From a virus, in IMG/VR virus record IMGVR_UViG_3300048928_000471, positions 1 through 45,516 of that record: a stretch of DNA of 45,516 nucleotides. One strand, 5' to 3'. Positions 1 to 45,516 of this stretch are shown in pieces (position 1 is the stretch's first letter; each line of letters opens with the position of its first letter). The notes beneath the pieces are model-generated. The model was given only the letters and a program-made list of their open reading frames with translations. It had not been told where the DNA came from and searched no databases. Position numbers and translations under genes: made by a program.

Positions 1-18
1 TTTTCGATCTAAGTGATT

Positions 19-74
19 GGAAAATATGGTGGGCGATGAGAGACTCGAACTCCCGACATCTTCGGTGTAAACGA
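19..74. repeat. attL: attL: 56-bp direct repeat containing the displaced tRNA-Val 3' end
   Basis: These 56 bases are identical to 45081-45136. Positions 27-74 equal the 3' half of the tRNA-Val gene on the minus strand (CCA end, acceptor, T arm, variable loop and anticodon arm into the anticodon loop). Identity stops right after the anticodon loop: AAACGAGCA here against AAACGAAGC in the true tRNA. This is a tRNA fragment, not a functional gene. Confidence 0.93.
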
Positions 75-89
75 GCAATTTTTCTCATA

Positions 90-177
90 AGTTATTGATA
101 TTTATTGATATTTTTCTGTGTTGATGCCCGTTCGTTCCGCTTGTGTTCCGTTCATTCGGTGGCGAAAGGTGGCGGTA
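90..177. other. Left-arm repeats beside attL, candidate integrase/excisionase arm sites
   Basis: A tandem TTATTGATATT-like repeat lies at about 91-113. Further in, TTCGGTGGCG (155-164) and GGTGGCGGTA (168-177) occur in the same orientation. The same pair appears at 45010-45019 and 45025-45034, just inside attR. Short direct repeats placed symmetrically near both att cores are typical of arm-type sites bound by tyrosine integrases. The assignment is by position and repetition only. Confidence 0.5.
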
Positions 178-178
178 T

Positions 179-469
179 CTATTGCAAAATACCGCAAGCA
201 TCAAGAACACGAGCGATAGCTTCACGACGAGATTTTTCTCTTTTTTTGTAAGAAGTCAGAGGAAAAAACGCGTGACCAAAAAACTCGATCTCTTCGTCGA
301 TACGGCTTTTATTTGAGAGATAAAATCTCTCCTTTTCGATCTCGTAACGGTATTCAGATCGAGCTGGACAGCGCATTTCAATGAGATGACGAGTGCTTTC
401 ATTAAAAGACTTATCAGCACGAAAAATGACGACAAGATTTTCATTGTACGGAACGGCATTGAGTTTCAT
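179..469 (-). CDS. Hypothetical protein at the left prophage end
   Basis: A 96-residue charged soluble protein with no recognised domain, rich in Arg, Lys and Glu, and with no signal peptide or membrane segment. The ATG at 469 is preferred over the TTG at 490 because GAGG sits about 8 bases upstream. It is the gene nearest attL and lies downstream of the integrase on the same strand. Being next to attP in the circular form it could be a small recombination accessory or a cargo gene; nothing in the sequence decides between these. Confidence 0.5.
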   Translation of the reverse strand: MKLNAVPYNENLVVIFRADKSFNESTRHLIEMRCPARSEYRYEIEKERFYLSNKSRIDEEIEFFGHAFFPLTSYKKREKSRREAIARVLDACGILQ

Positions 470-562
470 TTTCCAAACCTCGCGATTCAATTGAACCGTC
501 AGAATATCACGGAACTCAAAATATGGTTAGTCTTAACTGATATTCATACCATATGTTGATTT

Positions 563-862
563 TCAAGGGGCGTGAATGACTGGAGAGATCGCCACGCCGT
601 CAGGACAATCACCATCTTCAGATGGTTTAAAATTGGTGCCTCCGCAACCGAGACAGCGATACATATCTAAGCTTGCTCGTGTCTGCCTGAGCTGCTCGTC
701 AGCTGGCAAACTGTCAATCCACGCGTTAGATTCAGCAACTTGCTGCTCAGCTTCTGCACGGCTTTTTCCACGACTAACGCGGCCGCATCTAATGCAGGTC
801 ACATCAAGGGGATGAGCCGTGGTGGGCTTTCCTGTGAAAACAGACAGATGCGTTTGTTTCAT
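563..862 (-). CDS. Small zinc-binding protein translated after the integrase
   Basis: About 99 residues with two CxxC pairs: CIRC near residue 24 and CLGC near residue 70, followed by GG. Four cysteines in two pairs suggest a zinc ribbon. The chosen ATG overlaps the integrase stop codon as ATGA, and GGAAG lies about 8 bases upstream, so translational coupling is likely; a start 15 bases further upstream is also possible. The middle is a charged, alanine-rich helix (KSRAEAEQQVAES). It is probably a DNA- or protein-binding accessory of the integration module, but the function is unknown. Confidence 0.6.
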   Translation of the reverse strand: MKQTHLSVFTGKPTTAHPLDVTCIRCGRVSRGKSRAEAEQQVAESNAWIDSLPADEQLRQTRASLDMYRCLGCGGTNFKPSEDGDCPDGVAISPVIHAP

Positions 863-2289
863 AGCAGCGCTTCCCATTTTCCGCTTCTAGCCGCCCGCTT
901 CACTTTTTCACGGAGCATCCCGAGTTCCTCATCAGCCGCCGCCTCGATCAAAGGGATCAGCTCCAAAGGTCCGTCTGCGATGTCAATGAGATCAAGGATA
1001 CCCTTTCTTTTCTCAGCTGTCAGATCTCCACTGGATGCCGCTTCTACAGTCGCAGTCGGGACGTGAACTTTGTGCGGATTTCTCGATTGAATACGGCCAG
1101 CGCGGCCGCTCGTGAAACTCTCGTCGATAGCTACCTGGTGATCAGGGTGATGATGTCCGTAGTGCTTTTTCAGGGTCTTTTCGTCGATAGAAAGATAGCC
1201 AGCGATGTCACTTGTGTTGCCGCCACCTTGCATGAGCCAAGTGGCTGCAGTGTGTCGTGTGGAGTGACGGTTTAGACCTTTGCGCTCCAGATCATCTGGC
1301 AGTACTTCCTTCAACATGCGAAAGAATGCAGATGCCGTGCTGACTGGTTTTCCATTGAACTCAACGAGGTATTTCGCACCATTCCGGTGCCAGCGGCGCA
1401 TATGCGCGAGCAAACGCTGAGGAATGCGGATCGGTTCAGCGCGCTTATTGTCGGGCACTAGTTCGCCATCCCAAGCCCTGTAAAAAATGCCACGTTCTAG
1501 GTCGATCCACGGACGCCCGTCTTCTTTAATGAACGACGCCTGCTCAATGCGATCCGTGCGTGTGCCTGTGTAACAAGCAGTCAGGAAAAATCTGGCGATA
1601 TGCCGCTTCGGGCGTGCTTTCGTGAAGATAGTCTGTCCACGATTTTCAGCTTTTGCACGTTTCCCGGTATATGAGTAAGTGCCTTTTTCTCTGTACGCGG
1701 CCCATACAATTTTTGCGGCTTGCTCGCGGGTGTAGAAGCGATATCTAGCCTTCCGAGGCGGAGGTAATTTGAAATTCACGCGGGTGTCGGCAATTAAGTC
1801 ATCACCCATGGATAGTTCCACGGCTGCTCGCAAATCTTCGAGCATGCGCCGAGCCGTCGACTGAGCGTGCTTCGTCGCAAATTCTTCGCACGAACGCTTG
1901 TTAATGTCGGATACGAACTTTTCGCCCCAAAATCTAATCAGCGCTTCCATGCGCTTGATGAAGTCGCGCTTCTGTTTTGGCTTGGATTCAAAGCGTGGAC
2001 TGATATCAGTGATATAGTGATGGATGACGTCAGCCACAGGCACTTCGTGAGCCTGAAGCTTCTGCGGCGCACCCTTTAGCAGCTCATGCGCGTGCTTCTT
2101 CGTAAGGTAGTCGTTTAGTTGTTTTTCAGCGCCAGCAAGGTCTTCTCGGCCGCATCCCGTGCCAACTTTGACTTCTCCGTCTTTGACGATCCAAACGGCG
2201 TTGTGCGTGAGCTTGCCGCTTTTGTCATACCGCTCACGGCGGAGGAAGAGATGCGCGGATTTACGGGGTCTAGACAACTCTTTAGCCAC
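859..2289 (-). CDS. int: Tyrosine-family site-specific integrase
   Basis: A 476-residue tyrosine recombinase expected to integrate and excise the prophage at the tRNA-Val 3' end. The N-terminal part (about 10-65) looks like an arm-binding domain, about 85-165 like the core-binding SAM-like domain, and the catalytic domain follows. Visible active-site residues are Arg244 (in TGTRTDRI), His342-x-x-Arg345 (in RHSTRHTAATWL) and the nucleophile Tyr377 (in KKHYGHHHP). A C-terminal tail of about 90 residues extends beyond the usual end. The start is a GTG inside the upstream excisionase-like gene, giving an overlap of about 175 bases; no later in-frame start would keep the N-terminal domain. Location next to attL and the tRNA supports the role. 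Confidence 0.93.
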   Translation of the reverse strand: MAKELSRPRKSAHLFLRRERYDKSGKLTHNAVWIVKDGEVKVGTGCGREDLAGAEKQLNDYLTKKHAHELLKGAPQKLQAHEVPVADVIHHYITDISPRFESKPKQKRDFIKRMEALIRFWGEKFVSDINKRSCEEFATKHAQSTARRMLEDLRAAVELSMGDDLIADTRVNFKLPPPRKARYRFYTREQAAKIVWAAYREKGTYSYTGKRAKAENRGQTIFTKARPKRHIARFFLTACYTGTRTDRIEQASFIKEDGRPWIDLERGIFYRAWDGELVPDNKRAEPIRIPQRLLAHMRRWHRNGAKYLVEFNGKPVSTASAFFRMLKEVLPDDLERKGLNRHSTRHTAATWLMQGGGNTSDIAGYLSIDEKTLKKHYGHHHPDHQVAIDESFTSGRAGRIQSRNPHKVHVPTATVEAASSGDLTAEKRKGILDLIDIADGPLELIPLIEAAADEELGMLREKVKRAARSGKWEALL

Positions 2290-2639
2290 TCCTTCACGGC
2301 TCGACGGGTTACGTACAAATTCTTTGTGTTCGGTCGCAGGACGGCCAGTTTGCCGTCCGCTATAGCTTTTCTGAGGGTCTTTATACTCAAGCTTTCGCTC
2401 GGTGTCCGGAGCGCTGGATCGACCGCAAAGTAACCCTGCAGCTCTGGAAGACAGATCGCGTCTTCCAGTTTCAACGGAGCATCGTCATGAATATCCACCG
2501 GCGATTTCCCTTGTAGATAGTCATCGAGTTCAGCTAGCTCAGCGAAAGCTTGCTCGTACATAGGCTTCTGAGCTTCAAGCATGGCCAGACCGTCTTGAAG
2601 TTGATCAAGGATATCTCGTTCGTCCGTCTGCGCTTCCAT
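2115..2639 (-). CDS. Excisionase-like winged-helix DNA-binding protein
   Basis: A 174-residue protein from the ATG at 2639. The segment with SLSIKTLRKAIADGKL, a basic linker and YVTRRAVKEWLKSC matches the HTH_17/excisionase pattern, in which a helix-turn-helix is followed by a wing and a recognition of the form 'tRravkeWL'. Residues before it are acidic and helical. The last 55 or so residues (Ser/Ala/Thr/Lys-rich) are read from DNA that also encodes the integrase N-terminus in another frame, so they may be dispensable. Its place directly upstream of the integrase suggests a recombination directionality factor. It may instead be a regulator of int. Confidence 0.65.
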   Translation of the reverse strand: MEAQTDERDILDQLQDGLAMLEAQKPMYEQAFAELAELDDYLQGKSPVDIHDDAPLKLEDAICLPELQGYFAVDPALRTPSESLSIKTLRKAIADGKLAVLRPNTKNLYVTRRAVKEWLKSCLDPVNPRISSSAVSGMTKAASSRTTPFGSSKTEKSKLARDAAEKTLLALKNN

Positions 2640-2641
2640 TT

Positions 2642-3049
2642 TTAATCCCCGATCACTCCATATTCGCCCATCCATCCATATTTTTTGCACACTTTCGGGT
2701 TGGGTGTGTCGCCGACGATTTCTGCACGACCATCGTCAAATGCCCTAATATAAATGCCCGCGCTACCTAGCTTTCCGTGATAACTCGTTTGGCCATGGAT
2801 AGTGTCGACGTGAACTTTTACGCTGAGTTTCGTCGAGCAAAGCACCTTATTCGCGTCCATTCTGTCTGCAACCACATGCCGACCGACGAAGCCTTTTCCC
2901 GACTTCTTGAACTCGAACCAGCATTGTGTTTTTTCTGATTTTGAGCACGTGCCGCTGCTTGCATACTCTCCGATCAAATCAGCAAAAGCTGACGTCGCAC
3001 TGAAGCATACGACGGCGAAAGCGAGGGTGAGAGTAATCTGTTTCTTCAT
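2642..3049 (-). CDS. Small exported protein inside the integration operon
   Basis: 135 residues with a clear Sec signal peptide (MKKQITLTLAFAVVCFSATSAFA, cleavage near residue 23). The mature part is small, has five cysteines and is probably a periplasmic beta-rich domain. The start overlaps the stop of the zinc ribbon gene as ATGA, with AAGGAA upstream, so the genes are coupled. The motif 'GEYASSGTCSKSEKTQCWFEF' (given in part) resembles small secreted proteins of unknown function in Proteobacteria. An exported protein between replication and integration genes is odd; expression in the lysogen could give superinfection exclusion or another host trait. Function unknown. Confidence 0.75.
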   Translation of the reverse strand: MKKQITLTLAFAVVCFSATSAFADLIGEYASSGTCSKSEKTQCWFEFKKSGKGFVGRHVVADRMDANKVLCSTKLSVKVHVDTIHGQTSYHGKLGSAGIYIRAFDDGRAEIVGDTPNPKVCKKYGWMGEYGVIGD

Positions 3050-3252
3050 TCGGTTTCCTTTTTCTTTTTGAGATGTCCGAAGACGTCGTTCATCAAAATT
3101 TCACGCATGCTACGGGGATCATTGGCAGTGCAATTATTGTGATACCAGCTGTCTGAACGCCCGCAGTTCGGGCATACTTTAGGAGCTTTGCCTTTGCCCT
3201 CGGTGTCGCACTCAGTGCAGAGCCATCGCCATTTTCTCTTAAGCGCATTCAT
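3046..3252 (-). CDS. Zinc-ribbon protein
   Basis: 68 residues beginning MNALKRKWRW. It carries CTEC and, after a short loop, CPNCGRS, a four-cysteine zinc ribbon resembling rubredoxin-like or RNA polymerase ribbon modules, then a basic Lys-rich tail. GAGGAG lies about 8 bases before the ATG. The start lies inside the 3' end of the AAA+ protease gene and the stop overlaps the next gene, so it is translationally coupled on both sides. It could be an adaptor or substrate of the protease, or a nucleic acid binder. Confidence 0.65.
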   Translation of the reverse strand: MNALKRKWRWLCTECDTEGKGKAPKVCPNCGRSDSWYHNNCTANDPRSMREILMNDVFGHLKKKKETE

Positions 3253-5314
3253 AAAAAGACTCCTCATAGATGTCGTCTGGCCGCTCTTGCATCCGAGATA
3301 GCAGTCGAATTTTCGGCTTCGGAGCGAGCAGATTTGAGATGTCTTCACCTGAAATCTCGCCGCGTTCGATGAGTGCGTCGGCGATTTTTCGGACGTCTGA
3401 GTGACGTCTTTTGATGATAAGCTTCACTTCTTTCATGCACGACTGCAGCTCTTCCTCGACTTTTTTCTGGACGTCCGAACGCAGCTTTAAAACTTGAAGA
3501 ACTGACTTTGCATCAGGGTCAGAAAGATACGTGAGAGCGTCCTTCTGACCCGTCGAAATCCATTGTCGAGCAGACCACCACGTAGCCTCCTTCAAGTCGG
3601 CCCATCCGCCGTCGTTGCGCTGACCGAACAACTCATCTTCAGCTGCCAGACCACCGAGAAGTTGCAGGATCATTTCGCGGCTATATGTCGTTGAGCGCGA
3701 ATATTTATTGTCATTTCCACGCTCAACAGACACCGATCCGCCTTCAAACAACTGATCAGCGACTTCAACAACTTCGAGCGTCACTTTTGCAGAAAGCACC
3801 GTTCTGCCGAGTTCGAGAGCGACCACGGCATGCCCAGCTTCATGAATAGCATTCATTTCCAGCGCAGCCGCAGGCATCTTGCTTCTCTTCGGCAGCGCTT
3901 GCATCAAATCATCGACTTCCATTTCCCGCCGCTGTCTGCGAGCAAAGCGACGTCCATCGCGTACAACGGCCTCCAACCACGCGCCCGACATGCCTTCTGT
4001 TCGCGCTGCAACAGGCGACAAATCGGCATCCAGCAGATCACCCTTCAGATGAAAACGCAAAATTCCCTCGCGCGCTTTCGCATCGGGCATCGGAATTTCA
4101 ACGAGTTTATCCATTCTCCCAGGGCGGCAGAGTGCGGCGTCGATTTTTTCGGGATGGTTCGTAGCTCCAACAACAACGATGCCCTCGCGCCCCGACACGC
4201 CGTCCAGGCACTCTAGAAGTCCGTTTACTGCTCGGCGAACGTAATCATCATGGTCAGACGACTTGGAGTTGCGGTCTCCCGCACTGTCAAACTCATCAAT
4301 AAATAGGATGCAGGGAGCCGCTTTTTGAGCTTCTTCGAAAGAGCGTCGCATGGCTTTCAGGTAGTCCCCCAAATGCCCTTTAGCTTGCCATTGAGACATC
4401 GACGTCGCGATAAACTTCACGCCGCATGTGCGAGCAAGAGCGCCAGCAAAGGTTGTTTTACCGGTGCCCGGAGCGCCGCTTACAAGAATGCCCTTATCAA
4501 CTTCAGACCAGCTAATTTTTCCAGCTTTCCAGTCAGCCAGATCAAGCGCGAGGTCGCGCCCCCAGTCGCCAGCAGCTCCGAGTCCGTGAAGATCGTCGAG
4601 CGTTGGACCCGAGTTTTTTCCTTCGCGGGCTGAAGTCTGGACGTCGCGCTCGGATGAAGATAACCACTTCTTCAGCAGCTTCATGCTGTCATCGACTTTT
4701 CGCTTATCGCTGAACCCCGAAATCAACTGAGAGACCGGGATTTCCAGCAAAAACGCGTATCTTTCGCTGAAAGAAAAATCTTCGGCGATGAATTTTTTGA
4801 TAGCGCTTTCCAGCGCATCAGGCGTCAACGAGAGATGCACTTCTGCGTCTACAAACCCCGACAGACTGTTAGAGATTTTAGTGTCTGCGAGCGTGAAAAT
4901 GAAAATACGACGGAACTCGAAAACTTTTTCGAGAGCATCTTTTTCAGTATGCTTTGTGAGGTAAACTTCACCGTCGAGAACGCACGAAGATCCTGGCTTT
5001 CCGCTTTTGAATTTTTGGCGATAGCTGCCTTCGAGGATGTTTTCGAGTGCTGCCATATACAAATTCTTGTCGGCGATGTCTGCGCAACGGACCAGCAGAA
5101 TGCAGGCTTTTTCTGAATCAAAATACGAGCGCGCAGAGCTATGCGATGCCGCGTTTCTTACGCAGTCGGTGAAAATCTCGTACGGCAACCCGATTTTGAA
5201 GCTAGAGATTACCGGGTCGACATGACCGTCATCAGATTTGTCATCGCCGTTCAAAAAATCTTCAATAGTTTCAAACTGATGGTCGTTGTGTTGGTCTTTT
5301 CCTTCCGTGCTCAT
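3239..5314 (-). CDS. Soluble FtsH-like AAA+ ATPase fused to an M41-type zinc protease
   Basis: 691 residues from the ATG at 5314 (AAGGAG about 6 bases upstream). Residues 1-260 form an unrecognised N-terminal domain without membrane segments. The AAA+ module follows: Walker A GAPGTGKT at about 280-287, Walker B ILFIDEFD, and the second region of homology GATNHPEKIDAALCRPGRMDK (two arginine fingers). The C-terminal part has HEAGH at 491-495 (zinc motif HExxH) and GGWADLKEAT, where the Asp near 573 corresponds to the third zinc ligand of FtsH. Host FtsH is anchored by two N-terminal membrane helices; this protein lacks them, so it should act in the cytoplasm. A phage-encoded processive protease could degrade a repressor, a replication protein or host factors. 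Catalytic residues look intact. Substrate unknown. Confidence 0.88.
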   Translation of the reverse strand: MSTEGKDQHNDHQFETIEDFLNGDDKSDDGHVDPVISSFKIGLPYEIFTDCVRNAASHSSARSYFDSEKACILLVRCADIADKNLYMAALENILEGSYRQKFKSGKPGSSCVLDGEVYLTKHTEKDALEKVFEFRRIFIFTLADTKISNSLSGFVDAEVHLSLTPDALESAIKKFIAEDFSFSERYAFLLEIPVSQLISGFSDKRKVDDSMKLLKKWLSSSERDVQTSAREGKNSGPTLDDLHGLGAAGDWGRDLALDLADWKAGKISWSEVDKGILVSGAPGTGKTTFAGALARTCGVKFIATSMSQWQAKGHLGDYLKAMRRSFEEAQKAAPCILFIDEFDSAGDRNSKSSDHDDYVRRAVNGLLECLDGVSGREGIVVVGATNHPEKIDAALCRPGRMDKLVEIPMPDAKAREGILRFHLKGDLLDADLSPVAARTEGMSGAWLEAVVRDGRRFARRQRREMEVDDLMQALPKRSKMPAAALEMNAIHEAGHAVVALELGRTVLSAKVTLEVVEVADQLFEGGSVSVERGNDNKYSRSTTYSREMILQLLGGLAAEDELFGQRNDGGWADLKEATWWSARQWISTGQKDALTYLSDPDAKSVLQVLKLRSDVQKKVEEELQSCMKEVKLIIKRRHSDVRKIADALIERGEISGEDISNLLAPKPKIRLLSRMQERPDDIYEESFYECA

Positions 5315-5404
5315 GGTTTCTCCTTGTAAATATGAGCGCTCAAACCCGAATTTTCGGGGAGCAGGCATGCGTAGTAATGTGAGAATTGGTGGCGACGGCC
5401 GAGA

Positions 5405-5959
5405 TCAGGCCGCTGCAAAGGTCCGAAGACCAGGCAGGCAGGCTTTCAAATGCTGAAAAGTGCGCGGTGTAAAAGCGACATCATCCAGATCAACGCCGAC
5501 GTCGCGCGAGTTACCGACATGCGGTAGCGTACCGTGCGAGTGCCCGTAAAAATGGTACGAACCCTTATTGCTCGCAGGCCACGTGCGGTGTGCGTAGTGC
5601 GACAGATAAAGCCGCTCACAACAGTCAGTTGTTAGCAGTGCAGGTGTCGGAGCTTGATCCCATGCGAGATCATCCAGATAATCGAGAACACGACCATCAC
5701 GGTCGATGTCATGATTGCCGAGAACAAGGATTTTGCGGCCATTCAGACGTCGGAAAATGGCTTTGGCATGCGCTGCGCCGCCGAAGGAAAAATCACCCAA
5801 ATGGTAGATAATGTCAGTTGGCCGAACGACAGAGTTCCAAGCATCAACAAGGAAGTCGTCCATTTCGCGAACTGATGAAAAAGGGCGGTTGCAGAGGCCG
5901 ATGATTGCCTCATGCCCGAAGTGCGTGTCAGCAATATAATGCTTTTGAACGTAAGTCAT
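5405..5959 (-). CDS. Small calcineurin-like metallophosphoesterase
   Basis: 184 residues with every signature of the metallophosphoesterase fold in order: DTH (11-13), GDF (55-57), GNHD (81-84), a central SHYAHRTW and a late GHSH. This matches short phage phosphoesterases that act on phosphodiesters or phosphorylated nucleotides or polynucleotide ends. The ATG at 5959 has AAGGAACC upstream. It lies between the initiator-associated gene and the AAA+ protease on the same strand, suggesting a role in DNA metabolism after induction. Substrate cannot be predicted. Confidence 0.88.
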   Translation of the reverse strand: MTYVQKHYIADTHFGHEAIIGLCNRPFSSVREMDDFLVDAWNSVVRPTDIIYHLGDFSFGGAAHAKAIFRRLNGRKILVLGNHDIDRDGRVLDYLDDLAWDQAPTPALLTTDCCERLYLSHYAHRTWPASNKGSYHFYGHSHGTLPHVGNSRDVGVDLDDVAFTPRTFQHLKACLPGLRTFAAA

Positions 5960-6121
5960 TTTAGGTTCCTTTCGAATACGTTTATGCAATGATTACAGGC
6001 GCTTAGCCTGTTACCGATCATGCAGTCGTACGTATCGAGAGAAGGAACCTCATTTTTTACGCCTCGGGACTGACACCCATGCCGGAGATGTTCCGGCACC
6101 AATGTCGTGGCGGGTCATTTA
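5960..6121 (-). other. Structured spacer between two early genes
   Basis: No ORF is credible here. The 162 bases contain two inverted repeats: TGCCGGA...TCCGGCA around 6080-6098 and CAGGC...GCCTG around 5996-6010. Neither has a strong T-run on the minus strand, so they are weak terminators at best. A 5' untranslated leader or attenuator for the metallophosphoesterase gene is possible. Confidence 0.35.
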
Positions 6122-6823
6122 CTAGGATCTATTTCCTAAGTCAAGCAGCTTTTCGACCGTCCCGATTGGATGGACGCCAGAACGAAGGCCTAGGGCCATC
6201 TCTATTAACGCTTCTTCACGCATCTCTACAGATATGCGATCCCATAGTTCCAGCGGCAACGATGGTGGGCATTCGACTTCTATTAGCAAGGCTTCTTCAC
6301 TCACCACGTTGAGGCGGACGTCGCGTCTGTCATCAAAATTCTTGTCAACGATGTCGCTCTCAAAAATCTGCTTGTGAACGCCTTTATACGCAAGAACGGT
6401 TTCACACTGGCGGATCAAATTGACAGGATTTCCGCGAAGCAGGCAGACACCAATTGAACGCCACCAAGGCGGAAAATGCGGGTTTTCTGCTACGATTGTG
6501 AAGGCTTTCGAGATCAACCCGTTAAGCGCATCGTCGGCTCTTTTGATATGTGGCCAAGTGTCTAAACCATCAACAAAACGACGCTTTACCCACCCGCGAT
6601 CAGACGTCGGCTGCACGAAGCTGAGATCGCGGTAGAAAACGTTCGCGGCGTCTTTGAAGCCTTCAGTCGTCATGAACATCAAGTTTGCTGGCACGTTGGT
6701 CAGGTCGACCTGTGGCACGGTCGGCGCAACAGGTTTTGCGACCGGAGCCTTTTTCAAAGTTGGTGTCTTTGGCTGTTTAACAACGGGTTTTCTGTAAAAA
6801 GGGGAAAATGGCAGTTCACTCAT
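6122..6823 (-). CDS. Hypothetical protein coupled to the Rep initiator
   Basis: 233 residues. A Pro/Lys-rich low-complexity N-terminus (about 1-40, with repeated KP and AP) precedes a globular domain with conserved-looking segments such as DRGWVKRRFVDGLDTWPHIKRADD. The start overlaps the rep stop as ATGA, so it is almost certainly co-translated with rep. A basic disordered tail followed by a folded domain suits a replication accessory such as a helicase loader. I do not recognise a family, so the role is inferred from position. Confidence 0.6.
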   Translation of the reverse strand: MSELPFSPFYRKPVVKQPKTPTLKKAPVAKPVAPTVPQVDLTNVPANLMFMTTEGFKDAANVFYRDLSFVQPTSDRGWVKRRFVDGLDTWPHIKRADDALNGLISKAFTIVAENPHFPPWWRSIGVCLLRGNPVNLIRQCETVLAYKGVHKQIFESDIVDKNFDDRRDVRLNVVSEEALLIEVECPPSLPLELWDRISVEMREEALIEMALGLRSGVHPIGTVEKLLDLGNRS

Positions 6824-8559
6824 TTCAGGTACTCCAGTTCGTTTAGTTCATCGTCGATGTTAACTCCGATGTTTTTTGTGATTGCTTCGATGTCGGATTG
6901 GCAAACGTTATATGTGCCGAAAGAGAACTCTTTCACGCAGCCGTCTACCCATGCGCGCACGGTCAATTCGATAGAATGTGGACCGTCCGTTTCTATTTGA
7001 AAAGCTGGCCAAATTTCGTTTTCGAGCTCTTCTGGGGATAGGCTTCTGTCAGCCGTCCAAATGATTTCGCGGACGCCTTCTAATGTTACATTTTCCCCCA
7101 GATCAGGCTCTTGGGAATCGTTTGTAACACGGTCTGAAATTAGGTCTTCGAGCATATCCACCGCGACGTCTGACATTTCTACGATGCCAGCTTCTTCAAA
7201 AGCTGACGTCTCGATTTTCGCAGCGACAGGCTTTGCAGATGGTCGAGCGAACGAGTGCTTGCCGTATTTTAAAGTGAGCGCAACTGACCGATTTTGGGCG
7301 TTACGTTCACCATTAAAGAACGCTTTTGACGTCCGGACGTGGTTTCGTACTTCAATGCGTGATTTTCTAGCGTTTTCGGCTTCCGTGGCATCAACCGTCA
7401 AATCAGGCGATGCGGCTTCCAAAAGATCAGGATTGTCGACTTCTTCGGCGCAAAATTTGAATGCGGCTTCATCAGTGCCGAGATCAGAAATAGCATTGAG
7501 CAAGCGCTGGCCGCGATACTGTCTCTGGGTGTAGCCAGGCGATACTGCATCTTCAGCTATTGCTTCCTGAAGTGCCACCTGCCAAGCCTTGAAATAGACA
7601 TCGTGCTGGCGCTTCTGGATAGTCCAGAACTCGTTTTGAGCCTTCACCCAAATGTGGCTGTTTACGCGATACTGGTCAGCATCCACACCGCCGATACCAC
7701 GCTTATTGTGCTCGTCTTTTTTGAAAGCAGGCGTTTTTACGAGGTGATGTGAAGGCGGCAAAATTCCAAGGCGGAATTCAATTTTTTCAACCGGACGTCC
7801 ACGTCCAGTGCCGTAGTGCTCACGAAATGACACGGTGAAAGCACGCAGATTTTTCATGTCGATGTCGACATATTTCAGCACACGGTCGCGCAGGCGGGAC
7901 ATAGAAATTTTGCCATTCTCAGGCTCGAAACCAGACCATGCAGCGACGTCTTCCGGTGTGCCGGACAAGAGGACTTCATTTTTACCGCCAGCCGTCCATT
8001 TTACCTTGGAAGCCTCCAGAGCCAGCTTCTTATAGAGCCTGCTGCTATATGCCGATTTCATGGAAGAGAGAGCCGCCAGCTCGATATATGCGTAGCTTGG
8101 CATACGGCGCATCAGTTCGCGCACGGGCGGCGGAAAACCGAAAGACACGACGTCATTCTTATCAGTGCATTCCAACCAGCTGATGATAAGCGGAAGTTGC
8201 TCGTAGTTCCCGAAATCCATGGTCGTAGCATTGAGACGCTTTAGCGCTGCTTTCAAAGCTGGGCGACGAGCGGATGTTCCGAGAAATTTCAGGATGTTTG
8301 CTACTGACACTGCAACAGTCGGCGTACTGAGCTGCTGATCTGCTTCATATGCTGCCGAGAGTAAAAACTCATAGATAGAGATATCAGCGGCTGACAGAGC
8401 AGTGTCTGAAACCATAGAGACACCGTCTAGCAGAACTGACGGACGAGGCGATGCTGGTGCAATTTTCGACAACGCATGCTTCTGAATAGATATCGCAAGG
8501 GAACCGCGATGACGCGGTCTAAAGAATTTTTTTGATGATGTAGATGATAAGATAGTCAT
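6820..8559 (-). CDS. Plasmid-type Rep_3-like replication initiator
   Basis: 579 residues. Residues about 50-270 follow the Rep_3 (RepA/RepE/pi-type tandem winged-helix initiator) pattern: a first winged helix with LSAADISIYEFLL, then SSRLYKKLAL, DVAAWSGFEPENGKISMSRLRDRVL and a Gly/Arg loop GTGRGRPVEKIEFRL. A C-terminal extension of about 300 residues is unlike short plasmid Rep proteins and may recruit host or phage helicase. Iterons lie immediately upstream. A 19-bp operator ends 9 bases before the ATG, and no good ribosome binding site is seen, so expression is probably tightly controlled. It is the only recognisable DNA replication protein in the prophage, so it likely starts lytic replication at the adjacent origin. 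Confidence 0.78.
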   Translation of the reverse strand: MTILSSTSSKKFFRPRHRGSLAISIQKHALSKIAPASPRPSVLLDGVSMVSDTALSAADISIYEFLLSAAYEADQQLSTPTVAVSVANILKFLGTSARRPALKAALKRLNATTMDFGNYEQLPLIISWLECTDKNDVVSFGFPPPVRELMRRMPSYAYIELAALSSMKSAYSSRLYKKLALEASKVKWTAGGKNEVLLSGTPEDVAAWSGFEPENGKISMSRLRDRVLKYVDIDMKNLRAFTVSFREHYGTGRGRPVEKIEFRLGILPPSHHLVKTPAFKKDEHNKRGIGGVDADQYRVNSHIWVKAQNEFWTIQKRQHDVYFKAWQVALQEAIAEDAVSPGYTQRQYRGQRLLNAISDLGTDEAAFKFCAEEVDNPDLLEAASPDLTVDATEAENARKSRIEVRNHVRTSKAFFNGERNAQNRSVALTLKYGKHSFARPSAKPVAAKIETSAFEEAGIVEMSDVAVDMLEDLISDRVTNDSQEPDLGENVTLEGVREIIWTADRSLSPEELENEIWPAFQIETDGPHSIELTVRAWVDGCVKEFSFGTYNVCQSDIEAITKNIGVNIDDELNELEYLK

Positions 8560-8567
8560 GTTGGCTC

Positions 8568-8586
8568 TGTATTAGGGGTTAATACA
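8568..8586. promoter_or_regulatory. Operator copy A upstream of rep (TGTATTA-N5-TAATACA)
   Basis: A 19-bp inverted repeat with perfect 7-base arms ends 9 bases before the rep start codon, so a bound protein would block rep transcription or translation initiation. The same palindrome occurs at 36305, 41880 and 43117. Confidence 0.8.
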
Positions 8587-8613
8587 CAAGTATCTTTCCA
8601 TCGGCGAAAATAA

Positions 8614-8923
8614 GTCAAATCCTTTTCGACCGCTGAGATTAAATAGAGCGGGTTTAAAACCGCTGATAATATTTCCAGCGGTTGAAAAGATTGTTGACGG
8701 AATAGTTGAATTCTTTTCAACCGCTGAGATGAAAGTGACCGGACGAAAAGATTGTTGACTTGTGTTATCTGTAGTCGGTCAACACTTTTGATTTCGACCG
8801 CTCTAAATATTTTCAGCGGTCGAAAAGAATGTTGATGGAAGTTCTGTTTAAAACCGCTGAAAAAATTGTCAGCGGTTGAAGACGTGCCATTTACGTTATC
8901 GAGCGGTCGAAAAGATTGTTGAC
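8614..8923. repeat. Iteron cluster, putative replication origin
   Basis: A 310-bp stretch upstream of rep holds many copies of a 22-base unit, AGCGGTYGAAAAGATTGTTG plus AC. Forward copies: 8677-8698, 8738-8759 (degenerate start), 8815-8836, 8871-8884 (partial), 8902-8923. Inverted copies: 8614-8634, 8705-8725, 8778-8802, with ACCGCT half-sites near 8657 and 8852. Several forward and inverted copies face each other, for example TTTCGACCGCT (8792-8802) with AGCGGTCGAAA (8815-8825). Iterons beside a Rep_3 gene mark a replication origin or a Rep autoregulatory site. No clear DnaA box was seen. Direct observation for the repeats; origin function is inference. Confidence 0.8.
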
Positions 8924-9209
8924 GCAATCATACGCTGTCTGGCGAAACCGTGTGTTGGCTGATGCCCAATTTTGCACAATACTAAATAGAGGTACGAAGT
9001 CCGTTTTTCACTGTTTTTGATTTATTATGACTGTCGCTTCGCGAAGGTGCTTCGCACGGGCTTTTGGTCGAGCTTATTTCTGCAAACCCTGCGGATTTGA
9101 AAAGCCGTTTCAAGCGCCTCGTAGAGACGGTCGGCGGAATTGCACGAAGTTGGTCGTATGCAAGGCTCTAATACATCCTTCTATCTCGTAGAGACGGAAA
9201 GGAGCTATT
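8924..9209. other. Intergenic leader between the iterons and the 9210 gene
   Basis: No credible ORF. It contains small hairpins around 9030-9055 (CTTCGCGAAG and GTGC-TTC-GCAC followed by CTTTT), which could be a weak terminator or a short regulatory RNA, and two CTCGTAGAGAC repeats (9118 and 9185). A promoter for the rightward gene should lie here, but no convincing -35/-10 pair was identified. Confidence 0.35.
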
Positions 9210-9628
9210 ATGCCAAGACCCACCAATTTATCAGCCGCAGGCCAGGCTAAAGCCGAGAGACAAGCTCGGTACCGTAATCGCCTGCGTTCGTTGCGCGAGC
9301 CAGAGGCAGATCGTGTGGACACAGCGCTGGCGTCCGCTGCAGTGGCTTTCGCTACGGTAGTGGCCGATGAACAGCTTGCTGACATCAAGCCACAAGTAAT
9401 CGCGCTTATACGCGGCGCGCTGGCATTGCTGGAAGCTGACGGCTACTCACGTGAAGAAAGCGCTCGTGTTCTCAAGCGGCGGATGTCGCGCACGATGCGT
9501 CCAGTGATTGACGATTATATCGCGTTGATGTCGTTCAAAAAGCGCTTGAAGCAAACATCTAAATGAACGTGTTCCCCCCATTACTCCGACGTTGTGAATC
9601 AGAAATTCAGGCATCCTCGTAGAGACCG
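9118..9628. repeat. Three CTCGTAGAGAC repeats flanking the 9210-9566 gene
   Basis: CTCGTAGAGAC occurs at 9118, 9185 (13 bases before the ATG at 9210) and 9616 (just after the gene). The core CTC-GTA-GAG is a short inverted repeat, so it could be a protein binding site. Two copies upstream and one downstream, before the next gene, suggest operators recognised by the product of this gene or by another phage regulator. Confidence 0.5.
9210..9566 (+). CDS. Small basic helical protein beside the origin, possible regulator
   Basis: 118 residues, mostly helical. A basic N-terminus (RQARYRNRLRSLREPEADR) suggests nucleic acid contact; the middle is alanine-rich and the C-terminus is again basic (KRRMSRTMR...FKKRLKQ). 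AAAGGAG lies about 6 bases before the ATG. It is divergent from rep across the iterons and flanked by repeated CTCGTAGAGAC sites, a layout typical of a copy-number, partition or switch regulator. I do not recognise the family; regulator is inferred from context. Confidence 0.6.
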   Translation: MPRPTNLSAAGQAKAERQARYRNRLRSLREPEADRVDTALASAAVAFATVVADEQLADIKPQVIALIRGALALLEADGYSREESARVLKRRMSRTMRPVIDDYIALMSFKKRLKQTSK

Positions 9629-9650
9629 CCCCGGCTGCAGGGCGGTTTTA
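9625..9650 (+). terminator. Rho-independent terminator after the 9210 gene
   Basis: ACCGCCC (9625-9631) pairs with GGGCGGT (9640-9646) around an 8-base loop, followed by TTTTA. Confidence 0.8.
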
Positions 9651-9654
9651 TATC

Positions 9655-9666
9655 TGGAATCTTGCA
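9655..9666 (+). promoter_or_regulatory. AATCTTGCA-type motif upstream of the 9707 gene
   Basis: TGGAATCTTGCA lies 40 bases before the start codon and just after the preceding terminator. It is one of a family of near-identical elements upstream of late genes (15897, 23539, 28106, 35910, 38781; reverse-strand variant near 43576). It could include a -35-like CTTGCA. Confidence 0.45.
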
Positions 9667-9706
9667 GGCCCGAACATGACGCTGATCTTAGCAAAGGAGA
9701 TCACTC

Positions 9707-10504
9707 ATGCAGAAAAGTGCGACGCCCGCATCAGTGGCGCTCCGACTAAATAATTTGGAGCAAAAATTTGAAGATTTTGAAGCACCGGAGCCGGGTGGGT
9801 CTGACATTGAACTCATAAACAGGCTCGCAAAAATGACTATTTCGGGATCAGCTACTTCGGCATCAGGCACAAACTGGAAAGAGAGCACTTACTTTTTCGA
9901 AGCCGCTGGAAATCCGTCGCTTGCGTCATCGCTTTACGGCGAATATCCTGATTTTACAGGCATTTATCAGTCTCTCGTTGATAAGCCTTTTTATCTGCAA
10001 GTTTTCGGACCTACGCATACTGGGAAATTTTCAAGTCCCGGTTCGATATCGTTATCTGAAGCAATTTTTGGGTCGACGAACGACTCTTCTGACTATTTTG
10101 CAAGTGGTGAATCGTCGCTAACCAAAATTCTTTTTGGAACGAGTTGGGGTTCTGAGCAAATAGAAAGCAGGCTGGAAGTTCTGAATTCCGCCGGCGGTCT
10201 GTTTGATTTATTGTTCGGTAATACAGAAAATGCTGAAACTCATTCTGGAAGTTCACAAAATCTTTACAAATGCTTGTGGGGTCGGCCAGAAATAGTTGAA
10301 TTTATCGGTAGTGATATTAGTAAAGATCTTTTTAGTCTCATATTCGGATATAGTCCGGAATCCATGCAAGATGATTTTGATCATATTTCCGGAACTAATA
10401 CGCGAACTAATTTTCTGGCTGCTGTTAAAAAGATGAAGAGTGACATGAATGCTCTGGAACAACGCATAAGATTTCTTGAAGTTCATACAGGATTAGTTCC
10501 GTGA
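9707..10504 (+). CDS. Protein built of repeated L-x(3)-[FYW]G units with coiled-coil ends
   Basis: 265 residues of unknown function. The N-terminus (LNNLEQKFEDFE) and C-terminus (MNALEQRIRFLEV) look like short coiled coils. Between them a short unit recurs about seven times, each 20-30 residues apart: SSLYG, LQVFG, EAIFG, KILFG, DLLFG, KCLWG, SLIFG, separated by Ser/Gly/Asn/Asp-rich stretches. This suggests a solenoid or fibrous arrangement. No signal peptide. AAGGAG lies 8 bases before the ATG, and the 18 bases CAAAGGAGATCACTCATG are shared exactly with the gene starting at 43547. A virion fibre-like or assembly protein or a lysogenic cargo gene are both possible. Confidence 0.6.
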   Translation: MQKSATPASVALRLNNLEQKFEDFEAPEPGGSDIELINRLAKMTISGSATSASGTNWKESTYFFEAAGNPSLASSLYGEYPDFTGIYQSLVDKPFYLQVFGPTHTGKFSSPGSISLSEAIFGSTNDSSDYFASGESSLTKILFGTSWGSEQIESRLEVLNSAGGLFDLLFGNTENAETHSGSSQNLYKCLWGRPEIVEFIGSDISKDLFSLIFGYSPESMQDDFDHISGTNTRTNFLAAVKKMKSDMNALEQRIRFLEVHTGLVP

Positions 10505-10582
10505 ATGAAAAAGTTCTTGAAACTTACATCGGACGCTTGCATCATGATTATATCAGCTGTTTCGAGAAGCACGGTTGAGTAG
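10505..10582 (+). CDS. Possible 25-residue peptide
   Basis: An ATG immediately after the stop of the repeat protein opens a 25-codon frame (starting MKKFLKL and ending STVE) with a hydrophobic, basic-ended helix. Two adjacent stop codons follow, then a strong terminator. No separate ribosome binding site; it would depend on re-initiation. Low confidence. Confidence 0.25.
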   Translation: MKKFLKLTSDACIMIISAVSRSTVE

Positions 10583-10615
10583 TAAGTCATGATAATATTT
10601 CCTTTCTGACATGAC

Positions 10616-10661
10616 GGCACTGGGCGCGATTAAGGGGTTAGTCGCACTCAGTGCCTTTTTT
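10616..10661 (+). terminator. Strong rho-independent terminator just upstream of the 10678 gene
   Basis: GGCACTG (10616-10622) pairs with CAGTGCC (10649-10655), with an inner GCGA/TCGC stem, followed by six T residues. It lies 17 bases before the next start codon, so that gene needs antitermination, read-through or its own very short leader. Confidence 0.85.
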
Positions 10662-10677
10662 ATTTGGACTTTTTACT

Positions 10678-11460
10678 ATGAGGCTAGATTTTTCTTTTGA
10701 CGACCGCGCTCTGACTAAAACTTTCCGACATCTCGAAAAAGAGGTGCTGCCAAAGGCGGCTGCGGGCTGGCTAAATGGCATAGCTTTTGAAGCTCAGAAG
10801 CAGCTAAAAGCTCATGTGAAGGAAGCGTTCGACGGTTCAGTGCCGTTTACAGAACGCGGTTTTGTAGTCGAAAAAGCGAAGCCGCAGGCGGGTCTAGGTG
10901 GTATGTTTGCCGAGGTTCGGATTCAGCCTGCACAAGCAGCTTATCTCAGGTTTCAGATTGATGGCGGTGTTCGTAAGCGCGGCGATGCTGGTTCGGGTCC
11001 TTTCGATCTTTTTGTTTTTGGCGCGAAAAAGAACAAGGCGGGCAACATCCGCTGGGGCTACGCAAAACAGCTCGGCAAGCAGCATCGCGAAGAGAAATCA
11101 AAACGGACGTCGCTTCGTGCGCAGCGTGAAGCAGCTCGTGCACAGGGGCAGGACACGTCACCTTTCGCATTTTTCAGAGTCAATCGAAATCGCCCGGGAA
11201 TTTTCTTCGGTGAGATCAGTGGTATAAAGGGTTACTGGCAGCGTCCGAAGAGATCGAAAGCGGCTCGTAAAAGGGTTTCCGGTGTCATTTCCGTGCGTCC
11301 GACTGAAAAAATGAAGCCGCTATTATCAGTGGCAGATCACGCTCGCTATAAGCCGCGTTACCAATATCAGGCACAGATCACTAAAGCGCTCCGTGTGAAG
11401 GCGACGTCGCAGGCTTTCAGTGCAGAGCTGCAGCGTCAGATGAGTAAACGGCGGCAGTAG
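10678..11460 (+). CDS. Probable minor tail/neck structural protein
   Basis: 260 residues from the ATG at 10678. The N-terminal part (LEKEVLPKAAAGWLNGIAFEAQKQLKAHV) followed by a segment ending YLRFQIDGGVRKRG resembles phage minor tail proteins of the GPZ or gp10-like type. The C-terminal half is very basic. No Shine-Dalgarno is visible and the start follows a terminator hairpin closely. It lies apart from the tail gene cluster, unusual for a structural gene. Family assignment is tentative. Confidence 0.55.
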   Translation: MRLDFSFDDRALTKTFRHLEKEVLPKAAAGWLNGIAFEAQKQLKAHVKEAFDGSVPFTERGFVVEKAKPQAGLGGMFAEVRIQPAQAAYLRFQIDGGVRKRGDAGSGPFDLFVFGAKKNKAGNIRWGYAKQLGKQHREEKSKRTSLRAQREAARAQGQDTSPFAFFRVNRNRPGIFFGEISGIKGYWQRPKRSKAARKRVSGVISVRPTEKMKPLLSVADHARYKPRYQYQAQITKALRVKATSQAFSAELQRQMSKRRQ

Positions 11461-11523
11461 TCCGAAAGGGGTATTCCGTTTGCTCCTTTGACTGATCACG
11501 GCCGTATCTTTAGACGATAGTTC

Positions 11524-11604
11524 ATGAGCAACAAGCAGCTAAGGAACCAACAAAAAACTTCAGATGCTCCGTTCTCTATCTCAAAGAAAGGATATCTGAG
11601 ATGA
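11524..11604 (+). CDS. Possible 26-residue leader peptide
   Basis: An in-frame ATG opens a 26-codon reading frame (beginning MSNKQLRNQQ, ending KKGYLR) whose stop overlaps the ATG of the next gene as ATGA, so it could couple translation. It has a weak ribosome binding site. It may simply be chance, since the next gene has its own AAAGGA. Confidence 0.3.
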   Translation: MSNKQLRNQQKTSDAPFSISKKGYLR

Positions 11605-11942
11605 CTGATAAAAAACTAGAATATTTGACTGACGAAGGTGTGAAAGAGCGGCAGATCGCTGATTTTCTTTGCGAAGTTAGCATCATCGGTTGGCATGCTG
11701 ATCCACACAACGCTCTCGCCCAATACTATCGCGTAGAGCATCAAACCCGAATCTTATTTTCAGTAGCTGCCAAGCGCTATTTTAATAAGACGAACTGGCG
11801 GATTCTGCATGGCAAAGAATTTGTTGCACGAGGCGTGGCACCGACGATGGACGAAGCGAAACGCGATGCTGAAGCAGCGGTGGCCAACTGTTTGCAACAG
11901 TACGCTGATCACAGGCTAAGGGAAATCCGAGAAGCTGCATAA
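11601..11942 (+). CDS. Small hypothetical phage protein
   Basis: 113 residues. The C-terminal half (GKEFVARGVAPTMDEAKRDAEAAVANCLQ) has the form of a small alpha-beta domain common in phages of Hyphomicrobiales, in which a short hairpin is followed by an amphipathic helix. AAAGGA precedes the ATG by 10-11 bases. No signal peptide. Unknown function; its location in the early rightward block suggests a nonstructural role. Confidence 0.55.
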   Translation: MTDKKLEYLTDEGVKERQIADFLCEVSIIGWHADPHNALAQYYRVEHQTRILFSVAAKRYFNKTNWRILHGKEFVARGVAPTMDEAKRDAEAAVANCLQQYADHRLREIREAA

Positions 11943-12040
11943 CCAAAGATCAGAAGGGGTTGTTTTGACTACCCCGTCACTTGCGCCGGTGGCTTTTTGC
12001 TCCAAAAATATAAAGAAGTTTTCATTTCAGGAGCAAAAAA

Positions 12041-12391
12041 ATGATCCCTTCTGTAAGCCAGCAGCCGTCCGTAAACCTTACACTTTGGCACATTGTCAAA
12101 ATTCTTGGCGACTATCATCTCGTCGGGGAACCAGTAAATCGAGCAGACGGTGGTCCACGAATTACTTCGCCGATTGCTGAAATTGATCTTTCTGAAGGTT
12201 GGGCAAGGACGGCATCAGGTCGTGAGTATCGGCTATTCGAAGGCGCTACAGTGCCGTCTTCTGACCTGAAGAACCGCTTTCTACGCGGATATTGCGTGCG
12301 TCACGGGCTTGTGCTGGATGATGTTGAGTTGACTGATTTTCAGGAAGTCGAGCTGGCGTTTGCGACGTCTGCTAATCGTCTAAAGGTGTAG
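12041..12391 (+). CDS. Small hypothetical protein
   Basis: 116 residues, with CAGGAGC upstream of the ATG. The sequence has a beta-rich centre (SEGWARTASGREYRLFEGATVPSSDL) and an acidic C-terminus. It is read on the same strand as, and 98 bases after, the previous small gene. It contains one GACGTC, like the phage backbone and unlike the cargo that follows. No recognised domain. Confidence 0.55.
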   Translation: MIPSVSQQPSVNLTLWHIVKILGDYHLVGEPVNRADGGPRITSPIAEIDLSEGWARTASGREYRLFEGATVPSSDLKNRFLRGYCVRHGLVLDDVELTDFQEVELAFATSANRLKV

Positions 12392-12442
12392 ATAGAAATC
12401 TCCTTTAGCTTTGCTATTATACGGCTAGCAGGGGGATTTTAC

Positions 12443-13282
12443 ATGCGTACCATGGTTTTGAGCATAGCTGCCATCTTTGCATCCGTTTCGGCTTCATATG
12501 CCGATTTTCAGTGTCCAGCGGGTCAGCCTGCTTGGCATGCGCAAGATAATCAAAAGTCAGATTATTATATTTATGGCACTAACGGGTTCGTATGGGGGAG
12601 TAAGCTGTATTTGGAGAGATGGGATAAAGGCTCGCTAACTTGGCGCGTCTCTCCCGAGCGAACATGTTCGAACGGTGTATCGACTTGTTACGTGCAATTT
12701 CCATCGTATCGGGATGGCGCGAAGCCTAAAGATGAGCCGCTGTCAGTTGCATATGAAACAATATCCGAAGACCATATTGAAGATAAATATATTGTAATTT
12801 CTGCTCTTTCACAAAATGCGTGGTACTCAGGTGGCATAGATATCGAGAGATTCAGCAAAGGAGATGGTGAACCAGATCGTGTTGTGGCTCCGAATATTTA
12901 TAAACGCATGGATTGTGATAAAGACAATCAAAAACTTGTATATTTAAACGCTGCAAACATAGGTATCAAAAAAGCCAAGATTGCGCCGGACGACCTTGTT
13001 TCAGCGAGATTATCTGGAACAATGAAGTCAATGTATGATTGCAATCCCGAGTCAAGACGTACTTGCTTGGAGATGCTTTACAAAACCGACGAATACATAA
13101 AGCAGCACAAAGCGGAGTATGAAATATTTGAATGGGGCGAATGGTATGACATGGCTCCAGATGACCAAGGACGCAACAAATATTGGGCCGACCTACATCG
13201 GCAAGCTGCTCAAGAAGGCTACAACCTCTTTACAAATGCGGAATTGCAAGAAGCTGCAGGCGTGAATTTTGAGAAGAAATGA
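12443..13282 (+). CDS. Exported protein of unknown function (cargo)
   Basis: 279 residues with a Sec signal peptide (residues 1-20, cleavage after ASYA). The mature protein contains about seven cysteines, and many aromatic residues, suggesting a periplasmic or secreted fold with disulphides. A GGGGG ribosome binding site precedes the ATG. Base composition is AT-richer than the neighbouring phage genes and GACGTC is absent, consistent with recent acquisition. It ends at a bidirectional terminator. Possibly a lysogenic conversion gene; no family recognised. Confidence 0.7.
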   Translation: MRTMVLSIAAIFASVSASYADFQCPAGQPAWHAQDNQKSDYYIYGTNGFVWGSKLYLERWDKGSLTWRVSPERTCSNGVSTCYVQFPSYRDGAKPKDEPLSVAYETISEDHIEDKYIVISALSQNAWYSGGIDIERFSKGDGEPDRVVAPNIYKRMDCDKDNQKLVYLNAANIGIKKAKIAPDDLVSARLSGTMKSMYDCNPESRRTCLEMLYKTDEYIKQHKAEYEIFEWGEWYDMAPDDQGRNKYWADLHRQAAQEGYNLFTNAELQEAAGVNFEKK

Positions 13283-13286
13283 TTAT

Positions 13287-13330
13287 GCCAGCGGTATGTG
13301 CCTGTAACATCCACATGCCGCTGGCAATTT
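13287..13330. terminator. Bidirectional terminator between convergent cargo genes
   Basis: GCCAGCGGTATGTG (13287-13300) pairs with CACATGCCGCTGGC (13312-13325), with one G-T pair, then AATTTT. It sits between the stop codons at 13282 and 13333. Confidence 0.85.
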
Positions 13331-13332
13331 TC

Positions 13333-13626
13333 TCACTGAAGCTCTTCTTCGAGCGCCTTTTGCATGCATACTAGATCACCCGAACGACCATGTTGCTCGT
13401 ACTGGGTTTGATAATATTGTGCTGAGTTTGGACATGAGTAGCTGCTCGTATCCGTCAAGTCGCGCTCCAGAGCTTTCTGCATACAAACCATGTCTTTAAC
13501 CTGGCCATTTTTTTCGTAACGCTCTTGATAATATTGCGCGGGTTCTAAACAAGAACCATAAGGAGTTTGTGCACACGCATAGGAAGAGGCGAAAATCACG
13601 GAGAAGGAAATCAAAATTTTATACAT
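13333..13626 (-). CDS. Exported protein with two cysteine-bearing repeats
   Basis: 97 residues with a Sec signal peptide (cleavage near ACA/Q, residue 19). The mature protein is a near-perfect tandem duplication: a first unit with AQYYQERYEKNG and MVCMQKALERDL, a second with AQYYQTQYEQHG and LVCMQKALEEEL. Each unit carries two cysteines and looks like a helical hairpin closed by one disulphide. The start overlaps the upstream stop by one base (TAATG) with AAGGG upstream, so it is translated with the 13626-14105 gene. Probably periplasmic; function unknown. Confidence 0.7.
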   Translation of the reverse strand: MYKILISFSVIFASSYACAQTPYGSCLEPAQYYQERYEKNGQVKDMVCMQKALERDLTDTSSYSCPNSAQYYQTQYEQHGRSGDLVCMQKALEEELQ

Positions 13627-14105
13627 TACAATCCCTTCGAACCTGGCTTAACTATAGATTGATAATCTAAGTTGCAGAACCCGTTAGGGACATCCAATAA
13701 GTATATATTGTTTTTATTTTCCTGGTCTCGCCATTTATATGAATCACCGAAACTTAACTTCTTAAATTCACCCGTACCGTATATGCCTTTCAGTTCGCCA
13801 ATAAGAGAAGGACACTGATCTAAATCAATAAGATCAAGTTTTACCATTTCGAGTTGGCGACTTTTTTTACCGAACCAAAAATCTGCTTTAAATTTAAAAC
13901 GTTCTGTATTGTATGGAGCGGAAAGCAAATTAACTATATGACCATCTTTGATGGTATTTGGCTTTGTTGGTTTTGATGCTTTGTTACCAGAAGCTGTGAT
14001 AACTTCTTCAGTAGTCATTCCCCATTTTGTATATTGCCAATCGGCAAATGCTGAAGTTGAAACGAATGAAAAAGCGATTGCCCAAATCACGGTTTTCTTA
14101 CACAT
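13626..14105 (-). CDS. Exported protein of unknown function
   Basis: 159 residues with a Sec signal peptide (cleavage after SAFA, residue 22). The mature start DWQYTKWGMTTEEVI is typical of a family of small periplasmic proteins in which 'W..t.WGMs..eV' precedes a beta-rich domain. GAGGGG lies before the ATG. First gene of a two-gene minus-strand cargo unit, facing away from the DUF4238 gene. AT-rich. Role unknown. Confidence 0.7.
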   Translation of the reverse strand: MCKKTVIWAIAFSFVSTSAFADWQYTKWGMTTEEVITASGNKASKPTKPNTIKDGHIVNLLSAPYNTERFKFKADFWFGKKSRQLEMVKLDLIDLDQCPSLIGELKGIYGTGEFKKLSFGDSYKWRDQENKNNIYLLDVPNGFCNLDYQSIVKPGSKGL

Positions 14106-14348
14106 AGCCCCTCACAGAGTTCCTGAGTGAAGAAAGTATCAATCCTTGGCTATTTTCTCAATGGCGTCTTCCTAGCTTATACCAGCCCATTTCTTGATCG
14201 TAGGCTTTCAATTCAATAGGGTACACAGCTACCCCTTGCGCATTTCATGTGTAATTTCGCATATTTTAAAGGTAAGTGACGGCGGTGTTCGTTGTAAGTT
14301 AAAACATTGATTCGTGGTCAGTGTTTATCTGTTGAATAGCGAGATTAC
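14106..14348. other. Divergent intergenic region of the cargo block
   Basis: 243 AT-rich bases between divergent cargo genes. No ORF, repeat or terminator of note. Promoters for both sides should lie here, but no convincing elements were identified. Confidence 0.4.
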
Positions 14349-15230
14349 ATGTCAGGCGATAGTCGCAGTAAGCAACACCATTATTTACCTAAGACATTTC
14401 AAAAGTCATTCACCGTTGACGGGATGGGAACGCAAGTTTTCTTCTCTGAGAGAGGTGAGGGCGGCTTGTATGGTGATCCCGTTATCAGAAATATAAAAAC
14501 AACTTTTAAAAAGAAAGATTTGTATACAATTAGTGTCGAGGGAAAGAAATCGGATATACTTGAGAGGGAATATTACGGTCCTATCGATGAAAATTTAAGC
14601 AAAATAATTCCTTACTTAAATGAAGAATTAACTAAAAACCGTATTCCAGTGATTACTGCAGACACTTCGAATAAATTGAAAATTTTGGTGATAGAGATGT
14701 TGAAGCGTACACCAGAATTCGGAAATTGTGAAAGCTACAGTGATGTAGGGAGGAATACAGTTTTAGAGGCTATAAATGATTTATCTAAAAGTGCGTCAGA
14801 TGAAATTATAAGAAATCTAAATAATATGTTGAAGGACTCCAATCTGACGGATCTTATTGGTAAAGACATCATTGCTAAAGCTAAAACACTACCCATGACT
14901 TTAGTTGATGATGTTCTAAAGAATTATAATATTAGGTGGGTTAGAACGGAAGGCAAGTCCTCGTTTATTTTGTCCAGCCTTTGTTGTTATCGTATTGGAA
15001 ACGGAGGCTCAAATGGCTTGTCCAGTATGAGTGCAGAAGTATGGATGCCTATTTCGCCGAAAAACTGTTTGGTTCTAATACGAGATCCGAATAAGCAAGT
15101 TCCTTTAATATCATTTGTTAATAGCGATAAAGTTAATCAGGTGAATGAGCATGCTGCTACTTATAGCAAGCAAATAGCTTCACACTCAAAAGCCTTATTA
15201 GAAGCTGTTATTAAACGTTTGAATAAGTAA
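14349..15230 (+). CDS. DUF4238-like protein (cargo)
   Basis: 293 residues. The N-terminus (KQHHYLPKTFQKSFTVDGMG), the segment ILEREYYGPIDENLSKII and the late EVWMPISPKNCLVLIRD match the pattern of the DUF4238 family, whose members start with an HHYxP-like motif and end with a 'mPlsp...l.l' strand. No signal peptide or membrane segment. Markedly AT-rich, with no GACGTC, so it looks horizontally acquired relative to the phage backbone. DUF4238 proteins are common solitary accessory genes; an antiphage or other lysogen function is speculative. No obvious ribosome binding site. Confidence 0.7.
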   Translation: MSGDSRSKQHHYLPKTFQKSFTVDGMGTQVFFSERGEGGLYGDPVIRNIKTTFKKKDLYTISVEGKKSDILEREYYGPIDENLSKIIPYLNEELTKNRIPVITADTSNKLKILVIEMLKRTPEFGNCESYSDVGRNTVLEAINDLSKSASDEIIRNLNNMLKDSNLTDLIGKDIIAKAKTLPMTLVDDVLKNYNIRWVRTEGKSSFILSSLCCYRIGNGGSNGLSSMSAEVWMPISPKNCLVLIRDPNKQVPLISFVNSDKVNQVNEHAATYSKQIASHSKALLEAVIKRLNK

Positions 15231-15412
15231 AAATTCCTTGGAATGTGACGCTGGGCTTTCCATGAACAACGCCAATAATTGGCCACGACAACTAAAATCC
15301 AGAAGGTGTAAAATAAGAATTATTCTTCCGATCTGCTAATATACGTCGTTATTGTTTGCGGCCGACAGTTTTACACTGCAAGGTATGTGTAAGCAACGAC
15401 GAGGATGCAAAT
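15231..15412. other. Intergenic spacer in the cargo block
   Basis: 182 bases without a credible gene. An upstream extension of the following ORF starts at 15356 but lacks a ribosome binding site. Nothing else is recognisable. Confidence 0.3.
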
Positions 15413-15754
15413 ATGGATATATTTAATGACGATATTAATCTCATAGAATGGCTGATTATCAGTGTTGACGGCAATTACCGCATTGTCGGATTAGTTGGTG
15501 GCGACCACGAATACCCAATACATATTGTGAGTTCGATGATTATCAATTCTTCAGGCGGCAACATTTTCAAAACTGAAGACCAAAATGTTTACATCTTGAG
15601 GAAAGACTATCCTCCGTGTTTCTCCGACAAATATAGAGACAATTTTAAAGACCGTATGATTTATGTTCTCAAAGATCCGAGAAGAAATAGCTTTGGTAGA
15701 GAGATTGAATACAATATCGCATCACTAGATGAACTAAGGGCGTCAGTTGGATGA
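15413..15754 (+). CDS. Hypothetical cytoplasmic protein (cargo)
   Basis: 113 residues from the ATG at 15413 (GAGG about 8 bases upstream). An acidic N-terminus (MDIFNDDINLIEW) precedes a beta-rich domain (YRIVGLVGGDHEYPIHIVSSMI). AT-rich like the preceding cargo genes. No recognised family, signal peptide or membrane segment. Last cargo gene before the packaging module. Confidence 0.55.
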   Translation: MDIFNDDINLIEWLIISVDGNYRIVGLVGGDHEYPIHIVSSMIINSSGGNIFKTEDQNVYILRKDYPPCFSDKYRDNFKDRMIYVLKDPRRNSFGREIEYNIASLDELRASVG

Positions 15755-15959
15755 ATGGTCTCATAAAAAAATGTCGATGGGACCCTGAGCGCCACCGGCG
15801 GAATGCGGGTAATTGGCGACCGCACCCTGTCGCTCTTTCCAAAATTTTTTTTAGGCATTCATCATCAGCACCCCTCCAGTAGTCTCAAATCTGATCTAGA
15901 ATCTTGCAGCGCCATGAAGCCCAATGTTTTCAGGAGTTTTCTGAAATGTTGGAGCAAAG
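15755..15959 (+). other. Region before terminase, probable cos location and late leader
   Basis: 205 bases with no credible gene. Lambda-type phages with Nu1/GpA terminases carry cos just upstream of the small subunit gene, so cos most likely lies here; the GC-rich part at about 15775-15835 is the best candidate, but I cannot place the nick. The region also carries TAGAATCTTGCA at 15897-15908. Confidence 0.35.
15897..15908 (+). promoter_or_regulatory. TAGAATCTTGCA motif upstream of the terminase genes
   Basis: This exact 12-mer also occurs at 23539 (before the protease gene) and 28106 (before the tail terminator gene), with close variants at 9655, 35910 and 38781. Here it lies about 50 bases before the terminase small subunit. 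Possible late promoter or activator site. Confidence 0.5.
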
Positions 15960-16583
15960 ATGGCGAGGAAAAAATCCGACGTCCAGGTGCTGAATTCTGG
16001 TTACAATTCTTCCAGGCTAATCAGCACAGACCAGACAGAATGTAACATCTCATCATCTCGACGTGCTGCCGCGAAAAACAGGCTGGTGTCTCTTAAGGAG
16101 CTTGCTGATTTTCTCGACCGAGATCGAAATACAATTTCAAACTGGCTGAAGTTCGGGCTTCCATACGTCGAAAAAGCTGATCGGGATCTCGGTAAAGCTT
16201 GGGCTTTTGATACCGCTGATGTTGTGCGCTGGTTAGAAAAACGAGCAGCCGATGCGGCTGCTGAAAAGCTCGGAGCCACTGGCTTGGACGGTAAGACGTC
16301 CGAAGATGAAGCAAAGAGACGTCGCGCTGTTGCTGCAGCGATCATCACTGAGCTGGAAGCTGCAGAAGCTGTAAAAACAGTAGTCCGTGTTTCTCATGTC
16401 GTTGATCGTATTGCTTCTGACTACGCAGAAATTCGCAGTCGTCTCATGTCTCTTCCAGATGCCATTGCTGGTCGTATCGATGCAAAAGTTGCTCAAAAAG
16501 TCCGTGAAATAGCTGACGAACAGGTTCGCTCTACACTGAAAGCCCTTCGCGTAGATCGGGATTTTCAGACTGCTGAAGGGTAA
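15960..16583 (+). CDS. Terminase small subunit, Nu1-like
   Basis: 207 residues. After a short variable tail, residues about 40-90 form a winged helix-turn-helix (LVSLKELADFLDRDRNTISNWLKFGLPYV ... AFDTADVVRWL, given in parts), the classic Nu1-type DNA-binding domain that recognises cos. A long basic/acidic helix then leads to a C-terminal segment expected to bind the large subunit. It is encoded 5 bases before the large terminase, as in lambda. The start is read as ATG at 15960; a clear ribosome binding site is not seen. Confidence 0.88.
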   Translation: MARKKSDVQVLNSGYNSSRLISTDQTECNISSSRRAAAKNRLVSLKELADFLDRDRNTISNWLKFGLPYVEKADRDLGKAWAFDTADVVRWLEKRAADAAAEKLGATGLDGKTSEDEAKRRRAVAAAIITELEAAEAVKTVVRVSHVVDRIASDYAEIRSRLMSLPDAIAGRIDAKVAQKVREIADEQVRSTLKALRVDRDFQTAEG

Positions 16584-16588
16584 TCGGC

Positions 16589-18703
16589 ATGCTCGATGAG
16601 ACCCTTTTTGACCAGCTTGATTTTACTGAAGGTGCCGTCGCATTTGACGATGCACTCGATAATCTACGCAATGAAGTGCTTCAGATTCCACCTTTTAAAG
16701 ATCCCGTTGAATGGATTTACGACAGCATCGAACTGCCCAAGCAGGCCACATTCAGACCCGGAAACATGAGGTTGAATGGGTTTCAGCGTCCTGTCGCGCT
16801 CGATGCCCTTGATCCAGAAGTTGACCAGATCACGGTTTTGAAGGGCGTCCAAGTTGGCTGGTCTTCATTTCTGAAGGCTATGCTGTTCTACGGCATTAGC
16901 TACCTCGCGCTGAAAGCCATCCTCACCCAACCGACCGACGACGACGCCAAGGGCTATTACAAAGATCAAATCGAACCACATTTTTCTGATGTCCTTTCGG
17001 GCATCCGTCGAACGCCGGGCAGGGGCGAAGTTCAAGATACTTGGGACGAACATCGCTTCAATAATGGTTCGCAGTTGTATTTCCGTGGTGCTGCTAGTGA
17101 CGACGCTTTCCGCCGAATAAGCGCACAATGGCAGATGGCCGACGAGGTCGATGCTGAAGCGTGGCAGTCTAAGGGCGAAAAATCTCAAGCCGACAAACTC
17201 GCACTTTACCGCGACCGTGGCACTGCTTTCATCGACTCCAAGCTATGGGTTGGATCGACACCGCTCTCACGCGAAACGTCACTTGTTTGGCGAGAGTGGC
17301 AGCTCTCTGATCAGCGACGTCTACATGTGGCATGTCCACATTGTGGTGCCAGTCAGTACCTCAAATGGGGTTCGGCGAAAACGGACTACGGCTTTCGTTG
17401 GAAGGCGAACGAACACGGCCATATCGTAGAAGCTTGGTATCAGTGCGAAGCCGAAGGCTGTCGCATAGATGAGCATCATAAGGAGGACATGATAGAAGCT
17501 GGGGAATTCGTCCCGACTGCTATACCGAGCAGACCGGGACATCGCGGCTATCATTGGCCTGCCTGGCACTCCTCAGCTCCGAAAGCGCGATGGACGATCC
17601 TTGCTCAACAGTGGCTTGACGCCCAAGGCGACACAGAACTCCTGAAGCGCTTTATCAATAACGTTTTGGCGGAGCCTTGGGATGACCTCGGCGGCGAGAG
17701 CATCGACACCGACAGCCTGAAATCCCTCCGAATTCCTTATCGCGCAGAGGTGCCTAATGACGTCGTGGTGCTGACGCTCGGCGGTGACACCCAAACCAAT
17801 AAAGAAGGTATGAAAGACGGGAATTCTGACAGCATCGCATCGCGTGAAGTGAGCGTTGTCGGATGGAATAAAAAGCGCATGCCTCGCTTGATCATGCATA
17901 AAGTGATCTTGGGAGAGCCCGGCGACGCCGATGCCGACGCCGAACTCGACGAGATCATCAACCGTCGTTTTAGGAAAGCGGACGGCAGTGAAATGAAAAT
18001 TTCGGCTAGTGCTATCGATCTTGGCGGCACGTATGGAGACCAGACGAAGGCCTTCGCGAAATCCAGAGCATCGAAAAGAGTATGGGCCGTAAAAGGCAAC
18101 AACATCGCGAAGGGCAAACGCTCGACGTCCGTCTGGCCACGCAAAGTGAGCCGCAGCACACGAAATGGCAGTTCTTGGTATATGGTCGACACACAGCTTG
18201 CGAAAGACGCCATCGGCCGAATGCTGACTATTCGTGGCCCCGGTGCGGCGACTTTCCCATCAACTACCGCCGACAGTTATTTTGACGGACTGAGTGCTGA
18301 AAAACTTCACCTCGACAAAAAGGGTCTGCGTCATTGGCAGCGCAAGAAATCCACAAACACGGGTGAAGAATGGGACTGTCTTGTTTACGCTTATGCCGCA
18401 CTCTGCGGACTGCAGGCATCCGTGCGTGAATTCCGCGACTTGAATCTTGCAGCTAAGCGGCTCGGTATAGAAGATGCGTTGCCTCCGCACGACCCCGAAA
18501 CGGGCGAGCTTCTGGAGGACGCGCCAGCTGTTGTCCCTGTCCGTCCTAGTGCTCCTAGAACAAAACATGAATCTCCAGCTGAAAACCCGCAGCGGTACGG
18601 TGCCGTTGCTCAGGATGAGGTGCCAACGGTGGCTTCAAGGCCTGTTCTTAAGCGGAAAAAACAAAGCGGCCGCATAGTCGGATCAACCGCGAGGCGTTGG
18701 TAA
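16589..18703 (+). CDS. Terminase large subunit, lambda GpA-like
   Basis: 704 residues, the usual size for the GpA family. The N-terminal ATPase has the deviant P-loop of this family (VLKGVQVGWSSFLKAM, about 83-98). A zinc-finger-like insertion follows (HVACPHCG, then CEAEGC), and the C-terminal half carries the nuclease domain with acidic residues in TLGGDTQ and AIDLGGTYGDQ. Together with the Nu1-like subunit it should cut cos and pump DNA into proheads. The C-terminal 60 residues are basic and proline-rich, probably the portal-binding end. Confidence 0.95.
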   Translation: MLDETLFDQLDFTEGAVAFDDALDNLRNEVLQIPPFKDPVEWIYDSIELPKQATFRPGNMRLNGFQRPVALDALDPEVDQITVLKGVQVGWSSFLKAMLFYGISYLALKAILTQPTDDDAKGYYKDQIEPHFSDVLSGIRRTPGRGEVQDTWDEHRFNNGSQLYFRGAASDDAFRRISAQWQMADEVDAEAWQSKGEKSQADKLALYRDRGTAFIDSKLWVGSTPLSRETSLVWREWQLSDQRRLHVACPHCGASQYLKWGSAKTDYGFRWKANEHGHIVEAWYQCEAEGCRIDEHHKEDMIEAGEFVPTAIPSRPGHRGYHWPAWHSSAPKARWTILAQQWLDAQGDTELLKRFINNVLAEPWDDLGGESIDTDSLKSLRIPYRAEVPNDVVVLTLGGDTQTNKEGMKDGNSDSIASREVSVVGWNKKRMPRLIMHKVILGEPGDADADAELDEIINRRFRKADGSEMKISASAIDLGGTYGDQTKAFAKSRASKRVWAVKGNNIAKGKRSTSVWPRKVSRSTRNGSSWYMVDTQLAKDAIGRMLTIRGPGAATFPSTTADSYFDGLSAEKLHLDKKGLRHWQRKKSTNTGEEWDCLVYAYAALCGLQASVREFRDLNLAAKRLGIEDALPPHDPETGELLEDAPAVVPVRPSAPRTKHESPAENPQRYGAVAQDEVPTVASRPVLKRKKQSGRIVGSTARRW

Positions 18704-18718
18704 ATGGGAGTTTGGTAG

Positions 18719-18961
18719 ATGAGGCTTTTTAGATTTTGGACACGTGAACAATGCACGGATGCGATCCTCGCACTTGAAGAAGGCTTGGCATCTGGCGCGC
18801 AGTCGATCTCTTATCCAGCTGGTGGCTCCCTTTCATATACAAATTTTGAAAACGCCGAGAAGCTTCTCGCAGCTCTCTACTCACGCATCGACGATCTCGA
18901 CGGAAAGCGCAGGAAATCTGCAGTCAAATTTATCCCTTTCGTCGTAAAGAGGGGGTACTAA
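18719..18961 (+). CDS. gpW-like head-tail joining protein
   Basis: 80 residues. Position between terminase and portal and the sequence (DAILALEEGLASGAQSISY, then FENAEKLLAALYSRI) match the small gpW family: helix, beta-hairpin containing GxxS, helix. gpW stabilises packaged DNA and joins head to tail. The basic tail (KRRKSAVKFIPF) is also typical. The ATG lies 4 bases before the portal gene begins. Confidence 0.8.
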   Translation: MRLFRFWTREQCTDAILALEEGLASGAQSISYPAGGSLSYTNFENAEKLLAALYSRIDDLDGKRRKSAVKFIPFVVKRGY

Positions 18962-18964
18962 GCT

Positions 18965-20488
18965 ATGGCTCAGCAAGCGCAAACACGCACCTCAGCACCG
19001 AAATCCAGACGGATCAGTACTCATGCGCGCAGCGTTCGGTCATCCATTTTTTCCAATATTTTCAAAAGCGCTAAGAGCTTTTTCGAGGCTGCTTCGAACG
19101 CGAAGACAATAGAGCATGCAGTTGATGTCGGTCCGAACGGCTACAATTCTGAGATCGAGAAAGTTAGACGTCGCTCACGTTGGATGTATGCCAATGATTC
19201 ATTTTATCGGCAGGCTTGTAGACAGGTTGCAAACAACTGTGTGCACTACGGGATCAAACCCGTAATCAAGGACAAAGCTCTTCTAAAGCTCTGGAATCGT
19301 TGGCAGAAAGAGGCTGACGTGCGTGGCCGCATGGATTTCTACGGGCTTCAGTATGTAGCAGGATTTGTCATACCGCGCGACGGCGAAGCCTTGATCCGCT
19401 TCCGTGAACGCCGCGACGGGGATATGCGCAGCGGTATTAATTTCCAGCTCCAAATGCTTGAAGCCGACCACCTTCCGCTCGACTATACGCAACAAGCACC
19501 GAACGGCAATTGGATTGTATCGGGCGTCGAACGTGATGTCATAGAGCGTCCTTCAGGCTATTGGCTATACGATTTTCATCCTAAGGATTGGCAAGGGACA
19601 GGGCAGCAGTCGCTTATTCCAAGAAGAGTTTCTGCTGAGGATGTGCTTCATATCTACATGCCAGAGCGCCTGTCCGACTCCCGAGGATATCCGTGGGGTG
19701 CTTCCGCTCTCAATATTACAGATCGCATCCGTACTAGTGACGAAGCTCAAGTTGAGAAGCAGCTTACACAAGCTGGCTTCGCTGGCGTTTTTAAGAAACC
19801 TCGACTTTCTAGCGATGAGCCAAAAGAAAATATAGGTGCTCAAACTGACGAAAACGGGGAGGATTTTGTACCCGTTGAACGCGGAACTTTTGCTGTCGTG
19901 CCTGACGACTACGACGTCGAATTCGCACCACAAACCCAGTCGGATGCCAACTACGGCGTTTTCCGTCGCGAGCATTTATCTGGCCTCGCGGTTGCCATGG
20001 GACTCGCTGTCGAACACATTACGATGAATTTTGAAAAACTGAACGACCGCACATATCGCGCTGTAATGCTCGAAGCCCAGAGGTTCATCGAAAGCATTCA
20101 ATATCACCTCTTCGTCAACCAGTTTTGCAAGCCAGTGTGGCGTCGCTTTCTGAGCTACGCCGTCCTTCATGGACTATGGAAACCACCGGAGGGGCAAGAG
20201 CTGGAAGACCTGTTTGAAATTGAATGGATGGCTCCGGCGCGTGGACATATTCATCCGTTGCAAGAGATAACCGCGTTCGCAGAAGCCGTGAAGAATGGCT
20301 TTACATCTCGTAAGCGCGTGGCGGCTTCATTCGGTGAAGATGTCGAAGATATTGACTTGGAAAACAGTGAAGATCAGACGAGAGCCAAGCTTTTGAAGTT
20401 GCTCTACCCGATCTACGAGAAGCTGATGTCGGAGGAAGAGCGGAAGGCAATTTTGGCGGAGTATGACGCTGGTGAATACAGACATTGA
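18965..20488 (+). CDS. Portal protein, lambda gpB-like
   Basis: 507 residues, the typical length. The early segment SRWMYANDSFYRQACRQVANNCVHYGIKP and the later RVSAEDVLHIYMPERLSDSRGYPWG are hallmarks of the lambda-type portal family (quoted in part only as family indicators). It forms the dodecameric ring through which DNA enters and to which the connector binds. It is preceded by the gpW-like gene; downstream the head operon is interrupted by unrelated cargo before the protease gene. Confidence 0.93.
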   Translation: MAQQAQTRTSAPKSRRISTHARSVRSSIFSNIFKSAKSFFEAASNAKTIEHAVDVGPNGYNSEIEKVRRRSRWMYANDSFYRQACRQVANNCVHYGIKPVIKDKALLKLWNRWQKEADVRGRMDFYGLQYVAGFVIPRDGEALIRFRERRDGDMRSGINFQLQMLEADHLPLDYTQQAPNGNWIVSGVERDVIERPSGYWLYDFHPKDWQGTGQQSLIPRRVSAEDVLHIYMPERLSDSRGYPWGASALNITDRIRTSDEAQVEKQLTQAGFAGVFKKPRLSSDEPKENIGAQTDENGEDFVPVERGTFAVVPDDYDVEFAPQTQSDANYGVFRREHLSGLAVAMGLAVEHITMNFEKLNDRTYRAVMLEAQRFIESIQYHLFVNQFCKPVWRRFLSYAVLHGLWKPPEGQELEDLFEIEWMAPARGHIHPLQEITAFAEAVKNGFTSRKRVAASFGEDVEDIDLENSEDQTRAKLLKLLYPIYEKLMSEEERKAILAEYDAGEYRH

Positions 20489-20550
20489 AGGAGCAAAATT
20501 AATGGTCTAATGCGTAGTCATCTTTCATGAAGGTTTGGGGGGCACGCAAA

Positions 20551-21225
20551 ATGACAAATAGAATGATAATGGGCAGCACAGATCGGGAAGTTGATCTGAC
20601 TTCCTCATCGAAGTTGATATTTAGTCATGCGGATATCAGTTTTCAGTCAATCGCTACTTACTTAACAGCACTTTATGGCTTCATCGGCTTGCTCGATTTA
20701 TACAAACCGGATGAAAAGGGACCTAGGCCTTGGGCGGAGGATGACGTCGCTTTAATTGATGGCGCAGCCTGTGATGTTCGCCTCAGCTGGTCACCCCACG
20801 ATACTGTCGTTCCAATGCTTTTTAATGGATGGCCTGATAAAATCGAGTTTACCCTTTATCCGGCCTCTCCTTTGGGTCGTGGGTTGAAGCTTAATTTAGG
20901 AGTACTGGAACATTTTATATCTGGCTTAGGTCAGGCTCTTTTTACGAATTTTTATGAAAACAATAAGCGAAAAATAGAGCAAGTTCACGGCTCGGTGAAG
21001 GAATGGCCTGAAATCTGGAAATTTGGTCGAGCATTGAGAAACGCGATGTCTCACAACGGGCGTGTAGATATTCGAGATAACGCAACCGTCAAATGGAAAG
21101 GGCTGAGCTATTCAAAAGCTGATAATGGGATAGAACTTATGAATATTGATATTTGGCCAGCTGATATCTTTGTTCTAATCAAAGAAATGCAAGTGGAAAT
21201 TTCTGCTTTAGAAGGGACATCATGA
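20551..21225 (+). CDS. Putative HEPN-motif protein inserted in the head operon
   Basis: 224 residues from the ATG at 20551 (GGGGGG about 8 bases upstream; an ATG at 20527 is less likely). The segment GRALRNAMSHNGRV near residues 159-172 gives Arg163-Asn164-x3-His168, the R-N-x(3)-H signature of HEPN domains, often metal-independent RNases in toxins and abortive infection proteins. The surrounding sequence is helical. It lies between portal and protease genes, where structural genes are expected, and is AT-richer. A defence or superinfection-exclusion role is plausible but inferred from one short motif; many HEPN-like proteins are not nucleases. Confidence 0.6.
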   Translation: MTNRMIMGSTDREVDLTSSSKLIFSHADISFQSIATYLTALYGFIGLLDLYKPDEKGPRPWAEDDVALIDGAACDVRLSWSPHDTVVPMLFNGWPDKIEFTLYPASPLGRGLKLNLGVLEHFISGLGQALFTNFYENNKRKIEQVHGSVKEWPEIWKFGRALRNAMSHNGRVDIRDNATVKWKGLSYSKADNGIELMNIDIWPADIFVLIKEMQVEISALEGTS

Positions 21226-21611
21226 TTTCCCTCTTTAAAGAATGGCTTGATCAGCGGTCTGGTCGCTCACAAGCCGAACGTGAAATCCAGCTTTTAAGAT
21301 TCGGGACATATGACGCAGAAACATTGCGTGCTACGCCTTTACCTCGTCTGACTGTTGCAGGTGGTAGGAATCCTTACGCACGCGCATATGCTGGCCGTTG
21401 GTATGATGAAGGCTACGCCGATGCTAAATCAGGCCGTTGTCATTCAGTCAAATATCAGTCATCGGATTATGATTTTGGATGGATCGACAGCATGCGAAAG
21501 ATTAAGCAACAAGGATTTCAACACGAGACGCTATCCGGTCAGTATGAGCAGCTCGTTCGTTCGCGGATAGCGAAAGACCTTTGGGCTTCATTCGGCGTTA
21601 TTAAATCATGA
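21222..21611 (+). CDS. Small protein coupled to the HEPN-motif gene
   Basis: 129 residues whose start overlaps the HEPN gene stop as ATGA, so the two are co-translated. The centre (YARAYAGRWYDEGYADAKSG then FGWIDSMRKI) has the spacing of Gly/aromatic residues seen in ribosome modulation factor-like small folds, but this is a weak resemblance. As the partner gene of a HEPN-motif protein it could be a modulator or antidote. No domain is securely recognised. Confidence 0.5.
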   Translation: MISLFKEWLDQRSGRSQAEREIQLLRFGTYDAETLRATPLPRLTVAGGRNPYARAYAGRWYDEGYADAKSGRCHSVKYQSSDYDFGWIDSMRKIKQQGFQHETLSGQYEQLVRSRIAKDLWASFGVIKS

Positions 21612-22076
21612 CGTTTCAAAATCGTTGTGCGGTGTCTGAAGCGCAACGCTAGCGTAAACCTCCAGCAAACACTGCGCGGTCGGGTCAGTTTCTTCAACGT
21701 ACCGGAATTCCATGGCTCTTATTCGTGAAAGTGCCTGTGAGAAGGCCAAAGCAAACTCAACATTTGCGCTCAGACCGAGGCGACTTCCTTCACCAGGTTT
21801 GTAAGTCGCCTTACCGATATTGAGTTGCTTTTTAGCCAGTTTGAAAGCGAATGGCGCATTGTTGTGCTTGCTGCTCGGGCGCGAGTGTTGGGAATAACGG
21901 CTTCGTAAGTTACGAGTGCGCCCGATATAAAGATGTTTGCCGTTTTCCGAGAACAGGTAGATGCCGGATTTAGGCATATTTTTGGGAAGCTTGCCATTAA
22001 TGACGGGTTCCATTGTCATTAGCTTTTCGAATTTTGGATGCAGTCCTTCAACAAAAATCCTGAACTGTTCGTTCAT
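21606..22076 (-). CDS. GIY-YIG nuclease family protein
   Basis: 156 residues from the ATG at 22076. The GIY-YIG core is clear: SGIYLF (GIY at 38-40), HLYIGRTRNLRSR (YIG at 50-52 followed by catalytic-type Arg and the NLRSR helix), then HS and a lysine-rich stretch. A C-terminal Glu (in VEFALAF) could be the metal ligand. Single-domain GIY-YIG proteins act in restriction, homing and repair. It is encoded against the direction of the late operon, its stop overlapping the end of the 21222-21611 gene by a few bases, so it is an inserted gene with its own promoter. Confidence 0.82.
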   Translation of the reverse strand: MNEQFRIFVEGLHPKFEKLMTMEPVINGKLPKNMPKSGIYLFSENGKHLYIGRTRNLRSRYSQHSRPSSKHNNAPFAFKLAKKQLNIGKATYKPGEGSRLGLSANVEFALAFSQALSRIRAMEFRYVEETDPTAQCLLEVYASVALQTPHNDFETS

Positions 22077-22152
22077 GCGATGCCCCCGAATAATACTTGC
22101 CATGTATACGAAAACGGATATTGGATTAAAAGAATGTAATCGGGGGTAGTAA

Positions 22153-22527
22153 ATGAAATCTGTTCTGAAATCGATTGTTTTAGTATCAGCATGTATCACG
22201 TTCGCGCTTGCTTCATTCGCTTTTCAAGCTGAAGGCCAGGCTCAAGGCAAGAAGCTTTCTGAATCCAAGGAATTTCTCTGGATTCGCGCAAATCAACGAA
22301 TTTTGCTGAAGAAGCTTAAAGATCCAGACAGCGCGAAGTTCAGCGACGAATTTGTGTCCTACAAAATAGGTGGGCCGGTTGTTTGCGGGAAGGTGAATTC
22401 AAAGAATAGCTTCGGCGGCTTCACTGGGCCGAAATATTACATCGGGGGCGGAGACACGGTTGGCGTCTTCACGGAAGAAGAGGTCGAGGGTTTTGCAGAG
22501 CTTTGGAATAAGGTTTGCGCTCGCTGA
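22153..22527 (+). CDS. Exported protein of the KDPDSAKF / CGKVNSKNSFGG type
   Basis: 124 residues with an N-terminal Sec signal peptide (about 1-26). The mature part contains LKDPDSAKFSDEF and VCGKVNSKNSFGGFTG, a pattern shared by small exported proteins widespread in Proteobacteria and phages, with two cysteines likely disulphide-bonded (VCGK and KVCAR). Ribosome binding site GGGGG. It is divergent from the GIY-YIG gene and overlaps the next gene by one base or so. Function of the family is not known to me; periplasmic location is expected. Confidence 0.7.
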   Translation: MKSVLKSIVLVSACITFALASFAFQAEGQAQGKKLSESKEFLWIRANQRILLKKLKDPDSAKFSDEFVSYKIGGPVVCGKVNSKNSFGGFTGPKYYIGGGDTVGVFTEEEVEGFAELWNKVCAR

Positions 22528-23072
22528 TGGTGTGTGAATTCATCTGTAATAATATCGAGGTGTATAACAAGCACCTCGGTTTCTTTGGGGTGATATTTGT
22601 TGCTCTTTCGGCTTTAGCGTTAGTTTATCGAGCAACGGAATTGTTTGAGATTCACTCGCGAAGGGAAATTGTCAGCTTAAGAAATCGGGCAATTTCAGAA
22701 ATTAAACGATGGCAGAACATTGATGATAAGTTTGGCAAAGTTGCTCGAAAGAACCGTAATTTCTTTATACGGCTCGGACTTGGTTTCTGTTGGTGGATTA
22801 ATCGGTTGCCATACTATTTGGCGCTTCGGTTGTTCGTTTTTGACCACAACAGAATTAGAAAAAAATATGGTATGAGCTATACGCAGATTGAATTGCCACG
22901 CGGTCAAATAGTTCAGCCGTTATTAATGCAGAGCGCCGAAGAAGTATTAAGGCAGCTCCCAACATATCATCGGAACAATCCAGTTTCTGACAGTCGCCTG
23001 ATTAAATTCGGCGTTTTCTTTTTATTTTTGGGCACGTTGCTACTCGCTATGCAAACGTTTCCATGGTGTTGA
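22527..23072 (+). CDS. Membrane protein with N- and C-terminal hydrophobic segments
   Basis: 181 residues; the ATG overlaps the stop of the preceding exported protein gene (TGATG). Hydrophobic helices lie at about 17-35 and 160-178, with a partly hydrophobic aromatic stretch at about 85-105 (LGLGFCWWINRLPYYLALRLFVF). The middle is basic. The pair of exported plus membrane protein suggests an envelope function such as superinfection exclusion. No family recognised. Confidence 0.65.
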   Translation: MVCEFICNNIEVYNKHLGFFGVIFVALSALALVYRATELFEIHSRREIVSLRNRAISEIKRWQNIDDKFGKVARKNRNFFIRLGLGFCWWINRLPYYLALRLFVFDHNRIRKKYGMSYTQIELPRGQIVQPLLMQSAEEVLRQLPTYHRNNPVSDSRLIKFGVFFLFLGTLLLAMQTFPWC

Positions 23073-23121
23073 TTTTTTCAACCAAACCACGGTCAATTCC
23101 ACCAGCAAAACCGCGCATGTT

Positions 23122-23481
23122 TCAATGACATGGGAACGAGCTTCTTAGGCCAGTTATCAATACCATTCCGGCGTATTGGACGTCAAAATTTCCGACGGAC
23201 GGATTTTTCTCAATCGTTGACTTTAATATTTGCCCATATTGTTTTCCGCTTATAACGAAATTCTCTGGTGGGCAGTATATAGGTTCTTTATCATTTACTT
23301 TTAACCACATATTTGTGACCTCAATACCTCGGCCTATGCTGGATAAATTTTCTTCCAATTCATTGTTTAGCATTTCAACTAGTTGATTAATGGTTGCCGT
23401 TCTCTGATTACTACTCTGAGCATTTGCATGGAAAGTAGAAGCGAACAAAATAGCAAGAGCAGTGCAAAGACCTTTGGTCAT
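23122..23481 (-). CDS. Exported Rap1a/Tai-like protein
   Basis: 119 residues with a Sec signal peptide (cleavage after ANA, residue 21). The mature domain is helical with two cysteines: IYCPPENFVISGKQYGQIL and a final SSFPCH, the pattern of Rap1a/Tai-like domains, periplasmic helical proteins best known as type VI amidase effector immunity proteins in Serratia. Here immunity is not implied; the fold is also common in prophage cargo genes. It lies on the opposite strand to the head operon with its own promoter. Confidence 0.6.
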   Translation of the reverse strand: MTKGLCTALAILFASTFHANAQSSNQRTATINQLVEMLNNELEENLSSIGRGIEVTNMWLKVNDKEPIYCPPENFVISGKQYGQILKSTIEKNPSVGNFDVQYAGMVLITGLRSSFPCH

Positions 23482-23538
23482 TTAATATCCCCCGAGAAAC
23501 TTGTTTGGTCTCTTACAATAAATTTGAATAAAGAAAAC

Positions 23539-23550
23539 TAGAATCTTGCA
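23539..23550 (+). promoter_or_regulatory. TAGAATCTTGCA motif before the prohead protease gene
   Basis: Exact copy of the element at 15897. It lies 48 bases before the protease start, after the inserted cargo cassette, where a new promoter for the remaining head genes would be needed. Confidence 0.5.
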
Positions 23551-23597
23551 AAACCGTCCCTCATCATCATTCCAGATATCCATTTCTGGGACGATTG

Positions 23598-24755
23598 ATG
23601 CCGAAGAAACCTAAGCAAATTCAAGGACAACTGCGCACTCGGGCTTTTGCTCGCGTGCCAGCTTCGGTTGATGTCGAGCATAAATCTTTCGGCATCGTAA
23701 TATCGACCGAGACGCCAGTTCGTACGTCTATCAGAAATCCCGACCAGCCAAAGCTCGACGCCGACGATGCATATATAGAAGTCGATGAAGTGCTGCTTGC
23801 TAGCGGTCTCGATTTCTCACGTACGGTCGGCATGCCCTTGGTCGATTGTCACGATACTTTTTCGGGCGTGAACACTATCTTGGGCAAGGTCGACGACGTC
23901 CGATCTGTGGGCACCGAAGTCCACGGAACGGCGGTTCTTAACAGCCGTAATGCTGATCTCATCGCCGATATTGTTGATGGTCATTACAACCAAATTTCGG
24001 CTGGCTACGGCGTGAATTCCTACGAAATCGAGCACCGTGACGGTGATGTCCCAGTCGCTTATGCGACTAGCTGGACGCTTTATGAGGCATCGCTCGTAGC
24101 AGTCGGAGCTGACCCGAATGCGTCAGTTCGGTCAGCAGGTCGCTCAATACCGACACCGACGATTTTCTTCCGCAATAAGCCGAAGAATACGGCCTCGAAA
24201 GCCAAAAATCCCACCAGAAAATCAAAACGCATGGAGAAAAGAAACATGGATGAATCCACTTTAGAAGACCTGATCACGACTGCGGAAGACGCGGTTGCGG
24301 CAGTTGAAGAAGCCGTTGTCGCCGTCGAGGATGCTGTTGCTGAACTCGGTGATGAAGCACCTGAGGAACTCGTTGAGCGTGCTCGCAAACTTCGCAACGA
24401 CGACGAAGATCAGGAACAGCGAAAGCGTAAGAAGCGTGCTGATGAAGATGAGGATGAGCCGAAGGACGAGCGCAAAAAGCGTAACGAAGAGGACGACGAA
24501 GAGAAGGAAGAGCAGGAAATCCGTTCTATCCGCTCTGTCGCTAAGTCTTACGGCCTCGGCCAGCTCGTCACAGATCTTGCTAAGATGAATGTTCGTTCTT
24601 CGAAGATCCGTAAAGCTGTCGGCGATGCCATCGCAGCTCGTTTTGCGACTTCGGATTTTGGCTCGAAAGCATCCGACATCGAGCCGCGCAAGCGCTCGGC
24701 TGCTCCGGTGCTCGACACTTCCGCAATCTACGCACGCAGAAACGGCCTCAAGTAA
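23598..24755 (+). CDS. Prohead protease with C-terminal scaffold domain
   Basis: 385 residues. The protease domain (about 20-190) shows HK97/S78-type features: PLVDCHD with the catalytic-type His, ILGKV, and QISAGYGV with the candidate Ser in a SxGY context. The second half is an Ala/Glu-rich helix followed by a highly charged Lys/Glu/Asp stretch (RKLRNDDEDQEQRKRKKRAD, then more) typical of scaffolds, ending in a basic region for capsid binding. The ATG at 23598 is preferred over the TTG at 23595. It resembles the lambda C/Nu3 arrangement, with protease and scaffold in one frame. Cleavage of itself and scaffold during head maturation is the expected function. Confidence 0.85.
   Translation: MPKKPKQIQGQLRTRAFARVPASVDVEHKSFGIVISTETPVRTSIRNPDQPKLDADDAYIEVDEVLLASGLDFSRTVGMPLVDCHDTFSGVNTILGKVDDVRSVGTEVHGTAVLNSRNADLIADIVDGHYNQISAGYGVNSYEIEHRDGDVPVAYATSWTLYEASLVAVGADPNASVRSAGRSIPTPTIFFRNKPKNTASKAKNPTRKSKRMEKRNMDESTLEDLITTAEDAVAAVEEAVVAVEDAVAELGDEAPEELVERARKLRNDDEDQEQRKRKKRADEDEDEPKDERKKRNEEDDEEKEEQEIRSIRSVAKSYGLGQLVTDLAKMNVRSSKIRKAVGDAIAARFATSDFGSKASDIEPRKRSAAPVLDTSAIYARRNGLK
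24246..24755 (+). CDS. Nested in-frame scaffold protein (predicted)
   Basis: An internal ATG at 24246 (residue 217 of the protease) is preceded by GGAGAA at a suitable distance of 8-9 bases. Translation from here gives a 169-residue protein of only the helical, highly charged part (beginning MDESTLEDLITTAEDAV). In lambda the scaffold Nu3 is likewise made from an internal start within the protease gene C. Presence of an independent product is predicted, not shown. Confidence 0.6.
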   Translation: MDESTLEDLITTAEDAVAAVEEAVVAVEDAVAELGDEAPEELVERARKLRNDDEDQEQRKRKKRADEDEDEPKDERKKRNEEDDEEKEEQEIRSIRSVAKSYGLGQLVTDLAKMNVRSSKIRKAVGDAIAARFATSDFGSKASDIEPRKRSAAPVLDTSAIYARRNGLK

Positions 24756-24799
24756 GGGGCCGTCGAAGCATCAACAAACTCGAATTTTGGAGAATTTAC

Positions 24800-25174
24800 A
24801 TGCCAGAACTAACAATGGGTCCTCGCGACGAAGCATTCCTTTTAAGCGAAGCAAACGGCTTTAGAAGCCGAGACGCTATCACTTTGAAACAGTCAACTGC
24901 AGTTTATCAGCCTGGCTCTGTAGTCGTCCTGCTCGCTGGAAAATATGAGCTAGCAACCGCGACGAACCTAGACGATGGCTCTGACGGTCTGACAGGCGAT
25001 CTCGCTATCGTTGCTCGCTACACCGATGCAACGCTCGGTGATGCCGATGCCGCAGCTATCACAGCAGATGCTGAAGTCAAGGATTCCGAACTTATCCTCG
25101 ATCCATCTCTCACCCTCGATGACGTCAAGCCGCTGCTAGCCAGTAAGGGTCTGAAAGCCCGCGAAACGATCTAA
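24800..25174 (+). CDS. Head decoration protein, lambda gpD-like
   Basis: 124 residues, the usual size for this family. After a flexible N-terminus it shows the gpD-type pattern PGSVVVLLAGKYELAT, a loop, DLAIVARYTDAT and KDSELILDPS. It is expected to form trimers on the expanded capsid and stabilise it. TTGGAG lies upstream of the ATG, and it sits in the standard place between protease/scaffold and major capsid genes. Confidence 0.88.
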   Translation: MPELTMGPRDEAFLLSEANGFRSRDAITLKQSTAVYQPGSVVVLLAGKYELATATNLDDGSDGLTGDLAIVARYTDATLGDADAAAITADAEVKDSELILDPSLTLDDVKPLLASKGLKARETI

Positions 25175-25206
25175 GAACAAAGCAAGAACATAATTGGAGA
25201 AATTAT

Positions 25207-26211
25207 ATGAGTAATCTCGCAAACATTTTCAACAGCGACCTTTTCAGCTTTACGAGCTTGACGTCTGCAGTGAATATGATCCCTGAAAAGCCGCACCAGC
25301 TCGGCCAGTGGTTCAACTGGAATGGGCAGGGCGTGAACACAACTTCGATTATCGTTGAAGAGCTAGAAGGCCGTCTTGCAGTCATTCCTTCAGCGGCTCG
25401 CGGAACTGTCGGCAAAGGTCAGGCAAATCCGAAGCGTAAAGCTCGCTCTTTCGTTATCCCACACTATCCGCACTATGACATGATAAAGGCAACGGAAGTC
25501 CAGGGCGTTCGGGCTTTCGGCTCATCCAGCGAATTTGAAACAGTTGAAGCCAAGCTTGCTGAGAAATACGTCAGCATGCGTGACAATCACGACGTAACCG
25601 AAGAATTTGCAAAAGCTGGCGCTATTTCGGGCATTCTGCGTGATGCAGACGGCTCGGTAATTTACGACTGGCATCAGGAATTTAAGGTATCACGCAACAC
25701 GCACGATATCGATTTCACTGACGTGTCCATCAACCTTCGTGATGAACTGATCGCCGCTAAGCGCAAGGGTGAAAAGGCCATCGGCGGAACTCTGCTTTAC
25801 AGCGGCTGGAAGCTGGTTTGCACGCCTACGATTTTCTCAGCAATCACTAGCCATCCAAGCATCGTAGCTGCTTACGAGCGTTGGCAAGATGGCGCATTCT
25901 TGCGAGCAGATAATCGCAAGGGCTTCATGATCGCCGACGACATCGAAGTCGTTAGCTATCACAACAACACAGTCGGATCTGTTGAGTTCATCACCGAAGG
26001 CGAGAGCTATCTCGTTCCGAATTCGCAGAACCTCTTCCAGAGCCGTTTTGCACCAGCTGACACGATGGAGGCTGCCAACACCATCGGCCTGCCTCTTTAC
26101 ATGATGTCTGAGCCTATGGATTTCGGTCGCGGTGTTGATCTCGCAACCGAACAGAACGCTATTTACTACGCCGTTCTTCCAAAGGCCATCGTTCGCATCA
26201 AGCAGAAATAA
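25207..26211 (+). CDS. Major capsid protein, lambda gpE-like
   Basis: 334 residues. Characteristic gpE-family segments are visible: PHQLGQWFNWNGQGV near the start, the central HYPHYDMIKATEVQGVRAFG, and a C-terminal QNLFQSRFAPADTMEAANTIGLPLY. It assembles into the icosahedral shell with the decoration protein. TTGGAG precedes the ATG, and two terminators follow, consistent with high expression. Confidence 0.95.
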   Translation: MSNLANIFNSDLFSFTSLTSAVNMIPEKPHQLGQWFNWNGQGVNTTSIIVEELEGRLAVIPSAARGTVGKGQANPKRKARSFVIPHYPHYDMIKATEVQGVRAFGSSSEFETVEAKLAEKYVSMRDNHDVTEEFAKAGAISGILRDADGSVIYDWHQEFKVSRNTHDIDFTDVSINLRDELIAAKRKGEKAIGGTLLYSGWKLVCTPTIFSAITSHPSIVAAYERWQDGAFLRADNRKGFMIADDIEVVSYHNNTVGSVEFITEGESYLVPNSQNLFQSRFAPADTMEAANTIGLPLYMMSEPMDFGRGVDLATEQNAIYYAVLPKAIVRIKQK

Positions 26212-26221
26212 TCCGCAGATC

Positions 26222-26288
26222 CCCGCGCTTCACCTCCTTAGCGCGGGCTTCAGCAGAGGGTGGGTGGCTCCTCTCACCCTCTGCTTTT
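26222..26288 (+). terminator. Tandem hairpins after the major capsid gene
   Basis: Hairpin one: CCCGCGCT (26222-26229) with AGCGCGGG (26240-26247). Hairpin two: AGCAGAGGGTG (26252-26262) with CACCCTCTGCT (26275-26285), followed by TTTT. The second is a good rho-independent terminator and probably sets the capsid mRNA level. Confidence 0.8.
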
Positions 26289-26320
26289 CATTTAAGGGCA
26301 CAGTTTTCAGGAGAATTTCG

Positions 26321-26650
26321 ATGACGATACCCGTCGTAAAAACCGCTATTGCGCCAAACGGGGCACTTCCAGCACATCCAGCACCGAGCGCTGTGAGCAT
26401 GAATGTTAGCCAGATTTCTGTAGCTGCAGCGACGCCAGCTTCGCACACGGTTTCCCCACTCACCTCTCTCGTGCAGATCAAACCGACGTCCGACGTCCTT
26501 TTTTACGCGGATGTCGCCGGCGAAGAATTCACCCCGGATTTCGGCATGCCACTCGCGGCAGGCGGCTATTTTAGCTTCAGCGTGGATGCTGGTTGCACTC
26601 TTCATTTTTCGGCCGACCAGGCTGCTCTTGTTTACGTGCTGGAGGGTTAA
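26321..26650 (+). CDS. Small structural protein downstream of the capsid
   Basis: 109 residues from the ATG at 26321 (CAGGAG upstream). Pro/Ala-rich N-terminus then a beta-rich domain (SDVLFYADVAGEEF, GYFSFSVDAGCTLHF) of the kind found in small head completion or decoration proteins. It lies three bases before the next structural gene. A virion role is inferred from position and composition. Confidence 0.6.
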   Translation: MTIPVVKTAIAPNGALPAHPAPSAVSMNVSQISVAAATPASHTVSPLTSLVQIKPTSDVLFYADVAGEEFTPDFGMPLAAGGYFSFSVDAGCTLHFSADQAALVYVLEG

Positions 26651-26653
26651 GCC

Positions 26654-27808
26654 ATGTTGAATCCCATTTTGCCAACTGCAACTGGTGGCGCTGATCCCGA
26701 GCTGGATGGCCGTGTAGATGCGCTTGAAAGCGATTTTTCAGATTTAGCCGACCGAACGACTGCTGTCCAAGATTTCCAGAATGCAGTTTCGATGGCAATT
26801 GGCGGTTTCACCGCGCCGTATCTCTACGGCATGTCCGGATACTGGCTTTCATACGATCTGCCTGTCTCAAAATTCAACTCAACACTGGGACGCGTCGAGT
26901 TTTCGGTGAATGACCAGGTCGCTTCTTTTGAAGTCGAAGCAGAGGATACACTCAACGAGATCACCAATAAATTCATGATGGCTGCGAGCGAGCATGGCTT
27001 CTACGGAGCTATGCAAATCTTTGCAGGACAGATCCGCATTCCACTATATGACGGCTTCAAAATTTCGTTTCCTAGCACCCATTCTGATTATCGACACATT
27101 TGGTCGGTGCTTGGATTGTCTAATCTCACTAGACAATCGGTGCAAATAGACGAACCGAATGCGATTATTGCGAACCGAGTTTGGATGGATACATCTCCAG
27201 AAACGGTGAACGATAATCTACAACGAGTTCAATATGAAGTTGATATTCTCAACAACGTTATCACAATGTTGGGTGGAATTGAAACTGATCAGAACCCTAG
27301 TATTTTGAATACCGCCTATATGTATCCTGATCTATTCGGAATTAACTTACTGACCGAGGAAACGAATTTAGGACAATATGGAGTAACGGCAACATCAACA
27401 TTTGATATTAATGTTGATGGCCAACAATATTCTATTCCTGCAGGCTCTAGCTTGAGAGTACGAGATGTCGTTGATCAGTTGAATTTGGCAGGGATGCCCG
27501 ATGTCGGCTTTGATGTCTACGGCGGTTTCGTCCGCGTGATCGTTCGCAGTTGGGACGGGCTAAATCACACCGTTGAGTTGGGTTCTTCGGAGCTGAATGG
27601 CATCTTCGGGCTGACTTTCCAGACATTGAATTACATTGGAAAGGTTGCTCCTGGCACCAGCACCATGACCCAGAAAACTGTCCATTACGACGTCGCGAAT
27701 GGAAACTGGGAACTGCTGCAAACCATCATCGAACGACAGAACCGCGAGATCAGCATGTTGCAACAGGTCGTCTCTGGGCTGATCGCGAAAGTTGACGGGG
27801 GTGCCTGA
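26654..27808 (+). CDS. Large structural protein with two flagellin-hook-like repeats
   Basis: 384 residues with two copies of a domain whose pattern is V-N/D-x-Q-x(n)-V, tL.e/l.d..n, a beta hairpin, then IxGLx: copy one about 78-155 (RVEFSVNDQVASFEVEAEDT ... HIWSVLGLSN) and copy two about 245-325 (TFDINVDGQQYSIPAGSSLR ... NGIFGLTF). This resembles the Flagellin_IN motif of flagellins and FliD. A C-terminal coiled-coil segment (about 355-380) follows. Located between capsid and connector genes, it may form a head fibre or decoration, or contact the host surface. The stop overlaps the next ATG by one base. Assignment by pattern only. Confidence 0.55.
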   Translation: MLNPILPTATGGADPELDGRVDALESDFSDLADRTTAVQDFQNAVSMAIGGFTAPYLYGMSGYWLSYDLPVSKFNSTLGRVEFSVNDQVASFEVEAEDTLNEITNKFMMAASEHGFYGAMQIFAGQIRIPLYDGFKISFPSTHSDYRHIWSVLGLSNLTRQSVQIDEPNAIIANRVWMDTSPETVNDNLQRVQYEVDILNNVITMLGGIETDQNPSILNTAYMYPDLFGINLLTEETNLGQYGVTATSTFDINVDGQQYSIPAGSSLRVRDVVDQLNLAGMPDVGFDVYGGFVRVIVRSWDGLNHTVELGSSELNGIFGLTFQTLNYIGKVAPGTSTMTQKTVHYDVANGNWELLQTIIERQNREISMLQQVVSGLIAKVDGGA

Positions 27809-28173
27809 TGTCCAAACACCCCGCTTTCAACACGCTCGCAAGGACAGCCAACCGCGTTTTTCGTGAGCGAGGAAGTCATTTCTGGCATCAGCACGACAGC
27901 GACGTCGTGCTGCCGATCCAGCTTATTTTCAACGATGCTTATGCTCCGGTTGATGCGGCAGGTGTACAAGTTGAGGAAGCCCAACCTACAGCTTTCGTAC
28001 TCATAGAAGATGCGAAAAGGCTGGCACCGGGGCGTGCTTCGGGACCCGTTGATTTGCTGTTTGATAACGATGATGTCCTCGAAATCAACGGTCGCAGATA
28101 CAGAATAGAATCTTGCAAAAGTGACGGGTACGCTCAAGTCGAGATCAAATTAATCGGCGAGCGTATCGGCTAA
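27808..28173 (+). CDS. Head-tail joining protein, gpFII-like
   Basis: 121 residues. Position after the head genes and the pattern (an N-terminal NTLARTANRVFRERG helix followed by a beta barrel ending VLEINGRRYRIESCKSDGYAQVEIKLIG) fit the gpFII/attachment-type family that completes the connector so that the tail can bind. It contains an internal TAGAATCTTGCA at 28106, 67 bases before the next gene. Confidence 0.65.
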   Translation: MSKHPAFNTLARTANRVFRERGSHFWHQHDSDVVLPIQLIFNDAYAPVDAAGVQVEEAQPTAFVLIEDAKRLAPGRASGPVDLLFDNDDVLEINGRRYRIESCKSDGYAQVEIKLIGERIG

Positions 28174-28634
28174 TGACACATGTAAAGACGCAAGTAAGAG
28201 AGGGATTTATTCGAGTGCTTTCAGCGCTCCCTGACCTCGTTTCTGCGCATCCCGCCAGCCGCCTTCTACGTAGTTTTCAGCGTAACGATTTTCCTCTGGC
28301 TATCGTGTCAGTTTCGGAAACGGCGTCTGTTTCTGGTTCTAATGGAACACCAGGTAACAGGCAGCTCAAGCGTGATTTTCAGATAGCGGTGACGCTGAGC
28401 GTTCACGATGAAACTCCCAATGCTGAACACGCACTGGACGCATTGTCGGTTGTTTCCGAGCAAGCGCTTGTGAAACCGTCAGCATTGGGTGTCGGTAAGC
28501 TGCTTTCTTGGCAGTATCTCGGTTCTGGCGCACCGACAGGGCAGCCGACTGAAGACGGTTTGATCCTCACTCAGACACTAAACTATTCATGCTCAGTCCG
28601 AACGACTGACAGCGATCCAACCACCATTCTATAA
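28173..28634 (+). CDS. Tail terminator / completion protein, gpU-like
   Basis: 153 residues. The sequence (VREGFIRVLSALPDL, FPLAIVSVSE, FQIAVTLSVHDE, LNYSCSVRTTD) has the alternating helix-strand layout of the minor tail protein U family, which caps the tail tube and joins it to the head. Order in the operon (connector, terminator, tube) fits. The preceding gene stops at its start codon. Confidence 0.65.
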   Translation: MTHVKTQVREGFIRVLSALPDLVSAHPASRLLRSFQRNDFPLAIVSVSETASVSGSNGTPGNRQLKRDFQIAVTLSVHDETPNAEHALDALSVVSEQALVKPSALGVGKLLSWQYLGSGAPTGQPTEDGLILTQTLNYSCSVRTTDSDPTTIL

Positions 28635-28651
28635 CTTTTTTGGAGAACAAA

Positions 28652-29437
28652 ATGGCAACATATGCATTCCAGCAGATTACCGACAAGCAGCGCCTCAACG
28701 GCGGACAGTTGGTTTTCAAAAAGCATGGCACAAACAAATACGTGAATCTTGGTGCTTTAGCTTCGATGGAATTCACTCCGAATCTGACCGAGGTTGAATC
28801 CTTCACGCAAGAGTTCGGCGACCGTCGTTTGCTTAAGAAGTACGTTACTACGAAAGACGGGCAGATCAGTTTTGTGTGCGAGAGCTGGACTGAAATCGGC
28901 TACGAAATCCTTTTCATGTCGAATAAGAAATTGCTCACACAAACTGCTGTAACTGCTGGAACGCATACCATTGAAGATGTTTCGGTCGGCGACGCAATCA
29001 AGATTCCAGGTTTTAAACCGACCGTGGTTGGAATCTCTGATGGCGCAGACACTGATCTCGTAGAAAACCAGCACTACACTGTCCATCGCACGGGTTTCGT
29101 ACAGATTATTGCCCTTCCTTCGGGTTTCACGGGCGACGCCATTATCGAGTATTCGCTGCCATCTATTACGGAAAGTGAAGGTCTTCTCGATCTCGGACTG
29201 ATGTCTACCGCTGGTGTGCGCGGTGAACTCGTTTTCATCAGTGTGACCAGCGAAAGCGGCGACGGCGAGGAGATGGAGCAGACGTATTGGGATGTCGAAT
29301 TGCGCCCAAGCGGAGCGGTTCCAGCGTTCAATACTGAAGCCATCAACCAGTTCACTGTTCAGGGTTCCGTCTATGCGACGTCCGGCAAAGCCGATGGAAA
29401 GTCGTATGGTCAGGTTCGTTCTATCCCGAAAGCCTGA
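28652..29437 (+). CDS. Major tail (tube) protein
   Basis: 261 residues from the ATG at 28652 (TGGAGAAC upstream). An N-terminal tube fold (FTPNLTEVESFTQEFGDRRLLKKYVTTKDGQISFVCESW, quoted here only in outline as the first domain) is followed by a second beta-rich domain (about 120-250) ending VELRPSGAVPAFN...FTVQGSVYA. This is the layout of siphovirus tail tube subunits. Downstream is a terminator and then the tail chaperone. Confidence 0.78.
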   Translation: MATYAFQQITDKQRLNGGQLVFKKHGTNKYVNLGALASMEFTPNLTEVESFTQEFGDRRLLKKYVTTKDGQISFVCESWTEIGYEILFMSNKKLLTQTAVTAGTHTIEDVSVGDAIKIPGFKPTVVGISDGADTDLVENQHYTVHRTGFVQIIALPSGFTGDAIIEYSLPSITESEGLLDLGLMSTAGVRGELVFISVTSESGDGEEMEQTYWDVELRPSGAVPAFNTEAINQFTVQGSVYATSGKADGKSYGQVRSIPKA

Positions 29438-29450
29438 ACCTAAGACCATA

Positions 29451-29484
29451 GCGGCGGGCCAATTCTCGCCGCCCAATATTTTTT
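29451..29484 (+). terminator. Terminator after the major tail gene
   Basis: GCGGCG (29451-29456) pairs with CGCCGC (29467-29472), followed by a T-run at 29479-29484. The stem is short and the T-run is about 8 bases away, so strength is moderate. Confidence 0.6.
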
Positions 29485-29512
29485 CTGAAAGTTCATATTT
29501 AAGGAGCCAAAA

Positions 29513-29968
29513 ATGAACGCTACTGTACGCCCAGATGTTACATCAATCGACGACCTCTTAAGCGCCGTCGACCATTCTTTTCAAACTGTCGAAATCCTCG
29601 GGAAACACACTCAGCTCAGGCCAGTAACGATCCTGGAATGCCTTCGTCTCGTAAAGCGTTTTCCAAAGCTAATCGATCTTTTTGAACCAAAACTAGACGT
29701 CGACGGCAACTTGCTGCCTGAAGAACTTCAGCCTTCGCTCATCGACGTTTTTATGGATTCCGGTGTTGAAGCTGCGGCCGCTTTCATTGCATGCCCAAGC
29801 AACAAAGAAGGCGACGTCGCTTTTGAAAATCTCATCACGACGAAACCAGATGATCTGACACTCGGCCTTTTTTCTGCGGCTGTGAAAGTGACGCTTGGCG
29901 AAGGTAGTCTCGAAGATTTTTTTACGAAGATCGCGTCGGCTCTCAGCGGAATTCTGCCGAAAAAGTAA
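29513..29968 (+). CDS. Tail assembly chaperone G-like
   Basis: 151 residues, acidic and helical (TILECLRLVKRFPKLIDLF, then LLPEELQPSLIDVFMDSG), immediately upstream of the tape measure region. AAGGAG precedes the ATG. It is the short product of the G/G-T pair; the ribosome can slip near its stop codon to give the longer product described separately. Binds the tape measure protein during tail assembly. Confidence 0.8.
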   Translation: MNATVRPDVTSIDDLLSAVDHSFQTVEILGKHTQLRPVTILECLRLVKRFPKLIDLFEPKLDVDGNLLPEELQPSLIDVFMDSGVEAAAAFIACPSNKEGDVAFENLITTKPDDLTLGLFSAAVKVTLGEGSLEDFFTKIASALSGILPKK

Positions 29969-30216
29969 GGTTTACGAAGCCTCGCAGAAAAGGCGGCCTG
30001 AATCTGACAGGCAGCTTCGTCGGCATGGTGAAAGATGCAATCAGCTACGAAAACGCAACAGGAAATTCGGGCTTAAATCTTTCACCGCGTCAGTTGATGA
30101 TGAAGCTTCGGGTCCTTCGTCGCGATGAAAAGAACCATCGAATTCTATTGGCACAAGCCATTTCGATTCATCAGAGCGGCGATCAAAAAATGATGGAAGA
30201 GCTATACAAGGGATGA
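29513..30216 (+). CDS. Tail assembly chaperone G-T product by -1 frameshift
   Basis: The second open frame (reading from about 29941 to the TGA at 30214-30216) is in the -1 frame relative to the G-like gene and has no own start near its beginning. The sequence G-AAA-AAG (29959-29965), two codons before the G stop, is a good slippery heptamer. Slippage gives a 234-residue fusion whose C-terminal 83 residues (KGGLNLTGSFVGMVKDAI ... LMMKLRVLRRDEKN) form the T domain. The T frame ends overlapping the tape measure ATG as ATGA. This conserved arrangement is general in siphophages. Confidence 0.85.
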
Positions 30217-32567
30217 GTAACTTTACGCCGGAAATCAAAACGAAGTTCAGCTTGGGCGGCATGTCTGAGGCTGCTTCCGGCTTTCGTAAAATACAGCAAT
30301 CTGCACGCGAAAATATCCAATCTATCCGCCAGTCCGGTGCTCGCGCTCTTGAGCCTTTCCAGAAAGACATCGAAAAGTCGAAGAAGGCTCTTGCAACGCT
30401 GAAAACCGTATCTTTCACGGTCGGTGGAGCAGGCTTCGGCGCGATCAAAAAAGGCGCGGATACAGCTTTTAAGAGCATCACTATCGGTGCTGCATCGGCC
30501 GTAGCCGCACTCACTACAGTTTCTGCAGCCGCCATCAAAATGTCAAAAGATACGGCAACCGAGTGGGATCAGCTTTCACGTCAGTCGCGGACTCTGGGTG
30601 TCAGCCCTGAAGATCTGTCGGTTCTCGGCTTTGCTGGTGCCAATGAAGGTGTGCCAGGCGAAGAAATCATCAAGGGTCTGTCGAAGATCGGTAGCGAGTT
30701 TCTTGGCATCAGGCAGAAAATCACCGAAGCAAACAATGAATTTTCAGCTTTCAAAGACAACGCCCGAAAAGATGCCATTTTCTCGCTTAGAGCAGGCAAT
30801 TTAGATGGACTGAAGTCGGCTGGCGAAGCAGTGGGGTCAGCTCGAATGTCATCGCTAGCGGGTGTGCAGGAGCGTCAAGCCACGCTTAGAAACTACATCG
30901 CGCGAGCGGAACCGTACGAACGAAGAAACCTGCAGACCGCCGAGTTTGTTCACCGCTTGCGCAAAGAGCTAGCAGAGTTAGAGAAAGCTGAGCAGACCCT
31001 GAAGAAAAGTTTTGGTCCTGTTGGGGAGGCGCTTTTCGGTCTCGAAAAATTTGGTCTTGATGTCGAAAAAGCCTCTAAAGGCGGCATGGAAGGTCTGCTT
31101 GCACTTTCGGATGCGATGAAGAAAGTGGAAGATCCAACCCAGCGTTTGCGGTTCGCGATCCAGCTTTTCGGTGAAGACGCGGGCGCGAAAATGGCCCCGC
31201 TGCTTGAAGGTGGCCGCTCGGCTATCGAAAACTACCGCAAAGAGTTGGAGCGTCTGGGCGGCGTGGTTACGAAAAAGGACACCGAAATCGGCGCAGCATA
31301 TGCGACGTCAGCCGAAAATTTTCGACGTTCTATAGCTGGAGTCCGTATGGCGGTCGCTCGTGAAGTGCTTCCGCTGCTCACCGAGAGCACGAACGCTATG
31401 ACCGAGTTCATGGTTCGGTATCGCACTCAGATCGCGGGACTTCTCAAGGCTGGTTTCGTTTATGCTCGGAATTTGGTCACCGACATCATTTCGGTGTTTC
31501 AGGGTAAACGCACAGGCTTCAAAACGCCGTGGCTCGACACTCTTTTCGACAAGTTGAAGACTGCCAGAACGTTCATAAGCGACATGTACAGTGAACTCAA
31601 AAAACTGTGGGACGGCGGCAATTCGCGGTTCGAATGGCTAAATGCGATCCGCGACGGCATTCAGACTGCGATAAAATTCGTGAAAGACCTCTATGCTGTT
31701 CTGCGCGGGCAGGATGCCTCAGAATTCAAATGGCTCAACGATCTGAGAGATCAAGCAAAGGCTTTTGGTGCAGATTTCATGGCTGCTCTGGAAGTCGTGA
31801 AGGGGGTTCTTTCCTATATCCACGGCCTGCTTGAGCCGATTGCCAGCCTCTTCAACACCGACGTCACCACCATGCTTTTGGTCGTGGGAATGCTCAAATT
31901 CATCGGTGTTATAGGCGCTGCTACGACCGCGATTGGCCTGCTTGGGAAAGCAGTAGGCGGCCTCTTTGCCATGGGCGGTGGCGGAGCGCTGGCAAAGGGC
32001 ATCGGTGCTATCGCTACAGCCGCAGGAGGTGCATCTCTGGCTGGTGGAGCTGGTGCAGCCGCAGGTGCTGCAGGCCTATCGCTTGGAGCTAAAGCTGGTG
32101 TCCTTGGTGTCGCAGCCGTGGGCGGAGGCATGGCTGGCAACTGGCTCGGTAAAAAAGCTTACGAATGGAGTGGCATGCAGGCCGCCGACGACGACATTTG
32201 GAATCGGAACACTGCAAGCTGGAAGACCATAAACGACGCCAATTTTGCCAAGGATTACGCTCGCTGGAATACAAAGAGGAAGGGCGATTACCTTCGCTCT
32301 CGTGGCGTGAACACGCGCATGGGCATGGCTCCTGAGGGAATGATGCCAGGCGGTATCATTGACGTTTGGTCAGGTGCTGGTCATCGCGCTCCTGATCCTC
32401 GACAATACATGGCCGATCCGAACTTCAAGCCGATCAAGCAAAACAACGAGACGATAGACGTCAACCTGTCGCTCAATGGTCGCGATCTCGGTACTTTGCA
32501 AGCTGATCCACTTACCGCGAGGAAAATGAAGCAAACCCTCAATGGTATCAACCAAAGGGGGTATTAA
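30213..32567 (+). CDS. Tape measure protein
   Basis: 784 residues. Long helical N-terminus with coiled coils (residues 1-150), a region typical of phage tape measure proteins with KASKGGMEGLLALSDAMKKV and LRFAIQLFGEDAGAKMAPLL, and a Gly/Ala-rich hydrophobic stretch (about 570-650, including VGMLKFIGVIGAATTAIGLLG) that may form the membrane-inserting part. It sets tail length; the size implies a short tail (lambda gpH is 853 residues). Confidence 0.92.
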   Translation: MSNFTPEIKTKFSLGGMSEAASGFRKIQQSARENIQSIRQSGARALEPFQKDIEKSKKALATLKTVSFTVGGAGFGAIKKGADTAFKSITIGAASAVAALTTVSAAAIKMSKDTATEWDQLSRQSRTLGVSPEDLSVLGFAGANEGVPGEEIIKGLSKIGSEFLGIRQKITEANNEFSAFKDNARKDAIFSLRAGNLDGLKSAGEAVGSARMSSLAGVQERQATLRNYIARAEPYERRNLQTAEFVHRLRKELAELEKAEQTLKKSFGPVGEALFGLEKFGLDVEKASKGGMEGLLALSDAMKKVEDPTQRLRFAIQLFGEDAGAKMAPLLEGGRSAIENYRKELERLGGVVTKKDTEIGAAYATSAENFRRSIAGVRMAVAREVLPLLTESTNAMTEFMVRYRTQIAGLLKAGFVYARNLVTDIISVFQGKRTGFKTPWLDTLFDKLKTARTFISDMYSELKKLWDGGNSRFEWLNAIRDGIQTAIKFVKDLYAVLRGQDASEFKWLNDLRDQAKAFGADFMAALEVVKGVLSYIHGLLEPIASLFNTDVTTMLLVVGMLKFIGVIGAATTAIGLLGKAVGGLFAMGGGGALAKGIGAIATAAGGASLAGGAGAAAGAAGLSLGAKAGVLGVAAVGGGMAGNWLGKKAYEWSGMQAADDDIWNRNTASWKTINDANFAKDYARWNTKRKGDYLRSRGVNTRMGMAPEGMMPGGIIDVWSGAGHRAPDPRQYMADPNFKPIKQNNETIDVNLSLNGRDLGTLQADPLTARKMKQTLNGINQRGY

Positions 32568-33109
32568 TGACCGATTTTCCAATTACCACATCTCTCGTGT
32601 CCACAGATCTCGCTATCGGATGGCAAACAGCTTTGGGTCTCACTACCGAGCTATCTCCGATTGAAGAATCTGCATCCATCGTTCGCTCGTGGAACGGTCG
32701 CGCTCGCAATCTTGCAGCCCCAGAATTCCAGCTGTTTTCGTGCACGATCTCATCATCTGAAGACATGCGGCCGCCGGCGCTTTCAAACCTGTGGCCAGGG
32801 GCGACCTTTACGCTGGTTCCGCCTTCAGAGCTGAGCGATGTCATCCAGCAAGGTGCTGCGTCGCGCACGCTGATCCGCAGTCCGCATCCAGGGTCAGTAC
32901 GCTGTTTGACCAAGAATTTTGGCAGTGTCCCTTTCTCGGTCTCGGGTCGTGTTGTCACGCTGACCGCTGCGGCTAGCGAGCCTGTAAGAATTTTTTACAG
33001 ACCCATCCTGAAGCTTTTTGTCACCGAACCTTGGACGGTCTCAACGCATGAGCAAAACGCCGACGTGAGCTGGAGTTTGACAGCTGAGGAAGAAGGGGGA
33101 GACGTCTGA
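32567..33109 (+). CDS. Minor tail protein after the tape measure
   Basis: 180 residues, beta-rich (TFTLVPPSELSDVI, SRTLIRSPHPGSV, VSGRVVTLTAAASEPVRIFYRP). It directly follows the tape measure gene and overlaps the next gene by one base, so a distal tail component that bridges tube and tip is likely. No signature beyond position. ATG is coupled to the tape measure stop (TAATG). Confidence 0.7.
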   Translation: MTDFPITTSLVSTDLAIGWQTALGLTTELSPIEESASIVRSWNGRARNLAAPEFQLFSCTISSSEDMRPPALSNLWPGATFTLVPPSELSDVIQQGAASRTLIRSPHPGSVRCLTKNFGSVPFSVSGRVVTLTAAASEPVRIFYRPILKLFVTEPWTVSTHEQNADVSWSLTAEEEGGDV

Positions 33110-34947
33110 TGCTCTATCTCAGCTGGCTCACCGCATGGAACACACCTTTCAATCCCTCAATGCATGCGCGGGAAGACGAATTTTGCATTCGTGGTTCGAT
33201 CTACGAGCAAGAAGAGGGCGATATCATTGTCAGCGGTTTTGAAGTCGAGATTCCACATCCAGGCCTCGGCCTGATTGGTCTCGGTCGCAATGAGCGGTAT
33301 GCGGTTCTCTCGGAGAAGCTGACGTCTGATCCCGTCGCGGTGGAGCTAGCTCGCGGACGCGTCATTGCCGTTCCTTCAGAGCTTGGCCAACAGACTTTAA
33401 CATTGAGATTTCAGTGCGTACCGCCTGACGAAGATGCTGTTTTGAAAGCGGCTGCGAACGCTTTAAGGACGGGCGAGGAAGACGGATATGATCCAGATGG
33501 TCCTCTTCCAGACCGCCAAAAATTCGAGACTTACGATGGCCTGTTTCACCCGCGTGATGCTCGGGATGACCCGATGTCTGCACTCGCTGGCCGTCCAGAA
33601 TTGTGGCGGTGGGATCGGAAAACTTTGGCTATCGAGCGAGTTTCGATGATCGAGGGAGACAACGTTCACGCTGTAAATCAGGATGGCTTTGAAGACACCT
33701 TAAGCGTGGCTCTACGCAATCCGCCGCGTAAATCCACGCGCATGCGTCTGGTTGCTTCGTGGACACAAGAAGCCAAGGGCGTGCAGACTTTTCCTGTGAT
33801 TTCGGAACCAATCGACACTTACAGCTGGCAGGATCTCGTGCAGAGCCTTCCGCATCCGGGAACTCCGGTCGGCGAAAATACTGGATGGCATGTCGCTGAA
33901 TCTGAAGTCACATATTTGAATCCGCATGGCATTCTTGATGAGTTTGATGTCATCGGCGAAAAATACACGCTGAATGATCCAGATATCCTTGCTGCAAAAG
34001 TGTTGTTGCAGGCTGCAACCGTCGGTGTTCAAATCCGCCTCGGCTACGATTTTCAGCAGCAGCGTGAGGACCATCTGCTTATCACTATGCCAGTGGCGCA
34101 GCAAAATGTCCTCGGTGATGACAAAAGCGAGACGGTTGACGTCATCAATCTAGCCGCTCTGAATATCGACCCATCGACACCACTCTGGGAAATGTATGAC
34201 CCGATTTCTGGTATGCCGATGCAATACGTGGTGGGCGACGAGGTGATTTATAACGGCCGAAAATGGCGCTGTATCACCGCACACACCGCCCAGCCAATTT
34301 TCGACTTCTCAAAATGGACGTCCATCGCTCGGAAAGGTGCGATCATACCTACGGCTGCGCGATATTTCGACACGAACCGGGGTGTCCGAAGCGTCCGCTA
34401 TGCGATCCGCATGCTTCATCGGCGGGTCCTTGTTCGCGCCAGATGTCTAGAAATCAGCTTTCAGGCTCCTTGGGAACTCGCTCGCTCGATGACGTGTCGA
34501 GATGTCTGCCGCGTAGAAAACCGGAAAATCGGTGAGATCACTGCCAAAATTTCATCGGTGAAGCTGGTTGCCGATGGCGCAAAGAGATATGCCGAAATCA
34601 CGGTTTTGGCATGCCTCGGCGACGGCTCGACACCGCCAGTCGCTGATGACCAGTTCGATGAAGAAACGGGCGACATCACATACTCGATGACGTACCCAAA
34701 CCCCTCGACACCAACGATTTCCGGCCAGTTACCGGGGCGCGTGCATACCGTTGACATCATCAATCCCTATGCCGACCAGAGATCCGCGGCGCTCTATGAG
34801 GATGACCCCATCGCCGTGATCGAGGGTATGCCGACGCGTATCGAGCTGGACGTCCGCCCGATCCTCGAAGAAGACCTTCTTACACGCCAGCTGACGGTCA
34901 CTTGTTCACCGATTTGGCTACCTCAAAATGTTATTATCGGAAGTTAG
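33109..34947 (+). CDS. Tail tip / baseplate hub protein
   Basis: 612 residues, beginning with a beta-rich domain (FEVEIPHPGLGLIGLGRNER) and including a central galectin-like or hub region and a C-terminal segment (RSMTCRDVCRVENRKIGEITAKISSVKL) reminiscent of phage tail hub proteins. It is the largest protein after the tape measure gene and the last clear tail structural gene. Lambda-type M, L, K, I, J genes are not seen here, so this one protein may fulfil the tail tip roles. Receptor binding is not assigned. Confidence 0.7.
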   Translation: MLYLSWLTAWNTPFNPSMHAREDEFCIRGSIYEQEEGDIIVSGFEVEIPHPGLGLIGLGRNERYAVLSEKLTSDPVAVELARGRVIAVPSELGQQTLTLRFQCVPPDEDAVLKAAANALRTGEEDGYDPDGPLPDRQKFETYDGLFHPRDARDDPMSALAGRPELWRWDRKTLAIERVSMIEGDNVHAVNQDGFEDTLSVALRNPPRKSTRMRLVASWTQEAKGVQTFPVISEPIDTYSWQDLVQSLPHPGTPVGENTGWHVAESEVTYLNPHGILDEFDVIGEKYTLNDPDILAAKVLLQAATVGVQIRLGYDFQQQREDHLLITMPVAQQNVLGDDKSETVDVINLAALNIDPSTPLWEMYDPISGMPMQYVVGDEVIYNGRKWRCITAHTAQPIFDFSKWTSIARKGAIIPTAARYFDTNRGVRSVRYAIRMLHRRVLVRARCLEISFQAPWELARSMTCRDVCRVENRKIGEITAKISSVKLVADGAKRYAEITVLACLGDGSTPPVADDQFDEETGDITYSMTYPNPSTPTISGQLPGRVHTVDIINPYADQRSAALYEDDPIAVIEGMPTRIELDVRPILEEDLLTRQLTVTCSPIWLPQNVIIGS

Positions 34948-34955
34948 GATTTACG

Positions 34956-35201
34956 ATGTCAGATACTACCGTAGAAAATTCGAGTGAAATCTTGGCTGCT
35001 CTACAAGCCATGAGATTGCAAGCGCAGGAGCAGGCGAGGCGTGATCGCATGTCGCAGCCTGCTCGTGGGTCAATACGGGACAGCAGCGCTAGACGTCGAG
35101 ATAGCGTGTCAACGAAGTTGACGATGGGGTCGACGGAAAGGTTTGATCTCGGTGCTGCGCTTGTGGATACCGCTGTTGTGCGGAAGCCCAAATCCGATTA
35201 A
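34956..35201 (+). CDS. Small hypothetical protein after the tail genes
   Basis: 81 residues from the ATG at 34956. It is rich in Arg, Ser and Ala; a helical first half (EILAALQAMRLQAQEQARRD) precedes a disordered serine/arginine stretch (RGSIRDSSARRRDSVS) and a short ordered end. It lies 8 bases after the tail tip gene and may be a small tail accessory or a lysis leader. No family recognised. Confidence 0.5.
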   Translation: MSDTTVENSSEILAALQAMRLQAQEQARRDRMSQPARGSIRDSSARRRDSVSTKLTMGSTERFDLGAALVDTAVVRKPKSD

Positions 35202-35228
35202 ATTTGATTATATCTTGGGGGAATCGAG

Positions 35229-35900
35229 TTGACTGCGGCACCGGAAAAAATTGCGCTAATCGTGCATTCTGATGAATTTTTCCGCATAGCGCTAAGAGTC
35301 ATTTTAAATCAAAAGCATGGAATAAAAGAAGTTGTAGAGAAGGCACGAACTGCGCAATTCCGGCCAATTTTTAGGACATACGGCGAGAGAATGGCCGTCG
35401 TTATTGTCGATGAAAAGTGCGTTTCTCCTGAAAATGTAGCTCTTTTATGCGAAGAATTCCCTCATGCAAAATTTGCGATAATCGCGGATAATGGGTCAGA
35501 TTCAGCTGCGTTATCATTCCTATCGGCAGACGCAAGAGCTTATATATCTCGTAAAGCTGGTGCAAATATCATGTCTCATGGCATCGGCCAAGCTATCGCA
35601 GGAAAAACGTTCAAACGACATCTACCGCTCTCATTCGCTGAAGAAGTTTCAGACAATGAAGCCGACGTCGCTGAAAATCATAATGAAGCTATTGAATATC
35701 GGCTTGAAAAATACGGGCTTTCTGCGCGTCAAATGGAAGTATGGAAATGCTTATCACGCGGTCAGACTTCAAAGCTCATAGCTCGCGAAATTAATATTGC
35801 TGAGGGCACCGTCAAAATTCACTTGAAGGCCCTTTATAAAAATTTAGGCGTAAAAAACGGGAAGGCAGCTGCGGCGCTTGGAGCTACCGTTTTTAAGTAA
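35229..35900 (+). CDS. LuxR/NarL-type transcription regulator with receiver-like domain
   Basis: 223 residues from a TTG start (GGGGGAA upstream). The N-terminal half resembles a response-regulator receiver: IALIVHSDEFFRIAL with an acidic residue, AVVIVDEKC with a candidate phosphoacceptor Asp, and ISRKAG with the conserved Lys. The C-terminal HTH is typical GerE: LSARQMEVWKCLSRGQTSKLIAREI, TVKIHLKALYKNLGV. Phage-encoded LuxR-type regulators are uncommon. It lies after the tail genes and may control lysis or lysogeny, possibly by binding the 19-bp palindromes; there is no direct evidence. The receiver may be degenerate. Confidence 0.8.
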   Translation: MTAAPEKIALIVHSDEFFRIALRVILNQKHGIKEVVEKARTAQFRPIFRTYGERMAVVIVDEKCVSPENVALLCEEFPHAKFAIIADNGSDSAALSFLSADARAYISRKAGANIMSHGIGQAIAGKTFKRHLPLSFAEEVSDNEADVAENHNEAIEYRLEKYGLSARQMEVWKCLSRGQTSKLIAREINIAEGTVKIHLKALYKNLGVKNGKAAAALGATVFK

Positions 35901-35909
35901 AATTGGCAC

Positions 35910-35921
35910 TTAAATCTTGCA
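35910..35921 (+). promoter_or_regulatory. AATCTTGCA motif before the XhlA-like gene
   Basis: TTAAATCTTGCA lies about 50 bases before the next ATG, a variant of the element at 15897 and 23539. Confidence 0.4.
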
Positions 35922-35971
35922 TATGATCGTGTTCTCGTAAGCTCAATAAACAAGTTTACGAGAAAAACGTG

Positions 35972-36223
35972 ATGGCTAATGAATTCCCGAACAAAGAATT
36001 GCTTGATGTGATTAAATCTCAAGCAAGAATGGAAGAAAAGCTCGATACATTTATCCAAACCAACTCGACCGTTCAGACCAAATTATCAACTATTGAAAAA
36101 GATGTTGCTGAATTGAAGACCGCTAGAAGAGAAGATCGTGCATATATTGCTGCTCTGTCGGCGGTTTTCGGCGTAATAATGGCATTTATTGTACCTGCTA
36201 TCCGAAAATTTTTTGGCATCTAA
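35972..36223 (+). CDS. XhlA-like membrane-anchored coiled-coil protein
   Basis: 83 residues. A coiled coil (about 15-55: DVIKSQARMEEKLDTFIQTN, with heptads continuing to LKTARR) is followed by one membrane helix near the C-terminus (YIAALSAVFGVIMAFIVPAI). This is the layout of XhlA-type holin-associated proteins. It lies before the lysis region, with the A1-like gene and the 38223 gene in between. ATG at 35972 is preferred over the GTG at 35969. Role in lysis is inferred from architecture. Confidence 0.6.
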   Translation: MANEFPNKELLDVIKSQARMEEKLDTFIQTNSTVQTKLSTIEKDVAELKTARREDRAYIAALSAVFGVIMAFIVPAIRKFFGI

Positions 36224-36304
36224 AGCTCTCATTTTGATCAGATGCATTAAAGCGTTGTCAACAAAGTGTTTTGCAAGTCATTGTTTTAATTGCAAAAAAG
36301 TTCT

Positions 36305-36323
36305 TGTATTAATGATCAATACA
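36305..36323. promoter_or_regulatory. Operator copy B upstream of the A1-like gene
   Basis: TGTATTA-ATGAT-CAATACA lies about 39 bases before the start codon of the 36362 gene, where it would overlap a promoter. Same 19-bp palindrome as the sites upstream of rep and the right-end early genes. Confidence 0.8.
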
Positions 36324-36361
36324 TACCGAAAATAAGCTTGTCACTGTGGAAAGGAAAAAAC

Positions 36362-38155
36362 ATGACAAGCAAAACGAACAAGAAAATCAAAGAATTCATC
36401 AATCGCGAACTCGACGGTCAGTTGGACATCGAAAAATATATCGCTGAACAGGACACCGTCGAAGACAAAGCGGTCGCACTTTTTCAAATCGGAGTGCCAA
36501 TCACTGCGGTCGCTGAGTTTCTCGGACTTACATACTACGGAAGCCGAAAAATCTGGCTCACGATGAATGAGCCACGCACGTTGCCGCGACGTCCGAAAAC
36601 AGCAACAGAAGCCGTCGAAAAAATCTGGCCTTCCAAAGCACCTGAAACACCCGCCAACGACGAAAAACCAGCTAAAAAACAGCGTCCACGCATTTCTGAG
36701 TTGCCGACGATCAATGCAATGTTGGAACTCGGCACCGTGCATCGCTTTCTAATTTCCAGCGCTCAGGATGACACCCCGGTACATGCCGATTTCCTGAAGA
36801 ATATGGAAGCGTACGCAGGCCATATTGGTGCGAGCATTTTGATCGGCGGGCACACGTATCAGCTCGGGCTATTTGACGATCATGCCGCCGACGCAAATGT
36901 TTATGCGAATGAGCTGTCGCCATACCTCTGTCACGAGCGCGTGCAGTTGACGTCCGAAGTGCTTTATCTCGGAAGCGCGAACATTTTGCCGACGACTGCG
37001 AACCCTCTCAACGGATGGCTCACGCAAAATCACGGCGGTCATGTTGTCGTTCCTCATAGCCGTATTGCACTTCAGTCCATTCCCCGTCTGCAGGGGCAGG
37101 AGCCGAGGTTTGCGATCTCGACAGGCACAGTAACGATGCCCAACTACACGGCCAGAGCGGCTGGGCAGAAGAGCATTTTTCATCACACTTTTGGTTTCAC
37201 TGTTGTCGAAATCGATGCTGACGGTGAGGTCTTCATGAGACCTGTTTCGGCATCAGATGATGGCAGCTTCCAAGATCTGAACACGTTCGTCCAGGACGGC
37301 GAATGCTTCGCCGATCAGCGCGTACGAGCCATCACTTGGGGCGATATCCATCATGAGCAGCTAGACCCGACTATTGCAGCGGCCAGCTTCGGATATGACA
37401 CGAAAACGAAGACCAATCTCGACAACATAAACATTTTGGACGGTCTTCAGCCGGAAGTGCAATTCTTCCACGATACGATGGATTTTAGACGCCGAAATCA
37501 CCATAATTTAGCTGATCCTCATGTAATGGCTCTGGTAAACGCGTCTGGCTCGGAGAACGTTGAATCCGAGGTTCAGGAAGCCAGCGATTTTATTGCAGCA
37601 TGCACACGTGATTGGTGCAAAACGGTAATGGTGGAGTCTAATCACGACAACGCATTATCTCGCTGGCTGAAGAATCCGGAGGGCGCTGCCGACGTCGAAA
37701 ATGCTTATTTTTGGCACGAACTCAACGCTGCTTGGCACAAAGCTATAAGGGCTGGAAACGGCAGCTTCAATGCGGTCGAATATGCAATGAGAAGGGCTAA
37801 TCTGCCCGACAGCGTCGAGTTTGTGGCGGCTGGTCAAGGGTATCAAGTTGATGACGTCGAATGTGGTCTCCACGGTGATCTTGGCATCTCTGGCTCACGA
37901 GGTTCACCGAACCAATTTAAGCGATTTGGCGTGCGCACTTCGACAGGTCACACGCACACGCCATCGATTTCGGAAGGTGCCTATGTCGCGGGTGTGAGCG
38001 CCAAATTGGATCAAGGATACAACAAAGGGCCGACAACGTGGGCGCACGCGCATATTGTCCAGTATCACAATGGAAAGCGCACCATTTTGTTGATGTCTTC
38101 ACACGGCCGCTGCCAAGCAATGGGCGACTGTCTGCCGATGCAGATGGCTGCTTGA
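36362..38155 (+). CDS. Large metallophosphoesterase-like protein, phage T5 A1-like
   Basis: 597 residues from the ATG at 36362 (AAGGA upstream). Residues about 1-130 hold an HTH-like segment (FQIGVPITAVAEFLGLTYYGSRK) and a basic linker. The rest carries metallophosphoesterase signatures in order: WGDIHHEQLD (D-x-H), MVESNHDNALSRWL (NHD), a central GLHGDLG and GHTHTPS near the end. The family resembles the A1 pre-early protein of T5, which takes part in host DNA degradation and DNA transfer. The resemblance is by motif and memory, so treat A1-like as tentative. An operator 39 bases upstream suggests early-type control although the gene lies in the late region. Confidence 0.65.
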   Translation: MTSKTNKKIKEFINRELDGQLDIEKYIAEQDTVEDKAVALFQIGVPITAVAEFLGLTYYGSRKIWLTMNEPRTLPRRPKTATEAVEKIWPSKAPETPANDEKPAKKQRPRISELPTINAMLELGTVHRFLISSAQDDTPVHADFLKNMEAYAGHIGASILIGGHTYQLGLFDDHAADANVYANELSPYLCHERVQLTSEVLYLGSANILPTTANPLNGWLTQNHGGHVVVPHSRIALQSIPRLQGQEPRFAISTGTVTMPNYTARAAGQKSIFHHTFGFTVVEIDADGEVFMRPVSASDDGSFQDLNTFVQDGECFADQRVRAITWGDIHHEQLDPTIAAASFGYDTKTKTNLDNINILDGLQPEVQFFHDTMDFRRRNHHNLADPHVMALVNASGSENVESEVQEASDFIAACTRDWCKTVMVESNHDNALSRWLKNPEGAADVENAYFWHELNAAWHKAIRAGNGSFNAVEYAMRRANLPDSVEFVAAGQGYQVDDVECGLHGDLGISGSRGSPNQFKRFGVRTSTGHTHTPSISEGAYVAGVSAKLDQGYNKGPTTWAHAHIVQYHNGKRTILLMSSHGRCQAMGDCLPMQMAA

Positions 38156-38223
38156 TGACCAAGTATATAGTACAGTATATTATAACCAGAACCGAACATT
38201 ATGCTGTGCTAGGAACTTTGTAA
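38155..38223 (+). CDS. 22-residue coupling mini-ORF
   Basis: The ATG overlaps the stop of the A1-like gene (TGATG) and its stop overlaps the start of the next gene (TAATG). The peptide begins MTKYIVQYIITRTEH and ends TL. Because it joins two genes without a gap, it may act to carry ribosomes forward rather than make a functional peptide. The downstream gene has no strong ribosome binding site, consistent with coupling. Confidence 0.4.
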   Translation: MTKYIVQYIITRTEHYAVLGTL

Positions 38224-38783
38224 TGAGTGGGGACTATCCTGATTTAAAAAATGACGACTATTTCCGTTTAACCGATTTTGGCAAAGAAAATAGTCGTCCT
38301 TTGTCTTATGACGAAATAATAGATATGAATAGACAAAATAAAAATCTATCTATTTCAAAATTTAGTATTAAGAAAAATGTCGCGCAACAAATATTAGATT
38401 ATATTGAAAATAATGCTCTTAATACAAGAGGAAAAGTGCGGCACATCAGTGATGATGAAGCTACTTTTACTAATTATACCGTTCGATTCTGTATTCATGT
38501 TATTCACGGAAAACGTGGAGGATGGTATATTGTAGAGAACGACGGCAGGATGCCTATCATTGCTGATGAATTTATTGAGTATGGTCCGCTGAAGAAAAAT
38601 GGATCAGGAAGAAGAAAAAACAGATACCGTAGAAAAATGAGTTATTCAGAAAAAAATCAAGTTGAATATCTGGAATCTAAAACGCCATCTATAGAGCAAA
38701 TTTATAGATGGATTGTTAAGAGAAATCCAACAGATGTACTGAAGTTAAATTTCCATACGTCGAGTGGTCTAATTACTTTTTAG
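38223..38783 (+). CDS. AT-rich hypothetical protein
   Basis: 186 residues, strongly Lys/Asn/Ile-rich and AT-rich in base composition, with no GACGTC, unlike its neighbours. An N-terminal acidic part (DYPDLKNDDYFRLTD) precedes a basic domain (KKNGSGRRKNRYRRKMSYSEKN). No signal peptide. It lies between the A1-like gene and the lysin and looks like an acquired cargo gene. Function unknown. Confidence 0.55.
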   Translation: MSGDYPDLKNDDYFRLTDFGKENSRPLSYDEIIDMNRQNKNLSISKFSIKKNVAQQILDYIENNALNTRGKVRHISDDEATFTNYTVRFCIHVIHGKRGGWYIVENDGRMPIIADEFIEYGPLKKNGSGRRKNRYRRKMSYSEKNQVEYLESKTPSIEQIYRWIVKRNPTDVLKLNFHTSSGLITF

Positions 38784-38792
38784 ATTCTTGCA
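38781..38792 (+). promoter_or_regulatory. AGATTCTTGCA motif before the endolysin gene
   Basis: TAGATTCTTGCA is a one-base variant of TAGAATCTTGCA. It is followed by TTCTTGAAACTTACAT (38797-38812), which also occurs at 10514-10529. Confidence 0.4.
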
Positions 38793-38824
38793 AGATTTCT
38801 TGAAACTTACATTACGATAGAACA

Positions 38825-38855
38825 AAATGGGAACATAAACTCTGAGTTCCCATTT
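38825..38855 (+). promoter_or_regulatory. Hairpin directly before the endolysin start codon
   Basis: AAATGGGAAC (38825-38834) pairs with GTTCCCATTT (38846-38855), leaving 3 bases before the ATG at 38859. No Shine-Dalgarno is visible, so the stem covers where one would lie. It may be a weak terminator or a translational control element for lysis timing. Confidence 0.5.
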
Positions 38856-38858
38856 AAA

Positions 38859-39290
38859 ATGCGAAAAATTGATACTTTAGTTGTTCACTGCACAGCGACC
38901 CCAGAAGGCCGCGATGTAGACGTCAACACAATCCGAAAATGGCACACCCGCGATAACGGATGGAAAGACATAGGATATCACTATGTCGTATACCGCGACG
39001 GCTCAGTGCACGCTGGACGCCCAGTCGAACAGGTCGGTGCACACGTAGGCGGTCACAACACGGGTTCGATTGGAGTTGTTTACGTTGGCGGTGTCGACGC
39101 TTCCATGAACCCGAAAGACACCCGCACTCCTACTCAAAAGGTCGCGCTGCGCAAACTCCTGGGCGAACTCGTCGCTAATTACAAGATCAAAACATTGGTC
39201 GGGCACAGGGACTTCGATAGAGGCAAAGCGTGTCCGAGTTTTGATGCGAAATCCGAATACGCGGATTTGCTGAACGGAGGGTCGAAATAG
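38859..39290 (+). CDS. Endolysin, N-acetylmuramoyl-L-alanine amidase (T7 lysozyme type)
   Basis: 143 residues, single-domain Amidase_2/PGRP fold. Zinc ligands are visible as His10 (VVHCTAT), His116 (VGHRDFD) and Cys125 (GKACPSFD), with Tyr40 (IGYHYV) and Lys123 matching the catalytic Tyr and Lys of T7 lysozyme. It cleaves the bond between muramic acid and L-alanine of peptidoglycan at lysis. No signal peptide, so release depends on the holin genes downstream. Confidence 0.93.
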   Translation: MRKIDTLVVHCTATPEGRDVDVNTIRKWHTRDNGWKDIGYHYVVYRDGSVHAGRPVEQVGAHVGGHNTGSIGVVYVGGVDASMNPKDTRTPTQKVALRKLLGELVANYKIKTLVGHRDFDRGKACPSFDAKSEYADLLNGGSK

Positions 39291-39547
39291 TGGCCCGCCC
39301 AGTTTCCCCTTATTCATATAGATCAGCCAGCTTCCGAAATTTCCAAGACGATCTCGCATATGCACTTGAGTGTCATATCAAGCAGAAAAAGCTGACGGCC
39401 GCAGAAATTGCACGCCTTTATCCTTCAGTTCGAGACGCCCATATCCGCAAAATTCGATGTGGAAATGGTGCCGAGCTTGGAATGAAAATGCTGTTTTCGA
39501 TAGCTGAAGCCTCTGGCCTCCAAGCAAAGCTTGAGGTGTCAGCATGA
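39290..39547 (+). CDS. Small helix-turn-helix protein in the lysis cassette
   Basis: 85 residues from a GTG that overlaps the lysin stop (TAGTG), with GGAGG about 8 bases upstream. The sequence LTAAEIARLYPSVRDAHIRKIRCGNGAELGMKMLFSIAEASGL fits an XRE-like helix-turn-helix (helix, 'lTaaEIA', recognition helix, 'L..iAea.Gl'; only landmarks given). A DNA-binding protein within lysis genes is unusual; small proteins of this kind do recur in phages of Hyphomicrobiales. Could be a minor regulator. Confidence 0.55.
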   Translation: MARPVSPYSYRSASFRNFQDDLAYALECHIKQKKLTAAEIARLYPSVRDAHIRKIRCGNGAELGMKMLFSIAEASGLQAKLEVSA

Positions 39548-39840
39548 GCACTGAAAAAGAAATCACACGCCGTTTTTCAAAGAAAATCACTGTTGCGAGC
39601 CTGTCAGCATTTTTTGCAATTGCTGGCGTCGGATTGCTCCTTGGAAATCCGAATACCGCCGCAATCGTCGACGCCCTCGGCCCCTGGGTAGTGGCGCTGC
39701 TTGCGATCTATATGGGCATCGGTCACCTCGATTTCCGCACGAGCAAAGGCCTGCCGAGCTGGTTTTCAGACATCCTCGCGCTTGCCTTCACGCGCCGTCG
39801 AACTGCTGTTTCTGATGATAAGAAGGAGGGTGAGCAATGA
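39544..39840 (+). CDS. Holin-like membrane protein
   Basis: 98 residues with two predicted membrane helices (about 17-34: VASLSAFFAIAGVGLLLG, and about 44-61: GPWVVALLAIYMGIGHL), a short loop and a charged C-terminal tail (RRRTAVSDDKKEGEQ), a class II holin layout. It follows the HTH gene with ATGA overlap and lies in the lysis cassette before the spanins. Likely a holin that lets the amidase through the membrane. Confidence 0.68.
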   Translation: MSTEKEITRRFSKKITVASLSAFFAIAGVGLLLGNPNTAAIVDALGPWVVALLAIYMGIGHLDFRTSKGLPSWFSDILALAFTRRRTAVSDDKKEGEQ

Positions 39841-39992
39841 ATTTTATCAAAATTCTTGGAATATATCTTTTGATAAACGGCGTCGGTTTCCTCCTGCTTT
39901 TACTAGCGCCGGAGGAGGAAACATGGGTTCTCGCTCTGTCAGCGGCGGTTACGAACTCTTCTGTCGGCATCTTTTTTCTGACGAGGGAATAA
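39837..39992 (+). CDS. 51-residue membrane protein of the lysis cassette
   Basis: A short frame starting at an ATG overlapping the previous stop (ATGA), with GGAGGG about 8 bases upstream. It encodes 51 residues with two hydrophobic segments (FIKILGIYLLINGVGFLLLLLA, given only in part; then WVLALSAAVTNSSVGIFFL). It ends one base before the i-spanin ATG. A second holin or antiholin is plausible. Confidence 0.65.
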   Translation: MNFIKILGIYLLINGVGFLLLLLAPEEETWVLALSAAVTNSSVGIFFLTRE

Positions 39993-39993
39993 T

Positions 39994-40368
39994 ATGCCGA
40001 TCCTCTCCAACATCCGCCTCGCACTCACTCTAGCAGCTGGCGTCGCACTCATCGGCGGCTGGCTCTACATCGGCATGCTTCGCACTCAGATTGAAAAAAA
40101 GGACGTCGAACTAGCCGCTGCGGCCGCCGCCCTTCAATCAGCTGTAGACACCGCAAATGCGAACGCTGAGGCTGTTAAAAATGCGGATGCCGAGCATCGT
40201 CGCACGCTTGATCTGCTCAACCAGGTGCAGACGTCGCTTTCGGAAACCGCTTTCCTGAATCGGGAACTGGAGCGAGAGATCGCTTCAACGGTACCCGAAA
40301 ATGATGGTCCAGTTGCCCCGGTGCTTGAGCAGCTCAGGAAGTGGAAATTCGTGGGAGGCGTTCAATGA
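39994..40368 (+). CDS. i-spanin (Rz-like)
   Basis: 124 residues: one N-terminal membrane helix (about 8-29, LALTLAAGVALIGGWLYIGM) and a long periplasmic alpha-helix rich in Ala (about 32-100), typical of Rz-type inner-membrane spanin subunits. Its stop overlaps the start of the lipoprotein gene (ATGA), the classical Rz/Rz1 pairing. Disrupts the outer membrane at the last step of lysis, together with the partner. Confidence 0.82.
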   Translation: MPILSNIRLALTLAAGVALIGGWLYIGMLRTQIEKKDVELAAAAAALQSAVDTANANAEAVKNADAEHRRTLDLLNQVQTSLSETAFLNRELEREIASTVPENDGPVAPVLEQLRKWKFVGGVQ

Positions 40369-40634
40369 TCAGGATAATTACGCTCACGGCTCTAGCAACA
40401 TTGGTTTCAGGGTGCGCTCATAAAAGCCAGCCCCAGGTCGTGACGAAGGTCGAAACGCGTGAAATGACAGTGCCTGAAGCTTTGCTCACGTGCATGCCAG
40501 AGCCAGAAGCTCGGGAAGTCTGGAAGAGCCAAAAGGACGTAGCTTTGTATCTGGTGCGAATGTCTGAAGCGGGAGAGGATTGTCGGCAGAAGTTGGGTGG
40601 CGTCAAGCGGTTGGTTAGCTTAATGAACCCTTGA
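40365..40634 (+). CDS. o-spanin (Rz1-like lipoprotein)
   Basis: 89 residues with a lipoprotein signal peptide, lipobox LVSGC (lipidated Cys17), in the expected place overlapping the i-spanin gene. The mature part is helical rather than proline-rich as in lambda Rz1, with two further cysteines. It is expected to be anchored in the outer membrane and to bind the periplasmic end of the i-spanin. Confidence 0.8.
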   Translation: MIRIITLTALATLVSGCAHKSQPQVVTKVETREMTVPEALLTCMPEPEAREVWKSQKDVALYLVRMSEAGEDCRQKLGGVKRLVSLMNP

Positions 40635-40679
40635 ACTAGCCTCAAAAAAATTGATAAATGCGGATGTCAGGGGGACTTC

Positions 40680-41096
40680 GTGAAACGCCTTATTGCATTC
40701 GGATTACTCGTAAATCTTATGTCTTTTCCAGCTTTAGCAGACGGCAAAGATGCTGAATTCCTTTTCTGCCGTTTTCCAGATGTTCGGCATGCGTCAGGGT
40801 TTCAGCCGAGTAGCTGGATATTTGACGGTGACTCTCTACGGCAAGCCGGAGCACAATATGCTGCCTACAAAGTTGCAGATGATGAAATTGATCCGCGTTT
40901 ATCACTAAAAATTATCAGCAGGACGCCAGATGAACTACAAATGCAGTGGAGCAATACTCCTCGCAAAACACCTCGATTTATCGTCAACTTAAAAACTGGA
41001 CAGTCATCCCGGCCTGCGTTTGCCAAGCCCAATATGGAATTCGGTACCTGCGTCATCAAAAAACATGCTTTGGATGGATCAGAAATAGTGCATTAA
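40680..41096 (+). CDS. Exported hypothetical protein after the lysis genes
   Basis: 138 residues from a GTG (GGGGG about 6 bases upstream). It has a Sec signal peptide (cleavage after PALA, residue 20). The mature protein has two cysteines, FLFCRFPD and FGTCVIKK, probably one disulphide, and is beta-rich. The gene ends at a bidirectional terminator. Possibly a lysogenic conversion gene or accessory to lysis. No family recognised. Confidence 0.7.
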   Translation: MKRLIAFGLLVNLMSFPALADGKDAEFLFCRFPDVRHASGFQPSSWIFDGDSLRQAGAQYAAYKVADDEIDPRLSLKIISRTPDELQMQWSNTPRKTPRFIVNLKTGQSSRPAFAKPNMEFGTCVIKKHALDGSEIVH

Positions 41097-41099
41097 AAA

Positions 41100-41130
41100 A
41101 GGCCCCGGATTCTCCTTGGGCCTCCTTTCT
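41100..41130. terminator. Terminator between the rightward late genes and leftward early genes
   Basis: AGGCCC (41100-41105) pairs with GGGCCT (41118-41123), followed by CCTTTCTTTT on the plus strand and preceded by an A-run that becomes a T-run for the minus strand. It sits between convergent genes ending at 41096 and 41149. Confidence 0.7.
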
Positions 41131-41148
41131 TTTAGAATTTGACTGGTT

Positions 41149-41817
41149 TTACCAGAGAATACGGAACACTCCGGTTTCGAGATTTGTGCGGTCTTCGTCG
41201 GTACCGCACTGTGCAAAGAACTCAGCTTTTACATCTTCGAGAGCTTCTTCAGCTTCAGCAAATGTGTCGAAAGAACCGCCGTCGATGCTGTCGTTGCCTT
41301 TGCTCCACTCGATTTTCACCGGATTTTCATCGAGCCAGTCGTTGAGCGCTTCGTTGACCACATCGAGGTCGAGATGTCCAAAGTTCGTGTCGAGATGACT
41401 GTCGCTGTTAGTGAGTGAGTTATGATCATCTGTTTCGAGCCATTCGCACGTTTCGACATCGCCGACTTTGAATACGAGAGCTGCAGTGCCGTCAACAAAT
41501 TCGCGACGGATGTCGGTGACTGCTTCTTCCTTCAGAGCCGCGAGGCGGCTCTGGATGTCTTCGATAGCACTCTCAGGATTTTCAAGCATGTACTCAAGTA
41601 CGCGAGCGTCTTCGGTTCCGCCTGGGGACATTTCAATATGCTGCTCGCCGAAGTCGGAATCTGACCACAGTACATTTGCGCAACCGCATCGGCTGTTGAT
41701 TTCATAGCTATCGCAGTTGAGTGCCTTCTGACCTTCTTCCGAGAGCCAAACGACAAGGGAGCCTTCGTTTTCAAAGCAGTCTACAGAAGAGATGAAGTTG
41801 TTAGTAATAGTAGTCAT
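41149..41817 (-). CDS. Highly acidic hypothetical protein under operator C
   Basis: 222 residues with about 51 Asp/Glu against about 13 Lys/Arg by my count, so strongly negative. There are two or three segments of mixed helix and strand (LKEEAVTDIRREF; DVVNEALNDWLDENP; TFAEAEEALEDVKAEFF). Such acidity is typical of DNA mimics and antirestriction proteins, but also of ordinary soluble proteins. AAGG lies upstream of the ATG, and operator C is about 63 bases upstream of the start, so expression is probably switched with rep. Unknown function. Confidence 0.6.
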   Translation of the reverse strand: MTTITNNFISSVDCFENEGSLVVWLSEEGQKALNCDSYEINSRCGCANVLWSDSDFGEQHIEMSPGGTEDARVLEYMLENPESAIEDIQSRLAALKEEAVTDIRREFVDGTAALVFKVGDVETCEWLETDDHNSLTNSDSHLDTNFGHLDLDVVNEALNDWLDENPVKIEWSKGNDSIDGGSFDTFAEAEEALEDVKAEFFAQCGTDEDRTNLETGVFRILW

Positions 41818-41879
41818 GTTATTTACCTTTCAGAGCGGGGTTAAGTTAAATTTCGTTCGCTCATGAAATAAAGATGACT

Positions 41880-41898
41880 TGTATTAACGATTAATACA
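41880..41898. promoter_or_regulatory. Operator copy C upstream of the acidic protein gene
   Basis: TGTATTA-ACGAT-TAATACA, perfect 7-base arms. The minus-strand reading TTGTAT could overlap a -35 element. One of four copies in the prophage. Confidence 0.82.
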
Positions 41899-41978
41899 AC
41901 ATCGACAAAACAACTATTATTTGTTATATTGCAAAGAATGTTTACAGGCAGAGATTATTCAATACTTTTTAATATAAA

Positions 41979-42012
41979 AAAAATGGCTCGATTTCGAATT
42001 CGAGCCATTTTT
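41979..42012. terminator. Strong hairpin terminator downstream of the 42030 gene
   Basis: AAAAATGGCTCGA (41979-41991) pairs with TCGAGCCATTTTT (42000-42012), a perfect 13-bp stem with T-runs for either strand. It separates the 42030 gene from operator C. Confidence 0.85.
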
Positions 42013-42029
42013 AGCTGTCTATCGGCATA

Positions 42030-42659
42030 TTACGCCGCCAATTCTTTTTCGCCGACGATTTTTTCAAGCCGTGCAGTGTAAGTTTTCAGCGGCTCGATGC
42101 CCCAATTTGCGGTTATGAATCCAATGCGGCCGATGTCGTAGTCGCCCAAATTCGTTGCCCGCGCGATCTGCGCTCTCGATGCCTGTCGTGCGACGTCAAA
42201 CCAGGCAATAATCTGAGCGGATTTTTCCAGTAGCATATCGTGATCCTTGGTATTTTCTGGACCCGACACAATTTGATCTCCCGAGACGCCCGACAGGTAA
42301 ACCGCTGCTAAAAACGACGTCGTCTTTTCACCGCCGACCGTCCACTCATTGCGCGGCGGCATGAAGGAAGGCGCAAATGCTGAATCGAACCGCCTCAAGC
42401 CAGCAACAGCCGCGTGAAGGCGCAACAGATCGAGCTGCTCGGCTGGGATTTTGCGATAGCCTTTACTTTCCAGTTTATGCCCATATGCGTACCAAGTTGG
42501 TCGCGCTATACCGAGCAGCGCGGTTAAATCTTCCGTGTCCCAGCCACTTTTTTTCAGCTGCCATTTGATGTGCAGAAAAGCGTCTCGGATCTGTTCTGGC
42601 GTCTCGTGCTTGAGATGGATTTCGTGCGGATTTCTGAAATTTCTGTTTACAGTTCTCAT
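42030..42659 (-). CDS. Hypothetical protein with a possible helix-turn-helix
   Basis: 209 residues, AGGAGA before the ATG. Residues about 40-70 (DTEDLTALLGIARPTWYAYGHKLESKGYRKI) have the layout of a helix-turn-helix, and a second helical region near 165-190 (ASRAQIARATNLGDYDIGRIGF) is similar. It could therefore be a DNA-binding regulator. It is downstream of the 42687 gene and probably co-transcribed. No family recognised; candidate for the phage switch protein, unproven. Confidence 0.55.
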   Translation of the reverse strand: MRTVNRNFRNPHEIHLKHETPEQIRDAFLHIKWQLKKSGWDTEDLTALLGIARPTWYAYGHKLESKGYRKIPAEQLDLLRLHAAVAGLRRFDSAFAPSFMPPRNEWTVGGEKTTSFLAAVYLSGVSGDQIVSGPENTKDHDMLLEKSAQIIAWFDVARQASRAQIARATNLGDYDIGRIGFITANWGIEPLKTYTARLEKIVGEKELAA

Positions 42660-42686
42660 TTTGTTCTCCTAGGGTGATTGGTTTGA

Positions 42687-43070
42687 TTAGTGAAAATCGG
42701 AAAAGGCATCGCGCAAGTTCAGTACTCCGATGCCTGCTTGTTTGAGCATGTACTGAGAAGCTTCTCGCGCAACGTCGCGCATGCTCACCGCATCCTCGTA
42801 TTTCGTCGCAGAAATTTTGATGAGATCGGTGTCGTCGGCGAATTCGACAAATCTGAAAACGCGATCTGATGCTGCGCGCCAGTCGTTTACCAGCAGCTTG
42901 AGGGTGCAGCCGTTGACGCAATCAACACGAGCTAGAGAGAAGCCGTAGCCGAGATTTTTGATCTCAACATTCGTTGACAAATCCGCTACTGACGCGCGGA
43001 AACCAGTAATAGAATTCGAGTAACTATCTCTGGTCGGAACGTAACTTTTAAAAGAAAAGTCGGTAATCAT
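42687..43070 (-). CDS. Hypothetical protein under operator D
   Basis: 127 residues with CAGGAG before the ATG. Beta-rich first half (VEIKNLGYGFSLARVDCVNG), then a helical second half (SMRDVAREASQYMLKQAGIGVL). Two cysteines. It is the first gene downstream of operator D and is followed by the 42030 gene. No domain recognised. Expression is likely controlled together with rep. Confidence 0.55.
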   Translation of the reverse strand: MITDFSFKSYVPTRDSYSNSITGFRASVADLSTNVEIKNLGYGFSLARVDCVNGCTLKLLVNDWRAASDRVFRFVEFADDTDLIKISATKYEDAVSMRDVAREASQYMLKQAGIGVLNLRDAFSDFH

Positions 43071-43116
43071 GTTGTTCTCCTGAGAGCGAAAAAATAGCTC
43101 TAGAAGAATTGTCGTT

Positions 43117-43135
43117 TGTATTGACGATCAATACA
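43117..43135. promoter_or_regulatory. Operator copy D upstream of the 42687 gene
   Basis: TGTATTG-ACGAT-CAATACA, perfect 7-base arms, 47 bases before the start codon. The most symmetric of the four copies; operators C and D share the spacer ACGAT. Confidence 0.83.
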
Positions 43136-43156
43136 ATAGAAATAATGAAAATATCT

Positions 43157-43196
43157 TATAGATGGACGTCACAAATCAACGTGACGTCCATCTATA
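43157..43196. terminator. Perfect 16-bp hairpin with two GACGTC sites after the 43197 gene
   Basis: Stem 43157-43172 pairs with 43181-43196 (TATAGATGGACGTCAC and its complement) around an 8-base loop. It immediately follows the 43197-43547 stop codon and could end that transcript, although the T-run is weak. Each arm contains GACGTC, the over-represented palindrome. Confidence 0.6.
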
Positions 43197-43547
43197 TTAT
43201 GCCGCGCGGAGTTTTTCGATGACAGACGTCATCTTTTGCAGCAGGTCATTTTTGCGACCAACAGACGCTTTCAACGCTTCATTTTCAGACGTCGCTTTTT
43301 TCCAAAGTCCGCTGAGAACTGAGGCTTTCGTGCGCTGGTTTTCGAGTTCGGCACGGAGAGCAGCGATTTCTGCTGCTTGCTCAGCTAGCTCGGCTGCATA
43401 GTGAGCATGCCACTGATCGATCACGCTTTCTTCGCGTGCGGCACGAACAGCTTCCATACCACGTGTGTGAGCATCCAGAGCACCAGCCGTCAGAAAGGCT
43501 AGTGTTGCTGATGCACCGTAAACAATGTTTGCGCCTTCCTGTGACAT
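43197..43547 (-). CDS. Coiled-coil protein
   Basis: 116 residues from the ATG at 43547 (AAGGAG 8 bases upstream; an upstream extension lacks a ribosome binding site). A short hydrophobic segment near the N-terminus (GASATLAFLTAGALDA) is followed by a long coiled coil (about 40-110, with heptads such as LAEQAAEIAALRAELENQ). The start region CAAAGGAGATCACTCATG is identical to that of the 9707 gene. Possibly a structural or regulatory scaffold; function unknown. Confidence 0.6.
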   Translation of the reverse strand: MSQEGANIVYGASATLAFLTAGALDAHTRGMEAVRAAREESVIDQWHAHYAAELAEQAAEIAALRAELENQRTKASVLSGLWKKATSENEALKASVGRKNDLLQKMTSVIEKLRAA

Positions 43548-43572
43548 GAGTGATCTCCTTTGTTGGCGCTTT

Positions 43573-43585
43573 CTAGCAAGATCTG
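43573..43585 (-). promoter_or_regulatory. ATCTTGC motif upstream of the coiled-coil gene
   Basis: On the minus strand CAGATCTTGCTAG lies about 26 bases before the start codon, before the shared ribosome binding region. A shorter variant of the AATCTTGCA family. Confidence 0.3.
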
Positions 43586-43752
43586 GAAAACTTGTCCGGA
43601 TGCAAAATGAAAAATATTTCAGATCTATTTTGTTGACAGGTGCAAGTAAATTCAGGGATTGGTCAACGTATTGTTTATATTGCACTAATTGCGCCGACGG
43701 AATTTTTGAGTGAGGCTTCCTTTCTAACTATTTTTTCAGAAAGGAAATAGAC

Positions 43753-44421
43753 ATGATTACTACGTATACCGGAAAACTTGGGCTATTTAGACTAAAGCAG
43801 ACCTTTTCTTCAGGCAGAGTGCTGTCAGTATCTCGTGGACGTCTTCATATATCTCAAGATGCACTTACTGCTATCGACATGAGAATTGGCGACCGCTACT
43901 CTTTTAAAAAGGGTGAAAAAGCTGGCCAGGTCATTTTCAAAAAGAGCACTTCGCCGACAGCCGTGACTGTAAAAGCTCCTGTCAGTATTGGCTTTGAATC
44001 CACTTTTACGTTGGATTTTGCTGGTTCAAGCGCTGGTATTTCCGCTCAGGAACTGGATCTCACCGACATCATTTTTGAAGTACATGGCCAACGCTTGATC
44101 GGCCAGTTGCCCGAAACCGTGAAATTTAACTACTTTCAGTCTCGCCGCGAAAGATGGAAAGCCGGGGGGTATGATTGGCGAGATGCGATAAGAGGATACA
44201 AGGGTGCTGCAGCCGCGATAGCTCTAGAATCTCATCGCTATGACAATGGAGATACACCCGTTGAGGTGGACCAATTGCTCTCGCTTTTACGTGATGAAGG
44301 GCACCGTGTAGAGCAGTTGAGTGAGCGTCTGTGGAGATTGGATGGGAAAACGTCGACGCTCGGTGATCTTCTCGATCTCGCGAGAAAATATCAGGAAGAT
44401 GTAGTGTTGGTTGCAGCTTAG
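43753..44421 (+). CDS. Hypothetical protein with a possible AbrB-like segment
   Basis: 222 residues, AAAGGAAA before the ATG. A segment near 20-60 (VSRGRLHISQDALTAIDMRIGDRYSFKKGEK, landmarks only) resembles the swapped-hairpin pattern 'rgrl.Is...l..l.mriGDrysf'. The C-terminal part is helical and charged (VEVDQLLSLLRDEGHRVEQLSERLWRL). It is divergent from the 43197 gene. If AbrB-like it could be a DNA-binding regulator; confidence in this is low. No repeat or membrane segment. Confidence 0.55.
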   Translation: MITTYTGKLGLFRLKQTFSSGRVLSVSRGRLHISQDALTAIDMRIGDRYSFKKGEKAGQVIFKKSTSPTAVTVKAPVSIGFESTFTLDFAGSSAGISAQELDLTDIIFEVHGQRLIGQLPETVKFNYFQSRRERWKAGGYDWRDAIRGYKGAAAAIALESHRYDNGDTPVEVDQLLSLLRDEGHRVEQLSERLWRLDGKTSTLGDLLDLARKYQEDVVLVAA

Positions 44422-44561
44422 AATATTTTCTTTGTTTTATTTCCGCCGACGAGATATATTCTGCATATAGAAATGAAGAGAGTAACCGCCCACTTTTCAT
44501 TTCTAGCGCGCATTTAAAGGGTGGTCGAGCCTATCAGGGCCAGTTAAGTACTGCTACATGT

Positions 44562-44586
44562 AAGGTCGCCTCGGCGGCCTTTTTTG
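44562..44586 (+). terminator. Rho-independent terminator after the 43753 gene
   Basis: AAGGTCGCC (44562-44570) pairs with GGCGGCCTT (44573-44581), one G-T pair, followed by TTTT. The preceding 140 bases contain nothing else recognisable. Confidence 0.78.
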
Positions 44587-44709
44587 TTGTCTATTTTTGA
44601 CATTGCGAAGCCATATGGCACTTATAAGTGACAAATCAAATTTGAGATGCATCGTCATGCTTTGAAATGATGTGCTATCAAATTGATTAAAATGCACTCA
44701 GCGTCTGAC
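44587..44709. other. AT-rich spacer
   Basis: About 120 AT-rich bases with no ORF. Several short partial repeats (CAAATCAAATTTGAG and similar) are visible; no confident function. Confidence 0.3.
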
Positions 44710-44931
44710 TTAATTAGTGCTATTCAAGAGGGCTAGCTCATCGGCGTCTAAGACGACCGTATATCGGTATCGAGCGTTGTGCCGATCTCGTCCGTAAATC
44801 CCAGATGCCACAAATGAGATCTGCAATCCTTGTTCAGGCGTGGATTCTACGTGAGTTTCGCTGATCGGCTTGTCATAAATTGTCGCGGAATCTGAACCTT
44901 CGCGCCGAGCTGCCCCAACTTTCACAAGCAT
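44710..44931 (-). CDS. Small hypothetical protein at the right prophage end
   Basis: 73 residues from the ATG at 44931 (GGGAGGGG upstream; an upstream extension is less likely). Basic N-terminal half then a beta-strand-rich end (ARYRYTVVLDADELALLNSTN). It is the last gene before attR; in the circular phage it lies across attP from the 179-469 gene. Function unknown. Confidence 0.55.
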   Translation of the reverse strand: MLVKVGAARREGSDSATIYDKPISETHVESTPEQGLQISFVASGIYGRDRHNARYRYTVVLDADELALLNSTN

Positions 44932-45009
44932 ATTATTCCCCTCCCTTTGTGTTCCCAAATGGAACACTATCAAAAAGCAGGGCTGGATGCACTAGCAGAA
45001 CGAGCGAGT

Positions 45010-45034
45010 TTCGGTGGCGGTTTTGGTGGCGGTA
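45010..45034. other. Right-arm repeats beside attR, candidate integrase arm sites
   Basis: TTCGGTGGCG (45010-45019) and GGTGGCGGTA (45025-45034), same orientation as the left-arm copies at 155-164 and 168-177. A partly inverted copy (GGCCACCG) follows near 45043. Confidence 0.5.
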
Positions 45035-45080
45035 AAAATAAAGGCCACCGAGGCGACCGTCTAACTTACTGATATTATTA

Positions 45081-45164
<84 letters not shown>

Positions 45165-45516
45165 GACTGACTTGTCAGCCGCTGTGAGAGCCGTTTAGGC
45201 TGTTCGTTTGGAGAGTGCAAGCGGAAAAATTAGAAAAATGCATTTTTTTAGTTCTCCGGCTAAAATCGATAGGCCCGCTGGGGATAACTCAAATCGGCGC
45301 TCTTATAAGAACTACGTGTGAGAGCCTGATTCATGCACTTGATCATGCAACGCGATTCTATTTTCCATTTAATTTGAATGCGTTCGGGCGATACATGCAG
45401 AGATGTGGATAAAAGCTCCCCTATAAGAAAGCCCGCAAAATGGGGGCTTTTAAAATAAAATCGAATTTCTTCTTTTTTCTTCAGACCACTCGCTTGACAC
45501 TCGTGAGAGAACCCCT
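45165..45516. other. Host flank
   Basis: About 350 bases of host DNA. Upstream of the tRNA on its own strand there is a CTTGCA-type -35 near 45223. A hairpin AAAGCCC...GGGGGCTTT at about 45427-45450 is a probable terminator, and CTTGAC at 45493-45498 is a probable -35 of a gene beyond the window. No credible ORF; the 65-codon frame at 45215-45412 has no coding features. Confidence 0.55.

Follow-up and report, generated by a model that had tools for sequence, protein, structure and literature searches.

The window, which is the whole 45,516-nucleotide stretch of viral DNA analysed here (IMG/VR virus record IMGVR_UViG_3300048928_000471, positions 1 to 45,516), encodes a soluble AAA+/M41 protease on its minus strand. 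In line with the original prediction, the gene calls of the window place the protease gene on the same strand as genes for a replication initiator (rep), a metallophosphoesterase and a zinc-ribbon protein, in a genuine tailed phage. The record carries a GpA terminase, a Phage_cap_E capsid protein and an amidase, together with a tyrosine integrase. GpA terminase is also present in 10 of 12 related viral records, and these phage genes rule out a misfiled plasmid or host contig. The features of the rep-protease region are as follows.

8613..8923, strand not assigned: iteron-like repeats upstream of rep, ACCGCTGA...TCAGCGGT, in which a 46-nt repeat occurs 5 times alongside inverted repeats
6820..8559, minus strand: Rep3-like replication initiator (Rep3_N E 1.3e-8, above its cut-off)
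6122..6823, minus strand: putative 233-aa ORF between rep and the phosphoesterase, overlapping the end of rep
5405..5959, minus strand: metallophosphoesterase, 184 aa, the partner gene (phrog_547, E 3.2e-42)
5320..5325, minus strand: Shine-Dalgarno sequence (AAGGAG) of the protease, 6 nt before its ATG
3239..5314, minus strand: soluble AAA+/M41 protease gene, 691 aa (ORF call; ATG at 5314)
3046..3252, minus strand: zinc-ribbon protein, 68 aa (DZR E 9e-4, under its cut-off), overlapping the 3' end of the protease gene with its start

The protease ORF is a real gene. Between two of its relatives, which are 92% identical to each other, dN/dS is 0.10, and the protease gene is thus under purifying selection. 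The zinc ribbon is conserved in the window's clade, with relatives directly after the protease in loci L002, L091 and L092. Scans for promoters and terminators in the window gave nothing above chance. The iteron-like repeats are predicted to be a plasmid-type origin, in this case within an integrase-bearing phage.

Domains of the protease and its relationship to FtsH

The protease is laid out as follows, all on the minus strand.

4607..5212, minus strand: N-terminal domain, residues 35-236, fast-evolving and read as a degenerate AAA+-like module without Walker A (model pTM 0.77, Foldseek)
4031..4606, minus strand: AAA+ core, residues 237-428 (Pfam AAA E 4.5e-33)
4454..4477, minus strand: Walker A GAPGTGKT, residues 280-287 (sequence motif)
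4364..4378, minus strand: pore-loop 1 GHLGD, residues 313-317, replacing the FVG region of FtsH
4292..4309, minus strand: Walker B ILFIDE, residues 336-341 (sequence motif)
4115..4126, minus strand: RPGR, arginine-finger region, residues 397-400 (sequence motif)
3875..4030, minus strand: AAA lid, residues 429-480 (AAA_lid_3 E 1.6e-4, under its cut-off)
3320..3874, minus strand: M41 peptidase domain, residues 481-665 (Peptidase_M41 E 9.2e-13; predicted FtsH fold)
3830..3844, minus strand: HEAGH zinc site, residues 491-495 (HExGH in 36/36 relatives)
3596..3598, minus strand: Asp573, third zinc ligand (invariant in 36 relatives)

The Pfam AAA match spans residues 276-408, and Peptidase_M41 (PF01434) matches residues 486-661 with 48.9 bits against a cut-off of 29.9; PF01434 was also detected in a search at the level of the whole record. 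With PF01434 above its cut-off, HExxH plus a third-ligand Asp, and an AAA+ module in front, the protein belongs to peptidase family M41. The prediction of intact catalytic residues held up, as HEAGH, Asp573, both Walker motifs and RPGR are all in place. His491, Glu492, Gly494, His495 and Asp573 are invariant in the alignment of 36 relatives, which rules out a pseudo-protease and any loss of the catalytic residues of FtsH.

A review (PMC9020784) describes FtsH (M41) proteases as enzymes anchored in the membrane. We looked for a membrane helix before Walker A by Kyte-Doolittle analysis and found none in the protease, in agreement with the original prediction: the highest 19-residue mean is 1.07, and the maxima of the soluble group all lie below 1.8, against 2.1-3.6 for the classical FtsH proteins recovered alongside them. 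The FVG pore-loop Phe aligns with H in 23 of 36 soluble proteins, with Y in 9, with S in 3 and with A in the remaining one, the loop being mostly HLG. Against NCBIfam FtsH_fam (TIGR01241) the protease scores 199.5 bits, far from the cut-off of 600. In a maximum-likelihood tree, 49 soluble sequences form a fully supported group apart from classical FtsH, and the window falls together with L002, L091 and L092 at 99% (SH-aLRT, quick search). Viral and host sequences are intermingled on this tree, which requires at least 7 changes between them.

AlphaFold (36 sequences) modelled the protease with mean pLDDT 84 and pTM 0.54; with such a pTM despite the high pLDDT, the single domains are more reliable than their mutual arrangement. 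Foldseek searches of the PDB with this model returned FtsH-type and m/i-AAA proteases throughout, with E down to 6e-27 (2ce7, E=1.9e-26) and TM-scores up to 0.75, normalised to the FtsH chains. The AAA-M41 part is accordingly modelled with the FtsH cytosolic fold, and a fold without M41 was not obtained.

The original identification as FtsH-like thus gained a predicted fold, but the plain name FtsH is too specific. What the protease shares with FtsH, m-AAA and i-AAA proteases is the AAA-lid-M41 domain order, the Walker motifs, HExGH with its third-ligand Asp and the predicted fold (2ce7 and other FtsH chains). It differs in having no membrane helix, a degenerate AAA-like N-terminal domain, a replaced FVG, the low family score (199 bits vs 600) and its separate clade. 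A plain FtsH xenolog is ruled out by the missing helix, the pore loop, the NCBIfam cut-off and the tree, and by these sequence criteria the protease is a member of a separate soluble clade rather than FtsH proper. A literature search, with most subscription journals outside its reach, turned up no article about a soluble FtsH from phages or about the pairing of this protease with a phosphoesterase.

The first 237 residues modelled alone gave a pTM of 0.77. Nearly all top PDB matches of this stretch in Foldseek are AAA+/STAND proteins (ORC, DnaA, RFC, TRIP13, Msp1, p97), each of them weak (best E=3.9e-3), and an hhalign comparison with the protein's own AAA domain was likewise weak (P=0.012). 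From the fold search we read the N-terminal domain as a degenerate AAA+ module that has no Walker A. Within the window's clade its identity is 28-32%, against 73-79% for the AAA part, making it the fastest-changing part of the protein. It had been described as a unique domain of 260 residues; it has about 200 structured residues (35-236) and is common to the family.

FtsH-type proteases had also been called rare in phages, and they turn out to be not very rare: the soluble kind is present in 14 IMG/VR records, the window included, and the Pseudomonas jumbo phage PA5oct has a classical copy. The PA5oct protein is likewise a phage-encoded AAA-M41 protein, but its membrane helix is strong (Kyte-Doolittle 3.21), its pore loop is FVG and its score is that of classical FtsH. 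The best PHROG match of the window's protease, phrog_30773 (E 2.9e-51), spans AAA and M41 without the N-terminal domain and is annotated as unknown function. One record named Microcystis phage MaAM05 (L151, MW495066.1), with hospital wastewater as its stated source, has ftsH beside glgX, proS and lepA; it looks bacterial, so its FtsH is not to be counted as phage-encoded.

In a split subfamily (L042, L043, L044, L045, L048-L053, L055 and L105), an AAA core with a long N-terminus and an AAA-lid+M41 part are encoded by two neighbouring genes. The break falls at one shared site, the core/lid boundary at about profile position 193, and some of these loci have a gap of several hundred bases between the two genes.

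Phosphoesterase linkage and gene neighbourhoods

The catalytic Asp, His and Asn residues of the window's phosphoesterase are invariant. Of 50 fused soluble loci, 25 have a same-strand metallophosphoesterase beside the protease or within 0.7 kb of it, while the 72 other loci, which fall outside the soluble group, have none. By source the 25 are 12/14 viral and 13/36 bacterial loci, the bacterial count including L017, whose phosphoesterase is only a 60-codon fragment. The phosphoesterase is upstream of the protease in the window, L002, L091, L092, L093, L096 and L035, and downstream in the other linked loci. Phosphoesterases make up 16 of the 113 genes directly beside the protease vs 2 of 742 further away (P 4e-13, a value that overstates the number of independent cases because related loci were counted separately). 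On the tree, the trait requires at least 10 changes, and two phosphoesterase types are paired with the protease, on either side of it. Protease and phosphoesterase are thus a conserved gene pair in unrelated backgrounds.

A scan with the window's phosphoesterase found 15 viral loci at 49-79% identity, all of them with a rep gene; several are on contigs already found via the protease, so that the two counts overlap. The protease is present in 8 of these loci, between rep and the phosphoesterase in 5 and after the phosphoesterase in 3, and is absent from the other 7. Rep and phosphoesterase therefore form the core of this cassette and the protease is accessory. Since the phage phosphoesterase accompanies rep even where there is no protease, part of the linkage may be an inherited neighbourhood. 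In the late region of the window, a second ORF (36290-38155) has phosphoesterase-like motifs by eye (WGDIHHE, SNHDN, GHTH) and no Pfam match.

Among the Rhizobiales relatives, a conserved protein of about 200 residues is encoded directly ahead of the protease in 19 loci (e.g. L006:4062-4658), and a member of the DUF6634 family precedes it in 10, in 2 of which the family was named by Pfam. The C-terminal half of the ~200-residue protein looks like a winged helix by eye. This protein has no Pfam match and no PDB sequence match, and a TnsA-like identity, suspected by eye, is unsupported by either.

PADLOC was run on 124 neighbouring proteins from 37 loci and reported a CBASS cyclase with NucC, KwaB, IetS, QatA, GajA with GajB, DRT2 and a type III restriction enzyme. 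The Rhizobiales relatives are thereby placed amid CBASS, IetS, Kiwa, Gabija, Qat and type III RM. Plasmid annotation near the relatives likewise lists CBASS and Kiwa genes, together with an S8 peptidase gene next to that of an ATP-binding protein. As a control, 109 proteins from four 35-kb stretches, on replicons of the same set, gave generic matches only (mad3, mad8, HTH, exonuclease). The defence context of the bacterial relatives is strong, but with a control of four stretches, and with some island matches (restriction enzyme, methyltransferase) being common genes, it is not a measured rate; it concerns the bacterial relatives and not the phage clade. No PADLOC model covers the protease itself: matches are confined to the AAA region of IetA and TRIP13, plus one mad8 P-loop.

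In L011, L012, L023 and L038, the AAA-M41 gene is followed, at a distance of about 1.4 kb, by a TnsB/TniA-like transposase gene. Pfam finds rve and Mu-transpos_C in the L023 protein, with which the other three cluster by blastp, and TniB-like proteins are among the scanned neighbours.

Possible roles in phages and bacteria

By homology, the protein would act as a soluble, cytosolic, ATP-dependent zinc metalloprotease, in which a hexameric AAA+ ring unfolds the substrate and passes it to the M41 sites. The fast-evolving degenerate AAA+ domain, which stands in place of a membrane anchor, probably selects the substrate. In phages the protease is an optional addition to the rep-phosphoesterase replication cassette, and it may act in conflict between mobile elements, either jointly with the phosphoesterase or alongside it. 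Its most likely target would be a protein made by a phage or plasmid in competition with its carrier, the protease then serving as an immunity gene of a prophage or defence island.

The position of the bacterial relatives among defence genes suggests such a weapon in conflicts between mobile elements. The comparative evidence as a whole favours a role in mobile-element conflict and weakens a role as an essential replication gene, because about half of the related rep-phosphoesterase cassettes (7/15) do without the protease. We put the probability that this is an accessory soluble protease destroying a protein of a competing element at roughly 0.4. The points in favour are the predicted FtsH fold, the invariant catalytic residues, the lack of a membrane helix, the phosphoesterase linkage, the optional presence in phages, the defence neighbours in bacteria and the fast-changing N-terminal domain.

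More tentatively, protease and phosphoesterase might together be an undescribed conflict system of temperate phages and Alphaproteobacteria defence islands, a metalloprotease counterpart of IetAS in which the pseudo-AAA domain chooses the target. In IetAS, too, an AAA ATPase (IetA) is coupled to a protease, the subtilisin-like IetS. The AAA part of the phage protease has IetA as its best PADLOC match (E 1.2e-27), and IetS occurs near one relative, L007. The phage protein differs in that an M41 metalloprotease is fused to the AAA module and there is no IetS-type peptidase. If the proposal is right, an anchor-free M41 clade on phages and plasmids, with its phosphoesterase linkage, would put the FtsH machine to a new use, and the pair would be a candidate immunity or counter-defence module.

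It is rather unlikely that the protease instead serves counter-defence, being made early in infection with the phosphoesterase and clearing the way for phage replication by destroying a defence protein of the host. The phage copies do sit in the rep-phosphoesterase block, and accessory presence with a fast-evolving N-terminal domain fits an arms race. The window's phosphoesterase can be likened, by description, to Gp48 of mycobacteriophage A10ZJ24, an early metallophosphoesterase with phosphodiesterase activity and a counter-defence role, for which the accessible part of the report mentions no protease partner (PMC12287305). However, the bacterial relatives lie inside defence islands, where a destroyer of defence proteins is unexpected.

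Degradation of the phage's own Rep or repressor, setting copy number or the choice between lysis and lysogeny, we consider unlikely. The protease shares strand and block with an iteron-type rep gene, and the FtsH of the host governs the lambda decision through degradation of CII (PMC1838920); against this, the protease is missing from the 7 related cassettes noted above, and the majority of bacterial relatives have no rep gene next to them. A tandem AAA machine that acts as an unfoldase or remodeller of proteins or protein-DNA complexes, with proteolysis playing a minor part, would fit the resemblance of the N-terminal domain to the AAA+ modules of ORC, DnaA, RFC and TRIP13 and the separate genes for AAA core and lid-M41 part in at least 12 relatives, but is very improbable given that none of the 36 aligned fused proteins departs from HExGH or Asp573, which is unexpected if cleavage is unimportant.

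Elsewhere in the window, a LuxR-type HTH protein (35229-35900; GerE E 2.6e-13) is encoded amid the late genes, and a DUF4238 protein (14349-15230; E 6.3e-19), possibly an accessory gene product, is encoded upstream of the terminase genes.
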